Both the position numbers and the translations under genes were made by a program. This document shows, piece by piece, positions 1 through 64,000 of a DNA stretch of 64,000 nt (position 1 is the stretch's first letter; each line of letters opens with the position of its first letter). Location: positions 124,001 to 188,000 of the forward strand of contig JAGOBK010000005.1 in NCBI GenBank assembly GCA_017983465.1. The letters are read 5' to 3'. The DNA comes from Crocinitomicaceae bacterium. Its GTDB lineage: Bacteria > Bacteroidota > Bacteroidia > Flavobacteriales_D > Crocinitomicaceae. The notes under the pieces are model-generated. The model was not told the DNA's origin, did no database searches, and was given only the letters and a program-made list of their open reading frames with translations.

Positions 1-1605
1 GTCACTTCAAAAGTTGGAAACGCTGGTGAAGGCGGTGCAGCTGCCAAACCAAAGCCTGGACCAACAAAGTTGCCGGAATTCAAGCCAGAGAAGCCTTTGG
101 AAGAAATGACCGCTAAAGAATTGAAACAATACGAAAGACAGAAAAAACGTTTCGATAAAAAACAACTTCGTCTGCAAGAAATTAAAGACAAGGAAAAAGA
201 AAAAGTAAATCCAATCGGTGGCTTCATTGCACGATTAATCATGAGCGTGCGAAATGTATCCGGTACTTACGCATTGACAGACGGAACCATGTTGCCAGGT
301 TATAATCAGGAATCAAGTATTCTTGGAATGAACGGAAGCAGTTTAGGGATGTCCGGTTTTGTATTCGGTAAACAAGGGTATGACCTACTTGGTCGAAGCA
401 ATGGATACAACGTGGGGACACTTGCCCGTGACAATAATTGGCTTGTCCAAAATGAAAACTTGAACAAACAATTTACAACGACGCACACAGCGAATCTTCA
501 GTTGAAAGCAACCTTAGAGCCAATCAAAGATTTAAATATCAATTTAAATTTAAGTAGAAATTACAGCACAAATTCCGGTGAATTCTACCGTTGGAATTCG
601 ACGACAAGTGCATTTGAAAGCCAAAGTAAATTCGAGACCAGCACACTTACCTACACGACTGTTACGTGGGGATCTGCCTTCATTAAAGAAGGAAAAGATT
701 TCTCCTCCTCCGTATTCCAAACTTTATTGAATAACCGTAAGGAAGTATCAAGTTTACTTGGTGCGCAAAACTCCAACTCGACTTTATTACCGAACGGTTA
801 CTACAGCGGCTATTCAGGGTCACAACAAGAAGTAGTGATGGGCGCATTCTTAGCTGCTTACACCAACACAAGTGTGACAAGTAAATCGATTAATCCTTTG
901 TCGAATCTGCCATTGCCAAACTGGACAATCAACTACAACGGACTTTCAAAATTTGCTTTTGCGAAAGACGTGGTGAAATCATTTAAACTGAATCATGGGT
1001 ATTCTTCCTCGGTAAGCGTAAACGGCATGCAAACGAACTTGAATGCTATGACTGATGCAAACGGACAAGCAACGGCATTGGACATCAATAACAATTACAT
1101 TGCTGGAATGCAGGTTCAAAACATTACCATTTCTGAACGCTTTTCACCACTTATTGGAATGTTGGCGACTTGGAACATTTTAGGGAAAAACATTACAACT
1201 AATTTTGAGTACAAGAAAGACCGTCAAACAACCCTTTCATTAAACAACAACCAAGTAACAGAAGTTCTTGGTAAAGAAATCGTGGTTGGAACAGTCATCA
1301 ATGTCCCGAAATTGAAATTACCAATTCGAACATTAAAAGCTAGTGACTTATTGATTAACGTGAATTTCTCATTCAGAGATAATTCCACTGTCATCCGTAA
1401 AGTCGTTGAAAACACGAATCAAGCAACAGCCGGACAAACAACAGTCAGTTTCAAATTAGATGCGAACTACAAATTGTCTGAACATTTAAGTGCGATTTTC
1501 TATTACGAGCAATTCCTGAATACACCAAAAGTATTCATCAGTTATCCAACTGGAAACTTGAAAACAGGAATTACCCTACGCTTTGATTTGAACGGATTGA
1601 AATAA
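1..1605 (+). CDS. sprA: SprA-family T9SS outer-membrane translocon protein, C-terminal part (5' truncated)
   Basis: The frame is open from base 1, so the gene begins upstream; the TTG at 70 is internal. SprA (Sov) is the very large outer-membrane barrel through which T9SS cargo leaves the cell and is needed for gliding. Visible here are a charged Lys/Glu-rich segment (window residues about 25-75) and then long runs of alternating hydrophobic strands typical of a barrel, with the family-like segments SERFSPLIGMLATWN and NILGKNITTNFEYKK. The protein ends in a strand closing with TGITLRFDLNGLK. Only about 534 of the usual 2000+ residues are in the window. The stop overlaps the next start by one base (TAATG), suggesting translational coupling with the GNAT gene. 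The family call rests on recalled sequence character, not on an alignment. Confidence 0.82.
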   Translation, partial: VTSKVGNAGEGGAAAKPKPGPTKLPEFKPEKPLEEMTAKELKQYERQKKRFDKKQLRLQEIKDKEKEKVNPIGGFIARLIMSVRNVSGTYALTDGTMLPGYNQESSILGMNGSSLGMSGFVFGKQGYDLLGRSNGYNVGTLARDNNWLVQNENLNKQFTTTHTANLQLKATLEPIKDLNINLNLSRNYSTNSGEFYRWNSTTSAFESQSKFETSTLTYTTVTWGSAFIKEGKDFSSSVFQTLLNNRKEVSSLLGAQNSNSTLLPNGYYSGYSGSQQEVVMGAFLAAYTNTSVTSKSINPLSNLPLPNWTINYNGLSKFAFAKDVVKSFKLNHGYSSSVSVNGMQTNLNAMTDANGQATALDINNNYIAGMQVQNITISERFSPLIGMLATWNILGKNITTNFEYKKDRQTTLSLNNNQVTEVLGKEIVVGTVINVPKLKLPIRTLKASDLLINVNFSFRDNSTVIRKVVENTNQATAGQTTVSFKLDANYKLSEHLSAIFYYEQFLNTPKVFISYPTGNLKTGITLRFDLNGLK

Positions 1606-2054
1606 TGAGTCCAATCATTCGCAAAGCGCTACGAACAGATGTTTCAGCCATTTTCGCGCTGATTCAAGAACTTGCCCTTTACGAAAAAGCACCTGAACAA
1701 GTCACGAATACAGCAGAGCAATTGGCCATTGATTTATTCGATGATCACCTTTGTGAAGCCATCGTTGCAGAAATTGACTCAGAAATTGTAGGCTTTGCGC
1801 TGTACTATACCTCCTACTCTACTTGGAAAGGCGCTTGTCTATACCTAGAGGACTTTTACGTGAAAGAGGATAAAAGAAAACATGGAATCGGTCAAATGTT
1901 ATTTGACGAAATTCTGCTTGTTGCAAAACGTTCCAATGTCAAACGCATGGACTGGCAAGTTTTAGCATGGAATGAGCCTGCAATTCAATTTTATCAAAAA
2001 CAACAAGCACTTTTAGACCCGGAGTGGTTGAATGGACGTTTATTTTTTGAATGA
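1605..2054 (+). CDS. GNAT-family N-acetyltransferase (SSAT/diamine acetyltransferase-like)
   Basis: A 149-residue single-domain acetyltransferase that transfers acetyl from acetyl-CoA to an amine, probably in the cytoplasm. The N-terminus (IRKALRTDVSAIFALIQEL) and the core YLEDFYVKEDKRKHGIG, with the motif A pattern RxxGxG, are close to spermidine/spermine acetyltransferases. The following WNEPAIQFYQKQQA block is also characteristic of that family, where the Tyr acts as general acid. Length fits the family. The ATG overlaps the sprA stop by one base, an arrangement that would couple their translation. The substrate (polyamine, amino acid or other amine) cannot be read from the sequence. Confidence 0.85.
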   Translation: MSPIIRKALRTDVSAIFALIQELALYEKAPEQVTNTAEQLAIDLFDDHLCEAIVAEIDSEIVGFALYYTSYSTWKGACLYLEDFYVKEDKRKHGIGQMLFDEILLVAKRSNVKRMDWQVLAWNEPAIQFYQKQQALLDPEWLNGRLFFE

Positions 2055-2093
2055 TGCGCAAGTTTTTTATCCAACTGACATCATAGAAATACT

Positions 2094-2663
2094 GTGTCCA
2101 AGGAAATTGATATCGCCGCACTACAAAGTGGAAGCATACAAGCTTTTGAGCAACTCGTAGAGCTCTATGAAAAAAAGGTGCTCAACATGTGTTGGTACCT
2201 ACTTCATAACCCAGAAGAAGCAGAGGACGCCACCCAAGATATCTTCATCGCTATTTATCAGTCGAAACACTTGTTCAAAGGAGAGTCTCATCTATCCACT
2301 TGGATTCATCGTATTACCATGAATAAATGCCTGGAATACATGAGGCGTGCGAAAAGAAAAAAACGTTTTGGAATAAAGGTCCCCATTGATGAATCGTTCC
2401 TAGGCGTGGAAAATGAGTCCCAACTCAATCCTGAACAAGTTCTTATGGAACGAGAACGATCAACAGCATTTTTTCAAGCCGTACAGAATCTATCGGAAAA
2501 TCAAAGGGCTGCTTATTCACTTCATCACTTTGAAGATTTTAGCTATAAAGAAATAAGTGAAAGCATGAACCTATCTGTTTCAGCTATTGAATCGCTAATC
2601 TTTCGAGCCAAGCAACAATTATTGAAACAATTAAAAGACCCAATTCTACAAAATTGGATTTAA
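2094..2663 (+). CDS. ECF-type RNA polymerase sigma-70 factor
   Basis: A 189-residue sigma factor with region 2 at about residues 20-85 (including AEDATQDIFIAIYQ and the STWIHRITMNKCLEYMRR block) and region 4 at about 125-180 (LSENQRAAYSLHHFEDFSYKEISE, then the helix-turn-helix recognition helix). No region 1.1 or 3 is present, as in ECF factors. The start is GTG; an in-frame TGA at 2076-2078 and no ATG before the conserved region make GTG the only reasonable choice. It directly precedes a tiny membrane protein and a CpxP-like protein, a usual arrangement for envelope-stress or metal-stress ECF systems. It probably directs transcription of the downstream genes to 6470 and of itself; this is inferred from position. 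Confidence 0.85.
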   Translation: MSKEIDIAALQSGSIQAFEQLVELYEKKVLNMCWYLLHNPEEAEDATQDIFIAIYQSKHLFKGESHLSTWIHRITMNKCLEYMRRAKRKKRFGIKVPIDESFLGVENESQLNPEQVLMERERSTAFFQAVQNLSENQRAAYSLHHFEDFSYKEISESMNLSVSAIESLIFRAKQQLLKQLKDPILQNWI

Positions 2664-2710
2664 TACGCAAGAAAACTAACTAATTAACATCTAAGCAATT
2701 AGAATATAGT

Positions 2711-2947
2711 ATGAAAAATAATCGAACGATTCAACCATTAGAAGTCAGTTCTTCACTTCATGATAAACTCATGAAAAGTCCAGTCTACGCTCAAAAAATC
2801 AAAACGCGAACACTGACTGTAAGTATCATCACGACATTATTGATACTCATAAACTTATTTTATTACATGTCCAACCAAGAAAATTTAGCTGAAAATCAAA
2901 TTCTTGAATCTCAATACGCTAATTTTGGTTCCGACCTTGCCATTTAA
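2711..2947 (+). CDS. Small single-pass membrane protein, candidate anti-sigma factor
   Basis: A 78-residue protein with a basic N-terminal segment of about 33 residues, one hydrophobic segment (about 35-54, rich in Ile, Leu and Thr) and a short acidic periplasmic tail. No zinc-binding HxxxCxxC anti-sigma motif is visible. Its place 47 bases after the ECF sigma gene, and the membrane topology with a cytoplasmic N-terminus large enough for one or two helices, make a minimal anti-sigma factor a reasonable guess. The family is not recognised, and it could equally be an unrelated small inner-membrane protein of the same operon. Confidence 0.45.
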   Translation: MKNNRTIQPLEVSSSLHDKLMKSPVYAQKIKTRTLTVSIITTLLILINLFYYMSNQENLAENQILESQYANFGSDLAI

Positions 2948-2957
2948 CTCCGAAAAA

Positions 2958-3395
2958 ATGAAAGCAAATCGCCTCCTTCTTCTTTGCATTGGAATTCTGA
3001 TTGTGATCAATGTGTTTTTCCTCTTGGAATGGAACAAACCTGAACATCAGGGCCCACCTCATTTACCAAAATTAAGCATCGCACTTGACATGAAAGGAGC
3101 CGATGCAGCATGGGTTGATCATGAATTCCAGCGTCATATTCATGAAAAAGGCCGTTTTATAGAGGAACAAAAGTCCTGGCGCATGAAACTATTGCTAGAT
3201 CCTTCGAAAACGGAACAAAATCAGCGTATTTTTGAAAAAATCAGTCGACTTCAATTTCAAATTGACTCGTGTACTTTCGATCACTTTATGCGGGTGAAAA
3301 CCAAATGTTCGAAGAAACAGAAAATGAAATTAAATAGAATTGTTCGACGCATGATTCAAAGAGCAGGTAGACCTGGTCCCAAAGGAAGACCATGA
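2958..3395 (+). CDS. CpxP/Spy-like periplasmic metal-sensor protein
   Basis: A protein of about 145 residues from the ATG at 2958; a TTG further upstream (2904) would overlap the previous gene and put 18 residues before an obvious signal anchor, so ATG is chosen. Residues about 4-23 are a hydrophobic anchor, followed by a soluble helical domain. Late in the protein the pattern DHFMRVKTKCSKKQKMKLN resembles the repeated LTxxQ-type helices of Spy/CpxP/ZraP-like proteins, which damp envelope stress by sensing misfolding or metal. Histidines are frequent in the first third. Such proteins often sit beside Bacteroidota ECF sigma genes. The start of the next gene overlaps its stop by four bases. Confidence 0.55.
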   Translation: MKANRLLLLCIGILIVINVFFLLEWNKPEHQGPPHLPKLSIALDMKGADAAWVDHEFQRHIHEKGRFIEEQKSWRMKLLLDPSKTEQNQRIFEKISRLQFQIDSCTFDHFMRVKTKCSKKQKMKLNRIVRRMIQRAGRPGPKGRP

Positions 3396-4042
3396 AGCAA
3401 CTTTTCACATGCATTGTTTTGATGGTGTTTTTACACCCAGCTCACGCGCAATTGAATGTATCTGTTCGTTGGGGAAGCGAACCAATTACCTTAGAAAAAC
3501 CCTACTTCAACGGAGAGGACAGTTTGATTTTTCGTGAATTGAAACTCTATCTTTCAGACTTTCAATTTGAAAAAGAAACAAGAAAACAAGTGCTCGTTGG
3601 ACCACAACTTATCGATTTAGAAGATCCCAATTCTCTTGTTTTATTTCCCGAGTTTCCAGTAGCAGAATACAAATCACTCCGGTTCCATTTTGGACTCGAT
3701 AGTTCCTATCACGTGTCTGAAAGTGTCGATGGACCCTTGAATCCCATGAATGGCATGTACTGGGCTTGGAATTCCGGATACATTCAATTTAAATGCATTG
3801 GAACCTCATCCTCCATTCCCTTGACTGACCAAACTTTTCAGTACCATTTGGGTGGATATCGTCAGCCCTTTGAAACGTTTCTCTCCATTCAATTAGCAAT
3901 CCATGGAAACAAACTCATTTTGGACATCAAACCATTTTTTGAACAGACGGTCGATTTTCCATTGGTGCAACGCATCATGATTCCAGGAAAACTAGCTCAA
4001 TCCTATTGCCGAGAACTATCTAAATCCTTTCGCTCCGAATGA
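3392..4042 (+). CDS. MbnP-family periplasmic copper-binding protein
   Basis: A 216-residue exported protein with a signal peptide (residues 1-19, ending HAQ). The beta-rich domain carries the MbnP hallmark GMYWAWNSGYIQFK at about 121-134 and a histidine block QYHLGG at about 150-155. Characterised MbnP proteins bind copper after a tryptophan is oxidised to kynurenine by the partner di-heme enzyme MbnH. Here W124 and W126 in the hallmark and W27 are candidates, and H99, H107, H152 and H171 are possible ligands; which are used cannot be read from sequence. The stop overlaps the MbnH-like gene by four bases, consistent with a matched pair. No methanobactin precursor was seen, so the role is probably general copper handling. 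Confidence 0.74.
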   Translation: MKQLFTCIVLMVFLHPAHAQLNVSVRWGSEPITLEKPYFNGEDSLIFRELKLYLSDFQFEKETRKQVLVGPQLIDLEDPNSLVLFPEFPVAEYKSLRFHFGLDSSYHVSESVDGPLNPMNGMYWAWNSGYIQFKCIGTSSSIPLTDQTFQYHLGGYRQPFETFLSIQLAIHGNKLILDIKPFFEQTVDFPLVQRIMIPGKLAQSYCRELSKSFRSE

Positions 4043-5082
4043 ATCGCATGGCTTTCATATTCGGAAGTTTTGTACTCAGTTGGATTTTCCTTGCTGGAAT
4101 TCAAGAGGAAACTCCTTTTTATATTCCCGCGAAATGGCCTAAACCACACTACGACTTTGCACAAAATCCACTTTCGAAAGAAAAATTCGAATTGGGACGC
4201 ACCTTGTTTTACGATCCGGATCTTTCTAGAGACAGTACCATTTCATGTGCGAATTGTCACCTACAGTATTCCGGATTTACACACATTGATCACTCCTTAA
4301 GTCATGGCATTGATGGCAACATTGGAACACGAAATGCGCCTGTTCTGATTAATTTGGCTTGGCAGCAATTTTTTCACTGGGATGGTGGCGTGAGCTCTTT
4401 GAATAAACAAGCGATTAATCCACTCACGCATGCAAAAGAGATGGACAATAGACTAGACGAAGTACTTCGAAGATTAAACCAATCGTCCTTTTACCGAAAT
4501 CGTTTTTACCGTGCTTTTGGCGACAGTGTGATTGAAACAGCATCCCTATTGAAAGCACTTGCGAACTTTACAGTATCCCTCGTTTCGGCGAATTCAAAAT
4601 ATGATCAGGTGAAAGGTGGTGAGGCCAGCTTTACTAAACAGGAGGAATCAGGATATCAACTGTTTAAAAAGTATTGTGCTTCCTGCCATCAAGAGCCATT
4701 GTTCATGAAGAATGAATTTAAATCCAACGGCATCGCGCTTGTTCCGGCACTCAATGACTACGGACGAATGGGCATCACCAACCGCAAAGAAGATTCTTTA
4801 CTCTTTAAAATTCCAACGCTTCGTAATGTGGAATTTAGTTTTCCCTATATGCACGATGGACGCTATAAACACTTGAAAGATGTGTTGAATCACTATGGGA
4901 ATTTGCATGGGAATTCAAGTTTCTATAGTAAAGAATTGAAAAAATTAAACCGATTGCTGTCATCCAATGAACAAAAGGATTTGATCGCCTTCATAAAAAC
5001 ATTAAGTGACCAAGAATTTCTTTTTAATCCTTTATTCAAATACCCGAAAAATGAGCGAAACGCAAGTTTTCAAAAGAATTAA
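4039..5082 (+). CDS. Di-heme cytochrome c peroxidase-family protein, MbnH/MauG-like
   Basis: A 347-residue exported enzyme with a hydrophobic N-terminal signal (residues about 1-20) and two c-type heme sites: CANCH at residues 70-74 and CASCH at 213-217. The order of motifs (ELGRTLFYDPDLS, then heme 1, NAPVLINLAW, heme 2, PTLRNVEFSFPYMHDGR) is that of the CcpA/MauG superfamily. Since it overlaps the MbnP gene by four bases, the MbnH-type role of oxidising a tryptophan of that partner is more likely than plain peroxide detoxification. That assignment is by context; sequence alone does not separate MbnH from Ccp. It acts in the periplasm or at the outer membrane. Confidence 0.84.
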   Translation: MNRMAFIFGSFVLSWIFLAGIQEETPFYIPAKWPKPHYDFAQNPLSKEKFELGRTLFYDPDLSRDSTISCANCHLQYSGFTHIDHSLSHGIDGNIGTRNAPVLINLAWQQFFHWDGGVSSLNKQAINPLTHAKEMDNRLDEVLRRLNQSSFYRNRFYRAFGDSVIETASLLKALANFTVSLVSANSKYDQVKGGEASFTKQEESGYQLFKKYCASCHQEPLFMKNEFKSNGIALVPALNDYGRMGITNRKEDSLLFKIPTLRNVEFSFPYMHDGRYKHLKDVLNHYGNLHGNSSFYSKELKKLNRLLSSNEQKDLIAFIKTLSDQEFLFNPLFKYPKNERNASFQKN

Positions 5083-5111
5083 CCTCTAACTTTATTCAAG
5101 CAGAACGCGAT

Positions 5112-6470
5112 ATGAAAAAAACGAATCTTTTATTCTGGCTTATTGTTTGCGGTCAGCAAGCAATGGCACAGTTAAATCCAGCAATTGAACATTGGATGAT
5201 CAATTCAACTGGCATCACCGGAAGACACTACATTCAAGGAAATTCCACGCCAATCAATGAAACAACTTTGGCGAATGTCCAAACGGTTCAGTATTCGAAC
5301 AATTGGGTTTATGTGACAACAACAGGCGTTCCTTCGTACATCACAGGTCCATTTATGGATGGAAATCCATCGTTAGCGACCAATCAAAATGCGATCTTTA
5401 AAATGCCGCTTAATCCAACTCAAAACACGGGAACAGCAACGGCCACTAGCGGTGGAAACATTGGGATATTCGTCAACGGTGTTGCGTTATTTGACTACCG
5501 TGACGGTGTGGCTTGGAATTCAAACTCGAATTCGTTATGCGGTGGTTTGCCTGGAATGTCTCCTTGTCCGGGAGGACCAGGTGCATCCTTTTCTTGGAAC
5601 CGAGATGCCATTCCAGCAGAAAAAGCAGGATTCGATTGTTCCAAAGGACATCCAGCGATGGGAAATTACCACCACCACCAAAATCCAAGTGCGTTTAAAT
5701 TGGACCTAACCGTTATTTCGAATGTGTGTGATTTATATGACGCTGATGGACTTTACGTCATTGACTCTATGGTTCATTCACCTTTAATTGGTTACGCCTA
5801 TGATGGCTTTCCGATTTACGGTGCATATGGATTTAAAAACGCCGATGGTACAGGTGGGATCACTCGCATTAAATCGAGTTATCGGTTGAGAAATATCACG
5901 GCAAGAGCGGTTTGGGCAGATGGAACTGACGTTCCAGATGGTCCGACAGTAAGCACAACCTATCCATTGGGTTACTTTCGCGAAGACTACGAGTTCATCA
6001 ATCATACTCAAGCAGAATACTTGGATGTCCATAATGGACGTTTTTGTGTAACTCCTGAATATCCAAATGGAATCTATTGTTATTTCGCAACTGTGGATGA
6101 AGATTGGAATTCAGCATATCCGTATGTGGTTGGACCAACATTTTACGGGGTGAAAACAGCATCCAAAGTGACAACTATCAATGAAACCGTTACAACTTAT
6201 ACCTCATCAGCTGGAATCACGGAATTAACAGAAAATGAATGGACAGTATATCCAAATCCAAGTAATGACATCATCATGGTGCAAGTGAATGATTTGATCA
6301 ATCAAACGTACACCGTTGAGTTATTCGACGCACTAGGGAAACGTATCCAATCTCAACACATTGTTCAAGGAAGTACAATCGCCTATTTCAACGCAGAAAC
6401 ACTTTACAAAGGTGTATATTATGTGAAACTGAAAGGACAAAAGGGATCGAAAAAAATTGTGATTCAATAA
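5112..6470 (+). CDS. YHYH domain protein exported by the type IX secretion system
   Basis: A 452-residue protein with a signal peptide (about 1-19), a YHYH domain (about 70-330, containing MGNYHHHQNPSAF and the segment PLIGYAYDGFPIYGAYG) and a T9SS type A sorting domain (last ~80 residues, beginning VYPNPSNDIIMVQV and ending KKIVIQ). YHYH proteins have no settled function; the clustered histidines suggest metal binding. The T9SS tail predicts export across the outer membrane and probably surface attachment. It lies 29 bases after the MbnH-like gene and is the last gene before a strong terminator, so it belongs to the metal-related operon. A weak -7-like TAACTTTA (5088-5095) could give extra transcription. 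Confidence 0.85.
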   Translation: MKKTNLLFWLIVCGQQAMAQLNPAIEHWMINSTGITGRHYIQGNSTPINETTLANVQTVQYSNNWVYVTTTGVPSYITGPFMDGNPSLATNQNAIFKMPLNPTQNTGTATATSGGNIGIFVNGVALFDYRDGVAWNSNSNSLCGGLPGMSPCPGGPGASFSWNRDAIPAEKAGFDCSKGHPAMGNYHHHQNPSAFKLDLTVISNVCDLYDADGLYVIDSMVHSPLIGYAYDGFPIYGAYGFKNADGTGGITRIKSSYRLRNITARAVWADGTDVPDGPTVSTTYPLGYFREDYEFINHTQAEYLDVHNGRFCVTPEYPNGIYCYFATVDEDWNSAYPYVVGPTFYGVKTASKVTTINETVTTYTSSAGITELTENEWTVYPNPSNDIIMVQVNDLINQTYTVELFDALGKRIQSQHIVQGSTIAYFNAETLYKGVYYVKLKGQKGSKKIVIQ

Positions 6471-6491
6471 AATTACCTCAAATAACAAAGG

Positions 6492-6523
6492 AAAAAAGGC
6501 ACATTCATCATGTGCCTTTTTTT
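6492..6523 (+). terminator. Rho-independent terminator of the YHYH operon
   Basis: Seven-base GC-containing stem (6498-6504 GGCACAT with 6510-6516 ATGTGCC), loop TCATC, extended by an A-run on the left and a T-run of seven on the right. It sits 21 bases after the YHYH stop codon. Confidence 0.9.
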
Positions 6524-6847
6524 GTACGAAACTGATTCAATTAGACTTTTCGATCATTTCGAAAATGAAATATTCGTAAAAAAGGCCACAATATTCATTT
6601 GGTGCAGAAGGATATTCATTTGATGGAAAGAACTCGAAACTTAGTTCCTACATTTATTATGAAATAAGGAGAGAAACAGGATTCTTTTTATATGTAGAAG
6701 TTGACAGGCTGCTTGGAGAGGCAGTTTCATTTTCTAGTTTGATAAGAGTTTAATAGTTTTTGTTGACGTCCCTCGGGAATATATATAAAAAGAGCCTGTC
6801 CTTATCACTAAAAACGTACCACTCAGACTTTAATGTCTACTACTAGG
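6524..6847. other. Gene-free intergenic stretch, possible untranslated RNA
   Basis: About 320 bases between the YHYH terminator and a second + strand terminator hold no ORF with a recognisable product. Visible pieces are a direct repeat ATATTCATTTG (around 6592 and 6612), a hairpin CTGCTT-GGAG-AGGCAG (6709-6724), and TTGACG (6763-6768) followed after 15 bases by TATAAA (6784-6789). No clean TAnnTTTG element is present. A terminator facing + with no + gene before it suggests an untranslated transcript, but a decayed gene would look similar. Confidence 0.35.
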
Positions 6848-6870
6848 AAGGGCTGAAAAGCCCTTTTTTT
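6848..6870 (+). terminator. Rho-independent terminator facing +, no preceding gene
   Basis: Stem AAGGGCT (6848-6854), GAAA loop, AGCCCTT (6859-6865), then a T-run on the + strand. It overlaps the stop codon of the minus-strand cyclase gene, but the minus-strand copy lacks a T-tract after the stem, so it best serves a + strand transcript. Confidence 0.7.
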
Positions 6871-7609
6871 ATTGTATTTTATATAGTACTGGTCTGCTCG
6901 GACTCGCATCATTATGAAAAGCAGCTAATTGTATTTCAAGTATGTACGATCCATCCGCTACTTCATTTGGAGCATAGATTAATTCGGTAATCGTGCGTTC
7001 AAAATTTGGTTTTTCTGGGACATTCCAAAATGCGTGGTGAAAGGCCAAAGCCCCTCCATCCTCTTCTCTATCTACAGAAGGTTGGTCGACCAAAAAATGC
7101 TTCACTCCATACTCGTTCAATAAGGCAACGATTTCAATGTCAAAATAACAGGGATTTGTTCCCGAATAATTCAACGATTTTTTGTCGATTCCATTCGGTA
7201 AGGTGCGAATTATAACGGCATCACTGAAATCCTTTTGTAAATAAGGGGCAATGTGTGCGGCCTGAACAACAAAGTCACCGTTTTCCAATTGTACCGGATC
7301 AACCGTAATTAACGTTGCGCGATAAAAATACTCCTTCAAGACATCATTTACAGCATACACTTCTTGCGTGATGTGTCCGCAACATTCCGTGTGGGTCCCG
7401 TGTCCGTGTGGGTTGAAAAACACATCGCGAAAATTCACACTTCCCCCTTCCTGAATACTTCCGATAAATCCATTTGCACGAACGATTTCCATTCTTGGTG
7501 GATCAACATACCATGCTCTCACGTTTTCTGTTGAGGCCTGAAGTGACATTGACAAATCAATTGCTTCACTTGTTTCAATAAATTCGGATTTGGAAAGGTA
7601 TAAACGCAT
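6869..7609 (-). CDS. Cyclase-family metal-dependent hydrolase (kynurenine formamidase-like fold)
   Basis: A 246-residue cytoplasmic protein of the cyclase superfamily (PF04199), to which bacterial kynurenine formamidase KynB belongs. The metal-binding block HGTHTECCGH lies at residues 70-79; the family consensus is HxGTHxDxPxH, so the usual Asp is Glu75 and the usual Pro is Cys77. Other family-like segments are VIIRTLPNG and FLVDQPSVDREEDGG. Length is in the family range (about 200-250). No signal peptide. It is monocistronic and convergent to the YHYH operon. KynB is one possible function; other members act on isatin or on unknown amides, and the altered metal motif argues for caution. Confidence 0.75.
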   Translation of the reverse strand: MRLYLSKSEFIETSEAIDLSMSLQASTENVRAWYVDPPRMEIVRANGFIGSIQEGGSVNFRDVFFNPHGHGTHTECCGHITQEVYAVNDVLKEYFYRATLITVDPVQLENGDFVVQAAHIAPYLQKDFSDAVIIRTLPNGIDKKSLNYSGTNPCYFDIEIVALLNEYGVKHFLVDQPSVDREEDGGALAFHHAFWNVPEKPNFERTITELIYAPNEVADGSYILEIQLAAFHNDASPSRPVLYKIQ

Positions 7610-7672
7610 GGAGTAAAAGTAAACATTCGCGACAATCTTTCAAAAATGACTTGTTGAAATTGTTTTCAGATT

Positions 7673-7705
7673 TTGACGCTCAAATCTTCAGAAGGGCTAA
7701 CTTTG
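7673..7705 (+). promoter_or_regulatory. Bacteroidota-type promoter of glyQS
   Basis: TTG at 7673-7675, 22 bases, then TAACTTTG at 7698-7705, a full match to TAnnTTTG. The start codon is at 7710, so transcription would begin at or within a base or two of the ATG, giving a nearly leaderless mRNA. Confidence 0.5.
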
Positions 7706-7709
7706 TCAC

Positions 7710-9251
7710 ATGGATCAAAATCAAGACAAACTCAAGGACATTATCTCGCATTCAAAAGAATACGGATTTATTTTTCCCTCATCGGAAATTTACGACGGAC
7801 TCGCTGCCACTTACGACTATGGACAACTAGGATCAGAGTTGAAAAACAACATCAAAACGTATTGGTGGAAAGCGATGGTGCAAATGCACGAAAACATCGT
7901 GGGAATTGACGCGTCCATTTTTATGCATCCAACTACCTGGAAAGCTTCTGGTCACGTTGATGCTTTTAATGATCCATTGATTGATAATAAAGATTCCAAA
8001 AAAAGATACCGCGCGGATGTGTTACTTGAAGAACACATGGAGAAAATCCGTCAAAAGATTGAAAAGGAAGTAGAAAAAGGGAAAAATCGCTTCGGAGCTG
8101 ATTTCGATGAAACACAATTCCGAGCAACCAATCCAAATGTCCTTCGAAATGCAGAGAAAATTTCTTCCATTGAAGGACGCATGCGTGAAGCATTAGAAAA
8201 CAATGATTTAGAAGCTGTTCGCAACTTAATTGTCGATCTAGAAATCGTTTGTCCCGTTTCTGGTTCTAAAAACTGGACAGATGTCCGTCAGTTCAATTTA
8301 ATGTTCTCGACAGAACTAGGTTCCGTTGCAGGTGATGCCTCAACGATCTATTTACGTCCTGAAACTGCTCAAGGAATTTTCGTCAATTTCTTGAATGTTC
8401 AGAAATCGGGAAGAATGAAAATTCCATTCGGAATAGCCCAAATTGGTAAAGCGTTCCGAAACGAAATCGTTGCACGTCAGTTCATTTTCCGTATGCGTGA
8501 ATTCGAACAAATGGAAATGCAATTTTTCGTTCGCCCAGGTGAAGAGATGAAATGGTACGCATACTGGAAAGATGCTCGCGAAAAATGGCACAAAAACCTC
8601 GGCCTTGGAGCAAATTTGTACCGTTTTCATGACCACATCAAATTAGCCCATTATGCAAACGCGGCTTGTGATATCGAATACAACTTCCCAATGGGATTCA
8701 AAGAGTTGGAAGGAATTCACTCACGTACTGACTTCGATTTAAAACAACATGAACAATTCTCAGGTAAAAAATTACAATTCTTTGACCCTGAATTGAATCA
8801 AAGCTATGTTCCTTATGTAGTCGAAACATCTGTTGGACTAGATCGCATGTTCTTGTCCGTTTTGAGCGCTGCTTACCAAAATGAGAAATTAGAAGATGGA
8901 TCAGAACGCGTTGTATTGCGTATTCCAGCAGTATTAGCTCCGTATAAAGCGGCAGTGTTGCCATTGGTTAAAAAAGATGGACTTCCGGAAAAGGCTCGTG
9001 AAATCATGAAGCAACTTCAGTTTGACTATTCCATCCAATACGATGAAAAAGATTCTATCGGTAAACGTTACCGCAGACAAGATGCAATTGGAACACCATT
9101 CTCAATAACTATTGATCATCAGACCTTAACAGATAATATGGTCACTGTTCGAGATCGAGATACCATGGAACAAATTCGAATAGGAATTTCAGATATTGAA
9201 GGACTTTTAGCCGAGAAAGCTAGTTGGAAGAGTGTCTTAAGCACCTTATAA
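7710..9251 (+). CDS. glyQS: Glycine--tRNA ligase (eukaryote/archaea-type single chain)
   Basis: A 513-residue class II aminoacyl-tRNA synthetase that charges tRNA-Gly with glycine in the cytoplasm. The N-terminus KEYGFIFPSSEIYDGLAATY and motif 1/2 region (IYLRPETAQGIFVNF, then GKAFRNEI) are diagnostic, and motif 3 is seen as VETSVGLDRMF near residues 370-380. An anticodon-binding domain forms the last ~120 residues (LAPYKAAVLPL onward, with RDRDTMEQ). Length matches the alpha2-type enzyme of Bacteroidota, not the alpha2beta2 enzyme of proteobacteria. The next gene starts eight bases after its stop. Confidence 0.96.
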   Translation: MDQNQDKLKDIISHSKEYGFIFPSSEIYDGLAATYDYGQLGSELKNNIKTYWWKAMVQMHENIVGIDASIFMHPTTWKASGHVDAFNDPLIDNKDSKKRYRADVLLEEHMEKIRQKIEKEVEKGKNRFGADFDETQFRATNPNVLRNAEKISSIEGRMREALENNDLEAVRNLIVDLEIVCPVSGSKNWTDVRQFNLMFSTELGSVAGDASTIYLRPETAQGIFVNFLNVQKSGRMKIPFGIAQIGKAFRNEIVARQFIFRMREFEQMEMQFFVRPGEEMKWYAYWKDAREKWHKNLGLGANLYRFHDHIKLAHYANAACDIEYNFPMGFKELEGIHSRTDFDLKQHEQFSGKKLQFFDPELNQSYVPYVVETSVGLDRMFLSVLSAAYQNEKLEDGSERVVLRIPAVLAPYKAAVLPLVKKDGLPEKAREIMKQLQFDYSIQYDEKDSIGKRYRRQDAIGTPFSITIDHQTLTDNMVTVRDRDTMEQIRIGISDIEGLLAEKASWKSVLSTL

Positions 9252-9258
9252 GGCAAGC

Positions 9259-10146
9259 GTGAAAATAGCGTTTGGGATTCTTTTTCTTGTTCCACTGTTC
9301 TGCAACTCGCAAATCCTGCTTAATCAGGAAGGCGAAGCGTTTACGGAAACACCCTTCTTTAATGTTGATGTCATTCGATCCAATCACATTAAGTCCATAG
9401 AAGGGAACTACTCTACCAAAAAACCTGGTGAAGTCATTAAGGAAAGTACGGATTGGTTTCGCTACCGCTTTGATGAACAAGGTCGTCTTTTGGAAAGCCA
9501 GGATATTCGAACAGTAAACAGAAAAAAGGACACGACTGTCCATCAATACAGCTACAATTCACTGAACCAACTGACGGAACATCGAAAAACAGAAAACGGT
9601 GGATACACCACGAGTAAATATGTATACGATTCCCTAAATCGACTTCAAACGGAATTGACCTATCGCGAAGTGATTCATGGTCAGAGCAAGCAAGTTCTTC
9701 AATCTAATTTGGTGAACACGGAGTTCTTCCAATATGTGATGCGTCCAAATGAGCGTGAACAAGTACGTTATAATTCCTACAGGCTTCCCTATATGGATGA
9801 AGTGAGCTTCTTCAATAAAGATGGTTACCTCATTGAGAAGAAAACAAATTACCGCATGAGCTCCATTGAGCACTCCACGAAATTTTCTTACGACGAACAT
9901 GGACTTTTAGCATCAAAAGCCCATTTTAACGACCAAGATGTAATCGCCGAACAGGAATGGAAATACCGTTACGATACATTTGGGAATCTCATCGAGGTGC
10001 ATTATTTCCGCTACGGGCAACTTCAAAAGGATCTTCAAATTGTTTTTGACACCAAAACACAATTATTAGGCTCGACGATTCAGCGTGATGTCGAAACAAA
10101 TTTCCTGCTCATCCTTCGGTTTACAAAAATTACTTATTACAAATAA
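9259..10146 (+). CDS. Exported protein with YD-type repeats, function unknown
   Basis: A 295-residue protein with a signal peptide (1-18, ending CNSQ). The mature part holds at least five short imperfect repeats of the pattern YxYDxxxxLxxxxx (YRFDEQGRLLES, YSYNSLNQLTEH, YVYDSLNRLQTE, FSYDEHGLLASK, YRYDTFGNLIEV), like the YD motifs of Rhs/wall-associated proteins but without an Rhs core or toxin tail. The start is GTG. It follows glyQS by seven bases and may be co-transcribed with it. The repeats suggest a small extended beta structure in the periplasm or on the surface; no function is recognised. Confidence 0.6.
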   Translation: MKIAFGILFLVPLFCNSQILLNQEGEAFTETPFFNVDVIRSNHIKSIEGNYSTKKPGEVIKESTDWFRYRFDEQGRLLESQDIRTVNRKKDTTVHQYSYNSLNQLTEHRKTENGGYTTSKYVYDSLNRLQTELTYREVIHGQSKQVLQSNLVNTEFFQYVMRPNEREQVRYNSYRLPYMDEVSFFNKDGYLIEKKTNYRMSSIEHSTKFSYDEHGLLASKAHFNDQDVIAEQEWKYRYDTFGNLIEVHYFRYGQLQKDLQIVFDTKTQLLGSTIQRDVETNFLLILRFTKITYYK

Positions 10147-10246
10147 CAGTAAGGAATTCAACAACTTCACGAAGGTGATTTTTTTTCTCTTTGATTTTTT
10201 CGGAAATTTGGCATGAAAATAGGTACAGCACCTAAAAATTCCGACT

Positions 10247-13200
10247 ATGAAAAAATTGTACATTCTAAGCATACTCTTACTAAGTCTCTCTTTTACTCAC
10301 GCACAACGAATCAACTACGACATCAGTTCGAAGTGGTTTTTTGGATTAAATGCAGGTGTTACTTGGAATTCAAATGATGTAAAAAATGTCAATAGCTCCG
10401 GTTATGGACTCATTCTTGGTCGCTCCTTCAACTACAACTACGGCAAAATAATTAGCTTCGACCTACGTGGTCGCTATCTTGCTGGAACATGGGTTGGACA
10501 AGATACAAGTGCCTTTTCTTTATCAAATTATCAAGGTGGCCCTTTGGATAGTTACCACATCGATAGCAACTCCATCTATGTTAACAATTTCCAAACAGAC
10601 GTCCGAAGACTTGGCTTTGAACTCGTTTTACACTTGAACCGTATCCGAGAAAAGACAGGTGTTGATCCGTATGTTTTTGGTGGAATTGGCTTGACTTGGA
10701 CTCAAACCTACGGTGATTTACTCCATACAATTGACTCGAGTTCCCTGTACGATTATACGGCTTTGCAGCAAACTGGACCTATTGGTCCACAGTTGCCGTC
10801 CACGTTAGATGGATTGTATGAAACACGTCTTGATGGCGGATTTAACAATCAATATAATGTAAGATGGATGCCAAGTTTAGGTTTTGGACTTGGATATCAA
10901 GTTGGTAAAAGAACAAGTTTAGGTATCGAACACAAAACAACTTTTACCAAGGGAGATTCCTTCGATGGATTCATTTCGGAAAGTCCACGTCTAAAAAATG
11001 ATTGGCACCATTACACTTCCGCTTACTTGAGAATTAATTTTAAATCCCGCGGAGGAAATACTTCTGAGAACTCCTCTAGTAATGTCAACAATTATACTTC
11101 GACTAGTAATTGTCCAAAGCCAGTAATTACTTTGGTTTCAGGCAATAATAGAACCGTGACAAATAGTCAATACCGTATTGAATTTAAGGTCAGTAACTTA
11201 TTGAATACCAATGGAGCAAGCTTGTTGAACGACCAAAATCAACCGGTGCTTTTTAATTACAATGCCTCCACAAATGTACTGGATGCGATGGTTTCTTTGC
11301 ATGACGGACAAAATAGATTTTACCTGACAGCTAGCAATAATTGCGGAAGCGAAACAGCGACAGTACTGGTAACGCTTTTGAATTGTGTCACTCCAACTGC
11401 TACGTTTACGAATCCAAACGGTGGCAATATTACCGTGAGAACAAACGATTTTGCGTTTAGCGCCATCGTTCACGGAACAGTAAATGCGAATGGAATCAAA
11501 TTAGTGATGAATGGAATGGCATTAAACGGTGCGACGTACAATCAAGCAAATGGATTGATTCAACGCGCAATCACTTTAGTTCCTGGCGTCAATACCATCC
11601 AATTAACAGTAACGAATGACTGTGGAACAAATACATACACGGCAACGATTACCTACGACAATTGCGTTCCAGTAAGCCTGCAATTCTTAAATCCAAGTGC
11701 TTCGGGAACAACAACCAACGCCTCAAACTATACGATCAGTGCTGCGCTAACAGGAAGCCTATCAAATGTCCAGGTGAAAGTCTTCCAAAATGGAATGCAA
11801 ATTCCAAATGTAGTTGTTCAAGGGGATGGTCAAATTCAAATACCAACAACCTTGATTACTGGAATCAATACCTTCAACGTTGAAGTCAGTAATGGCTGCG
11901 GAAACGATGCGGAACTTACCACCATTAATTATCAAAATTGTAGCGCTCCCGCTATTTCTATCCAAAGTCCAACACAGAATCAATCACTAACGGCATCAGC
12001 GAATGCGATTCGCTTGAAATCAACTATCAGTAACGTTGCTTCAAAACAAAACATCAAGGTGATTGTAAATGGAATCGAGCAATCAAATTTTACTTTTAAC
12101 GCAACCACTGGTGCTCTTGAATTGGGATTTGCTCCAATTAACGGAAATAACAGCATCACCATAACGGCAACGAATAACTGTGGTTCAGATGTCGAAACGA
12201 TACAATTTAATTACATCAATTGTACGGGAATTACACCAAACGTGAACATCCTTTCTTCAGGAGGAACAACGAATTCCGCGATTTATACTTTATTGGCGAG
12301 CACGGTGAATCCTGGAAGCATTTCGCAAACTGGACAATCAGTGACGGTAACACAAAATGGTTCACCGATAGCGTTCAACCAAATTTCAGGTCAAATCAAT
12401 GCCATAACAACGTTGATTCCGGGAGTAAACACCTTCGTGGTGACGGCAACTACTGCTTCATGCGGTACAGACTCGAAAACGATTACAGTGAATTACAATA
12501 ATTGTATTGCACCACAAATCACGTTAATTCAACCGACGACAAGCGGAGGCACATCCAATAACGGAACGCTACAATTTAAAGCAAGTGCAACAAATATTGT
12601 TCAATCGCAAAATATACAGTTGGTTAAAAACGGACAACAAATTCCGTTCACTTTTACAAACGGGATCATTGATGCAAACATTGCATTAACAAATGGCATC
12701 AATACTATAACCTTAACTGTAAACAATTCATGTGGAAACGATGCGGAAACGTTTACGGTAAATTACGTTCAATGTATACCACCAACCATTCAATTAAATT
12801 CGTCGATCCCCTCAGGAACGACAGTGACAAATGCTAATTTTTTGTTTAGCGCGAATGTATTAGGGGCGACAGCTCAAAATATGAGTTTGAAATTAAACGG
12901 TGTATCCACTCCTTTCAATAATGGAAATGATGCAGTAACGGCAGCACTGATTCTCAGTCCAGGTTTAAATACCATTGTCTTCAATGCTAGCAATGATTGT
13001 GGAGTTGATGTCGAAACCATTACAGTGAATTACGATAATTGTATTACTCCATCGATTTCCAATTTTTCGGCAAATCAAACGACGGTTATCGCAAACCCTA
13101 CGCAAACAATTTCAGCGAATATTGTAAATGCAACGACACAAAACATCATTTTTACACAGAATGGGATTCAACGTCCGTTTAGTTTTGTCAATGGACAGTT

Positions 13201-15586
13201 CAGTGCTTCAGTGACTTTATCCAATGGTGCAAATTCTTTTGTACTAACCGTCAATAACAATTGCGGAACCGATCAACACGATTGGAATATTCAATTTACG
13301 CCTTGTACCGCACCAACTATTGGCATAACGAATCCAAGTATTAGCGGCACCTCTGTGAATACAGCAAGTTTTGCTTTTGAAGCGAACGTACAAAACATGA
13401 CAAGTGCTCAAGGAATCCTTCTTAGTCTTAATGGAACAAGCATTTCGAATTTCAATTTCAACAGTAGCACATTGACGGCTAACCTCAATCTTCAAAACGG
13501 ATTAAATACACTTGTATTGAAAGCGACAAATGCATGCGGAACAGATATAAAAACCATCACGATTTTCTATACAAATTGTACAGCACCGGTTGTAAGCATT
13601 TCGAGTCCAACGAATATAAACGGTACAGTTGCCTCTGCAGCTTACACCTTTTCAGCGGCTATTCAGAACATCACAAGTTCACAAGGTGTTTTGCTGAGTT
13701 TAAATGGTGCAGCGATTACAAATTATAGTTTTACCAACGGACAACTATCGGCTTCTGTAAATCTTGCTTCTGGCATGAACACGTTCGTGGTCAACGCGAC
13801 GAACGCATGTGGTACTGATATGAAATCACTGAATGTGAAATACCTAAATTGTACCACTCCGATTGTTCAAATAACGAATCCACTGAGCAATAACATTACT
13901 GTCTCTAGTGCCTTGTATTCATTCCAAGCAAATGTGCAGAACATGACAAGTTTACAAGGAATATCCTTACAATTAAACGGATCTACTGTGTCCAATTTGT
14001 CCTTAACAAATGGAGTTGTTTCTGCAAATGTATCATTGATTACTGGCAACAATACGTTTGAATTAACTGCGGTAAATTCATGTGGAACAGATTCCAAAAC
14101 GGTTTATGTGAAATTCGAAGAATGCCTAGCACCTGTTGTAAGTATAAGTAGTCCATTGACGACTAACTCTTCGGTAACCAATGCTAGTTTCAATTTTACC
14201 GGAACAATTCTAAACATTGGAACTGGACAAGGAATCAACTTAACCTTGAATGGAAATATTATACCAAATGCTAGTTTCGTGAATGGACAAATTTCTGCCA
14301 ACTTAAACTTGACAAGTGGGGTAAATCAAATTGTTTTGTCAGCAGTAAATAATTGTGGGTCAGATAGTCAAACAACTAGCATTACCTTTGACCAATGTAT
14401 TCCGCCGGTTGTTAGCATACAAAATCCATTAGATCTATTTTACGGAGTAAGCAATCCGATTTTCCCTTTTCAAGCGACGGTATTAAACATGCCAAGTACA
14501 CAAGGAATCAACCTCACAGTCGGCGGAAGTCCTGTTAACAATTTTAGTCTTGTCTCTAATAATTTGACATCCACATTGACCTTGCCAGAAGGAGTAATTG
14601 AACTTGTTTTAACGGCAACAAATGCTTGTGGAACATCCTCTCAATCGCGCACCATTCGTTACCAAAACTGTATCCCTCCAGTTGTCAACGTGACTACTGA
14701 TCCAAGTTCTGGAAGCACAACAAATTCGACCAATTTGGTTTACACAGCCAATGTGACAAATTTCGCATCGAGCACCATTCTACAATTATCAGTAAATGGG
14801 GTGAATTTTACCAATTTCTCGAACAACAATGGTGCAATCAGCGCAAATATCTCGCTTGTGAATGGAATAAATGAGGTTCAACTCACGGCAATTAGCACAT
14901 GTGGTACAGATACTAAAACGTATGTAATTACTTTTGATGATAGCAGTCCAAATGGTGGACCAGGAAATTCAGATGGAACGTTTAAGCAAAATCAACAAAT
15001 AAACCAAAACAAACCAAATCCAAACAATTCTCCCGTTAAACCAACAACTACAGTTGCGAAGCCGGCAACAGCGCCAACACCACCGCCTGTTAAACCAGCG
15101 GCAACACCAACTCCGGCTAAACCAACTTCCACACCTCCACCACCACCTGCGAAACCAGCGGCAACATCAACTCCGATTAAACCAACTTCCACGCCACCAC
15201 CGCCGCCACCGCCTGCGAAACCTGCGGCAACATCAACTCCGGTTAAACCAACTTCCACACCACCACCGCCGCCACCGCCTGCGAAACCAGCAGCAACATC
15301 AACTCCGGTTAAACCAACTTCCACACCACCACCGCCGCCACCGCCTGCGAAACCCGCGGCAACATCAACTCCGGCTAAACCAACTTCCACACCGCCGCCG
15401 CCACCGCCTGCGAAACCAACACCGACTACCGCACCAACGAAGCCGACACCTACAACGGCTCCTACAAAAGAAACCACGACAACAGGTGGTGGGAATAAAC
15501 CATCAACTGTACAACAGAGTCCACAAAATCAAACAAATCCGGTAACACCGAAAGGTGGAACAACACAAAAAGGAGGAGGCAAATAA
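10247..15586 (+). CDS. Giant envelope protein: N-terminal beta-barrel, 14 Ig-like repeats, proline-rich tail
   Basis: A 1779-residue protein. Residues 1-19 form a signal peptide (ending HAQ). Residues about 25-270 look like a small outer-membrane barrel (WFFGLNAGVTW, DPYVFGGIGLTW, LGFGLGYQVGKRTSLGIEHK). Residues about 288-1564 are 14 tandem units of 88-95 residues, each opening with a Cys (xCxxP) and carrying a second Cys in a conserved NxCGTD segment. Residues about 1565-1779 are low-complexity Pro/Thr/Lys/Ala with polyproline runs. No T9SS sorting domain ends the protein. The order barrel-then-Ig repeats resembles inverse autotransporters (intimin type), but no relation to that family is shown. 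An adhesin or envelope spacer is plausible. Confidence 0.7.
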   Translation: MKKLYILSILLLSLSFTHAQRINYDISSKWFFGLNAGVTWNSNDVKNVNSSGYGLILGRSFNYNYGKIISFDLRGRYLAGTWVGQDTSAFSLSNYQGGPLDSYHIDSNSIYVNNFQTDVRRLGFELVLHLNRIREKTGVDPYVFGGIGLTWTQTYGDLLHTIDSSSLYDYTALQQTGPIGPQLPSTLDGLYETRLDGGFNNQYNVRWMPSLGFGLGYQVGKRTSLGIEHKTTFTKGDSFDGFISESPRLKNDWHHYTSAYLRINFKSRGGNTSENSSSNVNNYTSTSNCPKPVITLVSGNNRTVTNSQYRIEFKVSNLLNTNGASLLNDQNQPVLFNYNASTNVLDAMVSLHDGQNRFYLTASNNCGSETATVLVTLLNCVTPTATFTNPNGGNITVRTNDFAFSAIVHGTVNANGIKLVMNGMALNGATYNQANGLIQRAITLVPGVNTIQLTVTNDCGTNTYTATITYDNCVPVSLQFLNPSASGTTTNASNYTISAALTGSLSNVQVKVFQNGMQIPNVVVQGDGQIQIPTTLITGINTFNVEVSNGCGNDAELTTINYQNCSAPAISIQSPTQNQSLTASANAIRLKSTISNVASKQNIKVIVNGIEQSNFTFNATTGALELGFAPINGNNSITITATNNCGSDVETIQFNYINCTGITPNVNILSSGGTTNSAIYTLLASTVNPGSISQTGQSVTVTQNGSPIAFNQISGQINAITTLIPGVNTFVVTATTASCGTDSKTITVNYNNCIAPQITLIQPTTSGGTSNNGTLQFKASATNIVQSQNIQLVKNGQQIPFTFTNGIIDANIALTNGINTITLTVNNSCGNDAETFTVNYVQCIPPTIQLNSSIPSGTTVTNANFLFSANVLGATAQNMSLKLNGVSTPFNNGNDAVTAALILSPGLNTIVFNASNDCGVDVETITVNYDNCITPSISNFSANQTTVIANPTQTISANIVNATTQNIIFTQNGIQRPFSFVNGQFSASVTLSNGANSFVLTVNNNCGTDQHDWNIQFTPCTAPTIGITNPSISGTSVNTASFAFEANVQNMTSAQGILLSLNGTSISNFNFNSSTLTANLNLQNGLNTLVLKATNACGTDIKTITIFYTNCTAPVVSISSPTNINGTVASAAYTFSAAIQNITSSQGVLLSLNGAAITNYSFTNGQLSASVNLASGMNTFVVNATNACGTDMKSLNVKYLNCTTPIVQITNPLSNNITVSSALYSFQANVQNMTSLQGISLQLNGSTVSNLSLTNGVVSANVSLITGNNTFELTAVNSCGTDSKTVYVKFEECLAPVVSISSPLTTNSSVTNASFNFTGTILNIGTGQGINLTLNGNIIPNASFVNGQISANLNLTSGVNQIVLSAVNNCGSDSQTTSITFDQCIPPVVSIQNPLDLFYGVSNPIFPFQATVLNMPSTQGINLTVGGSPVNNFSLVSNNLTSTLTLPEGVIELVLTATNACGTSSQSRTIRYQNCIPPVVNVTTDPSSGSTTNSTNLVYTANVTNFASSTILQLSVNGVNFTNFSNNNGAISANISLVNGINEVQLTAISTCGTDTKTYVITFDDSSPNGGPGNSDGTFKQNQQINQNKPNPNNSPVKPTTTVAKPATAPTPPPVKPAATPTPAKPTSTPPPPPAKPAATSTPIKPTSTPPPPPPPAKPAATSTPVKPTSTPPPPPPPAKPAATSTPVKPTSTPPPPPPPAKPAATSTPAKPTSTPPPPPPAKPTPTTAPTKPTPTTAPTKETTTTGGGNKPSTVQQSPQNQTNPVTPKGGTTQKGGGK
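11108..14938 (+). repeat. 14 tandem Ig-like coding repeats (about 273 bp each)
   Basis: Protein-level repeats inside the giant envelope protein. Each unit begins at an (N/Q/E/P)Cxx(P) segment, has a central xxLNGxxxxNxxF strand pair and ends with xNxCGTDxxTxxVxYxN. Units 9-14 are most alike (sharing QNMTSxQGIxLxLNG-type segments), pointing to recent duplication; unit 1 is the most diverged. Confidence 0.85.
15092..15412 (+). repeat. In-frame proline-rich minisatellite (60-66 bp units)
   Basis: Five tandem units starting at Lys codons 15092, 15152, 15218, 15284 and 15350 (60, 66, 66, 66, 63 bp), each coding KPAATSTPxKPTSTP followed by five to seven prolines and Ala. The three 66-bp units are almost identical at base level. 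All length differences are multiples of three. Confidence 0.9.
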
Positions 15587-15598
15587 GCCTCCTTTTTT
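15575..15598 (+). terminator. Rho-independent terminator overlapping the stop codon of the giant gene
   Basis: Stem GGAGGC (15575-15580), loop AAATAA holding the TAA stop, GCCTCC (15587-15592), then six Ts. Confidence 0.85.
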
Positions 15599-15660
15599 AT
15601 TAGAAATAGTAGTAATTTTCATCATTTCTTGCTATATTCGCAATCTTAAAATTTAGTGAA

Positions 15661-17892
15661 ATGGCAATTATCGGAAAAATACGTTCGAAATCAGGATTAC
15701 TTGTTGGAGTTATAGGACTTGCATTAGCAACATTTATCTTATCAGATTACCAACAAATGTTGGGAATAAATGAAGGTCAATATGGAATTGGAACTGTTTA
15801 CGGGGAAAAAGTTGATCCTAATGAGTATAACGTAGCAAGTACAAAATTTCAGGAGCAGGGAAGAAACCAAGCAATGCAGAACAACAAAGAGTTCACAGAT
15901 GCGGATATGGAAACTGCCAATGACAATAGCTGGAACTATTTAGTAGATTCAACAATTCTAAGCAAAGAGTACGCTGCATTGGGTATTTCTGTATCGGAAC
16001 GCGAGTTCAATGCATACTTAATGGCAACAGATGGATTCAACATAATCCAAGACTTGAATCAATTTTTTGTGGATTCATTAACAGGTGTTGTTTCTCCTCA
16101 ATCGATGGTAGAAGGAAGAAAAAAACTTCAATCCACATTGACGAAGTTGAAAACAAGCAAAGAGCCACAAGCTGTTCAACAATGGAATGGAACAAAACAA
16201 TATTATACAGATACAAGAAAACGTGAGAAATACTTCGGTTTACTTGATCAAGCTGCATATGTAACAAACTTAGAAGCGGAAGATAAATATTACGCGGCTA
16301 AAGAGACGAAATCTATATCGTTTGTTTTCCGTCCATATTCGGACATCGCAGATGCAAATGTGAAAGTCTCTGAAAGCGAATTACAAGCATACTATGAAGA
16401 ACATAAAGCAGATAAAAAATATGCGATTCGTTCTTCTTCCCGTGAAGTGAAAGTATTTGATGTAGTGGTTGCTCCATCGAAAGCGGATACGAATAAAATG
16501 AATTCAATGTTAAATGAATTGAAAGCTGGATTCATTACTTCAACAAATGACTCATTGTATGTATTGCGTAACAGCGATGTCAAAGTTTACTTCAACAACA
16601 AACGTTCTACGGCTGTTCCAGAAGGAAATCCAAAATCGAATCAATATCAAACGTATCCGATTTCTTACGATACCATTTTCAAATTAGCGGCGATTGGTCA
16701 AGTAGTTGGTCCATACGCAATGAAAGAAAACATGGTGATTTCTAAAGTTATTGGCTTTACACCGTCACGTTTGAAAGCTCGTCACATATTACTATCGACA
16801 GGTGGGTCGAAAGATGCTAAAGTACTTGACGCTAAACGCAAAACTGCTGATAGTTTATTGAAAGTGATTAACAAGGATAACTTCGTTGCACTTTCTGATA
16901 AATTTTCTGATGACACGCAATCCAAAAAAGCGGGAGGAGTTATTGACAATTTCCTTGAAGGTGACATGGTTGCAGAATTCGGGTCTTATTGCGCGACGGC
17001 TCCTTTGAATAAATTTGGAGTAGTGAAAACTGAATTTGGTTTCCACATTGTAGAGGTAATGGAAAGAGATGCGTCTAAACTCCCTGTATTGGCATCCATT
17101 TCAAAACAGTTTAAAGCTTCCGAAGAAACGATTAGCAACAAGGAAAGTGAAATCAATAATATCCTTTATAAATTGGATAGAAAAATTGGTAAAACAAGTG
17201 ATCTATTGAAAAAAGTTAGCTTGTTTGATACCATTGTACGTCAAGCAAACTATGTTGCTCGTTCCATTACGTTGGAAGACAAAGCACCGAAAGCATATGG
17301 ATTTGTGACATCAATGGCTTCAGATAAAATTCTTGAATTAGCGTATAGCGAAGGTGTAGAAGTTGGATCTTTGACTACCTACCCTATCAAAGACAAGGAC
17401 AAATACATTATCGGAATGGTGAGCTCCATCAAAGAAGAAGGGGAACCAACTTTTGAAAATGTGAAAACTGAAATGGAAAGAGAGCTAATTATCGAGAAAA
17501 AAGCGAAACGATTAATGAACCAAATGTCCAAAGGAAACTCATTGAAATCGGTTGCTAAAAAATGCAACGTAATGGTTCAAACAGCTGAGATTACCTTTGC
17601 TAATCCGCAAATTGCGAATGTTGGATACGAGCCAGAAATCATTGGTATGCTTTTCTCTTCAGTCATGAAAGATGGAAAACGCACACTACCTTTAAAAGGT
17701 AAAAGCGGTGTATACATGGTTCAAATCATGAAAACAACAAAAGCGCCTGCGTCAACTGTTTTCAAAGTAGAGCGTGATGAAATGACTAAAACATTGAAAG
17801 GATCATTCCAAGGTCAAGCTATCGGAGCTCTAAGAAAAACAGCTGAGGTTGTTGATAACCGTAAATTAAATGAATTAAGATTACGTCTGTAA
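15661..17892 (+). CDS. ppiD: PpiD-like periplasmic peptidylprolyl isomerase/chaperone
   Basis: A 743-residue membrane-anchored folding factor that assists newly exported outer-membrane and periplasmic proteins. One N-terminal membrane anchor (about residues 12-29) follows a short basic segment. A SurA_N-like helical part occupies about 35-240. The parvulin domain is at about 371-475 (KARHILLS, then FSDDTQSKKAGGVIDNF and EFGFHIVEV), and a long helical C-terminal part follows, with a second degenerate parvulin-like region. Domain order and length match PpiD of Bacteroidota. It follows the terminator of the giant gene and has a TATATTCG element (15633-15640), one base from the -7 consensus. Confidence 0.85.
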   Translation: MAIIGKIRSKSGLLVGVIGLALATFILSDYQQMLGINEGQYGIGTVYGEKVDPNEYNVASTKFQEQGRNQAMQNNKEFTDADMETANDNSWNYLVDSTILSKEYAALGISVSEREFNAYLMATDGFNIIQDLNQFFVDSLTGVVSPQSMVEGRKKLQSTLTKLKTSKEPQAVQQWNGTKQYYTDTRKREKYFGLLDQAAYVTNLEAEDKYYAAKETKSISFVFRPYSDIADANVKVSESELQAYYEEHKADKKYAIRSSSREVKVFDVVVAPSKADTNKMNSMLNELKAGFITSTNDSLYVLRNSDVKVYFNNKRSTAVPEGNPKSNQYQTYPISYDTIFKLAAIGQVVGPYAMKENMVISKVIGFTPSRLKARHILLSTGGSKDAKVLDAKRKTADSLLKVINKDNFVALSDKFSDDTQSKKAGGVIDNFLEGDMVAEFGSYCATAPLNKFGVVKTEFGFHIVEVMERDASKLPVLASISKQFKASEETISNKESEINNILYKLDRKIGKTSDLLKKVSLFDTIVRQANYVARSITLEDKAPKAYGFVTSMASDKILELAYSEGVEVGSLTTYPIKDKDKYIIGMVSSIKEEGEPTFENVKTEMERELIIEKKAKRLMNQMSKGNSLKSVAKKCNVMVQTAEITFANPQIANVGYEPEIIGMLFSSVMKDGKRTLPLKGKSGVYMVQIMKTTKAPASTVFKVERDEMTKTLKGSFQGQAIGALRKTAEVVDNRKLNELRLRL

Positions 17893-17913
17893 TTATTCCT
17901 TATTGATTTTTTG

Positions 17914-18480
17914 ATGCTCAAATCGGAAATCAGATCCTTTTACAAGGAAAAAAGATCGGGACTTAGTCCAAACGACATAGAAAGAATCTCATCACAAGTC
18001 ATCGCACTTGTGAGGGATTCTTTTTCGTTTAAGGACAAATACGTTAGCTTGTTTTTACCAATTGAACGTCAACAGGAAATCAATACTTATGGACTCCTCG
18101 AGGAAATCATTCAACAAGGCGGATTCCCAGTTGTAGCTAAATCGAATTTTTCAGATTTGAGCATGAGCTTGTTTCTATACGAATCAGCAAATCAATTGAA
18201 AGTGAACAGCTATGGCATTCCCGAACCAACTCATGGGATAGAAATCAAACCAGAGCAGTTAGATCTTGTTTTTGTGCCGTTATTAGGGCTTGACGAGAAC
18301 GGTTTCCGCGTAGGCTATGGAAAAGGGTTCTATGACCGCTTACTTGATCGCTGCAAGCCTGAATGTTTATTTATCGGATTACACCTATTTAACGAATTTA
18401 TGAATGTGGATGACCTACATCAAAACGACATAGCCTTGCACCAATGCTTCACACCAACAAATAAATATGATTTCAGATAA
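17914..18480 (+). CDS. ygfA: 5-formyltetrahydrofolate cyclo-ligase
   Basis: A protein of about 188 residues that converts 5-formyl-THF and ATP to 5,10-methenyl-THF, recycling a storage form of folate in the cytoplasm. The N-terminal segment KSEIRSFYKEKRSGLS, the LFLPIERQQEI strand (substrate-binding region) and the signature GYGKGFYDRLLDR at about residues 132-144 are diagnostic. The ATG at 17914 is chosen over the adjacent in-frame TTG at 17911. The last 14 bases overlap a small membrane-protein ORF. Confidence 0.93.
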   Translation: MLKSEIRSFYKEKRSGLSPNDIERISSQVIALVRDSFSFKDKYVSLFLPIERQQEINTYGLLEEIIQQGGFPVVAKSNFSDLSMSLFLYESANQLKVNSYGIPEPTHGIEIKPEQLDLVFVPLLGLDENGFRVGYGKGFYDRLLDRCKPECLFIGLHLFNEFMNVDDLHQNDIALHQCFTPTNKYDFR

Positions 18481-18628
18481 AAAACTACAAGGAAGATTTC
18501 ATTTGTTGGCCATTTTATTAATTCCAACCAACATGATGGCCATATTCCTATCTCCTAACTGGTGGATAGAAATACTGGTTCACCTTATTTCTTTGCTCGT
18601 AATTATTTTTGTTTTGAAGAAGAAGTAG
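18467..18628 (+). CDS. Predicted 53-residue two-helix membrane protein
   Basis: An ATG at 18467, inside the end of the cyclo-ligase gene in another frame, opens a 53-codon frame ending in TAG at 18626-18628. The product begins MISDKKLQGRFHLLAILL, has two hydrophobic stretches (about residues 12-28 and 35-50) separated by SPNWWIE, and ends in KKK. The overlap of start with the upstream stop and the clean membrane-protein composition support a real small gene. It overlaps the 3' end of the opposing DUF4920 gene by 26 bases. No family is recognised; it could be chance. Confidence 0.45.
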   Translation: MISDKKLQGRFHLLAILLIPTNMMAIFLSPNWWIEILVHLISLLVIIFVLKKK

Positions 18629-19088
18629 GAATTAAAACTCCATCTGCCAGAAAATTCAATTCAATCTTAGGGGCAACAATTTTGTCGATTTCCGATTGTG
18701 GTGCATTTCCGTCTTCTAAAAAATGTTTTTGAAGTTGAACAGAAATCGTATCGTAATATGCTGTTCCATGAAAATATGCCATATTTCCCGTTTCAGTTTT
18801 AGGCGGAATACCAAAATGGTCCTTAAAACGAATGCGAAGTAGTTCCCCATCTGTTTTTTTCACATTTACCCAACAGCCAGCACTCTGACAAACATTCACA
18901 ATGGGAGCAGAAAATGTAAACGTATCTTGTTGAGGATTTTGGTTGAATTGTTTCACCATTTCATCTAAAGAAATTGCTTTTGCACTATCCACCGCTGTAG
19001 GTCCATAATGTTTGAATGCTTCCTTTTCAGTGCCACAGCTTTGGAGCATTAATCCAATACTTAAAATTGATGCGAAATACGTTCTCAT
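18603..19088 (-). CDS. DUF4920 lipoprotein
   Basis: A 161-residue predicted lipoprotein: signal peptide with lipobox LMLQSC (Cys18). The mature domain has the DUF4920 pattern, including FSAPIVNVCQSAGCWVNVKK, where two cysteines four residues apart could bind metal or form a disulfide, then RIRFKDHFGIPP and VQLQKHFLEDG. DUF4920 is found in Bacteroidota envelopes and has no assigned biochemical role. Its start overlaps the stop of the upstream gene (19085-19456) by four bases, so the two form an operon. Confidence 0.8.
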   Translation of the reverse strand: MRTYFASILSIGLMLQSCGTEKEAFKHYGPTAVDSAKAISLDEMVKQFNQNPQQDTFTFSAPIVNVCQSAGCWVNVKKTDGELLRIRFKDHFGIPPKTETGNMAYFHGTAYYDTISVQLQKHFLEDGNAPQSEIDKIVAPKIELNFLADGVLIPTSSSKQK

Positions 19089-19456
19089 TTTTCAAGGAAG
19101 TTTTGATAAAAGTCTTGTAATTGGTATGATTTTCCATCAACTACCACAGTTTGAATTTGATTTGCTGATAAAAAACGTAAAATCACTCGACGTGAATCAG
19201 GTGTGTTTGTCACCATTTGAAAAGTAGCTACGTGATTTTTTGAATTAAAATCAACATAGAAAAATGGCTCGTAATACTTCGCATAGCTAACCACGTCCTC
19301 CGGAGTCAATTGATTCGGTAATGTCACTTCGATTTTACCCGTCGCAACGCCTTCTTTCAGATTTTTAGATGAAGGACAACTAGCTGTATTAGCTGTTTGT
19401 GCAAAAGAAATTGATCCCGTTAAAAAGAAAAGGATTCCAAAAAGTACATGTTTCAT
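19085..19456 (-). CDS. Small exported protein of unknown function, operon with DUF4920
   Basis: A 123-residue protein with a clear signal peptide (1-19, ending SFAQ). The mature part has one cysteine (TASCPSS) and the segments VSYAKYYEPFFYVDFN and RRVILRFLSANQIQTVVVDGK, with alternating beta and helix character. The family is not recognised. It shares a four-base stop/start overlap with the DUF4920 gene, so the products probably act together in the envelope. It is divergent from rnhB. Confidence 0.6.
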   Translation of the reverse strand: MKHVLFGILFFLTGSISFAQTANTASCPSSKNLKEGVATGKIEVTLPNQLTPEDVVSYAKYYEPFFYVDFNSKNHVATFQMVTNTPDSRRVILRFLSANQIQTVVVDGKSYQLQDFYQNFLEK

Positions 19457-19516
19457 AGCGAAATGGTTTAAAATCGTATGTGCTAATCTACAAAATATTT
19501 TGCAATTTTGAATCCA

Positions 19517-20128
19517 ATGGCAAATTTATTAGCATTCTTGGAACTTGGACGTACAGAAGGAGGCTGCGATGAAGCAGGTCGTGGTTGTTTGAGTGGTCCC
19601 GTAGTTGCAGCTGCCGTAGTCCTAGACCCGAACAAACCAATCGCGGCACTCAATGACTCTAAAAAAATCAATGAGAAAAATAGATTGCTTCTACGCGATC
19701 AAATAATGAATGAAGCCATTTCCTACGCCATTGGAATTGTAACGCACGAAGAAATTGACGAAATCAACATTCTTAATGCCAGTTTTTTAGCCATGCATCG
19801 AGCCGTTGATCAATTGAAGGTTAAACCTGCGTTTTTACTTATCGATGGCAATCGATTCAAAGCGTATCCAAATATTCCACATGCGTGTATCATCAAAGGC
19901 GATGCGAAATACCAGTCGATTGCTGCAGCATCGATTTTAGCCAAAACAAAAAGGGATGAAATCATGGAAAATTTACATGACGAATTTCCAGTTTACCAAT
20001 GGAAAAAAAACAAAGGATACCCAACAGTTGATCATCGTTCAGCCATTGAAAAATATGGTCCAAGTCCGCATCACCGCATGACATTTCGCTTGCTTCCAGA
20101 TAAAAGTCAACTTGATTTATTCGAGTAA
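19517..20128 (+). CDS. rnhB: Ribonuclease HII
   Basis: A 203-residue enzyme that cuts the RNA strand of RNA-DNA hybrids, including single ribonucleotides in DNA. The signature [20 protein letters not shown] gives catalytic Asp18 and Glu19. A third acidic residue is in FLLIDGNRF and a fourth probably in the region [13 protein letters not shown], where HRMTF also fits the family C-terminus. The ATG at 19517 is preferred to the in-frame TTG at 19508. Length is typical. The gene is transcribed divergently from the small exported protein gene. Confidence 0.95.
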
Positions 20129-20184
20129 ACATTTCCTTGTTAATTTAAATCACTGCAAGCATTCTAACCACTGCGAATTCAAGC

Positions 20185-20192
20185 TAATTTTG
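20185..20192 (+). promoter_or_regulatory. -7 element upstream of the 722-residue gene
   Basis: TAATTTTG matches TAnnTTTG and lies 15 bases before the start codon. No TTG at the usual upstream distance was found, so this is a moderate call. Confidence 0.4.
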
Positions 20193-20206
20193 AATAAATA
20201 CGTGAA

Positions 20207-22375
20207 ATGATGAAACGTTTGCTTCTTGCCATTTTCGGCTTGTTTATAATTGCCTGGATTAGTTTTGTGTCCTATGACCTACTTCAAAAGGAAAATACCC
20301 ATGATTTCAGAACATACTTTCATCATTCAGATGGAGCGATTTGGGCAATCCATCAACCCAATGAGGTAAACTGGGATGATCATAGCATTCAAACATTGTC
20401 ACTAAACCAAGCGCTTTTTTCTTCCCTATCCATACGGATGAAAGAACCTTGTTCGTATTTTTTCAGTACTAAAAAAGTGCTGTTCTTACTAGAAAAAAGA
20501 AGCTCCTGGTCAAAAAAAGAAATTCAACAGCTTTTTGAAAATGGGCTATTCCCCTTCGAACTTGGTAAACTAAATTCATTTGAATACGGCAAACTCCATG
20601 GGATTTTTAAAGGAAATCAATTGTTAATTTTCGATGGCGAACTTGCCGAACCGAATGACCATGCGTTTCGCGTTGATACAAAAGCGAGTTTGAGTCGTGT
20701 CGTACTTTCCAAAAATCACAAAGGTGGACGCGTGAGCGACATGTACCTAAAAAAAGGTCGGATTTATACTTATTCCAAGAGTTCTATCGGAAAGAACTCC
20801 ATAAAGGAAATTGATGACAGACGAATTTTTGCACATGTAATCCCTTCCAATATTGATAGTTATTCTTTCTATGAACGTTCCTATTTAGCAAAGGTTGATC
20901 CAGTTTTTGCACATTCCGTATTTTCAAAGCAAATGATCACCAACGGGGTTGTTTTTGTGACGAAAGACAATCGTTGTGCAGCTATTTTTGATTATCAAGA
21001 AGACTACAGTCCAATTGATATTTTGAATGAGCATCTTCAAAAAGAAGGGTCGGATGAACTTAGTGCGGAATACAAACACCTTCGATTTGCAAATATGATG
21101 GAGCAGTTCGCTGACAGTACTGCACAGAAGCCCTCTTTGCATATTGCCTTGATGGACGGATTTGCCGTCGTTTCAAGCTCAAAAGAATTCCTTGATTACG
21201 TTATTTCTGAAGCAGAATTATCCAATACACTTTCTCAAGATGAAAGGAAAATTGCACAGGTGTATGGAAATCTCCCGAAAAAAGTTGCCTATAGACAAGT
21301 ATCCCGTTCTAAACAACAATCCGTGAGTGTATACGGTAAAAAAATGCTGGAGACGAGTTGCCGCATGATTGATATTGTTGAGCATAAAGAAAATCAAAAA
21401 ACAAAAGATTACTTCGTTATGAATCCTGGAGTACGTGTCATCGACTTTGCCGCGTTTCCGGAAAGAGGTAATGTGATTGCGCTCACAGAAAACCACATGC
21501 TCGTAGGATATATTAACGGTTTGAAAAAATGGGAGAAACCATGTCCACAAGAGGTCCTTTCTATGAACCTAATCGAAATGGGGCAATCTTATGTTTCGGT
21601 ACAATTCGCAAAAGAAACCCAACTCTTCGATAAAACTGGACGTCTTGTTTTTCGAATGACTTCACAAAACAACATCACTCCAAGTGCCTATTTTGCCAAA
21701 AACAAAATGGAGTTTGTAATCGCTAACACCGATAAAAGTGTTCAATTACTTAACGACAAAGGGACACTCATCAAACCATTCCAAGTGAACGGAACGATTA
21801 AACAAATCGCCGTTACGACACAAGCGAAAAAACCGATACTTGGCGTACTCACCTCAACGATGTACTATACAATTGACTTAGAAAAACGAAAAACACTGAG
21901 CAAATTATCTATTGACAGTACTTATTCCCTCATCAACACAGGAGTGGATTTAATCCCAACTTCGGCGCGAAATTCAAGCTTATCGATGATCAAAAATGGT
22001 AAGACAACACAATTTTCAACGAAAAGCAACGTTAAACTGCTCGGGTCTTATCTGTTAAACAAGGAATTAACATTTATTCTATCCCGTGGAAAAGAATTAT
22101 ATGCTTATCAAAATGGAAAAGTTATTTGGGAGAAAACCATTTCTGCACAAGAAATTAGTGCTTTAAGCATCCAAAAATCCAAAAATGGAACACCCATACT
22201 TTGTGTACTTGATGCACTTGAAAATGAACTGTATTTATTAGACCAACTCGGACGCGCTAGTGACACGAATGAACGACATGGAGAAATGAAGGTGCAAGTA
22301 AGTCCTTTCGGGGCTAACGCCTACTCCATCACCACGTTCTTAGGATCATACCTCATCCAATACACCAAACAATAA
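20207..22375 (+). CDS. Large membrane-tethered protein, propeller-like C-terminus, function unknown
   Basis: A 722-residue protein with one N-terminal membrane segment (about residues 4-24) and the rest predicted outside the cytoplasm. The C-terminal half (about 410-720) has repeated four-strand segments (for example VIALTENHMLVGYINGLKKW, ETQLFDKTGRLVFRM, VQLLNDKGTLIKPF, LYAYQNGKVIWEKT) like a PQQ/WD-type beta-propeller. The N-terminal half is mixed alpha/beta and is not recognised. Two adjacent ATGs (20207, 20210) are possible starts. The gene ends three bases before the OmpA-family gene, so the two are surely co-transcribed; a role in envelope structure is inferred from that. Confidence 0.6.
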   Translation: MMKRLLLAIFGLFIIAWISFVSYDLLQKENTHDFRTYFHHSDGAIWAIHQPNEVNWDDHSIQTLSLNQALFSSLSIRMKEPCSYFFSTKKVLFLLEKRSSWSKKEIQQLFENGLFPFELGKLNSFEYGKLHGIFKGNQLLIFDGELAEPNDHAFRVDTKASLSRVVLSKNHKGGRVSDMYLKKGRIYTYSKSSIGKNSIKEIDDRRIFAHVIPSNIDSYSFYERSYLAKVDPVFAHSVFSKQMITNGVVFVTKDNRCAAIFDYQEDYSPIDILNEHLQKEGSDELSAEYKHLRFANMMEQFADSTAQKPSLHIALMDGFAVVSSSKEFLDYVISEAELSNTLSQDERKIAQVYGNLPKKVAYRQVSRSKQQSVSVYGKKMLETSCRMIDIVEHKENQKTKDYFVMNPGVRVIDFAAFPERGNVIALTENHMLVGYINGLKKWEKPCPQEVLSMNLIEMGQSYVSVQFAKETQLFDKTGRLVFRMTSQNNITPSAYFAKNKMEFVIANTDKSVQLLNDKGTLIKPFQVNGTIKQIAVTTQAKKPILGVLTSTMYYTIDLEKRKTLSKLSIDSTYSLINTGVDLIPTSARNSSLSMIKNGKTTQFSTKSNVKLLGSYLLNKELTFILSRGKELYAYQNGKVIWEKTISAQEISALSIQKSKNGTPILCVLDALENELYLLDQLGRASDTNERHGEMKVQVSPFGANAYSITTFLGSYLIQYTKQ

Positions 22376-22378
22376 ACC

Positions 22379-24958
22379 ATGAAAAAACTAATCTTCTGTC
22401 TAACCATCTTTGCTGTTCAAGCAAAATTTCATGCACAGAGTTACCTAGGACTTGGCTCAAGCAACTACGCGGGTGTAATTGGCAACCAAGTGAATCCAGC
22501 TAGCTTCGTAGATGGAAGATATAAATTCGATATGTTGTTGTTTGGAACCAACCTGAATGTTTACCAAAATTTCGGGTACTTCGATGCAAATGCCATGCGC
22601 GCTGCACAAGGAGGAAAAGGATATGGTTGGTATAAATCGATTGGCGATGAAAACATATTAAATGCATGGTCTCAAGATTGGACGCCGCCAGATTCTAGCT
22701 TCCTAGATCGATTCATCGTTCACAACTACGATGAAACCTCCACAAAAACACTTGGGGCGAACATCAATTTTCAAGTAGATGTGTTAAATACAATGTTCCA
22801 TATCAACGAGAAAACAGCGATTGGATTTAACGTTCGAAACAGAACAATTGTCAATGTCGATAACATGGATCCGAAATTGGCTGTATTAGCTGAAGATGGT
22901 TTAGAACATCCAAGCTTATGGGATGCCGTTTACAATGAACAATTATTTAACGTAAACTTCATGACTTGGTCGGAAGTTGGATTCAACTACTCTCAAGTTT
23001 TAATCGATAACGAAGAACATTTCTTAAAAATAGGCTTTGCTCCAAAAGCTTTACTTGGACATGCTGCAGCTTACGTTTACACGGATGACTTCTCTTATAA
23101 TTTAGTTAATGAAGATACCTCCCAATATTTAACAGGGACCTTCGATTACGGTTACTCGAACAACATCAACGGAATCATCAATAAAGGTATAGCTGGACAA
23201 AACCCAACGATTTCAGAACTCATTGATCCAGCATCTAAATTAGGATTTGGTTTAGATATTGGAGCTGTATACGAGTGGCGTCCAAAATATGCGAAATTCA
23301 AATACGACATGGACGGCGAAACAAATTTATGGCGTCGCAATGAAAACAAATACAAACTGCGTGCTGGATTTTCCATTGTAGATATGGGAAGCATGAAATT
23401 TACAAAAGGGGGATTAAGCCGCAATTTTGCTGTGAATACTTCAAATTTATTCAACCTGCAAACTTTTAATACAGCAACAAACTTAGAAGGTTTTGATGGT
23501 GTTATCGACAGCCTTATCAACCAATCCACAATAGCCGGAAACCAAGAATGGGTGTCACTTCAAGATCCATCCGAAACGTTTCGAATGCGCACACCAACCG
23601 CTGTAAGTTTTCAATTCGACTATCAGATCTGGAAAGGATTTTACATCAATGCTACTTCCATGGTGAATTTAATTTCTCAAGGGAAAGACACAAAGGTGAA
23701 AACAGCGAATCAGCTTTCCATCACACCAAGTTTTGATAGTCCATATTTTGGTGTTTACATGCCCATTTCAATGAATCAATATAGTGGAATGAAATATGGC
23801 ATTGCAACGCGTATCGGTCCGCTAATTTTAGGAATTACTGATATGAAAACGCTAATGGCGAAAAACAACGTTAGCGGAGTTGAGTTTTATGCCGGAGCAC
23901 GTGTTCCGATTAATTACACACGTGTAAAAGACAAAGATAATGACAAGGTTTCCAATCGAAAAGATGAGTGTAAAGAGGTTCCGGGTACTTGGGCATTTAA
24001 AGGATGTCCAGATACAGACAATGATGGCATTCCCGATTCAGATGATGAGTGCATAAACGAACCTGGAACGGCAGAATTCAAAGGATGTCCGGATAAAGAC
24101 GGAGATAAAATCATCGATAAAAAAGATGCATGTCCAGATGTTGCCGGCTTGAAAGAATACAAAGGATGTCCAGATACTGACGGTGATAAAATCATCGATT
24201 CGGAGGACGATTGTCCTACAGTTGCCGGCTTATTGGCACTCAAAGGTTGTCCGGATCGCGATGGTGACGGTGTGCAAGATGCAGAAGATGCCTGTCCTGA
24301 CAATGCTGGACCAAAAGAAAACAAAGGTTGTCCGGATAAAGACGCAGACGGAGTGTATGACTTCATCGATGAATGTCCAGATGTCGCAGGTCCGCAAGAA
24401 AATCGTGGTTGCCCGTATAAAGATGTAGACAATGATGGAATCTTAGACAAAGATGATGATTGTCCAACTTTAGCTGGTCCTGCAGCAAACAAAGGTTGTC
24501 CGTACAAAGACAGTGACAAAGATGGACTTCTTGACAAAGACGACGATTGTCCAAATACACCTGGACCGAAATCAAATAAAGGATGTCCAGTAATCGAACA
24601 AGCCGTGATTGAAGTGTTAAAAACAGCATTTGACAACTTAGAATTTGAGGTGGGGAAAGACATCATCCTTGAAGGATCTCACATTTCACTTAGTGAGTTA
24701 GCGGAAGTGTTAAAGAAAAAACCAACATGGAAATTAGAAATCACAGGTCATACCGATAACCAAGGTGACGATACAGCGAACATGCTTCTCTCTAAAAAAC
24801 GTGCTGAAGCAGTGAAAGCGTACCTCGTATCACAAGGAATCGACGTTTCACGTTTTATCATTCAATATTTCGGAGAAACAAAACCAATTTCGAGTAACGA
24901 TACACCAGAAGGACGTCAGAAAAACAGACGTGTAGAAATGAAAGTTGTTTTCGACTAA
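22379..24958 (+). CDS. OmpA-family outer-membrane protein with thrombospondin type 3 repeats
   Basis: An 859-residue protein. A signal peptide (1-20, ending FHAQ) is followed by a large barrel-like N-terminal region (about 21-515) of the DUF5723 kind, then eight calcium-binding thrombospondin type 3 repeats (about 516-740, each with DxDxDGxxD and a GCPD or GCPY link), then an OmpA C-terminal peptidoglycan-binding domain (about 745-859) with EITGHTDNQGDD and SKKRAEAVKAYL and the closing KNRRVEMKVV. It probably joins the outer membrane to the cell wall. A strong terminator follows. Confidence 0.88.
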   Translation: MKKLIFCLTIFAVQAKFHAQSYLGLGSSNYAGVIGNQVNPASFVDGRYKFDMLLFGTNLNVYQNFGYFDANAMRAAQGGKGYGWYKSIGDENILNAWSQDWTPPDSSFLDRFIVHNYDETSTKTLGANINFQVDVLNTMFHINEKTAIGFNVRNRTIVNVDNMDPKLAVLAEDGLEHPSLWDAVYNEQLFNVNFMTWSEVGFNYSQVLIDNEEHFLKIGFAPKALLGHAAAYVYTDDFSYNLVNEDTSQYLTGTFDYGYSNNINGIINKGIAGQNPTISELIDPASKLGFGLDIGAVYEWRPKYAKFKYDMDGETNLWRRNENKYKLRAGFSIVDMGSMKFTKGGLSRNFAVNTSNLFNLQTFNTATNLEGFDGVIDSLINQSTIAGNQEWVSLQDPSETFRMRTPTAVSFQFDYQIWKGFYINATSMVNLISQGKDTKVKTANQLSITPSFDSPYFGVYMPISMNQYSGMKYGIATRIGPLILGITDMKTLMAKNNVSGVEFYAGARVPINYTRVKDKDNDKVSNRKDECKEVPGTWAFKGCPDTDNDGIPDSDDECINEPGTAEFKGCPDKDGDKIIDKKDACPDVAGLKEYKGCPDTDGDKIIDSEDDCPTVAGLLALKGCPDRDGDGVQDAEDACPDNAGPKENKGCPDKDADGVYDFIDECPDVAGPQENRGCPYKDVDNDGILDKDDDCPTLAGPAANKGCPYKDSDKDGLLDKDDDCPNTPGPKSNKGCPVIEQAVIEVLKTAFDNLEFEVGKDIILEGSHISLSELAEVLKKKPTWKLEITGHTDNQGDDTANMLLSKKRAEAVKAYLVSQGIDVSRFIIQYFGETKPISSNDTPEGRQKNRRVEMKVVFD

Positions 24959-24982
24959 AAAAACAATCAAACTATTCATGAT

Positions 24983-25010
24983 AAAAAAGGAGGGTATGCC
25001 CTCCTTTTTT
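24983..25010 (+). terminator. Rho-independent terminator after the OmpA-family gene
   Basis: AAAAAAGGAGGG (24983-24994), TATG loop, CCCTCCTTTTTT (24999-25010): a 12-base perfect stem ending in Ts and nearly symmetrical, so it could work in both directions. Confidence 0.92.
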
Positions 25011-25046
25011 CATATTAAGGAAATGTTAATTGTATGACGCGTTCTA

Positions 25047-25102
25047 TTAACACAATCTTAACTTTCGATTAATTTACGGATTAAAGTGTCGGCGTTCCTT
25101 TG
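25047..25102 (+). promoter_or_regulatory. Putative PhoB-type box (three 11-bp repeats) and -7 element before the TonB-dependent receptor
   Basis: TTAACA at 25047, TTAACT at 25058 and TTAATT at 25069 are spaced exactly 11 bases. Twenty-six bases after the start of the third is TTCCTTTG (25095-25102), one mismatch from TAnnTTTG. OmpR/PhoB-family regulators bind 11-bp direct repeats just upstream of, or replacing, the -35 region. The same geometry recurs before the gene at 28136. Confidence 0.6.
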
Positions 25103-25124
25103 CATCGTGAATTAAACCCGATTT

Positions 25125-27971
25125 ATGAAGACCTATTTTCGCTTTTTTACCTTATTAATTTTCAGTTCTATACAACTCATTTCCTTTGCTCAAACGGGAA
25201 GCATTTCTGGAGTTATTAAGGATAAAAACAACAGTAATCCCTTAGAATCTGCCAAAGTCATGTTGATGGGAGTCAACAAATTGGCTATTTCCGATGCAAC
25301 TGGGGCATTCTCCTTTACTTCTTTAGAACCAGGAACGTATGCATTGGAAGTTCGATTTATGGGATATGTTTCCCAGAAAGTGGAAAACATCATCGTTAAG
25401 TCTGGCGAAAAAACAGAGGTGAATTTTGATATGGACAATGCAACCAAAACAGAAAAAGAATTAAAAGTATTTTTTCAATCTAAACCGAAAGGAGATGCTG
25501 AAATCACTAAAATGCAGCTGAATCAAGGTGGACTTGTCGATGGAATCAATAAAAATACCTTTATCAAAACACCAGATGCGCGTGTATCAGACGTCTTCAA
25601 ACGCATCAGTGGCGCGAGTGTTCAAGATAATAAATTTGTTGTGGTACGCGGATTAAGTGACCGATACAACTTTGCATTGATCAATGGTGCTTCTTTACCA
25701 AGTACAGAAAGTGACCGTAAAGCTTTTGCATTCGATATTTTCCCGTCCAATATGTTGGAAAATCTTTTTGTCATGAAAAGTGCGACACCAGAACTTCCAG
25801 GAGAATTTGCCGGAGGGGTGATCGACATCAAAACATTAGAACCGCGTGATGAAGCGTTTCAAAACATTCAAATTGGTGGCTCATACAATAGCATCAGTAC
25901 TTTCAAAAACTTCAAAACATATACAAGTGGAAACTCCGATATCTTCGGATTGGGATCAAATACACGTCAATTACCAGAGGGACTTCCATCCACTGCGGAA
26001 TTTAATGCGTTAACAAGTGATCAAAAGGCTTCTTTCGCAAAATCAATTCCAAACTCATGGGGTTCAAGTAATATGACTGCAATGCCAAACCTAAGTCTAC
26101 AATACTCGATTGGAAATATGTTTAAATTGAAAAACAAACGAAAATTCGGATATGTTTTTGCTTACTCTTACTCAAATAGCGCTCAATTCAATTATGTAAC
26201 AAGAAGAGAATTCGAAGAGCAAGCGACTGGAGTAGTTACCAAAAATGAATTGCGTGACTCCGCTTACACGCAATCTGTACTTAATACAGGAATGCTCAAT
26301 CTGAAATACCAATTGAATCCCAAAAATGATATTCAATTGAAAACGTTGTACTCTATCAGTGCAGATGACAAAGTGAATACAAGAAATGGTAAACGTGACA
26401 TGGACGTGGAATCTGTGTATAACGAGAAATCTACCAATATCTGGTATACTCAAAATAACCTGTTAAGTACTCAGTTAATAGGTAATCATAGCATCAAAGA
26501 AAAAATCAAGGTTTCTTGGAATACTGGAATTAGTGACATTTCTCGTCAAATTCCTTTCTTAAGACGAACTGTTTACCAACAAGTAGATACGACCTTACCT
26601 TACTTTGCGGTGATTCAAGCAAATGATATTTCTACCCTCGGTGCGGGAAATATGTTTTGGTCGAATTTAGATGAACGCATCTATAGTGGTCGATATGACG
26701 CTTCTTACCAACTTGGAAATGATGAATCGAAAAACTTCTTGAAAGCAGGTGGTATGCACCAATTCAGAACACGTTCATTCGATGCAAGAAACCTAGGATT
26801 CAGTAAATTAGATCCAACAGGTAGCTCTAGCTTCAACTCGAACTTACTTCTTTTACCAGAAGTCCAAATTTTTGCTGCCGAAAATCTTGGCTTAATGGCT
26901 GATGGACAAGGTGGATTCAAATTAGAAGAAGGAACGAATGTAGATGATAGTTACCAAGCTTCATCCTTTTTAAATGCAGGTTACGCAATGATAGATGCGA
27001 GACTTTTGAGCAAGTTAAGAATTGTAACTGGTGCTCGTTTGGAATCGTACAACCAACAATTCCATTACATTGAATTTGGTTCTAACGCACAAAAAGACCT
27101 TGACACAACCGTTGTAGACATTTTACCTTCCATCAATTTAACATATAGCTTCACGAAACGTTTTCAATTCAGAGCAAGTGCTTCTCGAACGTTGTCTCGT
27201 CCTGAATTCCGTGAACTAGCACCATTTACTTTTTATAACTTCCTAAACGATAACTTAACCGCAGGTGATCCAAAATTACAGCGTGCACTTATTAATAACT
27301 ACGATGCGCGTTTAGAATACTTCCCTGGTGAAGGTCAAGTCGTGAGTGTTTCTGGATTCTATAAAGACTTTCAAAATCCAATCGAATTAATCTTGCGCAC
27401 AGGTACATCCGGTACACCAGAATTATACTACAGAAATGTTGGGGCTGTAAAAAGTTATGGTGCCGAAGTTGAGTACCGTATGAAATTGGATTTCCTAAGT
27501 AAAGACACTACTTCTTTTTGGAAAAACTTTACATTCTACACAAACGCTTCACTTATTCGATCGAAAGTTGACTTAAGCGCTGTTTCTGGACAAGCAGAAT
27601 ATCCAAACTCTTCAAGACCCATGCAAGGACAATCACCATTCATTATCAATGCAGGTATTTTTTACTCAAATGAGAATGCACTTAACGTGAGTTTATCGTA
27701 TAATCTTGTTGGGCAGCGTATCGCCATCGCAGGAAGTATTCAAGAACCAAGTGTTTGGGAAAACGGCCGAAACGTATTAGACTTCCAAATTTCTAAAACA
27801 TTCAAAGAAAAATATGAAGTGAAATTAAATGTGAAAGATGCCCTTGCTCAAGACTTAGTATTCTTTCAAGACATTAATAAAAATCAAAAATACGACAAAG
27901 GTGTAGACAGCGCTTGGCAAGAAATTACGTTTGGCCAAACGATCAGCTTGTCTTTGAAATACAAGTTCTAA
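25125..27971 (+). CDS. TonB-dependent outer-membrane receptor with carboxypeptidase-regulatory-like domain
   Basis: A 948-residue receptor that takes up a ligand across the outer membrane using TonB-delivered energy. In order: signal peptide (1-23), CarboxypepD_reg-like beta-sandwich (about 25-105, GSISGVIKDKNNSNPLESAK to GYVSQKV), plug domain (about 125-235, with VFKRISGASVQDN, VVVRGLSDRYNFALING and LPGEFAGGVIDIKT) and a 22-strand barrel ending in SLSLKYKF with an aromatic last residue. No SusD partner follows, so it is not a glycan SusCD pair. The upstream 11-bp repeats and the nearby phoBR suggest a phosphate-compound ligand; this is inference only. Confidence 0.92.
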   Translation: MKTYFRFFTLLIFSSIQLISFAQTGSISGVIKDKNNSNPLESAKVMLMGVNKLAISDATGAFSFTSLEPGTYALEVRFMGYVSQKVENIIVKSGEKTEVNFDMDNATKTEKELKVFFQSKPKGDAEITKMQLNQGGLVDGINKNTFIKTPDARVSDVFKRISGASVQDNKFVVVRGLSDRYNFALINGASLPSTESDRKAFAFDIFPSNMLENLFVMKSATPELPGEFAGGVIDIKTLEPRDEAFQNIQIGGSYNSISTFKNFKTYTSGNSDIFGLGSNTRQLPEGLPSTAEFNALTSDQKASFAKSIPNSWGSSNMTAMPNLSLQYSIGNMFKLKNKRKFGYVFAYSYSNSAQFNYVTRREFEEQATGVVTKNELRDSAYTQSVLNTGMLNLKYQLNPKNDIQLKTLYSISADDKVNTRNGKRDMDVESVYNEKSTNIWYTQNNLLSTQLIGNHSIKEKIKVSWNTGISDISRQIPFLRRTVYQQVDTTLPYFAVIQANDISTLGAGNMFWSNLDERIYSGRYDASYQLGNDESKNFLKAGGMHQFRTRSFDARNLGFSKLDPTGSSSFNSNLLLLPEVQIFAAENLGLMADGQGGFKLEEGTNVDDSYQASSFLNAGYAMIDARLLSKLRIVTGARLESYNQQFHYIEFGSNAQKDLDTTVVDILPSINLTYSFTKRFQFRASASRTLSRPEFRELAPFTFYNFLNDNLTAGDPKLQRALINNYDARLEYFPGEGQVVSVSGFYKDFQNPIELILRTGTSGTPELYYRNVGAVKSYGAEVEYRMKLDFLSKDTTSFWKNFTFYTNASLIRSKVDLSAVSGQAEYPNSSRPMQGQSPFIINAGIFYSNENALNVSLSYNLVGQRIAIAGSIQEPSVWENGRNVLDFQISKTFKEKYEVKLNVKDALAQDLVFFQDINKNQKYDKGVDSAWQEITFGQTISLSLKYKF

Positions 27972-27995
27972 TTCTTTGTTATCGATCTATTTATG

Positions 27996-28022
27996 AAAAA
28001 GCGGCTTATGCCGCTTTTTTTT
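27996..28022 (+). terminator. Rho-independent terminator after the TonB-dependent receptor
   Basis: AAAAAGCGGC (27996-28005), TTAT loop, GCCGCTTTTT (28010-28019) with further Ts. Confidence 0.9.
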
Positions 28023-28047
28023 GTTTGTTAACATTGAAACACATTCC

Positions 28048-28114
28048 TTAACAAACTCTTAAAGTAGATTTAAGGGTGCTATAACGTTAGTACTTCAATT
28101 CCATCGGAACTTTG
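28048..28114 (+). promoter_or_regulatory. Putative PhoB-type box (three or four 11-bp repeats) and -7 element before the beta-helix T9SS gene
   Basis: TTAACA (28048), TTAAAG (28059), TTAAGG (28070) and a weaker ATAACG (28081) follow at exact 11-base steps. GAACTTTG (28107-28114), one base from TAnnTTTG, begins 26 bases after the start of the last repeat, the same spacing as at the receptor promoter (25069 to 25095). The start codon is 22 bases after the -7 element. Confidence 0.6.
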
Positions 28115-28135
28115 TCTCGATAAAAAAAAAGAGAT

Positions 28136-30691
28136 ATGAAAAAGAATTACTTACTATTCGCAGCATTACTTGCAAGCACCATGTTAAGTGCGCAAGATGC
28201 ATTTTGGTCAGTGACCAACTACAAAGGTGCTTTTCCGGTAACGGACAACACACCTGCTACAGACTGGACATCAGGATGGTCAAATTTCGATCCTGAAAAC
28301 ACAGTTTATCCAGCAACAATTACAACTGCATCAGCAGACATTACGACCAACACAACTTGGAGTGGTGTGGTGAAGTTGCAAAACAAAATTTATGTTAAAA
28401 ACAATGCGACATTAACAATTGCTCCAGGAACAATCATTCGTGGAGATAAGTTAACCCAAGCAACACTTATCATCACTCGTGGAGCTAAGTTAATTGCAGA
28501 CGGAACAGCTAGTAATCCAATTATTTTCACTTCAAACGAAGCGGTAGGTTCTCGCAACGAAGGTGACTGGGGTGGTGTAGTGATGTTAGGACTTGCTAAA
28601 AACAACCAGCCTGGAGGTGTAGCTAACATTGAAGGAATTGTTCCAACAACAGATACTCAATTCGGTGGTAACTTTGATAATGATAACTCCGGAATCGTTC
28701 GTTACGTTAGAATTGAATTCGCTGGGATCGCATTGGAGCCAAACAAAGAAGTAAATGGTATTACATTTGGTTCAATTGGTAGTGGTACAATCGTAGACAA
28801 CGTTCAAGTTTCTTTTAGTGGTGATGACTCTTTCGAGTGGTTTGGTGGAACAGTTAACTGTAAACACTTAATCGCATACAGAGGATTAGACGATGATTTC
28901 GATACTGACTTTGGTTACAGAGGAAAAGTTCAATTCTTCTTGTCAATTCGTGACAAAGATTTATTTGATGCACCGGGAGACTCTAATTCATTTGAATCAG
29001 ATAACGATGCAGCTGGATCTACAGCTCAACCTAAAACTGCTCCAATTTTCTCTAATGGTACCATCGTTGGTCCAAAAGGAAATGGAACAATTGCTTTACC
29101 TGTTGGAGAGAAATTTGAAAAATCATTCCGTTTGAGAAGAAACACAGCTACCTCTGTATTCAACACATTGACAACTGGATGGGAAAAAGGACTTTCTATC
29201 GAAGGAACAGCAGTAGTAAACAACGTGAACGGAGATACATTGGTTTTCGCACACAACAATACGGTTAACTACGCAAACAACACAAATACGATCTACAACG
29301 CTGGAACAAGTGGTGGTGCTGCTTCAACTTCTGCTTTCTACACTTCTTTCTGGGGTGCTGATGGAAATGACTCTACACAAACAATTGCGCAAATCAACTG
29401 GGTAAATTTATTCCCTGCATTAGGTGTAACTCCGGATGCTCGTTTAGGTGCAGGTTCAGTGGCTGGTTCAGGTGCGAACTTCATGAATGCTAAATTCTAC
29501 AGTGTTGCCGTTCCAACAACAAGTACTGCTTCTTATACATACTGTGCTGGTGCTACAGCTTCTGCTTTAACAGCAAATGCTTCTTTGGGTAACACATTAC
29601 GTTGGTATACGCAAGCAACAGGTGGTACGTTTACAACAACTGCTCCAACACCTTCAACAACAACTGCTGGTTCATTTACATATTATGTAAGTCAAGCGAA
29701 TGCAAACAATGATGAAAGTCAGCGCATCGCAATTACAATTACTGTAAATGCATTACCTGCGACACCAACAATCACTGCTAACGGAGCAACAACGTTCTGT
29801 ACAGGTGGATCTGTAGATTTAACTTCAAGTGCTGCAACTGGTAACGTTTGGACTACAACAGCTACTTCTGCCTCTATTACAGTAACAACTTCTGGTTCTT
29901 ACTCAGTAACAGTAACAGACGTTAATGGATGTGCTGCAACTTCTGCTGCAACAACTGTAAACGTGTCTAATGCTCCAGCTCCAACAATCAATGCGACAGC
30001 AACACAAGCTTGTGAAGGAGATGTAGTAACAATTACCGCTTCAACTTCTGATAGCTACTTATGGTCAACTGGTGCTACTACACAAAGTATTGATGTAACT
30101 GCAACTGCTGCGAACGTGAACGTTGTAACAACAAATGCAAATGCATGTAACGGTGTTGGTGCTTCAGCTCCAATTACTGTAACATTCAACGCAACTCCAA
30201 CTGCTGCTGGTACAATGACATTAGCTGGAAATGTTGCCACATTTACCAATACATCAACTGGAGCAACTTCTTACTCTTGGGATTTTGGTGACTTCACAAA
30301 CTCTTCTGCTACTGCACCAGCTCACGCTTATGCTGTAAATGGAACATACACAGTTGTTTTAACTGCGATCAACGGAAACTGTACAGATACGACAATCTTC
30401 TTAGTTGACGTAACGGTTGGATTAAACGAATTGGCTTCAAGTTCAAACTTGACAATCTTCCCTAATCCAGCTAACGAAACAGTAAACATTTCTTTCGAAC
30501 AAAACACAAATGACCTTATTCAAATCGAATTAATCGATGCAACAGGTCGCGTAATTGCTCAAGAGAATTCTCTTGAAATCGGAACTAATAACGTTTCATT
30601 CGAAGTAACGAATCTTTCCTCTGGATTCTACACAGTACGTTTGACTAACGCAAATGGTACTGAGAATCAGAAATTGATGATTCAAAAATAA
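28136..30691 (+). CDS. T9SS-exported beta-helix/PKD surface protein, probably phosphate-starvation induced
   Basis: An 851-residue protein with a signal peptide (1-19, ending LSAQ). Residues about 60-460 have a right-handed beta-helix character (KIYVKNNATLTIAPGTIIRG, then GDWGGVVMLG and IVRYVRIEFAG). An Ig-like segment (about 465-550, YTYCAGATASALTAN onward) and further Ig-like units follow, then a PKD domain (about 680-760, SYSWDFGDFTNSSATAPAHAY) and a T9SS type A sorting domain (last ~80 residues, LTIFPNPANETVNISF to NQKLMIQK). It is predicted to be surface-attached or released. The substrate is unknown. The promoter shares the 11-bp repeat array of the receptor gene. Confidence 0.82.
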   Translation: MKKNYLLFAALLASTMLSAQDAFWSVTNYKGAFPVTDNTPATDWTSGWSNFDPENTVYPATITTASADITTNTTWSGVVKLQNKIYVKNNATLTIAPGTIIRGDKLTQATLIITRGAKLIADGTASNPIIFTSNEAVGSRNEGDWGGVVMLGLAKNNQPGGVANIEGIVPTTDTQFGGNFDNDNSGIVRYVRIEFAGIALEPNKEVNGITFGSIGSGTIVDNVQVSFSGDDSFEWFGGTVNCKHLIAYRGLDDDFDTDFGYRGKVQFFLSIRDKDLFDAPGDSNSFESDNDAAGSTAQPKTAPIFSNGTIVGPKGNGTIALPVGEKFEKSFRLRRNTATSVFNTLTTGWEKGLSIEGTAVVNNVNGDTLVFAHNNTVNYANNTNTIYNAGTSGGAASTSAFYTSFWGADGNDSTQTIAQINWVNLFPALGVTPDARLGAGSVAGSGANFMNAKFYSVAVPTTSTASYTYCAGATASALTANASLGNTLRWYTQATGGTFTTTAPTPSTTTAGSFTYYVSQANANNDESQRIAITITVNALPATPTITANGATTFCTGGSVDLTSSAATGNVWTTTATSASITVTTSGSYSVTVTDVNGCAATSAATTVNVSNAPAPTINATATQACEGDVVTITASTSDSYLWSTGATTQSIDVTATAANVNVVTTNANACNGVGASAPITVTFNATPTAAGTMTLAGNVATFTNTSTGATSYSWDFGDFTNSSATAPAHAYAVNGTYTVVLTAINGNCTDTTIFLVDVTVGLNELASSSNLTIFPNPANETVNISFEQNTNDLIQIELIDATGRVIAQENSLEIGTNNVSFEVTNLSSGFYTVRLTNANGTENQKLMIQK

Positions 30692-30706
30692 ATTTCTCAA
30701 CTAATT

Positions 30707-30737
30707 GGCTGCTAGACATAGTCTAGCAGCCTTTTTT
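30707..30737 (+). terminator. Rho-independent terminator between the beta-helix gene and phoB
   Basis: A perfect 11-bp stem GGCTGCTAGAC (30707-30717), ATA loop, GTCTAGCAGCC (30721-30731), then six Ts. It ends only eight bases before the phoB start codon, leaving no room for a phoB promoter after it. Confidence 0.92.
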
Positions 30738-30745
30738 ATACCCCT

Positions 30746-31423
30746 ATGGAAAACTCAAAAGGACATACCATTTTAATCGTTGATGATGAACCAGATATTC
30801 TTGAGTTCCTTTCCTACAATATCCGTAAAGAGGGATTTAAAGTGTACGTCGCATCAAACGGACAAGAAGCGCTGCGAATTGTTCAACAAATAAATCCATC
30901 TCTCATTCTTTTGGATGTCATGATGCCTGTCATGGACGGGATTGAAACCTGTCAAATCATTCGAAAAGACTTGAATCTGAATCAACCAATTATTGCTTTT
31001 TTAACTGCACGTACAGAGGACTATGCTCAAATCGCAGGTTTTGAAGCAGGAGCGGATGATTACATTAACAAACCTATCAGACCTAGGTTATTATTAAGTA
31101 AAATTGAATCCTTACTCAGAAGATCCAAATCTTCTGAAAAACAAATAGAATCAACGATTCAAATTGACCGTGACAGATTCCTTGTTATCGTTAATGGTGA
31201 ATCTTTAACATTGCCAAAAAAGGAATTCGAATTACTCGAATTACTTGCTAGTAGACCAGGAAAAGTATTCAATCGAGATCAAATACTTTCTGTCGTTTGG
31301 GGAAATGAAACCATCGTTGGTGAAAGAACTATCGATGTTCATATTAGAAAATTGCGTGAAAAGCTTGGAGATGACTATATTCGTACCATAAAAGGTGTCG
31401 GATATACCTTCAAGGATAAATGA
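30746..31423 (+). CDS. phoB: PhoB-like response regulator (OmpR family)
   Basis: A 225-residue DNA-binding regulator. The receiver domain spans about 1-120, with the acidic pair D13/D14, phosphoacceptor D57 (LILLDVMMP), the Thr in FLTART and the Lys in INKPI. The winged-helix DNA-binding domain spans about 130-225 (LPKKEFELLELLASRPGKVF, DVHIRKLREKLG, IRTIKGVGYTF). Together with the overlapping kinase gene it matches PhoB/PhoR of Bacteroidota, whose output is the phosphate-starvation response. Other OmpR-family regulators look similar, so the name rests also on the neighbouring PstS-like gene and the 11-bp repeats. Its start lies just after a terminator, so expression may rely on read-through or a promoter within the preceding coding sequence. 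Confidence 0.82.
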   Translation: MENSKGHTILIVDDEPDILEFLSYNIRKEGFKVYVASNGQEALRIVQQINPSLILLDVMMPVMDGIETCQIIRKDLNLNQPIIAFLTARTEDYAQIAGFEAGADDYINKPIRPRLLLSKIESLLRRSKSSEKQIESTIQIDRDRFLVIVNGESLTLPKKEFELLELLASRPGKVFNRDQILSVVWGNETIVGERTIDVHIRKLREKLGDDYIRTIKGVGYTFKDK

Positions 31424-32493
31424 AAACAGCAAGACCTAGCATTTTAATTTTTTACGGGAGTTTAGCATTTATGCTCATTAGCTTCCTATTGACTCTTCTT
31501 GTTCACAATAGTATCCTCGCATTGAGTACAAACCTAATTATCGCCATTCCCCTTTTTTCAGGCTTATTTGCTTACCTCGTTTTCTATTTCCTGTTAAAAG
31601 GATTTATTCAATACCGACTTTCTCTTATCTATCGATCCATTCAGATCAAACAGCCCGAGAATATCACCTTCGCTAAATCAATTGATTCCCTCATGGAAGA
31701 TGCCGAAAAAAATGTGGCAGAGTGGAAAGAAAATAGCAGCATTGAAATCTCCAAACTAAAAGAACAAGCTGAATTTCGTAAAGAATTTCTTGGCAATTTA
31801 GCCCACGAACTTAAAACACCCGTTTTTTCCATTCAAGGATACTTACTCACCCTACTTGACGGTGGACTTGAAGACCCTTCTGTTAATCGAGCATTTCTTG
31901 AAAGGGCATCGAAATCCACAGATCGAATCACTGGAATTCTGGAGGACCTCGATCAAATTACCCGAATGGAAACAGAGAATCTTCGACTCGAAATCCGATC
32001 ATTTGATATCGTAGAATTACTGAAAGAATCTTTTGAGACATTCGAACTTATTGCCAAAGAAAAAAATTACCAATTACTTTTTGAGAAAACGTTTACGTCC
32101 AAATACGTGAACGCTGACCGCAATAAACTCGGTCAGGTATTTACAAACTTGATTTCAAATGCCATCTCATATGGAAAGGAAAATGGAATTTTACTTGTTT
32201 CCATTTTGGATATTAACGACCACTACCTCCTAGAGTTCAAGGATAATGGTCCCGGAATTGAACCTCATCACCTCTCCCGCTTATTCGAACGCTTTTACCG
32301 AGTAGAAAAAAGCAGAAACCGAAACGAAGGTGGGTCAGGGTTAGGACTATCCATTGCCAAACACATTGTCGAATCTCACGGTCAATCAATTCAAGTGAAA
32401 AGTCAAGTCGGCATCGGAACAACATTCGTGTTAACCGTCGAGAAAAGTAAAAATACAGGCCCTGTAAGCTCGCGTGGTATTCCTTTGAAATAA
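31420..32493 (+). CDS. phoR: PhoR-like membrane sensor histidine kinase
   Basis: A 357-residue kinase overlapping phoB by four bases. Two adjacent membrane helices (about residues 8-28 and 34-54) with almost no periplasmic loop are followed by a helical linker, the dimerisation/phosphoacceptor domain with H129 in GNLAHELKTPVFSIQGYL, and an HATPase domain (about 220-350) with N box (NLISNAISYG), G1 (FKDNGPGIE), F box (LFERFYRVEKSR) and G2 (GGSGLGLSIAKHI). The lack of a sensory periplasmic domain is normal for PhoR, which senses phosphate through the Pst transporter and PhoU. No phoU or pstCAB is in this window. Confidence 0.82.
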   Translation: MKTARPSILIFYGSLAFMLISFLLTLLVHNSILALSTNLIIAIPLFSGLFAYLVFYFLLKGFIQYRLSLIYRSIQIKQPENITFAKSIDSLMEDAEKNVAEWKENSSIEISKLKEQAEFRKEFLGNLAHELKTPVFSIQGYLLTLLDGGLEDPSVNRAFLERASKSTDRITGILEDLDQITRMETENLRLEIRSFDIVELLKESFETFELIAKEKNYQLLFEKTFTSKYVNADRNKLGQVFTNLISNAISYGKENGILLVSILDINDHYLLEFKDNGPGIEPHHLSRLFERFYRVEKSRNRNEGGSGLGLSIAKHIVESHGQSIQVKSQVGIGTTFVLTVEKSKNTGPVSSRGIPLK

Positions 32494-32537
32494 TAAGCCG
32501 GATATTATTCCTACCTTTATTTCCAAGTGCTTCCAAC

Positions 32538-33860
32538 ATGAGTTCAACCGAAAAACAAGTCTTCTCACTTAAACAAGTCGTTCAGTCTATTCAAAAGACC
32601 ATCGAAGAACGCTATTCAACGAATTATTGGGTAAAAGCAGAAATGCACAAAATGAATCGTTATCCAAGTGGACACGCTTTTCCAGAGCTCGTTCAAAAGG
32701 AAGAGGGGAAAATTGTCGCTCAAATAACTGGGACCATCTGGAAGCAACAACTCGAACGAATCAATGAAGCATTTATCAATGTCGTAAAAGAACCTCTGCA
32801 AGACGGAAAAACATTGCTTTTATTGGTGAAAATAAATTACCATCCAACATTTGGACTCACCCTTCAAATTTTGGACATCGATCCCTCCTACTCTTTAGGG
32901 GAATTACAACGCGAACGCGAGGAAACATTGAAAAAGCTAGCTTCTTTGCAATTGATTAATCGAAATCAATCCAAAGAATTTCCGCTGCTTCCAAAAAGAG
33001 TTGCCATCATTTCTGGAGATTCAAGTAAAGGATTATCGGATTTTTACCAAGTACTTCAAGAAAATCCCTACCAATATTTCTTTGAGACCACGCTTTTCGA
33101 AGCCTATATTCAAGGTGACTTAGCAGTGAATTCCATCGTAAACGCCTTAGAAAGAATCAAAGAAAATATTCACCTATTTGATGTGGTCGTAATTGTTCGT
33201 GGTGGTGGTGCTGAAGTCGGAATGACGTGTTACAATCATTTTGAACTGTGTAAGTCCATTGCCTCTTTCCCGATTCCCGTACTTACCGGAATCGGACACT
33301 CTACAAACTTAACGGTAGCGGAAATGGTCGCCTATCGAAATGCCATTACACCGACGAAATTAGCGGAGTTTTTGGTCATGACTTTCCGTGAATTTGATTT
33401 AGAAATTGAAAAACTAATGAAGCAACTTTCATTAGAAAGCGAACGATTACTCGCTACGAAACACCTGAAACTTATTGCTCAAGCAAACGGACTCACTCAA
33501 GTGGTTCAAAAAAGGGTTCGGAATGCAAAAGAACGTTTTTTATCTCTGCAATTTCAAGTGCAACATCAAAGCAGAAGTCAATTGGTAAAACACCAACAAA
33601 CAATAGAAAACCAAGAAACACGGCTAAAGCCTCAAGTACAGTTTTTTCTCGAAAAAGAAGCGCAGAAATTACTGCAACTAGAAGAAAAAGTCCATTTTTT
33701 AGATCCTATTCATGTGCTTAAACGTGGCTATAGCATTACACGAATCAAGGGGAAAGCTATTGATGAAAATGTCCTTATTCCTGTCGATGCCGAACTAGAA
33801 ACGCAAACCGTCCAAGGAACCATTTTATCAAAAATCACTTCCGTTTCAAGAAATTCTTAA
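32538..33860 (+). CDS. xseA: Exodeoxyribonuclease VII large subunit
   Basis: A 440-residue catalytic subunit of the single-strand DNA exonuclease VII. An N-terminal OB-fold (about 8-110, VFSLKQVVQSIQKTIEERY, then YWVKAEM) precedes the catalytic domain (about 130-330) with RVAIISGDSSKG, VVVIVRGGGAEVGMTCYNHFEL and TGIGHSTNLTVAEMVA followed by RNAITPTKLAEFL, and a coiled-coil C-terminus. The family's usual catalytic Asp in the HxxD-type TGIGHETD region is Asn here (GHSTN), as in some Bacteroidota. The small subunit xseB is not next to it, and its stop overlaps the opposing ChaN gene by four bases. Confidence 0.88.
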   Translation: MSSTEKQVFSLKQVVQSIQKTIEERYSTNYWVKAEMHKMNRYPSGHAFPELVQKEEGKIVAQITGTIWKQQLERINEAFINVVKEPLQDGKTLLLLVKINYHPTFGLTLQILDIDPSYSLGELQREREETLKKLASLQLINRNQSKEFPLLPKRVAIISGDSSKGLSDFYQVLQENPYQYFFETTLFEAYIQGDLAVNSIVNALERIKENIHLFDVVVIVRGGGAEVGMTCYNHFELCKSIASFPIPVLTGIGHSTNLTVAEMVAYRNAITPTKLAEFLVMTFREFDLEIEKLMKQLSLESERLLATKHLKLIAQANGLTQVVQKRVRNAKERFLSLQFQVQHQSRSQLVKHQQTIENQETRLKPQVQFFLEKEAQKLLQLEEKVHFLDPIHVLKRGYSITRIKGKAIDENVLIPVDAELETQTVQGTILSKITSVSRNS

Positions 33861-34738
33861 TGTGTCCTAGTCATCGATTCTGGGACGCAAATGATAAAGT
33901 CTGCACGTCCGAGGTGTTCTTTGTCCAATTTACGCACATCCTCTTGCGTCACCGTGGAAATGGTTAAAACACGAATGTTCGCTTGTTTTTGTTGCACATA
34001 CCATAGAATTCCTTGGTGGAAATCAGAATGAAAGGCTCCATTAAAATGCAAATGAACAGTGCCGTCTTTTCTTCCCGGATTCGACATAATAAATTGTGCC
34101 ATCGTTGCATCCTTGAAAGCCTGCGATTCTAACATGTTCATTCCCATGTTTACACCCATATGTCCGCCCATCGTGTACACTTCTTTGTATTGAGAAAGTG
34201 TGGTGTCTACGATAAAATCAATTGGTGCCATTTGCGATTTGATGGTCAAACTTAAGGTATCCAACGCTTTTCTGCCTTTCTTAAACAATAGCGAAGCATA
34301 TTTTCGTTGCACATTTGACGCCACGCAAAACAGTTTATTCTTTTTAGCGAAATCAATAAGCGGTGCATAATCTGTTTCGTAATTTGGCCAAAGACGCATC
34401 GTGTCCTTGAACTGTTTTGCAGTTAAATTACCCAGCAAATATTGACTGAGTAATTCCTGTTGATCTTGCTCAAACATTTCGAATCCCAATTGTAAATGAG
34501 GACCAACTTCCTCATACATTTCTTTCGTCAATTCCATTTGCAACCAATGTGAAATTGGATTGTCATGAAACTCTCCAAATAAAACAAGCTCTTTATTTTC
34601 AGTGGATTCAACTAGTTTTTCAAATGTTGTTTTTTTACCATTCGAGGTATAAATGACATATGCAGGTTTGTCTTGAGAAAAAAGTTGGCTTGTCTGAAAC
34701 AAACACATGAGGATAAGTATGATACTAAGTCGTTTCAT
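33857..34738 (-). CDS. ChaN-family haem-binding-type protein
   Basis: A 293-residue exported protein (signal peptide 1-21, ending LFSQ) of the ChaN/DUF399 family. The family core is visible as KELVLFGEFHDNPISHWLQM at about residues 49-68 and LHFNGAFHSDFHQGI near 230, where His residues form the ligand-binding site. ChaN of Campylobacter binds haem as a dimer and serves iron uptake; many Bacteroidota homologues may be peptidase-like, as the fold is also found in EreA-type and TraB-like enzymes. The function here is unproven. It is convergent to xseA with a four-base overlap and is divergent from the heme/copper monooxygenase gene. Confidence 0.78.
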   Translation of the reverse strand: MKRLSIILILMCLFQTSQLFSQDKPAYVIYTSNGKKTTFEKLVESTENKELVLFGEFHDNPISHWLQMELTKEMYEEVGPHLQLGFEMFEQDQQELLSQYLLGNLTAKQFKDTMRLWPNYETDYAPLIDFAKKNKLFCVASNVQRKYASLLFKKGRKALDTLSLTIKSQMAPIDFIVDTTLSQYKEVYTMGGHMGVNMGMNMLESQAFKDATMAQFIMSNPGRKDGTVHLHFNGAFHSDFHQGILWYVQQKQANIRVLTISTVTQEDVRKLDKEHLGRADFIICVPESMTRTH

Positions 34739-34754
34739 TTGAAAGGATTAAGAT

Positions 34755-34780
34755 TTGTCCGGCTAAATTTAATATATTTG
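34755..34780 (+). promoter_or_regulatory. Promoter of the heme/copper monooxygenase gene
   Basis: TATATTTG at 34773-34780 is a full TAnnTTTG match. TTG at 34755-34757 is 15 bases upstream, a little closer than usual. A 5' leader of about 50 bases would follow. Confidence 0.5.
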
Positions 34781-34836
34781 GTTCAGCGAAAGTAATTTAG
34801 TTAAATCTAAATTCGATTTTTAAATCTAATGAGCAC

Positions 34837-36390
34837 ATGAGGATACTATTTTTCACACTTTTTTTCATATTCACGAATGTTTCCGCCCAAACATGGAGTG
34901 GTGAAGTAGCGCAAATTTTCTATAACAAGTGTACGAAATGTCATCACCCAGGTGGAGCAGCACCAAATTCACTGATGACCTTTAACGACGTGAGTCCAAT
35001 GGCATCACTCGTTTATCAATGCATCAACACCAATGAGATGCCACCATGGCCACCGGATAACAACTACCAACAATATTTACATAATCGTTCCTTAAGTGCG
35101 GCGGAAAAATCGACTATTCTTACTTGGTTGGACCTTGGTTTTCCAGAAGGAAATGCGGCTAGTACTCCACCTCCACCTGTTTATTCAAGCAGTTCATTCC
35201 TTGGTAATGGCGATTTGACCGTTCAGATTCCAACCTACATGAGCAAGGCTCTTTCCCATGATGACTATGTTTGCTTTTCCATTCCAACTAATTTGACACA
35301 AAATAGAATCATCAAAGCGGTAGAAGTCATTCCAGGAAATCGCGAGATTGTTCACCACGCTCTGGTGTTTGTCGATCCCACCAGTGTGGAAAGCACAGAT
35401 ACGCTCGATGGAAATTGTGCAAGTCCGAGTAATTCTTCTACGAAATTAATTACGGGATTCACACCTGGTGCGACTCCTATGATTTTACCCTCGGTAGACC
35501 CGCTAAAACTGGGGATTGACATTGGTCCGGGATCAAGTATTTACTTTGCCATGCACTATCCAATGGGAAGTTATGGTGCTTTTGACAGTACCAAGGTAAT
35601 CATCCATTTTTATCCAGTTGGATCAACAGGGGTGCGGCAAATCTCAGCTGGACCGCTCATAGCGAACAACAACTTTTCGCTTCCCGCCAACCAAGAAACA
35701 AGCTTAACTGCACAATTTCCAAATGGCGGTTCAGGATTACCATCTAGTTATTCGGTTCTTTCCGTTTTTCCACATATGCATTTAGTCGGTAAGAACATCA
35801 AGGCATATGCCTACAAACAAAACTTAGACACTATTCCGTTCATCAATGTACCTAAATGGGATTTCATGTGGCAAGATTTTTATTTTTTCCAACACATTCA
35901 GAAAGTTCCGACGGGCTACAAACTAAAGGGAGAGGCAACATTTGACAATACCGTTAACAATCTGAACAATCCGAATAATCCACCTCAAAACGTCTATAGT
36001 GGATTTAACACGACAGATGAAATGTTTCTTGTTTATTTTCACTACCTACCCTATCAAAACGGTGATGAAACCTATGACTTGAATGAATTTGTCAGTGCAA
36101 GTGTTAGCGAGTACATTCCAAATGAAGAAGGTTCCATTCAAGTTTTCCCGAATCCATTCAACAAAGGCTGTGACATTCATCTACCAGAGGAAATGGGGAT
36201 CAATGACCATGTATATGTGTATTCAGTTGCAGGAGAATTAATTCGAAAACTGACCAATTTGAATGGTTTGCAAGACGTATATTGGGATGGAAATAATGAA
36301 CAAGGAGACCAAGTGTCAAACGGTCTTTTCTACGTTTCCGCTAGAATTGGGAATAAATTGTTGTCAAAAAAGATAATGAAGTTCGATTAA
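34837..36390 (+). CDS. T9SS-exported cytochrome c / copper type II monooxygenase fusion
   Basis: A 517-residue exported protein with a signal peptide (1-18). A c-type heme site CTKCH is at residues 32-36. The body matches peptidylglycine alpha-hydroxylating monooxygenase-like copper enzymes. One copper site is H173 and H174 (EIVHHALVF) with H240 (FAMHYPMG); the second is H313 and H315 (FPHMHLVG) with M396 (DEMFLVYFHYLPY). The spacings (66, 73, 81) resemble those of mammalian PHM (64, 70, 70). A FlgD-like/T9SS type A tail (about 430-517, VFPNPFNKG to KKIMKFD) closes it. The heme domain may replace ascorbate as electron donor; the substrate is unknown. It is monocistronic. Confidence 0.85.
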   Translation: MRILFFTLFFIFTNVSAQTWSGEVAQIFYNKCTKCHHPGGAAPNSLMTFNDVSPMASLVYQCINTNEMPPWPPDNNYQQYLHNRSLSAAEKSTILTWLDLGFPEGNAASTPPPPVYSSSSFLGNGDLTVQIPTYMSKALSHDDYVCFSIPTNLTQNRIIKAVEVIPGNREIVHHALVFVDPTSVESTDTLDGNCASPSNSSTKLITGFTPGATPMILPSVDPLKLGIDIGPGSSIYFAMHYPMGSYGAFDSTKVIIHFYPVGSTGVRQISAGPLIANNNFSLPANQETSLTAQFPNGGSGLPSSYSVLSVFPHMHLVGKNIKAYAYKQNLDTIPFINVPKWDFMWQDFYFFQHIQKVPTGYKLKGEATFDNTVNNLNNPNNPPQNVYSGFNTTDEMFLVYFHYLPYQNGDETYDLNEFVSASVSEYIPNEEGSIQVFPNPFNKGCDIHLPEEMGINDHVYVYSVAGELIRKLTNLNGLQDVYWDGNNEQGDQVSNGLFYVSARIGNKLLSKKIMKFD

Positions 36391-36391
36391 T

Positions 36392-36423
36392 TTGCTTGAA
36401 TTAGCAGAATTTTCATATTTTTG
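36392..36423 (+). promoter_or_regulatory. Promoter of the tRNA-Cys gene
   Basis: TTG at 36392-36394, 21 bases, then TATTTTTG at 36416-36423: full agreement with the Bacteroidota consensus. The tRNA begins 10 bases after the -7 element. Confidence 0.75.
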
Positions 36424-36433
36424 CAACCCTGAT

Positions 36434-36504
36434 GGTCTCATGGCCGAGCGGTTAGGCACCGGTCTGCAAAACCGTCTACAGCAGTTCGAATCTGCTTGAG
36501 ACCT
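36434..36504 (+). tRNA. tRNA-Cys (anticodon GCA)
   Basis: A 71-base cloverleaf. The acceptor stem pairs 36434-36440 (GGTCTCA) with 36497-36503 (TGAGACC). The D arm is GCC/GGC. The anticodon loop CTGCAAA places GCA at 36466-36468, with a C-T mismatch at the base of the anticodon stem. The T arm is AGCAG/CTGCT around TTCGAAT. The discriminator base T36504 is the known identity base of tRNA-Cys. CCA is not encoded. Confidence 0.96.
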
Positions 36505-36509
36505 CTGAA

Positions 36510-36543
36510 AAAAAAGCCCCGACATAATCGTTGGGGCTTTTTT
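36510..36543 (+). terminator. Rho-independent terminator after tRNA-Cys
   Basis: GCCCCGAC (36516-36523) pairs with GTTGGGGC (36530-36537, one G-T pair), loop ATAATC, with a flanking A-run and T-run. Confidence 0.92.
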
Positions 36544-36582
36544 ATTTCGAACCAATTCCCATTTCGATGAATTCAATCAACG

Positions 36583-36599
36583 TTAAGATTCTGTTAAGT
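36583..36599 (+). promoter_or_regulatory. Two TTAAG repeats 11 bases apart upstream of exbB
   Basis: TTAAGA (36583) and TTAAGT (36594) have the same 11-base step as the arrays at 25047 and 28048. They lie about 139 bases before the best -7 element (36733-36740), and no consensus -7 is found 26 bases after them, so a role in exbB control is uncertain. Confidence 0.35.
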
Positions 36600-36732
36600 T
36601 TTTTTTGTTAGAATTATGGATTTTCAACGTTAAAGCATCTGAATAAGTGAATTCGGATGAAAAAATCAATAAAATGAAGGAATAACGAAACTTTCTGTCG
36701 AAAGGATAGTTTAGGAACTAACAAAAGTTTTA

Positions 36733-36740
36733 TATATTTG
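36733..36740 (+). promoter_or_regulatory. -7 element of the exbB operon
   Basis: TATATTTG fits TAnnTTTG fully and would give a leader of about 40 bases before the exbB ATG at 36786. No TTG is at the usual upstream distance. Confidence 0.55.
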
Positions 36741-36785
36741 GCATTCGAAAAATTTAAAAATTAGAAACACTAAAATCTATTTATC

Positions 36786-37589
36786 ATGAACAAAAACAAA
36801 AAGACGGCAGGAGGATTTTCAGCAATCGTTTCGTTTCTCGCTATTGCTATTGCATTAGTAGCAGGAGCATTGATTTACAGTAAAGTTTTTGGAGATCCAA
36901 GTAACTTCGTTGATAACGATCCTACAGGAGAACCAATGGAAGGGAATTTGTATGGAGTAATCTACAAAGGTGGATTCATCGTACCAATTCTAGTAGCAAT
37001 TAACTTAATCATTATCATTTTCTCTATCGAACGTCTAGTTACGTTGCTTATGGCTAATGGAAAAGGTAATACAGATAAATTCATCGCGGCTATTAAAGGT
37101 CACATGGAGAAAAAAGATTACAAAGCAGCAATCGCACAATGTGACAAACAAAAAGGTTCATTGGCAAACGTTGTTCGCGCTGGACTTGAGAAATACGAGC
37201 ACATCAACGGTGATTCAAGCTTAACGAAAGAGCAAAAATTAGAGTCTTTGAAAAAAGAATTAGAAGAAGCAACGTCTTTAGAGTTGCCAATGCTTTCTAA
37301 AAACTTAGCAGTTCTTTCTACAAGTGCTTCTGTTGCAACATTAATCGGTTTGATCGGAACTGTACTTGGTATGATTCGTTCATTTGCTGCGATGTCAAAA
37401 GGTTCGCCAGATACAGCTGCACTTGCAACAGGTATCTCTGAGGCCTTGATCAACACGGCATTCGGTATTACCGCTTCAACTTTAGCGATCATCTTGTACA
37501 ACTTCTTCTCTACGAAGATTGATACAATGACGTACAGCATCGACGAAGCAAGCTTCACGATTGTTCAAGACTTCTCTTCAACAAACTAA
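36786..37589 (+). CDS. exbB: ExbB/TolQ/MotA-family proton channel protein
   Basis: A 267-residue inner-membrane protein forming the pentameric channel that uses proton flow to energise TonB. There are four hydrophobic segments: about 13-33, 57-77 (FIVPILVAINLIIIIFSIER), 175-200 (SASVATLIGLIGTVLGMIRSF, the conserved ExbB region) and 205-235. It heads a tight cluster exbB-exbD-exbD-tonB. The extra N-terminal helix before the periplasmic loop is common in Bacteroidota homologues. The cluster with a PstS-like gene suggests it serves phosphate-related uptake, but it may energise several receptors. Confidence 0.92.
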   Translation: MNKNKKTAGGFSAIVSFLAIAIALVAGALIYSKVFGDPSNFVDNDPTGEPMEGNLYGVIYKGGFIVPILVAINLIIIIFSIERLVTLLMANGKGNTDKFIAAIKGHMEKKDYKAAIAQCDKQKGSLANVVRAGLEKYEHINGDSSLTKEQKLESLKKELEEATSLELPMLSKNLAVLSTSASVATLIGLIGTVLGMIRSFAAMSKGSPDTAALATGISEALINTAFGITASTLAIILYNFFSTKIDTMTYSIDEASFTIVQDFSSTN

Positions 37590-37619
37590 TTGTTGGTCTA
37601 ACATTTAAAGGAACAAGCA

Positions 37620-38288
37620 ATGCCTAAATTAAAAATACCTAAAAGTTCTCCGTCCATAGACATGACGCCTATGGTGGACTTGGCATTCTTGCTTGTTACA
37701 TTCTTTATGTTGGCCGCTTCTTTCCGCGCAAGTGAACCCGTTACGGTAAATACACCTTCTAGTATCAGTGATAAATTTATTCCTGAAAACGTGATTATGG
37801 TGACCATTGACCAAGAAGGACGTGTGTTCTTTAACTTGTCTGGAGCTGAAGCAAGACGTGAGATGCTTACGAACATGATAGGTAAGTACAAAATGAGCCT
37901 TTCTGAAGAGCAAATCGAAAAGTTCACGTTCATGTCAACATTTGGTTGTACCATGCAAGAATTACCTTCTTACATTGATACAGGTGCGGATGACCGCATT
38001 ACATTCCAAACAAAAGGTATTCAAGTAGATTCAACAAAAACGAATGAATTGTACGACTGGATTAGTTACGCCGGTGCTGCCGCTTTAAACTCTGCGAAAA
38101 CAGCGTTTGAAGAAGCAAAACTAAAAGGCGAAAATCCAGAAGCGGAAGATTTTAAACCGAAATTCATCTTACGAGTTGACTCGAAAACAAAATACCAAAA
38201 AGCGGAAGATGTCATCAATGTGTTCAGGGAATTGAACTTAAATAACTTGAATTTCATAACTTCTTCGGAGCTCGCTCCGGTAAATTAA
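37620..38288 (+). CDS. exbD: ExbD-family biopolymer transport protein (first copy)
   Basis: A 222-residue protein with a cytoplasmic N-terminus, one membrane helix (about 18-38) bearing the proton-carrying Asp in SIDMTPMVDLAFLLVTFFM, and a long periplasmic part of about 180 residues that is larger than in E. coli ExbD (141 residues total). The central part (about 95-165) with a possible two-Cys loop is an insertion not seen in classical ExbD. It is 30 bases after exbB and seven before the second copy. ExbD dimerises in the ExbB channel; two different copies could form a heterodimer. Confidence 0.9.
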   Translation: MPKLKIPKSSPSIDMTPMVDLAFLLVTFFMLAASFRASEPVTVNTPSSISDKFIPENVIMVTIDQEGRVFFNLSGAEARREMLTNMIGKYKMSLSEEQIEKFTFMSTFGCTMQELPSYIDTGADDRITFQTKGIQVDSTKTNELYDWISYAGAAALNSAKTAFEEAKLKGENPEAEDFKPKFILRVDSKTKYQKAEDVINVFRELNLNNLNFITSSELAPVN

Positions 38289-38294
38289 TCAGAC

Positions 38295-38942
38295 ATGGCA
38301 GAAATCGCAGAAGGCGGTGGCGGTGGCCACGGCAAAGGAAAGAAAAGAGCAAAGAAAAGCTCGACTCGAGTAGACATGACGCCCATGGTTGACTTGGCGT
38401 TCCTACTCTTGACGTTCTTCGTCCTCACATCCACTTTTAGTAAGCCTAAAATGTTACCATTGGCTTATCCAGCGAAAGTTGACGAAAAAACAGATGTTAA
38501 AGGTCCTAAAATGAATAACGGGATTACCTTTCTTCTTTCTGAAGACCGTATTTTCTATTACCAAGGTGAATACTACAACAAAGATCACCGCGATAAAGAT
38601 GGTTCAGTAACCGAGTTAAAAGAGGTTGATTTTGGAACTGGAGAAAAAAGTGTAAGGAAATTGTTAGGAAAGTTAAATAATTACGTTTTAGCTAAAAAGC
38701 AAGGTCTTGATGAACAACTAAAACGCAAGGAACTTAACGATAGTACTTACCTTAAAAAGCTAGACGCTCTCAGAGTGAAAAGAGAAGCACTGAAAGTACT
38801 GATCAAAACAGATGACGAAGCGTTATGTAAGAATTTCATTGATCTTGTGGATGAGTTAAAAATTGCAGAGATCGGGGTAATTGCACCAGTTGACATTACA
38901 CCAGGAGAACTGCAGTTGATGAAAGAAAAACTTAAAAAATAA
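38295..38942 (+). CDS. exbD: ExbD-family biopolymer transport protein (second copy)
   Basis: A 215-residue paralogue of the preceding gene, with a Gly/Lys-rich cytoplasmic N-terminus (GGGGGHGKGKKRAKK), the same Asp-bearing helix start (RVDMTPMVDLAFLLLTFFVL, about 27-46) and an elongated, charged and partly helical periplasmic domain. Two exbD genes in a row are usual in this cluster in Bacteroidota. It is followed after five bases by tonB. Confidence 0.9.
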   Translation: MAEIAEGGGGGHGKGKKRAKKSSTRVDMTPMVDLAFLLLTFFVLTSTFSKPKMLPLAYPAKVDEKTDVKGPKMNNGITFLLSEDRIFYYQGEYYNKDHRDKDGSVTELKEVDFGTGEKSVRKLLGKLNNYVLAKKQGLDEQLKRKELNDSTYLKKLDALRVKREALKVLIKTDDEALCKNFIDLVDELKIAEIGVIAPVDITPGELQLMKEKLKK

Positions 38943-38947
38943 TTCGT

Positions 38948-39814
38948 ATGCAAGTCCTCTATGTCATCGTTGCTTTAGTCACAGGATTTTCTCTCCTAGA
39001 CTATTTAACTGCCCGTAAATGGCAGCAAGTAACATCAAACACGAGAAATGAAGTCGTTTTTGCGCACAGAAACAAAGCCTATGGTGCTTATGTCCTGAGA
39101 AGCAGCTACAACAAGCGCATGGTCATGATTATGGCTGGCTTGGTTCTTTTTGCAGCGTTATCGTTTGGAATTTCTGAACTCATCAAACGCTTGCCGAAAG
39201 AAGAAGTTGAACTTCCGAAGGAAAATAGTAAAAACTTAACGTTACAACCACCTGCAGATGAAGTTCCGCCGCCAGTAACACCTCCTCCTCCCCCACCTCC
39301 AAAATTGGAGCAAATGACGGCTTTCTTACCGCCAGTGATTGAGGATGATGTTGTAACAGACGTGCTTCCAACTCAAGCAGAATTGGAAAACACACGTGCA
39401 GGTGATCAAAACATCGAAGGTGGTGACGAAGGTTGGGAATTGCCAACTGACGAACCAACAGGTGGGCCAGCACTTACTCAAACGGTTGTTGAACCTATCG
39501 AAACATGGGTTGAAGTTGAAGCAGAATTTACCGGTGGATACGAAAAATTGAATGAATTTGTCAATGATAATATTCGTCCACCAGCTGAAGCAGCTGACCT
39601 AGGTGTAAACGGACGTGTGATTGTTCGCTTTGTCGTAGAAAAAGATGGAACCGTTTCTAATGCCGTTGTTGAAACGAAATTAGATGAGTGTCCAGCTTGT
39701 GATAAAGAAGCACTACGCGTGGTAAGTAAAATGCCTAAATGGAAAGCAGCATCGAATGCAGGTCGCGAAGTTCGTACCTACGTACGACTACCGATTAAAT
39801 TCGAATCTCAATAG
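38948..39814 (+). CDS. tonB: TonB energy-transducer protein
   Basis: A 288-residue protein. A short N-terminal helix (about 3-20) and a second hydrophobic helix (about 60-80, VMIMAGLVLFAALSFGI) are followed by a proline-rich stretch (about 98-120, PPPVTPPPPPPPKLE) that spans the periplasm and a C-terminal TonB domain (about 195-288, GYEKLNEFVNDNIRPP, then VVEKDGTVSNAVV and closing with RLPIKFE). Two membrane segments before the Pro-rich part are common in Bacteroidota TonB proteins. It delivers the energy of ExbBD to outer-membrane receptors. A terminator follows. Confidence 0.92.
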   Translation: MQVLYVIVALVTGFSLLDYLTARKWQQVTSNTRNEVVFAHRNKAYGAYVLRSSYNKRMVMIMAGLVLFAALSFGISELIKRLPKEEVELPKENSKNLTLQPPADEVPPPVTPPPPPPPKLEQMTAFLPPVIEDDVVTDVLPTQAELENTRAGDQNIEGGDEGWELPTDEPTGGPALTQTVVEPIETWVEVEAEFTGGYEKLNEFVNDNIRPPAEAADLGVNGRVIVRFVVEKDGTVSNAVVETKLDECPACDKEALRVVSKMPKWKAASNAGREVRTYVRLPIKFESQ

Positions 39815-39832
39815 GAAGAACCTAATTTATAG

Positions 39833-39867
39833 ATCCCCAATAGAATTTTCGATTGGGGATTTTTTTT
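39833..39867 (+). terminator. Rho-independent terminator after tonB
   Basis: ATCCCCAAT (39833-39841) pairs with ATTGGGGAT (39852-39860), then seven Ts. It is only six bases before the start codon of the small membrane protein, so partial read-through may feed the next genes. Confidence 0.88.
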
Positions 39868-39873
39868 GTCAAT

Positions 39874-40089
39874 ATGAAAACAAATATCATTCAAAGTATC
39901 ACTGGTGGACTCGTAGTAATCGTGGCCATTTTATTTGCGGGAATGCTCACTTTCAATGACATCCTGCCTTACCTAAACGGCTGGAAAAGAATGACGACCA
40001 TTATCGTACTCGTCCTTTACGCCAGCTATCGCTTTTCGCGTATTTACAAAGATTTCAAAAAAGATAACCAACAAAATCAAGGTATATGA
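39874..40089 (+). CDS. Small two-helix inner-membrane protein linked to the pstS-like gene
   Basis: A 71-residue protein from the ATG at 39874 (an in-frame TTG at 39853 lies inside the terminator and is rejected). Two hydrophobic segments (about 10-30 and 42-58) are separated by NDILPYLNGWKRM, and the C-terminus is basic and cytoplasmic. Its stop overlaps the start of the PstS-like gene by four bases. The family has no assigned role, but an equivalent small gene is often seen between tonB and the PstS-like gene in related genomes (from memory, not checked). Confidence 0.6.
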   Translation: MKTNIIQSITGGLVVIVAILFAGMLTFNDILPYLNGWKRMTTIIVLVLYASYRFSRIYKDFKKDNQQNQGI

Positions 40090-41006
40090 ACGGACGCATT
40101 TTTTTTCAAGCATTTTTTTTAGTTGGAACACTCGTAGCTTGTGATTCTCCACAGAATCCACTTGCATACGTGAAAGAAACACATGGACGCGGCAAAGCAG
40201 TTGTCTATGTAGAAGAGTCTTTTAAACCGCTTTTTGAAACGTCGATTTCTACTTTTGAAAGTTTGAATCCAAAAGCTGACATCACGGCAAAATACCTTCC
40301 CGAAGGGAAAATCATTCAAGCCTTTTTTGATGGACAAGTGAAAACCATTACCATTACGCGTGATTTCACCAAAGCTGAAAAAAAATACCTCAAAAGTAAA
40401 AACGTCGAAGTAAGCAGTGACCGCATTGCACTAGACGCTATTGCCTTGATTGTCAATCCAGACAATACGGATACGACCATTAGTATTCCGAGATTAAGAA
40501 AAATTCTTACGGATAAAAATAGTGTTTGGCCATCTTCCAAAGAATCTATTTCTGTGGTGTTCGACCAAATGAACTCCGCGAATTTCAATTACATTACCGA
40601 CATGCTTCAAACAGATAAATTATCAAGCAATGTCTTTGCTGCTAAATCCAATGAAGAGGTGATCAATTATGTTAAAAACAACAAGAATGCCATCGGTGTC
40701 ATTGGGTTAAATTGGATTTCAAATCAAGAAGATTTTGAAGTGCTGAATTTTCTTGATGGCATTCACGTAATGGATGTGAAACTTACCGAACAAAGTGAAT
40801 CCTTTAAACCGATTAATGGTGTCATCTACACAAAAGAATATCCACTCATTCGCGATGTTTGGATGATCAACAAAGGAAGTCGAGCTGGATTGAATTCTGG
40901 ATTCGTTAACTTCATGATGGGAGAAAAAGGACAAATCATCATTCATAAATCTGAATTAGTTCCAGCTAATAATCCCGTACGTTTGATTCAAATGAGTCCT
41001 AAATAA
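40086..41006 (+). CDS. PstS-like phosphate-binding lipoprotein
   Basis: A 306-residue predicted lipoprotein (lipobox LVAC, Cys19) with a type II periplasmic binding-protein fold like PstS: FKPLFETSISTFESLNPKADI at the N-terminus, the hinge-like DAIALIVNPDNTD at about 118-130 and late IGVIGLNWIS. PstS feeds the PstCAB importer, but no pstC, pstA or pstB lies nearby, which suggests either a distant transporter or a different role such as sensing, or capture behind a TonB-dependent receptor. Its genetic link to ExbBD-TonB argues for the latter. Key phosphate ligands were not identified one by one. Confidence 0.75.
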   Translation: MNGRIFFQAFFLVGTLVACDSPQNPLAYVKETHGRGKAVVYVEESFKPLFETSISTFESLNPKADITAKYLPEGKIIQAFFDGQVKTITITRDFTKAEKKYLKSKNVEVSSDRIALDAIALIVNPDNTDTTISIPRLRKILTDKNSVWPSSKESISVVFDQMNSANFNYITDMLQTDKLSSNVFAAKSNEEVINYVKNNKNAIGVIGLNWISNQEDFEVLNFLDGIHVMDVKLTEQSESFKPINGVIYTKEYPLIRDVWMINKGSRAGLNSGFVNFMMGEKGQIIIHKSELVPANNPVRLIQMSPK

Positions 41007-41036
41007 TAAATCTATATCATTTATCACAGCTTTTTT

Positions 41037-41070
41037 TTGCCAAACCATAAAACAAAGCTATTTTTGGCAA
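41037..41070 (+). promoter_or_regulatory. Promoter of the TPR gene within an 8-bp inverted repeat
   Basis: TTG (41037-41039), 19 bases, TATTTTTG (41059-41066): full consensus. The same DNA forms a perfect inverted repeat TTGCCAAA (41037-41044) and TTTGGCAA (41063-41070) with an 18-base spacer, so both promoter elements lie in the arms. Confidence 0.7.
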
Positions 41071-41101
41071 GCAAATTGATTAGCATACAAAAACACACAA
41101 A

Positions 41102-42706
41102 ATGAAAACCTTATTTTTAATCGGAGCAGCATTTTTAAGCAGCTTGACATTCGGTCAAACCTTGAAAGATGCGATTTACAAAACGGATAACGAACGTTAT
41201 GCTGATGCAATTAAAGATTTCGCTGCATTGGTAAAAGCGGATCCTATGAACGGTGAATTATACTTTTACTACGGTGACTGTTATTTTGACAAAGGTTTAG
41301 TTGACTCAGCGAAAATGATGTGGAACAAAAGCTACGAAGTAGATAAACTTCGTGCATTACCATATGTTGCTGCAGGACGCGTACTTTGGATTGATGGTAA
41401 AAAACCAGAAGCTAAATTGGAGTTTGACAAAGCGTTTGCCTTGACAAAAAAAGACAAGTTAAAACGTGCGGAAGTAATCCGTGGAATGGCGAAGATTTTC
41501 ATTAAGTCTGATGTGAAAGATTACGATCAAGCTTTGTTAATATTAGAAGAAGCCATCATAAAAGACCCGAAAAATGAAGACAACCTCTTGTTGAAAGGTG
41601 ATGCCCTTTACGCTAAAACACCAGATAACGCGAGTTTGGCGATTAAATCTTACTTAGCTGTATTGGATATTAATCCTAAATCTCCACGTGGAGTTGTGCG
41701 TGTAGCAAACGTATATCGTGCTGCACAAAATCAAGAGTTAGCAAACCAAAAATACAAGGAAGCTAAACTGATTGACTCAACTTACGCTCCGGCTTACCGC
41801 GCGAATGCAGAGTTAAACATGCGTTTCGGTAAGAAAAAAGCGGCAATTGAAGATTGGCAAAAATATTTAAGCCTGAACAATAATTTGGAGGCGCGTTATT
41901 TGTACACAACTGCACTTTTCAACGCGAAAGAATACTGTGAAGCAATTACTGAAGTGAATACCTTAAATGCAATGAACTTCTCTAATTTCTACACAGAACG
42001 TATGTTGGCATTCTCTTACTTAGAATGTAACACAGATAGTACGAATGTTCAAAAAGGATTAGATGCTTCCGCTCGTTTCTTCGCTGTTGTTCCAGCAAAT
42101 ATGATTAGCTACATGGACTACAAAACAAAAGGAGCGCTTTTAATGAAAGCAGGAATGGATTCCCTTGGACTTGTTGAATACGAGAAAGCGATTGCTGTGA
42201 ATGAGATTGCTGCAAAAGAACTAACAAGTGAAGTAGCGAAAATGTATTTTAAAGCAAAAAAATTCGACAAATCAATTGAGCTTTATACAAAACGTGCGCA
42301 ATTAGTAGCTTTGACTTCAGCAGAAGAATACGAACTTGGAAAAGCTATTTACAATGGTCCAAAAGATTACGTATTGGCAGATTCAGCATTCGCAAGAGTA
42401 CTTCGCTTATCTCCGAGCTACACCCCAGGTTATTTGTGGAGAGCACGTTGTAATTACAAGTTGGATTCAGCAAATGAGCGTTGGGCGGCACAGCCATACT
42501 ACGAGAAAATCGTTGAGTTAGTAAAACCTGAGGAACGCGGATTGCCAACAAATAAACCATTGGTTTTGGAAGCTAGTCGTTACCTATGTGACTACTACGC
42601 AAAATCAGCTGCGAAAGATTTGGCAAAAACGAAATCGTTCTACGAAATTATATTGCAAATCGAACCAAACGATCCTACAGCAAAAGCAGCTTTAGGGATT
42701 AAGTAA
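41102..42706 (+). CDS. Exported tetratricopeptide-repeat protein
   Basis: A 534-residue protein with a signal peptide (1-18, ending TFGQ) and at least eight TPR-like helix pairs through its length (for example YADAIKDFAALVKADPMNGE, YDQALLILEEAIIKDPKNED, ASLAIKSYLAVLDINPKSPR and the final KSFYEIILQIEPNDPTAKAA). TPR arrays bind partner proteins, here in the periplasm. Its place after the tonB/pstS-like genes is common in Bacteroidota, suggesting a scaffold for the same system. It has its own promoter and terminator. Confidence 0.88.
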   Translation: MKTLFLIGAAFLSSLTFGQTLKDAIYKTDNERYADAIKDFAALVKADPMNGELYFYYGDCYFDKGLVDSAKMMWNKSYEVDKLRALPYVAAGRVLWIDGKKPEAKLEFDKAFALTKKDKLKRAEVIRGMAKIFIKSDVKDYDQALLILEEAIIKDPKNEDNLLLKGDALYAKTPDNASLAIKSYLAVLDINPKSPRGVVRVANVYRAAQNQELANQKYKEAKLIDSTYAPAYRANAELNMRFGKKKAAIEDWQKYLSLNNNLEARYLYTTALFNAKEYCEAITEVNTLNAMNFSNFYTERMLAFSYLECNTDSTNVQKGLDASARFFAVVPANMISYMDYKTKGALLMKAGMDSLGLVEYEKAIAVNEIAAKELTSEVAKMYFKAKKFDKSIELYTKRAQLVALTSAEEYELGKAIYNGPKDYVLADSAFARVLRLSPSYTPGYLWRARCNYKLDSANERWAAQPYYEKIVELVKPEERGLPTNKPLVLEASRYLCDYYAKSAAKDLAKTKSFYEIILQIEPNDPTAKAALGIK

Positions 42707-42721
42707 GATATCTGAAAAATC

Positions 42722-42748
42722 AAAAGGCGGATTTATCCGCCTTTTTTT
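42722..42748. terminator. Bidirectional terminator between the TPR gene and ribE
   Basis: AAAAGGCGGAT (42722-42732), TT, ATCCGCCTTTT (42735-42745) with a T-run on the right and an A-run on the left; it can serve both converging transcription units. Confidence 0.88.
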
Positions 42749-42789
42749 ATGTCCCTATTTTTCCTTTCGGAATCTATTCTTTAGCAATA

Positions 42790-43368
42790 TTAACGGTTCA
42801 TCAAACGAGCGACGTATTTTCCGATAATATCGAATTCCAAGTTCACCTCATCACCTACAACTAAAGTATGAAAGTTGGTGTGCTCATATGTATAAGGAAT
42901 TATACACACAGAAAAAGCTCCGTCTTCGGAATCAACTACAGTTAAACTCGTTCCATTAATGGTGACAGATCCCTTTTCTACTGTGACGAAATCTGAAAGG
43001 TATTCAAAACGATAACGCCAACTACCATCTTCATCCGTGATGGATACACAACGTGCCAAACCATCTACGTGTCCTTGGACAATGTGTCCGTCTAGGCGTC
43101 CATTAAAGCTCATACAGCGCTCCAAATTGATTTTTGAGCCAAGTTCCCAACTGCCAAGATTCGTTTTCTGTAAGGTCTCATGAATAGCCGTTACCGTATG
43201 TTTTCCCGGATTCAGCCCGACAACCGTCAAACAACAACCATTGTGTGCAACACTTTGGTCAATTTTTAATTCGTCACTTAAGTTCGACTCAATGGTAAAG
43301 TGAACATTACTAGCATCCTTTTGGATGTTGGTAATGACTCCAATTTCTTCAATTATTCCTGTAAACAT
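42790..43368 (-). CDS. ribE: Riboflavin synthase alpha chain
   Basis: A 192-residue enzyme that makes riboflavin from two molecules of 6,7-dimethyl-8-ribityllumazine. The start MFTGIIEEIGVI is the classic N-terminus, and two lumazine-binding repeats are visible, each with a xxxNGxxLTV element (HNGCCLTVV at about 43 and INGTSLTVV at about 139). The C-terminal short helix ends in KYVARLM. The usual length is about 200. No FMN riboswitch is seen upstream; the gene starts 22 bases after recJ and is probably co-transcribed with it. Confidence 0.95.
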   Translation of the reverse strand: MFTGIIEEIGVITNIQKDASNVHFTIESNLSDELKIDQSVAHNGCCLTVVGLNPGKHTVTAIHETLQKTNLGSWELGSKINLERCMSFNGRLDGHIVQGHVDGLARCVSITDEDGSWRYRFEYLSDFVTVEKGSVTINGTSLTVVDSEDGAFSVCIIPYTYEHTNFHTLVVGDEVNLEFDIIGKYVARLMNR

Positions 43369-43390
43369 ATGCTCAAAATTAAGGCAATTT

Positions 43391-45115
43391 TCATGAATCC
43401 GTCGCGCGGATGTCTTTTATATTGAATTGCAAATTGGTTTTACCGTTGAATTCATTGGTTTCAAGGGTGTAAGCCATGTCAAAAGCCATTCCTTTCAATG
43501 TGTGTTCTTCTTTGTCAGCGAGATTAAATCCAATGGCGTCGAAAGCCAAACTGGAATTCGATTGAACCACGCGCAACTTGAGGTGCTTTTCTTTGAGGAT
43601 GCGTGCATCCGTTGCAAATAATTCTTTGGTGCAAAAGACTGGTTTCATATTTCCGGGTCCAAACGGTTCAAATGCATCGATGATCTTTTTGATACGTGGC
43701 AACTTTCCATTCCACACCGTTTGAATGTCATTTAAGTCGATGCTTAAATCGATTTTCTGTAAAGCTTCTAATGGAGTGCCATCCAGACGCTTTTTAACTT
43801 CCTGGTCAAAGGCTAAGCGAAAGGTCTTCAGATTTTCCTTCGGCATGGTTAATCCAGCTGCATAATGATGGCCACCAAACTGTGTCAAGTGCTCCTTGCA
43901 AGATTCCAAAACATCGTAAAGATTAATCAAACCAACGCTTCTGGCGGAACCAGTTAAAAGTCCATTTGATTCCGTTAAAACAATTGTTGGACGGTAATGG
44001 GTTTCAATGATGCGAGAAGCTACGATTCCAACCACTCCCTTATGCCAATCCTTTTGAAACACAAGATTTGTGCATTGATTCGGATGGTCTTTATCTAAGG
44101 AAATCTGCTCAAGTGCTTCTTCTGTAATAGATTGATCAATCCTACGTCTCAAGGTATTGTCATCGTGAATTTCCTGCGCCAATTGTTTTATTTCAGCTTC
44201 ATGAGAAGAAAGCATCCAATCAACGGCCGTTTTACCACTTCGGATTCGACCTGCTGCGTTTACCCTCGGAGCAATCACAAATACGACATCCGTTAAACTG
44301 AGTGGCAGTTTTTTTCCAGCTAAGGTTAATAATTCCTCAAACGCCTTTCGAGGATGTTCGTTCAAATGTAGGAGTCCATGGTGACAAAGAATGCGATTCT
44401 CACCAGTTACATCGACAATATCGGCTCCAATACTCAAAGCGAGTAAATCCAAGCTTTCGAAGAGGGAATCTAAAGGAACACCATGGTCAATGAATAACGC
44501 TTGCATCAATTTAAATCCAACTCCACATCCGGAAAGTTCCTTAAACGGATATGCACAATCCACTCTTTTTGGATCGAGCACAATTCCATCTGGTATTTCC
44601 TCTCCGGGTTGATGATGGTCACAGATAATGAAATCTATGTCTAATTCTTTTGCTTTGGATACTAATTGATTCGACTTTATGCCGCAGTCCAATGTGATGA
44701 TAAGGGAACATTGCTCTGAATGAGCGTAATCGATTCCTTGTTGACTTAATCCGTAGCCCTCTTTGTAACGATCGGGAATGTAATAACGGACATTGGAATG
44801 AAACTTTGTTAATTGCTCGTACATGAGCGCAACTGCGGTGGTTCCATCGACATCGTAGTCGCCAAAAAGCAAAATTCCTTCTTGTTTTTTGATGGCGTCG
44901 TTGATTCGATTGACCGCAGCCTCCATATCTTTCATCAAGAATGGGTCATGGAGTTCATCCAAGCTTGGACGAAAAAAGCGCCTTGCCTCCATTTCGGTGT
45001 GAAGTCCTCGCTGAACCAATAATTCAGCAACGAACAAATCGACCTTTAATTGTTGACTTAAGGCATTGGCTACTTCCGCATCAACTGCGGGTTGAAACAT
45101 CCATTTTTTTTCCAT
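43391..45115 (-). CDS. recJ: Single-strand DNA-specific exonuclease RecJ
   Basis: A 574-residue 5'-3' exonuclease for recombination and repair. The DHH domain shows GDYDVDGTTAVALMYEQL (about 81-98) and FIICDHHQPGEEIPDG; the DHHA1 domain shows GGHHYAAGLTMP, and an OB-fold C-terminus includes FEPFGPGNMKPVF. The DHH and GGHHxAAG motifs bind the two catalytic Mn ions. Length is normal for RecJ. It is followed closely by ribE on the same strand. Confidence 0.96.
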   Translation of the reverse strand: MEKKWMFQPAVDAEVANALSQQLKVDLFVAELLVQRGLHTEMEARRFFRPSLDELHDPFLMKDMEAAVNRINDAIKKQEGILLFGDYDVDGTTAVALMYEQLTKFHSNVRYYIPDRYKEGYGLSQQGIDYAHSEQCSLIITLDCGIKSNQLVSKAKELDIDFIICDHHQPGEEIPDGIVLDPKRVDCAYPFKELSGCGVGFKLMQALFIDHGVPLDSLFESLDLLALSIGADIVDVTGENRILCHHGLLHLNEHPRKAFEELLTLAGKKLPLSLTDVVFVIAPRVNAAGRIRSGKTAVDWMLSSHEAEIKQLAQEIHDDNTLRRRIDQSITEEALEQISLDKDHPNQCTNLVFQKDWHKGVVGIVASRIIETHYRPTIVLTESNGLLTGSARSVGLINLYDVLESCKEHLTQFGGHHYAAGLTMPKENLKTFRLAFDQEVKKRLDGTPLEALQKIDLSIDLNDIQTVWNGKLPRIKKIIDAFEPFGPGNMKPVFCTKELFATDARILKEKHLKLRVVQSNSSLAFDAIGFNLADKEEHTLKGMAFDMAYTLETNEFNGKTNLQFNIKDIRATDS

Positions 45116-45172
45116 CTCACTACTTCTTTACTTTAAGTTACGCATTTTTTTTGAGATGGACTTTCCCCTTAC

Positions 45173-46591
45173 TTAATCGACGTAACTTAACTTCAACATA
45201 TTCGAAGCACCGAGATCCTCCAAAGGAATCGAAGCAATGTTAATGACCAAATCACCAATATTTAAGTAACCTTCGGATTTCATGAAATATTTAATATCTG
45301 CAATGGTATGATCCGTTGAAATACGTTTATCGTAGTAGAAAGCACGAACGCCCCAGACCAAATTTAATTGCGTCAAAATATTACGGTTGCTTGTGAAGAC
45401 ATAAATTTGACTATTTGGACGTTGTGAAGCAATTTTATAGGCTGTATATCCAGAAAAGGACATCGTAATAATCGCATCTGCTTCCACACGCTGAGACAAA
45501 CGACACGCATTAAAGCAAATCGAATCGGAAATGAAACGGTCACTGTTTTTAACCGGTAATTCCTCTTTATTGTACATCGCAGCATGTTTCTCCATTTCTT
45601 TGATGATGTTAGCCATTGTTTCAATGACTTGTACTGGATAATTACCTACGGAAGTTTCTCCGGATAACATGACAGCATCAGCGCCATCGAGAACAGCATT
45701 CGCCACATCATTTACCTCTGCACGACTAGGCGTTAAATTAGCAATCATGGACTCCATCATTTGAGTTGCCACAATCACAGGTTTCGCAGATGAAATACAC
45801 TTTGAAATCAACATTTTCTGAATAGAAGGAACCGTTTGATAAGGAACTTCCACACCCAAATCGCCGCGGGCAACCATTAGACCATCACTTTCCGCGATGA
45901 TTGCATCAATATTTTCAAGTGCTTCTGGTTTTTCAATTTTGGCAATGACTTTTGCATGGTGATTCTTTGCGGCAATCCTAGCTTTCAGATCTATGATGTC
46001 TTCTTGTGAACGAACGAAGGACAATCCAATCCAATCAACTTTATGTAATAACGCAAACTCTAAATCAGCAATATCTTTTTCCGTTAAAGAAGGCATGGAG
46101 ATTTTCGTGTTTGGAAAATTGACCCCTTTTTTAGAAGATAGAATCCCACCTTGAATAATTTCACAACGTATTGTCGAGTGTCCATCTGTTTCGCGAACTT
46201 CTAGAACAATTTTTCCATCATCTAAAAGTATTCGTTCTCCCGGCTTCACCTCTTTTGGAAGCAGCGTGTAATTGATTGAAAAACGTTCTTTGTTTCCAAC
46301 TACCTTGTCCACCACTAAAAGAATCTCGCTTCCATTTTCCAATGGAACACCGTTGTTTTCCATTTCATTTGTACGGATTTTTGGACCTTGTAAATCCGCA
46401 AGAATCGCTACATTTAATCCAAGTTCTTCATTCAAGGATCGAATTAACTCAACCGCTCCTGCATGATCCTCATATGAACCATGCGAGAAATTTAATCGAC
46501 ACACGTTCAATCCTTCCAACATCATGTTTTTTAGCACTTCTCTTTTTAGAGAGGCAGGTCCAAGTGTTGCTACTATTTTTGTTTTTTTCAT
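45173..46591 (-). CDS. pyk: Pyruvate kinase
   Basis: A 472-residue glycolytic enzyme converting phosphoenolpyruvate and ADP to pyruvate and ATP. Diagnostic segments are KIVATLGPAS at the start, the active-site region VIAKIEKPEALENIDAII, MVARGDLGVEVPYQ, and KPVIVATQMMESM. The C-terminal regulatory domain (about 345-472) includes AIITMSFSGYTAYKI. The gene begins one base before the end of the IPExxxVDY gene region, typical of a conserved pair in Bacteroidota. Confidence 0.97.
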   Translation of the reverse strand: MKKTKIVATLGPASLKREVLKNMMLEGLNVCRLNFSHGSYEDHAGAVELIRSLNEELGLNVAILADLQGPKIRTNEMENNGVPLENGSEILLVVDKVVGNKERFSINYTLLPKEVKPGERILLDDGKIVLEVRETDGHSTIRCEIIQGGILSSKKGVNFPNTKISMPSLTEKDIADLEFALLHKVDWIGLSFVRSQEDIIDLKARIAAKNHHAKVIAKIEKPEALENIDAIIAESDGLMVARGDLGVEVPYQTVPSIQKMLISKCISSAKPVIVATQMMESMIANLTPSRAEVNDVANAVLDGADAVMLSGETSVGNYPVQVIETMANIIKEMEKHAAMYNKEELPVKNSDRFISDSICFNACRLSQRVEADAIITMSFSGYTAYKIASQRPNSQIYVFTSNRNILTQLNLVWGVRAFYYDKRISTDHTIADIKYFMKSEGYLNIGDLVINIASIPLEDLGASNMLKLSYVD

Positions 46592-46592
46592 C

Positions 46593-47021
46593 TTAACTAG
46601 TTAAATATGCGATCATGTCAAATTCTTCTGCGGGGAAATCAAAAACCGCCACTATTCCATTGATTTTTCTTAATTTCAATATAAGCTCTTCTTTTTCGAA
46701 GGTGAAATTTTCTCGTAAAACAAAGAAATAATCAATCATAGGTCTTTCGGGATGAAAAACACCTTGTTCTTGTTTATTTTTTATCAAGTAATAACGAGTC
46801 AAATACTCCTCATCAAAGTAGGTAAAATGACGAAATGGAACCGTTTCCTTTGCTTTAGTTGGACGAAGTTCGTATACCTCGTTTGACTTAGTCAGGTTCA
46901 AATCTAAACATTGATTTAACTCCCAAGCCAAGCGGTAATCAGCAAAAGCACATGAAACACCATAGACCTCTAAGGTTGTTTCATCTTCCAGTACCAAATC
47001 GTATTTTTTAACCTTAGTCAT
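46593..47021 (-). CDS. IPExxxVDY-family protein
   Basis: A 142-residue cytoplasmic protein from the ATG at 47021 (MTKVKKYDLVLE); the upstream extension to 47066 has no conserved look and is rejected. The family-naming motif appears as HPERPMIDYFFVL, a variant of IPExxxVDY. The protein alternates beta and helix and is rich in acidic residues. The family is restricted to Bacteroidota, is regularly next to pyk and has no known function. The pyk start codon follows its stop by one base. Confidence 0.85.
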   Translation of the reverse strand: MTKVKKYDLVLEDETTLEVYGVSCAFADYRLAWELNQCLDLNLTKSNEVYELRPTKAKETVPFRHFTYFDEEYLTRYYLIKNKQEQGVFHPERPMIDYFFVLRENFTFEKEELILKLRKINGIVAVFDFPAEEFDMIAYLTS

Positions 47022-47118
47022 TTCTCTTTCAAAATTAGGCATTCTACTTGAATGAGAAATGCACAATTGCGTGTCAATTGAAGGATTTCAAGAAAAGTTT
47101 TTCGCGTTAATTTTTAAC

Positions 47119-47126
47119 TACTTTTG
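47119..47126 (+). promoter_or_regulatory. -7 element of the 231-residue barrel gene
   Basis: TACTTTTG, a full TAnnTTTG match, 18 bases before the ATG at 47145. No well-placed TTG was found. Confidence 0.5.
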
Positions 47127-47144
47127 TTTTAGCAACAACAAAAA

Positions 47145-47840
47145 ATGAAAATTAGCACCATCTCCTTCCTCCTCTTTCTTTGTTTCTTCGGAAATAGCAT
47201 CGCGCAACCGACAAAGAAAATCACGAATCAAGATAATTATGCTTGGCAATTTGGTGCTTCCTGGTTATTGACCGACGATGACGGGTATGAATTAAATCCA
47301 TTTTCTTCATCAAAACTGCACAGCGCTCCTTATCCAACACGAATTTTTGTGGACAAATACATCTATAATGGGTGGAGTGCAGACGGAGCAATTGGCTTTC
47401 AAAAATACGACCCAACAAAACTTGTAAACGACTCCATTGGAATTACAGGGAGTATGATTTCTACTGATTTAGCCTTGAAATATTCTTTCTACAAACAACT
47501 TGGACGCGGAATCGTTGATCCGTATATTGGCGCGGGTCTTGGGACTACACTAAGAACTTCTGATAAGCGTAACACGGCCAAAACACTTTCTCCAACGTGT
47601 AATTTCTCCCTTGGATGTACCTTTTGGATGAGCAGTAAACTCGGCTTGCAAGTTCAAGGCACCATGAAATTGGGTTTAACAGATTTGTTTAAGAGTTCAG
47701 ATTACATGCAATACAGTGTTGGACTGACTTACCGAATTCCGAAAACAGATGGTTATAAAAGTGATTTTGAGAAATCTAAGTATAAGATTTCACGTCACAG
47801 AACGCGCATCAAAGTGAAGAAACCAAAAAGCGAATCCTAA
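47145..47840 (+). CDS. Small outer-membrane beta-barrel protein
   Basis: A 231-residue protein with a signal peptide (1-20, ending SIAQ) and an eight-strand-like barrel of the outer-membrane porin/OmpW-like type (YAWQFGASWLL, WSADGAIGFQKY, ISTDLALKYSFY, VDPYIGAGLGTTLR, LGLQVQGTMKLGL, YSVGLTYRI). The final 35 residues are very basic (SRHRTRIKVKKPK), unusual after the last strand and presumably periplasmic. The function is unknown. Its stop overlaps the stop of the opposing gene by four bases. Confidence 0.75.
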   Translation: MKISTISFLLFLCFFGNSIAQPTKKITNQDNYAWQFGASWLLTDDDGYELNPFSSSKLHSAPYPTRIFVDKYIYNGWSADGAIGFQKYDPTKLVNDSIGITGSMISTDLALKYSFYKQLGRGIVDPYIGAGLGTTLRTSDKRNTAKTLSPTCNFSLGCTFWMSSKLGLQVQGTMKLGLTDLFKSSDYMQYSVGLTYRIPKTDGYKSDFEKSKYKISRHRTRIKVKKPKSES

Positions 47841-48205
47841 TTCTGGATCGTAAATCTTTTCTGTGATTTTTGTTTACTCGTTTCAATACCGAAATAATAA
47901 GTGCCATTCGGCAATTCAGTTGTTTGAAATTTAAGTAAGTGTCCGCCTTGTTCGTAGTCCTTATCTGTTAGCGTCAAAACAACCTCGTCGGCTTTCCAAA
48001 TGTGAAAAGTGACATGTGTCGTACTTGGACAAACAAAATAAAAACTTACCTCACCAGACGCTGGCTCATGATCAAGTGAATACAATTCACAAAACTGTGC
48101 TTGATCAACATTGCCTTTCGATAAATACCTAAGTAAAAATCGGTAAGCGATAATTGCCACCAAAATAATAAGTGTCGCAATTAAAAACTCTATTATCATT
48201 TCCAT
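47837..48205 (-). CDS. Membrane-anchored small beta-sandwich protein
   Basis: A 122-residue protein with one N-terminal membrane helix (about 4-23) and a beta-rich domain (about 45-122) with VSFYFVCPSTTHVTFHIWK, then LPNGTYYFGIE and KRFTIQN, which resembles the sandwich fold of FlgD-like or T9SS C-terminal domains. The resemblance is at fold level only. Its ATG overlaps the stop of the DUF493 gene by one base, so the two are co-transcribed. No specific family was recognised. Confidence 0.6.
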   Translation of the reverse strand: MEMIIEFLIATLIILVAIIAYRFLLRYLSKGNVDQAQFCELYSLDHEPASGEVSFYFVCPSTTHVTFHIWKADEVVLTLTDKDYEQGGHLLKFQTTELPNGTYYFGIETSKQKSQKRFTIQN

Positions 48206-48468
48206 TATAACGAAATTACCCCTTTAATTTGAGCCGCTTTTTCGTAGATTTCTATGATAGAATCCACAGAAAGCATGACTTCTTTTACACTTACACTTAC
48301 ATAATTACCCTTGCCAGACTGGTGATAGGTGATGTCCGCATGCTCATCGAACAAAGCACTAACCAAGGCCATGTGTTCATTGTCATTCGGGACAATAAAC
48401 TTAAACAAGTACACATTGGGCCAATCGAGTTGCTCTAATTGAGCCCTTAAATTATCAAATACACTCAC
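48205..48468 (-). CDS. DUF493 (YbeD-like) protein
   Basis: An 87-residue cytoplasmic ACT-like alpha/beta protein. The pattern LDWPNVYLFKFIVPNDNEHMALV and GNYVSVSVKEVMLSVDSIIEIY fits DUF493/YbeD, which in proteobacteria sits by the lipoate genes and may bind a small ligand. Length and strand order are typical. It is the first gene of a two-gene unit and is divergent from the DUF5715 gene. Confidence 0.8.
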   Translation of the reverse strand: MSVFDNLRAQLEQLDWPNVYLFKFIVPNDNEHMALVSALFDEHADITYHQSGKGNYVSVSVKEVMLSVDSIIEIYEKAAQIKGVISL

Positions 48469-48515
48469 GGGACAAAGTTAAGCAAGCATTTTCATTCTCA
48501 GCTTGAAGATCTTTT

Positions 48516-48523
48516 TAATTTTG
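48516..48523 (+). promoter_or_regulatory. -7 element of the DUF5715 gene
   Basis: TAATTTTG at eight bases before the ATG: a very short leader or leaderless transcript is predicted. The TTG at 48503-48505 is too close to be the matching -33 element. Confidence 0.45.
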
Positions 48524-48530
48524 TAGTTAC

Positions 48531-49220
48531 ATGAAATTATTTTCTTTTTGTCTTTTAACACTCAGTTTTGTCTTGGTTGGATTCGGCCTATTGAATCCAA
48601 ATGAGCCAAAGTATGACGTGAAAAAGAACGATGCTTTGGGGAGTTCTTTCAACTGTGATCAATTTGAATCTTCCATTTACAGTGTAAAACTGAACAATCG
48701 ACTCTGTGAATACATGGATCGCTCGGTAAAACAAGGCGTTAAACCATCAAAAGATAAACGAGGGATTCAACAACACATTCGCGCTGGAAGATTGGAATTA
48801 GTAGAGGCAAATACCGGTTTTGAGTTGGATACTTTTCAGTATTCCTATGCCGCACTTACTCCCTATGCAAAAACGATTCTTTACGAAATAGGTAAAGCTT
48901 TTCATGATTCCCTTCAGCAAACACCATTAGCGAACACCAAGTTAATTGTAACGTCCATGACTCGAACGCATTATACGGTTTCTAAGCTTGTACGGCACAA
49001 TCGGACAGCGGTAAGGAAAAGTCCACACTTAAACGGAAATAGTTTCGATTTTTCCTTTTCACGCTTTGTGAGTGCGCGCACCTTGACCGATTGTGAAGTC
49101 CATTACTTACAAGAACTTTGTTCCTCCATCCTTTTTAACATGAAAAAATCATGTAAAATTTGGGCTACATTTGAAAAAAATGAGGAATGTCTGCATGTCG
49201 TAGCTCGCATGGGAAAATAA
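48531..49220 (+). CDS. DUF5715 protein, peptidase M15-like
   Basis: A 229-residue exported protein (hydrophobic residues 3-20). The C-terminal domain keeps the metal-binding pattern of M15 D,D-carboxypeptidases: SPHLNGNSFDFSF (His and Asp ligands) at about 163-175 and ECLHVVAR (second His) near the end, preceded by LIVTSMTRTHYTVSKL. This predicts a zinc-dependent cut of the peptidoglycan stem peptide in the periplasm. DUF5715 members in Bacteroidota are not well characterised, so activity is inferred from the ligands. It has its own promoter; the next gene follows after 24 bases. Confidence 0.78.
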   Translation: MKLFSFCLLTLSFVLVGFGLLNPNEPKYDVKKNDALGSSFNCDQFESSIYSVKLNNRLCEYMDRSVKQGVKPSKDKRGIQQHIRAGRLELVEANTGFELDTFQYSYAALTPYAKTILYEIGKAFHDSLQQTPLANTKLIVTSMTRTHYTVSKLVRHNRTAVRKSPHLNGNSFDFSFSRFVSARTLTDCEVHYLQELCSSILFNMKKSCKIWATFEKNEECLHVVARMGK

Positions 49221-49230
49221 AAAAATGCCT

Positions 49231-49238
49231 TACTTTTG
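49231..49238 (+). promoter_or_regulatory. -7 element of the DUF5916 gene
   Basis: TACTTTTG, a full match, six bases before the ATG at 49245. It overlaps a TTG that could be mistaken for a start codon. Transcription from here would begin at about the start codon, giving a leaderless mRNA. Confidence 0.55.
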
Positions 49239-49244
49239 CATCGA

Positions 49245-51710
49245 ATGAAACGATATCTCCTCCTCTTATTTTTACTTCCTTACAGCCTAGCATTCTGTCA
49301 GACAGCAACAGAACCCAACGCTTTAATCTCTGCACAACGCATCGATGTTGAATTGGTCATTGACGGAAAACTTACTGAAAAAGAATGGCAAACTCCCGCA
49401 GAGGCACATTCCTTTACCCAACTTCAACCATACCCTGGAAACGAGCCTAGAAAACGAACAGAAGTGAGAATGTTATACGACGATAACGCCGTTTACATCA
49501 GTGCCATCTGTTTTGATGACCCAGATTCCGTATCTAAAGTGTTATCCATACGCGACGACTATAATCCCAATTTGGATATATTTAACGTTTACCTTGATAC
49601 CTACAACGATGATCAAAATGGATTCTTTTTCGGTGTTACAAGTCGTGGGGTGCAAATTGATGCCAAAATACAAGGCAGTAATTACATTGGAGAATTAAAC
49701 CTCGCTTGGTCTAGTGCTACTGCACTAACAGAACAAGGTTGGACGTTAGAAATCCGAATTCCTTATAGTGCGATTCGCTTTCCTAATACCGAAATTCAAA
49801 AATGGGGAATTAACTTCTCTCGAGAAATTTCCAGATATAGAGAAAATTCTACTTGGGTAAAGGTAAATCCTGACCTCGAAAACTTTCTGATTGAGAATGG
49901 TGAAGTGGTCGGAATTAAAGGAATCAAACCTCCGCTTCGTTTAGCACTCATGCCCTATGTATCTTCATACTTAGACCGCATTCCAAAAGGCGATGGTACC
50001 TTTGGCTGGACACGTTCACTTAACGGTGGAATGGATATCAAATACGGAGTGAATGAAGCGTTTACCTTGGATGTGACCCTTGTTCCAGATTTTGGTCAAG
50101 TTGTATTCGATCAACAAGTCTTGAATTTGAGTCCGTTTGAAGTACAGTTCAACGAAAACCGCCAGTTTTTCACGGAAGGGACAGAATTATTTAATAAAGC
50201 AGGACTGTTCTACAGCCGTAGAATTGGAATTCAAGCACCATACAAAGTGGTAACAACGATGTTAGGTCCTGATGAATATTTGAAAAATGTTCCAAGTGGG
50301 TCAAAGCTCTACAATGCCACAAAACTCTCAGGTCGCATGAGTAATGGACTAGGAATTGGGGTTTTTAACGCTGTGAATGCGGCGCAATATGGAACAGCTG
50401 TTAACTACGATAGTGGACTAGAACGTGAAGTCATGATTTCACCTCTGACCAATTACAATGTGTTTGTCCTCGATCAAAATCTAAAAAACAATAGCTCTGT
50501 TACCTTCACCAACACGAGTGTTTTGCGCTCAGGTGAGTTTTACGATGCGAATGTGAGTGGATTAAATTTCAATGCGAATACGAAAAATAACAAATTCAAT
50601 TTCAATGGTAAAACAACGATGTCGGTTCAAAAAAGTGCCACTTCATCGATTGGGTATAACTACAATTTAAATTTTGGCAAGCAACGAGGAACATGGGTTT
50701 ATGGCGTTGGATACCTAGAAGAATCCGATAAATTTGATCCAAATGACCTTGGATTTAATTATAATAACAACAAACGAATCTTGGAAGTATCCGGAGCATA
50801 CCGTAACTTCAAACCAAAGTGGAAAGAACTAACGAAAATTATTTTAAGCGCATCTATTTCAAGCATGCGTCTTTATGAGCCAAATAATTATGTGGGAACC
50901 TATTCGAACTTCGGATTTGTTTTGGTTTCTAAATCCTTTAATGCAACTGGATTTGGTAATAACAATACGCTGACGAACAACTACGATTACTTTGAACCAA
51001 GGGTTTGGGGAAGTTTCTTTGTTCGACCGAAGAACTACAGTTTTAACTATTGGATATCAACCAACTACCAAAAGCGAATTGCGTTGGACGCTGGAACGAA
51101 TTACATCATCGTACAACGCGATAATTGGAAAGAATATGGATATTATTTTAGTCCAAGAATTCGTTTTACAGACTTCATTGCTTTCAGTTATAATTGGAGT
51201 CAAGATTTCGAACGAAACAGTGAAGGATATGCCGTTCCATTCGATGAACCTGTAAACTTGCCATCTGGAATCATCTTTGGAAATAGAGACCGCATCAACA
51301 CGACACAAACCATTTCCTTGGAATACATCTTGACCAATCGCATGGGAATCACCTTCCGTTTAAGGCATTATCGTTCTGCCATCAACTACCATTATTTCGG
51401 GACCTTAAATGAGCAAGGATTAATCGATGCCATTCCAGGTTATCAAGGATTGAATAATAACAGTGAATCAGCATACAACATCAATTACAACGCATTTACG
51501 ATCGATTGTCAGTACCGCTGGGTTTTTCAACCGAATAGTGAATTCAATATTGTTTGGAAAAATTCTATTTTCAGTGCGGACAAAGATGTGCAGTCCATGT
51601 ACTGGTCCAATCTGCAAAACACCTTAGCAAATGGACCAGTAAACAGTTTGTCCTTCAAGTTAATCTACTGGCTTGATGCCGGTAGTATGATTTCAAAAAT
51701 CAAGTTGTAA
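49245..51710 (+). CDS. DUF5916 outer-membrane protein with carbohydrate-binding-like N-terminus
   Basis: An 821-residue protein from the ATG at 49245; the upstream TTG at 49236 lies in the promoter. A signal peptide (about 1-20, ending LAFCQ) precedes a CBM9/DOMON-like sandwich (about 30-215, IDGKLTEKEWQTPAEAHSFT, VRMLYDDNAVYISAICFDD, NLDIFNVYLDTYNDDQNGFF). The rest (about 235-821) is a DUF5916 region with barrel character (VTLVPDFGQVVFDQQVLNLS). The last strand ends in SKIKL. The role is unknown, perhaps surface binding or transport. The stop directly abuts the end of the opposing PspC gene (51711). Confidence 0.85.
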   Translation: MKRYLLLLFLLPYSLAFCQTATEPNALISAQRIDVELVIDGKLTEKEWQTPAEAHSFTQLQPYPGNEPRKRTEVRMLYDDNAVYISAICFDDPDSVSKVLSIRDDYNPNLDIFNVYLDTYNDDQNGFFFGVTSRGVQIDAKIQGSNYIGELNLAWSSATALTEQGWTLEIRIPYSAIRFPNTEIQKWGINFSREISRYRENSTWVKVNPDLENFLIENGEVVGIKGIKPPLRLALMPYVSSYLDRIPKGDGTFGWTRSLNGGMDIKYGVNEAFTLDVTLVPDFGQVVFDQQVLNLSPFEVQFNENRQFFTEGTELFNKAGLFYSRRIGIQAPYKVVTTMLGPDEYLKNVPSGSKLYNATKLSGRMSNGLGIGVFNAVNAAQYGTAVNYDSGLEREVMISPLTNYNVFVLDQNLKNNSSVTFTNTSVLRSGEFYDANVSGLNFNANTKNNKFNFNGKTTMSVQKSATSSIGYNYNLNFGKQRGTWVYGVGYLEESDKFDPNDLGFNYNNNKRILEVSGAYRNFKPKWKELTKIILSASISSMRLYEPNNYVGTYSNFGFVLVSKSFNATGFGNNNTLTNNYDYFEPRVWGSFFVRPKNYSFNYWISTNYQKRIALDAGTNYIIVQRDNWKEYGYYFSPRIRFTDFIAFSYNWSQDFERNSEGYAVPFDEPVNLPSGIIFGNRDRINTTQTISLEYILTNRMGITFRLRHYRSAINYHYFGTLNEQGLIDAIPGYQGLNNNSESAYNINYNAFTIDCQYRWVFQPNSEFNIVWKNSIFSADKDVQSMYWSNLQNTLANGPVNSLSFKLIYWLDAGSMISKIKL

Positions 51711-53225
51711 TTACCATTTAGAATACTCCCCATCATTGGAGATATATCCATGTTGGAAGGTTTCGGTTGTGGAATCGCTTTCTTCAATGAAACTGGGATA
51801 TACTTGGAGTTTTTCGTAGAAAATCTTCCCTCCAGATGGAACGGCAATCAGAAACTTCACATTTTGATCGCGGAATTTATCCGATGTGGGAAAAGAATAC
51901 ATCGTTTCCAACAACATGCGATTATCCTGGAATTCATACGTACATTTAACGTTTCTCGCTTTTTTCAATGCCGATTCATGCGTGCGTCCTTGTGCATCAT
52001 TGATTTGTTTAATGTGGAACAAGGAATCACTTGATTGTGAATACACCAATTCAATTCCTTGTAGGTAAACACGTCCATTCTTTATCGTTATTACTCCTTC
52101 ATCTCCATTGCTTTTAATTTTGAAGCCATCGATCAATTGACCTTCAATGGATTTCTTTTCTATGTTCAATTCAAGACCTGGAATTGTGGCAATTTCTTTT
52201 TCCACTTCACCGTAGATCGCCATTGAGCGTCCGATTTGAACTCCTCCCAATGAAACGAGAACCACACCAACAACGAGTGTCACTCCGAAAATGGCTGTCA
52301 AAACTTTTAAATACGTTGCTTTAAATCGAGTGATTAATCGAATTCCAAATAAATAACATTGTGCAACCAGGGCAATGGAAATCAAGCCAATTCCTAAGTA
52401 AAAATAGGACTCATGTGAAGTAGATTCAAACAACAATCCACCGAAATCTTGAAAGGACATAAATCGTCCGTTCAATTGTGCCGGAATAATATCAGGATTC
52501 ACAAAGAAAAATACGATGGCAAACACGAAAATACCTGTTCCAAACAGCAAAGCCCAAACTCCGATTACCACAGAGATGATGCGCAGTATCCCTGCAATTG
52601 AGGATTGAATGCCTGAATTTGACTTCAATTCCTTTGCTCCTTTTTTGATACGATTGGCCGCGTCGCCGAGTTCCGTTTTCATGTTTTCAATGTTCACATG
52701 CTGACCTTTCATGCGCAGTTTATCGCTACTTGTTTTCGCTATTGGAATGATTGCCCAAAGCACTAGGTAAAGAAGGAATCCTATCCCAAATGTCAATAGT
52801 GTGAAGACGTAAATGGCACGAATAACTACCACGTCAACGTTAAAATAAGCAGCAACACCAGCGCAAACTCCACCAAGCACTGCTCGATCACCATCTCTAA
52901 ACAAACGTTTTTCTACAGGAAGATCTATTGATGAAGATGTTTGTTCGCTATTACTACTTGATTCATCCGTAAAATCCTCTGGTTTCCCAAGTTTTTCGAT
53001 GATTTGTTCAATGACGGAAAGTTCAACTACCTGTTTGAAAGGTGTCAATTGCTGTTGCAACAATTCAACCATACGCAATTCGATGTCTTGGAGAATTTCA
53101 TCACTCCCCTCCTCTTTTTGAAGGACTTGCTTTAACTGCTGTAAATACGTATTCAAACGCTCAAAGGCTTGCTCCTCAAAAATGAATGGAATTCCTTGTA
53201 AATGAATGGAAACTGTTTTGTTCAT
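51711..53225 (-). CDS. PspC-domain membrane protein
   Basis: A 504-residue protein. The N-terminal ~100 residues are soluble and helical (QAFERLNTYLQQLKQVLQKE), resembling the small domain that accompanies PadR regulators. A PspC domain spans about 105-170 (KRLFRDGDRAVLGGVCAGVA, YFNVDVVVIRAIYV, GIGFLLYLVLW), then further membrane helices to about 340, and a C-terminal beta domain outside the cytoplasm. PspC proteins take part in membrane-stress responses. It follows the PadR gene by ten bases, so PadR probably represses this gene and itself. Confidence 0.85.
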   Translation of the reverse strand: MNKTVSIHLQGIPFIFEEQAFERLNTYLQQLKQVLQKEEGSDEILQDIELRMVELLQQQLTPFKQVVELSVIEQIIEKLGKPEDFTDESSSNSEQTSSSIDLPVEKRLFRDGDRAVLGGVCAGVAAYFNVDVVVIRAIYVFTLLTFGIGFLLYLVLWAIIPIAKTSSDKLRMKGQHVNIENMKTELGDAANRIKKGAKELKSNSGIQSSIAGILRIISVVIGVWALLFGTGIFVFAIVFFFVNPDIIPAQLNGRFMSFQDFGGLLFESTSHESYFYLGIGLISIALVAQCYLFGIRLITRFKATYLKVLTAIFGVTLVVGVVLVSLGGVQIGRSMAIYGEVEKEIATIPGLELNIEKKSIEGQLIDGFKIKSNGDEGVITIKNGRVYLQGIELVYSQSSDSLFHIKQINDAQGRTHESALKKARNVKCTYEFQDNRMLLETMYSFPTSDKFRDQNVKFLIAVPSGGKIFYEKLQVYPSFIEESDSTTETFQHGYISNDGEYSKW

Positions 53226-53235
53226 AATCTATGTA

Positions 53236-53562
53236 TTATAAGGTTGTAATATGACTTACCGCTAATTGCAGTTCTGTCCATGTGCGTTCTAATTCGCTTA
53301 AAAAAGCTTTTCCTTCTTCCGTGATTGTGTAATATTTTCTAGGCGGACCAGATGTCGACTCTGCCCAGCGATAATCTAACAACTTCATGTTCTTCAATCT
53401 TGTCAATAAAGGATAAATCGTTCCCTCCACTACCTTCAACTGTGCTAGGTCAAGTCGTTCCAATATTTCAGATGGATAAGCTTCCTTCTTGTCCAATATG
53501 CTCAAAATGCAATACTCAAGTATTCCTTTGCGCATTTGAGACTGTGTATTTTCAACATTCAT
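53236..53562 (-). CDS. PadR-family transcriptional regulator
   Basis: A 108-residue repressor. The winged helix at about 10-90 (KGILEYCILSILDKKEAYPS, VVEGTIYPLLTRLKNMKLL, GPPRKYYTITEEGKAFL) is a textbook PadR N-terminal domain, with the usual YY-T-EG end. The short C-terminal helix serves dimerisation (subfamily 2-like). Its promoter contains an inverted repeat that fits self-repression, and the pspC gene is next in the same operon. The inducer is unknown. Confidence 0.93.
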   Translation of the reverse strand: MNVENTQSQMRKGILEYCILSILDKKEAYPSEILERLDLAQLKVVEGTIYPLLTRLKNMKLLDYRWAESTSGPPRKYYTITEEGKAFLSELERTWTELQLAVSHITTL

Positions 53563-53578
53563 TTAGAAATATTTTATA

Positions 53579-53612
53579 CAAAGATATATGTTTAATATTG
53601 TATTATGCAATA
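53579..53612 (-). promoter_or_regulatory. Promoter and palindromic operator of the padR-pspC operon
   Basis: On the minus strand, TTG (53608-53610 complement), 21 bases and TATCTTTG (53579-53586 complement) form a full-consensus promoter. An inverted repeat TATTG-N7-CAATA at 53596-53612 covers the -33 element and the spacer; repressor bound there would block polymerase. The operator role is inferred from position. Confidence 0.7.
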
Positions 53613-53645
53613 CATAGTAGATAAAAATAAAAAAAAGTGCCTTAA

Positions 53646-54128
53646 TTATTTTAAGCACTTAAAGTAATCAAATGGTTCTGAGCATATTAAGCATTGATAA
53701 TGCGCTTTACATGCTGTACTCCCAAATTGACTGACCATTTTTGTTTCACGTGAATTACATCTTGGACAAGGAACAACTGTTGGGGCTGCAAAGAGCACGC
53801 TTTTGTCTACCTCATTTTCTGGTGGTGCGATACCAAATTCCTTTAGTTTTTTTCGTCCTGACTCGGAAAGCCAATCTGTTGTCCAGGCTGGAGAAAGCAC
53901 CAAATGAACTTTTGCCTCTACTCCGTGATCCATTAATTTTTTTAGAATATCGTCCTCCATGGTTTTCATGGCTGGACAACCGCTATACGTCGGAGTAATG
54001 GTAATCTGCCATTCATCATTCAGGTACTCTACTCCACGCAACACACCAAGGTCCGCCAATGATAATACAGGGATTTCAGGATCACAAACCTCGTCTAACC
54101 AAGAAAGAATGGATTCTTTCGTTACCAT
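53646..54128 (-). CDS. paaD: Phenylacetyl-CoA epoxidase accessory subunit PaaD
   Basis: A 160-residue MIP18/DUF59-type protein. The N-terminal domain (WLDEVCDPEIPVLSLADLGV and PTYSGCPAMKTMEDDI) and a C-terminal four-cysteine zinc- or Fe-S-binding tail (CPRCNSRETK ... CKAHYQCLICSEPF) are typical of PaaD, which probably matures the Fe centre of the monooxygenase. It overlaps paaC by seven bases and is the last gene of the paaABCD operon. Confidence 0.93.
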   Translation of the reverse strand: MVTKESILSWLDEVCDPEIPVLSLADLGVLRGVEYLNDEWQITITPTYSGCPAMKTMEDDILKKLMDHGVEAKVHLVLSPAWTTDWLSESGRKKLKEFGIAPPENEVDKSVLFAAPTVVPCPRCNSRETKMVSQFGSTACKAHYQCLICSEPFDYFKCLK

Positions 54129-54877
54129 TTCATATTTGGATAGGCACGTTGCATGTATTGCAAGTCAGCCAACAAGAAACCTAAATGTTCGGAGTGAATT
54201 CCTCTTCTTCCGCCTTCAAATTGCCAATTGTTGGTTGGAATAACAAGTGTTGCTTCTTCCAAAACTGATTGTACGGTTTTCGACCACTGCGTTTTGATAT
54301 CATTCATGGAAGGGACTGTTCCAGATGCAACCAAGATTACATCGTCGGCTGTTTCAAAAAACAATTCATCCGTATAGCGCCATAGCAGATCAAGCGCAGT
54401 TTGCGCACGTTGATGAGATTCATCCGTGCCATCACCTAGACGAATAATCCATTCAGACGTATGTTTCAAGTGATACCTTGTTTCTTTTAAAGATTTTTCT
54501 GCAATGGCAGAAATTTGTTTATCTGTTGAATCAAGCAATTTTTCATACAATGGCTTTCTAAACGCATCGAATAAAAATTGGCGCATCATCGTATTAGCAA
54601 AATCTCCATTCGGTTGCTCCAATAACAGCGCATTTCGGTACTCGTTTTCAAATCGCAGAAATGCTAAGGCATCGTGATCTTTACCTTGTCCGTCCAACTC
54701 TCCAGCGTAATCCAACAAACTCATCGCTTGTCCAATTAAATCCAAAGAAATATTAGTCATGGCAATGTCCTCTTCTAAAATAGGACCATGTCCACACCAC
54801 TCACCTAATCGCTGACCTAAAATAAGGCTGTCATCTCCTAAACGGAGAACGTAATTGTACAAAGCTTCATTCTTCAT
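54122..54877 (-). CDS. paaC: Phenylacetyl-CoA epoxidase structural subunit PaaC
   Basis: A protein of about 251 residues from the ATG at 54877 (MKNEALYNYVLRLGDDSLIL); an upstream extension in the same frame overlaps paaB and is rejected. PaaC is the ferritin-like scaffold partner of PaaA and lacks full diiron ligands. Typical segments are GQRLGEWCGHGPILEEDIAM, LDLIGQAMSLLDYAGEL, TRYHLKHTSEWIIRLGDGTDES and the C-terminal GRRGIHSEHLGFLLADLQYMQ. The start follows paaB by one base. Confidence 0.95.
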   Translation of the reverse strand: MKNEALYNYVLRLGDDSLILGQRLGEWCGHGPILEEDIAMTNISLDLIGQAMSLLDYAGELDGQGKDHDALAFLRFENEYRNALLLEQPNGDFANTMMRQFLFDAFRKPLYEKLLDSTDKQISAIAEKSLKETRYHLKHTSEWIIRLGDGTDESHQRAQTALDLLWRYTDELFFETADDVILVASGTVPSMNDIKTQWSKTVQSVLEEATLVIPTNNWQFEGGRRGIHSEHLGFLLADLQYMQRAYPNMKW

Positions 54878-54878
54878 C

Positions 54879-55166
54879 TTACATGTGTTTGATGCCGTCT
54901 GGCACTTCGTAAAACGTAGGATGACGGTATACTTTCGTGTCCGATGGCTCGAACAAAGAATCAGAATCTGATGGATCAGAAGCGTGTACATAATTGGATT
55001 CCACTACCCAAATACTGATTCCTTCTGATCTACGCGTGTAAACATCTCGTGCATTTTCTAATGCCAAAGTAGCATCTGGAGCGCGTAAACTTCCAACGTG
55101 TTTATGATTTAATCCTTGTTTGCTGCGGATAAAAACCTCCCAAAGAGGCCATTCTCTGTTTGACAT
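54879..55166 (-). CDS. paaB: Phenylacetyl-CoA epoxidase subunit PaaB
   Basis: A 95-residue subunit needed for assembly of the PaaABCE complex. The pattern WPLWEVFIRSKQGLNHKHVG and DATLALENARDVYTRRSEGI and the final HPTFYEVPDGIKHM are diagnostic. The gene lies between paaA (20 bases away) and paaC. Confidence 0.95.
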   Translation of the reverse strand: MSNREWPLWEVFIRSKQGLNHKHVGSLRAPDATLALENARDVYTRRSEGISIWVVESNYVHASDPSDSDSLFEPSDTKVYRHPTFYEVPDGIKHM

Positions 55167-55186
55167 AGTTTCTAAAAATATAATTG

Positions 55187-56134
55187 TTATGCTGTTTTCT
55201 TCAATGCGCGTTTTTCCGCATAGGCCATAGCTGCTTCACGCACCCACATTCCTTCTTCCTTCGCTTTCGTACGAGCTTCGATGCGTTCTTTGTTACAAGG
55301 ACCATTTCCATTCACTACTTGCCAAAATTCATCCCAATTAATTGGACTAAAATCATAATGGCCTGTTTCCTCGTTCCATTTCAAATTTGGATCTGGAATG
55401 GTTAATCCAAGTATTTCAGCTTGAGGAACTGTTGCATCAACAAAACTTTGACGCAGTTCATCGTTTGAAAATCGTTTGATTTTCCATTTCATGGATTGAG
55501 CAGAATTTGGAGATTCATCATCACTTGGTCCAAACATCATTAACGCTGGCCACCAGAAGCGATTCATCGCATCTTGCGCCATAGCTTTTTGAGTTGGTGT
55601 TCCATTGCATAGCGTAACCAGACTTTCGAATCCTTGACGTTGATGGAAAGATTCTTCTTTGCAGATTTTAACCATTCCACGAGCATAAGGACCGTAAGAA
55701 CAACGACACAAAGCAACTTGATTCATGATTGCCGCACCATCAACCAACCATCCGATTGTGCCAATGTCAGCCCATGTTACAGCAGGATAATTAAATATGG
55801 AAGAATACTTTGCTTTTCCAGAATGCAAATCATCGATTGTAGCTTCGCGGTCAGCTCCTAAAGTCTCAACAGAACTGTATAAATACAATCCATGACCTGC
55901 TTCATCCTGCACTTTCGCTAACAACACAGCTTTGCGACGCAAATTCGGAGCACGTGTAATCCAATTTCCTTCAGGAAGCATACCAACAATTTCAGAATGG
56001 GCATGCTGAGAAATTTGACGAATCAACGTTTTACGGTATTCATCTGGCATCCAATCGTTTGGCTCGATTTTAATTTCTTTATCAATCTTTTCCTGGAAGC
56101 GCTTTTCTAATTCTTGTAAATCCATTGTTTTCAT
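55187..56134 (-). CDS. paaA: Phenylacetyl-CoA epoxidase catalytic subunit PaaA
   Basis: A diiron oxygenase of about 315 residues that, with O2 and NADPH from PaaE, turns phenylacetyl-CoA into ring-1,2-epoxyphenylacetyl-CoA. Two ExxH motifs, in [15 protein letters not shown] and [14 protein letters not shown], carry the metal site. [18 protein letters not shown] and [12 protein letters not shown] are further family segments. The ATG at 56134 ([13 protein letters not shown]) is chosen; the frame extends 12 codons upstream without conservation. It heads the paaABCD operon. Confidence 0.96.
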
Positions 56135-56151
56135 GTTCTCAGTGCTTTTGA

Positions 56152-56244
56152 CAAATATACAAAATATCAATATTTACTTAAAACAATTATCGTAGAACAT
56201 TGTTCCTAAAAACAGACAAAATACTTAAGTATTGTGTAAATTTG
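56152..56244. promoter_or_regulatory. Divergent paa control region: two -7 elements and palindromes
   Basis: Minus strand, for paaA: TATATTTG (56152-56159 complement), with a TTG 24 bases upstream (56184-56186 complement). Plus strand, for the paaE-like gene: TAAATTTG (56237-56244). Between them lie a perfect 14-base palindrome AATACTTAAGTATT (56220-56233), extended to 20 bases with one mismatch and touching the + strand -7 element, and AACAAT (56182) N11 ATTGTT (56199). These are likely operators for a phenylacetyl-CoA-responsive repressor; no regulator gene is adjacent. Confidence 0.6.
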
Positions 56245-56268
56245 ACTTCAATTTAAATTTCAACTTGA

Positions 56269-57336
56269 ATGACGCCAAAATTTCATTCTCTTCAGATAAA
56301 AAACATACGAAAAGAGACCAAAAACTGTGTTTCGATTAGTTTTGAGATTCCTCAAGAACTGAAAGAAGCCTTTCGCTATCAATCCGGACAATACCTTACT
56401 TTAAGAAGTCAAATTAACCAAGAAGATGTAAGAAGATCTTACTCCTTGTGTTCAGCTCCTTCAGATGAAGAATGGCGCGTTGCCATTAAACAAGTGGAAA
56501 ACGGAGTTTTTTCAACTTATGCGCTAAACGAACTCAAGGAAGGAGATGTATTAGATGTGATGAATCCAATGGGTAATTTCAAATTGGAAACAAATCCTAC
56601 TCATACCAAATCATATGTGTTGTTTGCGGCTGGAAGTGGTGTGACACCGATATTTTCTATTGCAAAATCTATATTGAGAGAAGAGCCGAATAGCCATGTG
56701 ACCATGTTCTACGGCAATCAAGGATTTTCCGAGGTGATTTTCCGAGAAGAACTAGAAAACCTAAAAAACGAACATTTAAATCGCTTTTCATTAGTACATC
56801 TTTTTTCGAGAGAAAACATTGGGAATGCCATTCAAAAGGGTCGTATTGACGAACAAAAATGCTTAGACCTTCACAAAGCATTCCTCACTAATGAACAAAT
56901 TGACGACATATTCATTTGTGGACCAGAACAAATGATCTTAGATGTCAAAGCTGCCATGACTTCCAAAGGAATTCCAGCGAAAAACATACATTTTGAATTA
57001 TTTCATTCAGGTGCTGCTAAAACAGCGAAACCAACCGTTGTGGTTGGAGATCAGCTTTCAACGAATGTAACTGTAGTGATGGACGATGATTCTGTTTCTT
57101 TTGCCTTAGATTCAAATGGAATGACCATTCTTGATGCTGCCTATAAAGCAGGGTCAGACGTTCCTTATGCATGTAAAGGCGGCGTTTGTTGCACTTGTAA
57201 AGCGAAGGTTTTAAAAGGGACCGTCCGTATGGATTTAAACTACGCTTTAACTCCGGAAGAAGTGGAAGCTGGATATATATTAACTTGTCAGGCACATCCT
57301 ACGAGCGAGGAAGTACTTGTATCATTTGACGACTAA
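56269..57336 (+). CDS. paaE: PaaE-like phenylacetyl-CoA epoxidase reductase (first copy)
   Basis: A 355-residue reductase passing electrons from NADPH through FAD and a plant-type 2Fe-2S cluster to the oxygenase. The FAD domain shows RRSYSLCSAP (about 62-71), the nucleotide domain AAGSGVTPIFSIAKSIL and FICGPEQMI, and the C-terminal ferredoxin domain C302, C307, C310 (CKGGVCCTCK) and C340 (ILTCQA). Domain order is as in E. coli PaaE. It is transcribed divergently from paaABCD and followed two bases later by a paralogue. Confidence 0.93.
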   Translation: MTPKFHSLQIKNIRKETKNCVSISFEIPQELKEAFRYQSGQYLTLRSQINQEDVRRSYSLCSAPSDEEWRVAIKQVENGVFSTYALNELKEGDVLDVMNPMGNFKLETNPTHTKSYVLFAAGSGVTPIFSIAKSILREEPNSHVTMFYGNQGFSEVIFREELENLKNEHLNRFSLVHLFSRENIGNAIQKGRIDEQKCLDLHKAFLTNEQIDDIFICGPEQMILDVKAAMTSKGIPAKNIHFELFHSGAAKTAKPTVVVGDQLSTNVTVVMDDDSVSFALDSNGMTILDAAYKAGSDVPYACKGGVCCTCKAKVLKGTVRMDLNYALTPEEVEAGYILTCQAHPTSEEVLVSFDD

Positions 57337-57338
57337 AC

Positions 57339-58406
57339 ATGGGAATCTTCGATCGATTTAAGAAAAGTGAAAAGCCTGAAGCGGTAAGCCGCGGTTTTCA
57401 CGCCATTCAGGTGAAGGAATTAACGCACCTAAACAAAGATGCAGTGCAAGTTTCATTCGACATTCCTGCCGATTTACAACAAGAATTTACGTTTGTTCCT
57501 GGACAATACATCAACCTTGAATTACTGATCAATGGTAAGAAAGAACGTCGATCTTACTCCATTTGCAGTGGTCCAAATGAACCAATTGCAGTTGCCGTAA
57601 AACGCGTTGATAAAGGAATCGTTTCTAATTTTCTAAATGATCAATCGTCCACAGATTTCCCCATTTGGATTGCGAAGCCAGAAGGGAACTTCAAACTGGA
57701 TTCGGTCGCAAAAAATATTGTTTGTCTAGCTGCAGGTAGCGGAATTACTCCGATGCTTTCCATGGCCAAACATTTGAGCTCCGCAACAAAAATGCACTTG
57801 TTTTATGGTAGCCAATCCAAATCGACCATTCTATTTGAAGCGGAACTAGCAGCACTTAGCTCGGTTGAATGCACCCATTTCTTGAGCAAAGAAGAAGCTA
57901 CTGGATATGAGTTTGGGCGTTTAACAAAGGAGCGCTTCACTGAAAAAATTAAAGAGAATCTTCAACTGTTACAAGCTGATGCTTTTTACATCTGTGGTCC
58001 GAGTGGACTTGTAGCTGACATGCAAGAATGCCTGAGTTTCTTCGGTGTTTCCAAAGAGAAAATTCACATCGAATTATTTACTGCAGCAGAAATCCAAGAA
58101 GCAGTTACAAGCAATGATTTTACTGGAGAAAGTCAAGTAAAAGTAATGATTGACGGCGAAACGGCATCCTTTACCATGAAAGGCGAACAACACAGTGTGT
58201 TAGAACTTGCTGAAAAAAATGGACTCGATGCACCCTACTCTTGTCGTGGTGGTGTTTGCTGCTCTTGTCGTGCTAAAGTGCTAAAAGGCTCTGCTAAAAT
58301 GCGTTCAAATTTCTCCTTAACCGATGAAGAAGTGAAAAATGGCTACATTTTAACGTGTCAAGCATTCCCTACAAGTTCCGAATTAATTGTGAGTTTCGAT
58401 GAGTAA
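57339..58406 (+). CDS. PaaE-like phenylacetyl-CoA epoxidase reductase (second copy)
   Basis: A 355-residue paralogue of the previous gene, with the same domains: RRSYSICSGP in the FAD domain, AAGSGITPMLSMAKHL and FYICGPSGLVADM in the nucleotide domain, and CRGGVCCSCRAK with a fourth Cys in ILTCQA for the 2Fe-2S cluster. It has a longer polar N-terminus (MGIFDRFKKSEKPEAVSRG). Both keep all visible cofactor residues. Whether it reduces PaaABC or another oxygenase is unknown. Its stop overlaps the SDR start by eight bases. Confidence 0.9.
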   Translation: MGIFDRFKKSEKPEAVSRGFHAIQVKELTHLNKDAVQVSFDIPADLQQEFTFVPGQYINLELLINGKKERRSYSICSGPNEPIAVAVKRVDKGIVSNFLNDQSSTDFPIWIAKPEGNFKLDSVAKNIVCLAAGSGITPMLSMAKHLSSATKMHLFYGSQSKSTILFEAELAALSSVECTHFLSKEEATGYEFGRLTKERFTEKIKENLQLLQADAFYICGPSGLVADMQECLSFFGVSKEKIHIELFTAAEIQEAVTSNDFTGESQVKVMIDGETASFTMKGEQHSVLELAEKNGLDAPYSCRGGVCCSCRAKVLKGSAKMRSNFSLTDEEVKNGYILTCQAFPTSSELIVSFDE

Positions 58407-59085
58407 GCACATTGTCGTAATTGGAGCCAGTCGAGGAATTGGCGCGGCCTTGGTGAAACATTTCGCTAGAAACCCCGAACATCAAGTATATGCGTTTGCG
58501 CGAAACATCGAGCGCATGAAAGCACTTTTTATAGAGGAAAACGTTCATTGTTTTCCGTTAGACCTCGAGTCAAACATTCGAGAACAATTGGATGCTATTT
58601 CCGATCAACTCCCTTTAATCGACGTACTCATTGAAAATGCTGGTTTTTTAGTAAACAAACCATTTCCAGAATTAAGTCACGAGGATATATCCGCATCTTA
58701 CCAAGTAAATGTTATTGGAGTGATGGAAAATATCCAATGCTTTTTACCAAAATTAAATCCTGAAGGTTCACACATTGTGAACATCAGTTCCATGGGTGGA
58801 TTCCAAGGAAGCATGAAATTTGCCGGACTTGCGGCTTATTCGACGTCAAAAGCAGCTCTTTGTTCCTTTACTGAATTATTTGCGGAAGAATATAAAGAAA
58901 CAACGATTAAAATGAATTGCCTTTGTCTAGGTGCAGTTCAAACGGAGATGTTAGAACAAGCATTCCCCGGATATCAAGCGCCATTATCTCCAGAGCAAAT
59001 GGCTGCATTTATTGCTGATTTTTCTTTGAACGCTCATCAGTATTTGAACGGGAAGATCATTCCAGTCTCTTTAACAAATCCATAA
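58399..59085 (+). CDS. Short-chain dehydrogenase/reductase (SDR family)
   Basis: A 228-residue NAD(P)-dependent oxidoreductase. The nucleotide-binding GASRGIGAAL (about 8-17), the NAG element (ENAG, about 78-81), the Ser of VNISSMGGF and the YSTSK active-site pair (about 150-154) are present. Length is normal for a classical SDR. The gene overlaps the second paaE-like gene by eight bases, so it is in the same operon; its substrate may be an intermediate of the same pathway, but this is only context. Confidence 0.9.
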   Translation: MSKHIVVIGASRGIGAALVKHFARNPEHQVYAFARNIERMKALFIEENVHCFPLDLESNIREQLDAISDQLPLIDVLIENAGFLVNKPFPELSHEDISASYQVNVIGVMENIQCFLPKLNPEGSHIVNISSMGGFQGSMKFAGLAAYSTSKAALCSFTELFAEEYKETTIKMNCLCLGAVQTEMLEQAFPGYQAPLSPEQMAAFIADFSLNAHQYLNGKIIPVSLTNP

Positions 59086-59132
59086 TCGTTTTCGACAAGC
59101 AAATTTCGTATATTCGTCAAGCCTAGCTTGCT

Positions 59133-60116
59133 ATGAAACATGTTGTAATCTTCTTTTTTTTGTTACACGGTTCCTTTTTAATGGGACAAGATATTCATTG
59201 GACACAATTCAATGACAATCCTTTGTTTCAAAATCCAGGAAACGCAGGCGCATTCAAAGAAGACTTACGTATCATCGCTAATTACCGGAATCAATGGCGG
59301 AGTGTTACCGTTCCATTTAGTACGAGTTCATTTTCCGTTGATACCAAGTATAAACAATGGGGACTCGGATTTTTAGGATTTCACGATCAAGTAGGTGATG
59401 GGAAATTAAGTACACTTGAAGGACAAGCAAACATCAGTTATTCTCTGGGATTTGATCGATTGGCAAATCATTCTTTTCGACCAGGATTGAACATCGGATT
59501 TAATTACCGTCAAGTAAATTGGGACTTGCTCTATTTCGACAACCAATATAACGGATACATATTTAATCCAAATGCCCCTACAAACGAAACATTTCAAAGT
59601 GATTCAAAAATGAACTTATCCGTAGGATTAGGCGTGATTGATGATTGGAAATGGAATGAGCAATGGACCTTTCATTCCGGGATTGCTTGTTTTAATTTGA
59701 ATCGACCAAATCAAGGGTTTTATAACGAGGTTGTTTTACGTGATGTTCGCTGGACTATTTTCACAAAAGCAAGTTATCTCTTGAATACAGATTGGACTAT
59801 TCAACCAAGTTTTCAATGGAGTAAACAAGGTGTTTATCAAGAACTCATGCTTGGTGGACTAGCACGCTATGCCTTTTCACAACGTGATAAAATCCAACTT
59901 TACGGTGGACTTTGGTGGCGAAACCGGGATGCGATTGCGATTAATTTGGCCTACGAAAAAGGTCCTATGTATGTTGGGATAAGTTACGATATCAATTATT
60001 CGAAATTAGTACCTGCCAGTAACGCACGAGGTGGATTTGAATTGTCGTTCAAGTATGTCCTTAGTCGCTTTAAACCAAAACAAATCATTCACCGCGTATG
60101 TCCAGATTTTATCTAA
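59133..60116 (+). CDS. PorP/SprF-family type IX secretion membrane protein
   Basis: A 327-residue outer-membrane barrel protein (signal peptide 1-18, ending LMGQ). The N-terminal hallmark DIHWTQFNDNPLFQNPGNAGAF is shortened by one spacer, followed by RIIANYRNQWRSV, FSVDTKYKQWGLGFLGF and the closing GGFELSFKYVL, all typical of PorP/SprF. SprF homologues help export large T9SS cargo and attach it to the surface. The next gene, PorE-like, begins within its last 19 bases. No giant SprB-type adhesin is adjacent. Confidence 0.93.
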   Translation: MKHVVIFFFLLHGSFLMGQDIHWTQFNDNPLFQNPGNAGAFKEDLRIIANYRNQWRSVTVPFSTSSFSVDTKYKQWGLGFLGFHDQVGDGKLSTLEGQANISYSLGFDRLANHSFRPGLNIGFNYRQVNWDLLYFDNQYNGYIFNPNAPTNETFQSDSKMNLSVGLGVIDDWKWNEQWTFHSGIACFNLNRPNQGFYNEVVLRDVRWTIFTKASYLLNTDWTIQPSFQWSKQGVYQELMLGGLARYAFSQRDKIQLYGGLWWRNRDAIAINLAYEKGPMYVGISYDINYSKLVPASNARGGFELSFKYVLSRFKPKQIIHRVCPDFI

Positions 60117-62026
60117 TCGGTCTTATCTTCATACCGTTTTTTAGTTTGAGTCAAGTCAAATTAAAAGACGCATTGGCGTTTGGTGATAAACAATATCAAA
60201 AAGGCGATTACTACTACGCGCTTGATTATTACCAACAAGCCTTAAAAATGGATCCGGAAAACATCGAATTGGTGTGGAAAATTGCCGAAACGAATCGCGC
60301 ATACAAAGATTACGTTCAAGCTGAGAAATACTATTCCATCGTTTATTCCAAAGATGAAGATGCCGAAAGATTCCCGGATGCCATCCTATATTTTTCCTTA
60401 ATGCAAAAGCAAAATGGGAAATACAAAGAAGCTTTGTCAAACTTTAAAACCGCAAAAAAACTTTACTCAGAGGACAAATCCAGTTTTCGTTATAAAAAGG
60501 CAGCGCAAGAAGTAGAATCGACCAATTGGGCAATGAAACAATGGAAACTAGGTCCTGATTTAGGAATTCAACTCGCTCCCATGACTGAAAACATCAATTC
60601 GTTCGACGCCGAATTTGGACATGCTGTTTTAAACGGAAAATTGTATTTTTCATCATTGAAGGCAGATTCCACGGACGAAGAATTACAGGAAGTTTACGCG
60701 AAAAGTTACCACACCTCACTTTACGAAGTGTCGCTTCAAGATGGAGATAGTGTAGCGAAAAAAATAAATGAATTGATTCCATCTGGAAGAAGCATCGGTA
60801 ATAGCAGCTTTTCAAAGGATCAAAGTATCTATTACAGCGTCTGTACCGATCAAGATTTTAATTATACCTGTGCCATTGTGTATCGAAAAAAAGAGGCAAA
60901 TGGACAATGGACAACGCTTGATTCTTTGAGCGCACTTGTCAACGAAATTGGAGTAAATACAAGCATGCCACACTTATCAAAATTGGATGGTCAAGATGTC
61001 CTGTTTTTCTCATCCAATCGAATAGGAACAAAAGGGGGAATGGATCTCTGGTTTGCTACATTAGACAAAGAAGGAAGTCCTATTTCAGTAACGAACATAT
61101 CCTCTCTCAATTCGCTTGAGAATGATATTTGTCCGTGGTATGATACAGTAGAAAATCGTTTGTTTTTTTCATCAAGTTGGCACCAAGGATTCGGCGGACA
61201 AGATGTCTTTTACAGCGAATATAGAGCAGGGAAATTTGGAGCGCCAGTCAATGTTGGATTGCCTTTAAATAGTCCAGCTGCAGATCAGTACTATTTTCAG
61301 AGTGGAGACTCAACATTTGTTTCGTCCAATCGACTTGGAAGTTTATACGCAAAGAATCCAACATGTTGCAGTGACATTTACGTCGCAGAAATACCGAGAC
61401 GAAAACAACTTAAATCGACTGAAACACAACAATCAACTGTTGAGATTGTCAAATTACCCATTAGACTTTACTTTGAAAACGATCAGCCTGATGCAAATAC
61501 GACTTCTGATTTTACCGAGCTTAGTTACACGGATTCTTACTTGAAATACGCCGGAAAGTTCGAGGAATACCAAACCAAAGTTGGATTGCAGCGAGATTCC
61601 ATTCAAGCAAAAAAAGCAAGTGGCGAATTAACCCAATTTTTTAGCGAAGAAGTACAAAAGGGGAAACAAGACCTTGAACGTTTTACAAATCAAGTTTGGC
61701 TTGAGCTTCAAAAAGGAAACCAAGTTCAATTGATGGTTCGAGGATTCGCAAGTCCACTGGCGAAGACAGATTACAATGTTCATTTAACGAAGCGACGCAT
61801 TCAATCATTAAAAAATTATTTCGAGGAAGTCCAACAAGGACGTTTTGGCTCATATATGCTTGGAGATCATCCTCGATTAGAATTCATTGAAGTACCAATG
61901 GGAGAATACCAAGCAAATAAAGAAACGAGTGACGATTATTACGATCAAAAAAACTCCGTGTATTCAAAAGCCGCTTCGCAAGAACGAAGAATTGAAATTA
62001 TCGAATTACGTATTATAGCACAATAA
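60098..62026 (+). CDS. PorE-like TPR / PD40 / OmpA-type protein
   Basis: A 642-residue protein with a short signal segment (1-18, ending FSLSQ), TPR-like helices (about 25-140, YYALDYYQQALKMDPENIEL), a PD40/WD40-like propeller (about 160-430, PHLSKLDGQDVLFFSSNRIG, GGMDLWFA, FGGQDVFYSEY) and an OmpA-like C-terminus (about 450-642), with a ~60-residue insertion between IRLYFENDQPD and VRGFASPLAKTDYNVHLTKRR. The Asp and Arg of the peptidoglycan-binding motif are kept. PorE of Porphyromonas has the same order of domains and tethers the T9SS to the cell wall. It overlaps the PorP/SprF gene by 19 bases. Confidence 0.85.
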   Translation: MSRFYLIGLIFIPFFSLSQVKLKDALAFGDKQYQKGDYYYALDYYQQALKMDPENIELVWKIAETNRAYKDYVQAEKYYSIVYSKDEDAERFPDAILYFSLMQKQNGKYKEALSNFKTAKKLYSEDKSSFRYKKAAQEVESTNWAMKQWKLGPDLGIQLAPMTENINSFDAEFGHAVLNGKLYFSSLKADSTDEELQEVYAKSYHTSLYEVSLQDGDSVAKKINELIPSGRSIGNSSFSKDQSIYYSVCTDQDFNYTCAIVYRKKEANGQWTTLDSLSALVNEIGVNTSMPHLSKLDGQDVLFFSSNRIGTKGGMDLWFATLDKEGSPISVTNISSLNSLENDICPWYDTVENRLFFSSSWHQGFGGQDVFYSEYRAGKFGAPVNVGLPLNSPAADQYYFQSGDSTFVSSNRLGSLYAKNPTCCSDIYVAEIPRRKQLKSTETQQSTVEIVKLPIRLYFENDQPDANTTSDFTELSYTDSYLKYAGKFEEYQTKVGLQRDSIQAKKASGELTQFFSEEVQKGKQDLERFTNQVWLELQKGNQVQLMVRGFASPLAKTDYNVHLTKRRIQSLKNYFEEVQQGRFGSYMLGDHPRLEFIEVPMGEYQANKETSDDYYDQKNSVYSKAASQERRIEIIELRIIAQ

Positions 62027-63169
62027 GTGGAAGAAAATAGACAACAATCAAGAGTTCAATTCATCGATTTCGGAAGAAGTGTGGCGATTTGCATGATGTT
62101 ACAAGGGCATTTCATTTCCATGAGTTATGGGAACTACGATTTTTACATGGCGGAGATTTTCAAAAATGGACACTCCAGTAATATCCTTTTTAATGCATGG
62201 GGATTTATGCGCGGACTAACAGCTCCGTTATTTTTCACCATCTCAGGAACCGTATTTAGTTTCCTTTTACACTTACAACTTAGGAAAAGTGAATCAGTGC
62301 GTTTTTGGCAATTGAAAAGAGTTAAAAAAGGAATGAAGCGTGGCTTGATGTTGTTACTTATTGGCTATTTAATTCAAATCAACTTTAAATATATTTCCTA
62401 CTATCTACATGGGAATATCAATCCACATTTCTTTACCTTTCACGTGCTTCAATGCATTGGCTTGAGCATTATAGTGTTGATTCTCGTTACCTATCTCGGA
62501 TTAAAACTGAAGATTTCTTTTCATTGGCTGTATGCACTTTTCGGGATTGGCATGTTTACTGGCACTTTTTTTATTCGTTCAACGGAAGCGTACTTGCCTC
62601 CACATTTTCCTGAGATGATTCAAAATATCATTCAAGGTCCAGAGACAGAATTTTCCATTTTTCCTTGGATGGGATTTGTTTTCATGGGTGGCGCTTTTGG
62701 TTCTTTATTGGCACAGTACTCCTTTCACGAAGACAAAAAACGACTCATGAAATTCACCATCATCTTCGCCATTTCCAGCTTTGCCTTGGGATGGATATTC
62801 ACTTTTCTATCATGGTATACACCTCAATTCCAGCAGTCTCATCCGCAAAACCTATGGTATTTTGATCGCTTGGGATTTGTATTTCTACTTTTTACCTTGT
62901 TTATTCCTCTAGCAGAATGGAAAACGGCAAAGAATCCACTTTTCCTAGGAATGGGTCAAAACACCTTTTTCGTATATGTAGCTCACGCTATACTGTTATA
63001 TGGAGCGTTCATAGGTTATAGTTTAAGAGATCTTTTACAAGCGCGATTATCTGGATTCACTTCATTCATCGGAGCGGTCTTATTCCTGGTATTTTTTGCT
63101 TTACTCGTTAAGTATTTACCAAACATTAGCGCATTCTTTCGTAACTTTCGCTCGAAATTAAGATCATGA
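62027..63169 (+). CDS. Multi-pass acyltransferase-like membrane protein (HGSNAT/DUF1624-like), first copy
   Basis: A 380-residue protein starting with GTG directly after the PorE-like stop. About ten membrane helices. The N-terminus FIDFGRSVAICMMLQGHF is the typical first helix of heparan-alpha-glucosaminide N-acetyltransferase-like/DUF1624 proteins, with a conserved His in the helix end. FHVLQCIGLSIIV is also a family element. Such proteins transfer acyl groups to sugars or glycans at the membrane. No substrate is evident. The stop overlaps the next gene by four bases. Confidence 0.75.
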   Translation: MEENRQQSRVQFIDFGRSVAICMMLQGHFISMSYGNYDFYMAEIFKNGHSSNILFNAWGFMRGLTAPLFFTISGTVFSFLLHLQLRKSESVRFWQLKRVKKGMKRGLMLLLIGYLIQINFKYISYYLHGNINPHFFTFHVLQCIGLSIIVLILVTYLGLKLKISFHWLYALFGIGMFTGTFFIRSTEAYLPPHFPEMIQNIIQGPETEFSIFPWMGFVFMGGAFGSLLAQYSFHEDKKRLMKFTIIFAISSFALGWIFTFLSWYTPQFQQSHPQNLWYFDRLGFVFLLFTLFIPLAEWKTAKNPLFLGMGQNTFFVYVAHAILLYGAFIGYSLRDLLQARLSGFTSFIGAVLFLVFFALLVKYLPNISAFFRNFRSKLRS

Positions 63170-64000
63170 GTCAAGCCATACCTACGGAAAACAAATCTAC
63201 AAAACAGCGTCTGTATTTTATTGATATAGCGCGTTCCATTGCAATCCTGCTCATGCTCGAAGGTCATTTTGTTCATGACAGCTTGGCACTTGATTTACGA
63301 GACGAGTCCAACACCATCTATTACTACTGGAAGTTTATTCGGGGTTTTACCTCTCCTGTATTTTTAACCGTTACCGGTATTGTATTTACCTATCTGCTAT
63401 TAGGGAACGATCAAACTGCATTTTGGAAAAATATGCGCGTGAGAAAAGGACTCAAGCGCGTTGTAGAACTTCTTTTTTGGGGATATTTGTTGCAGTATTA
63501 TGCTTTTCACGTATTACAATGCATTGGCGTAGGAATCTTAACGATCATCTCCATTTATGGGATTGCCCGATGGATAAAAATCATTCCACTTTGGATATAT
63601 TATGCGGCAGCAGGAAGTTTACTTTTTATCAGTTACTTGTATTTTGGACTTTTACCAGAAGGTCAATATTGGCCGAGTCAAGCACCTGCTTTTATCCAAA
63701 ATATTTTCCACGGAAAGCACTCATTATTTCCACTTACACCACATATGGGATATACGATGTTCGGGGCGATGATAGGTGTCATTTTGTTTAATGCAAAAGA
63801 CAAAGTAAAAACACCATCTTTTATAATGAGTGGGTTTTTTATTGGGTTCTTTTTATACGTTTTTAGTAAAAAGCTGTTATTAGCGATCGGTGAAACTTCC
63901 ATTCTTCAAGGAACAAATGTATACCGCATGGACTGGTTATTCGAAAAACTTGGGATGGTCTTTATGGTACTCAGTATTTTGTTAGCGTTAGAAACGTATG
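63166..64000 (+). CDS. Multi-pass acyltransferase-like membrane protein, second copy (3' truncated by the window)
   Basis: The frame from the ATG at 63166 (four-base overlap with the previous stop) stays open to base 64000, at least 278 codons. It is a paralogue of the preceding gene: FIDIARSIAILLMLEGHFVH, GFTSPVFLTVTGIVFTYLL and the shared FHVLQCIG. Compared with the first copy it lacks about 14-15 residues before that block. Several membrane helices are visible. It is predicted to be an acyltransferase of the same type and may work as a pair with the first copy. Confidence 0.72.
   Translation, partial: MSQAIPTENKSTKQRLYFIDIARSIAILLMLEGHFVHDSLALDLRDESNTIYYYWKFIRGFTSPVFLTVTGIVFTYLLLGNDQTAFWKNMRVRKGLKRVVELLFWGYLLQYYAFHVLQCIGVGILTIISIYGIARWIKIIPLWIYYAAAGSLLFISYLYFGLLPEGQYWPSQAPAFIQNIFHGKHSLFPLTPHMGYTMFGAMIGVILFNAKDKVKTPSFIMSGFFIGFFLYVFSKKLLLAIGETSILQGTNVYRMDWLFEKLGMVFMVLSILLALETY

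Follow-up and report, generated by a model that had tools for sequence, protein, structure and literature searches.

Two arrays of TTAA half-sites at a strict 11-base pitch, one before a TonB-dependent receptor gene and one before the gene for a secreted beta-helix protein of a Crocinitomicaceae bacterium, are very probably Pho operators, at which PhoB would activate both promoters at low phosphate. What the genomes compared here show directly is that the repeats exist, that their pitch and their phase relative to the -7 element are fixed, and that they are conserved and associated with phosphate genes. In the following, the window is the whole stretch of DNA that was analysed (64,000 nucleotides).

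Arrays and genes of the window

Array 1 (25047..25079, plus strand) consists of three TTAA half-sites in exact 11-base steps (TTAACA at 25047, TTAACT at 25058 and TTAATT at 25069), which start at -52, -41 and -30 from the TTTG of the -7 element of the receptor gene, TTCCTTTG (25095..25102, plus strand). The CTTTG of this element is invariant in the anchored alignment of related promoters. A fourth TTAA (25081..25084, plus strand) follows 12 bases after the third and is one base off register; the in-register position at -19 is partly kept in relatives, with T at -18 and A at -16. Array 2 (28048..28086, plus strand) has three TTAA units and one ATAA, again in 11-base steps (TTAACA at 28048, TTAAAG at 28059, TTAAGG at 28070 and ATAACG at 28081), at -63, -52, -41 and -30 from the TTTG of GAACTTTG (28107..28114, plus strand), the -7 element of the beta-helix gene.

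The repeat coordinates of the original prediction were correct when rechecked in the window. Its description of the units as TTAAnn hexamers at 11-base steps holds for six of them, but ATAACG at 28081 is an imperfect copy. The distance of 26 bases that it gave from the last repeat to the -7 elements at 25095 and 28107 is exact in both cases, and the distance to TTTG is 30 bases. A Pho box is expected to have at least two tandem direct repeats at 11-bp pitch and a fixed place just upstream of the core promoter, where it replaces the -35/-33 element. The two arrays have three and four units, pitch 11 is exclusive, and the last unit starts 30 bases before TTTG.

The receptor gene (25125..27971, plus strand) codes for 948 aa with the Pfam domains PF00593, PF07715 and PF13620. 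It is followed by an intrinsic terminator (27995..28020, plus strand) and, therefore, the beta-helix gene needs its own promoter. The latter gene (28136..30691, plus strand) encodes a T9SS-secreted protein of 851 aa with a Por_Secre_tail domain (PF18962), whose N-terminal part has a homologue in FII, a pectin-lyase-fold lipoprotein of Flavobacterium (E 8e-30 and 36.9% identity over 187 aa with the FII of a F. johnsoniae relative). A strong intrinsic terminator (30707..30731, plus strand) separates it from phoB. From the two terminators, it seems that the receptor and the beta-helix protein are transcribed as separate units, with one array for each.

Directly downstream are the genes for a PhoB-type response regulator of 225 aa, the proposed binder (30746..31423, plus strand; Response_reg and Trans_reg_C), and for a PhoR/PnpS-type sensor kinase of 357 aa (31420..32493, plus strand; HisKA and HATPase_c). 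The phoB/phoR pair of the original prediction is confirmed as far as a regulator and a kinase gene are concerned, but both products score below the curated cut-offs for PhoB and PhoR. The top NCBIfam model of the regulator, RespRegPhoBBctds, gave 204.5 bits (cut-off 270) and TIGR02154 gave 201.7 (cut-off 296.2); PhoB models are its best matches, although a PhoB equivalog would have to score above the curated cut-off. The best matches of the kinase, PnpS and PhoR, were both under their curated cut-offs as well. In the window, phoB is without an array of its own. The strong terminator ends 15 bases before its start codon. Both points, like the scores below the cut-offs, weigh against the reading as a Pho operator. 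Pst-type PstB was absent from this genome in a family search and, hence, a pstS promoter can be tested only in other genomes.

Rarity of the arrays in the genome

Exact TTAA triplets at pitch 11 occur at only two places in the 64-kb window, array 1 and array 2, and none occur there when the pitch is set to another value from 7 to 17. First-order random sequences of the same composition gave 0.03 triplets per 64 kb and never two in 200 trials. At the level of the genome (2.56 Mb), for which all statements rest on pattern searches, there are three exact pitch-11 triplets, two of which are arrays 1 and 2. The strict pattern TTAA-N7-TTAA-N7-nTAA-N26-TTTG is matched by arrays 1 and 2 only. The third triplet is unrelated and lies in A+T-rich DNA. 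Together with a few chance-like matches in the Flavobacterium pattern search described below, it is what speaks for chance repeats in A+T-rich sequence as the origin of the arrays, but when the two intergenic regions were randomised as a pair 20,000 times, a triplet never appeared in both. Searching the genome with two mismatches allowed gave 44 matches compared to 77 with the reversed pattern, so that no further members can be claimed in this genome in that way.

Two other candidates were given up. The array before an exbB-like gene (36572 of the window; TTCA/TTAA/TTAA) is out of register with any -7 element and was dropped; the one before a CotH gene (C2:57441) has 27, not 30, bases to TTTG and was set aside.

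Conservation in the genus

In a search for PhoB, all of 60 genomes had a PhoB-like match, and the best loci were fetched. The genes for receptor, beta-helix protein, PhoB and PhoR are adjacent in most genus loci of sufficient length. The lead promoter was defined as the receptor promoter or, where receptor and beta-helix genes are absent, as the phoB promoter. The array was present at at least 11 of 12 bases in 19/19 lead promoters (other pitches, maximally 2; shuffles, 0.35) and as an exact triplet in 16/19 (other pitches, maximally 1; shuffles, 0.10); among the beta-helix promoters of the genus, 14 of 16 have it at the former threshold. This conservation refutes chance, which retains practically no probability. 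As the original prediction had demanded, the arrays are thus kept upstream of orthologues, namely, in the genus, at the promoters of receptor, beta-helix and phoB genes.

When the promoters are aligned by their TTTG, there is little or no variation in the half-sites at -52, -41 and -30 (for beta-helix promoters also at -63), whereas the spacers differ. TTTG lies 30 bases past the last TTAA in nearly all promoters of the genus, and the strict pattern was found in 72 of 86 genus genomes (107 sites versus 25 for the reversed pattern). A conserved, A+T-rich upstream sequence of the UP-element type, with no specific operator, could in principle be seen in the same place, since TTAA is A+T-rich and located just upstream of the core promoter. 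However, the enrichment is at pitch 11 only and not at 7-10 or 12-20, the spacers drift around half-sites that do not change, and other promoters of the same loci carry arrays far less often, which makes such a sequence a very improbable explanation.

In L056, L063, L066 and L073, neither receptor nor beta-helix gene is found beside phoB and phoB itself directly follows the array. These phoB promoters resemble the receptor promoters of relatives; in L056, L063 and L066, OmpA is the next gene upstream of array and phoB. The nearest relatives by PhoB (L051 and L052, 98% and 92%) have kept the same array before a receptor that is only 40% identical. It seems that the receptor has been replaced while its promoter was conserved.

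Elsewhere in this genome (C4:25590-25699; L019, L295), TTAA units at 11-base pitch form a longer array upstream of a phosphate-selective porin gene (PF07396), and a DUF47/PhoU_div gene is encoded divergently from the porin. The units of this array are 13 and 24 bases from TTTG, a shift of about half a helical turn relative to the remaining arrays, and several genus relatives show the same shift.

Arrays before phosphate genes outside the genus

In the order, hardly any genome encodes a Pst-type PstB (5 of 150 scored above the family cut-off), compared to 37 of 119 in the class. The scan outside the genus comprised Pst loci, phoB loci at the level of the order and six Flavobacterium loci. The genomes are related and not independent samples, and the counts are therefore descriptive and not formal probabilities: arrays at at least 11 of 12 bases precede 40 of 114 pstS, porin, phoB, receptor or beta-helix genes compared to 26 of 394 for the remaining genes; pitches other than 11 gave 0 to 4 in the same 114 promoters; and 23 promoters have a distance to TTTG of residue 8 mod 11, each other residue being found in at most 3.

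Arrays were found before pstS (L173, L175, L233, L235, L239, L254, L257 and L264), before Porin_O_P-like genes (L177, L239, L245 and L254) and also before phoB and beta-helix genes. The unlabelled genes among the others that have in-phase arrays are mostly Porin_O_P genes and a Na/Pi cotransporter gene. A Pho box should precede the phosphate genes (pst, porin, phoBR) of related genomes, and this is what we see; the original prediction had proposed to look upstream of pstS, and arrays lie there and before phosphate porins in other families. Many class-level pst promoters that were scanned are without a TTAA array and the box is, hence, not universal. By eye, the pst promoters of L238 and L248 have GTAAC-like repeats at a pitch of about 11 bases, possibly a variant box.

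Phosphate depletion in Flavobacterium

Close relatives of F. johnsoniae, found via the SprA sequence of PDB 6h3i, carry a perfect array before the gene for the beta-helix lipoprotein that adjoins phoB, again at a distance of 30 bases from TTTG. The strict pattern was found at this promoter in 3 of 6 Flavobacterium genomes; the same search gave the few chance-like matches mentioned above. Upon phosphate depletion of F. johnsoniae, Fjoh_0546 is induced by a log2 value of 9.91 (about 1000-fold), the receptor Fjoh_0545 by 8.02 and PhoB by 3.06 (PMC8115612); the genes of the relatives were equated with Fjoh_0546 and the others by gene order and description, not by the F. johnsoniae sequence. As in the window, genes for a receptor and a pectin-lyase-fold protein lie beside phoBR in this Pho regulon, and in F. 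johnsoniae both are strongly induced when phosphate is lacking. The words motif, promoter and Pho box are absent from the text of PMC8115612. The OprP gene Fjoh_0542 was not induced in F. johnsoniae (PMC8115612) and its counterpart in the close relatives carries an in-phase array, which counts against a simple rule. In the divergent phoB/receptor region of a Flavobacterium (L193, 5605-5850), degenerate nTAA units are seen by eye at the receptor promoter, at about -19, -30, -41, -63 and -74 from TTTG and thus in phase with the arrays.

Which regulator binds

The recognition helix of the window PhoB, RTIDVHIRKLREK, is close to that of E. coli PhoB, RTVDVHIRRLRKA. A PhoB-like paralogue (C13:87356-88006; L002) is 57% identical and its recognition helix, RTIDVHIRKLREK, is identical. 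Its gene is divergent from another response regulator gene. The arrays could, therefore, be operators of the OmpR family that are mainly bound by this paralogue, perhaps a regulator of the kind of Riemerella PhoP, with a signal that is maybe not phosphate alone. The nearly identical DNA-binding domain is in line with this. So is the PhoP of Riemerella anatipestifer, for which PMC9603813 describes 583 DAP-seq peaks, with a comparison to ArcA, and a motif with TTTAACA as its most conserved bases; PhoPR is said there to be upregulated in phosphate starvation. On the other hand, the arrays are located at phoB and phosphate genes across families, no array was found before the paralogue gene itself (C13:87356), and in-phase sites are very few per genome, unlike what is expected of a global regulator. 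We regard the paralogue as an unlikely main binder.

The reading as a real PhoB-type operator, already offered by the original prediction, is supported by the conservation of the arrays and by their association with phosphate genes; we infer that PhoB is the binder, the activator and the contact of sigma. PhoB, whose gene lies just downstream, would in its phosphorylated form bind head to tail with one unit per 11-base turn and occupy three to four TTAA-like half-sites, the last strong one of which starts 30 bases before TTTG. It would there stand in for the missing -33 element and, presumably by contacting sigma, recruit RNA polymerase when phosphate is scarce. In relatives without receptor and beta-helix genes the same promoter would drive phoB directly, and the box would thus be autoregulatory there as well. 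It is tempting to speculate that there is a phase code, in which half-sites at 8 mod 11 upstream of TTTG allow PhoB to replace stereospecifically the -33 contact of the unusual primary sigma factor of the phylum, and in which arrays shifted by half a turn, such as that of the porin in this genome, are read differently, with weak activation or repression as the outcome; this extension is possible but doubtful.

Discussion

The E. coli PhoB box is likewise made of at least two 11-bp direct repeats in place of the -35 element and is bound by an OmpR-family protein with a similar recognition helix, but its half-site is CTGTCAT and its promoter has a -10 element, compared to TTAA and a -7 element here; CTGTCAT is not the half-site of the window arrays. 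The PhoP box of Bacillus subtilis has TTAACA-like repeats at 11-bp pitch, usually four. Half-site and pitch are almost the same as in the window, whereas the B. subtilis promoters are of the sigma-A type. According to a review, in which a TTAACA-like sequence is not given, Pho boxes of several phyla are direct repeats at 11-base pitch. The cyanobacterial SphR box, found before pstS, phoA and nucH, has at least three tandem 8-bp repeats similar to CTTAACCT with 3-bp linkers (PMC1906773), which gives TTAA at 11-bp pitch, as in the window arrays. It differs in phylum and promoter type; the window arrays have a looser flank and keep a fixed distance to a -7 element of the TTTG type. The Riemerella PhoP motif comes from the same phylum as the window arrays and its register to a -7 element is not described in the available part of the paper (PMC9603813). 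The original prediction is correct in that the sequence differs from the E. coli Pho box, and to this we add SphR and Riemerella PhoP as precedents: a TTAA-cored Pho box is a kind already known.

In Bacteroidota, expression studies have described Pho regulons. For Bacteroides fragilis, the available part of PMC3547664 describes binding of PhoB to the pstC promoter by EMSA with a 512-bp fragment in which the site was unmapped. A mapped Bacteroidota Pho box was not found in the open-access literature searched, and such an absence is no proof. What seems to be new is the map of the box across many Bacteroidota genera and its fixed register to the -7 element.

With TTAA-N7-TTAA-N7-nTAA-N26-TTTG, the regulon can be predicted in genomes of this clade, also in those without a Pst transporter. 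The pattern points to the surface receptor and the secreted beta-helix protein as phosphate-acquisition genes, and the arrays are a defined test bed for the activation of the -33/-7 promoters of the phylum by a response regulator.
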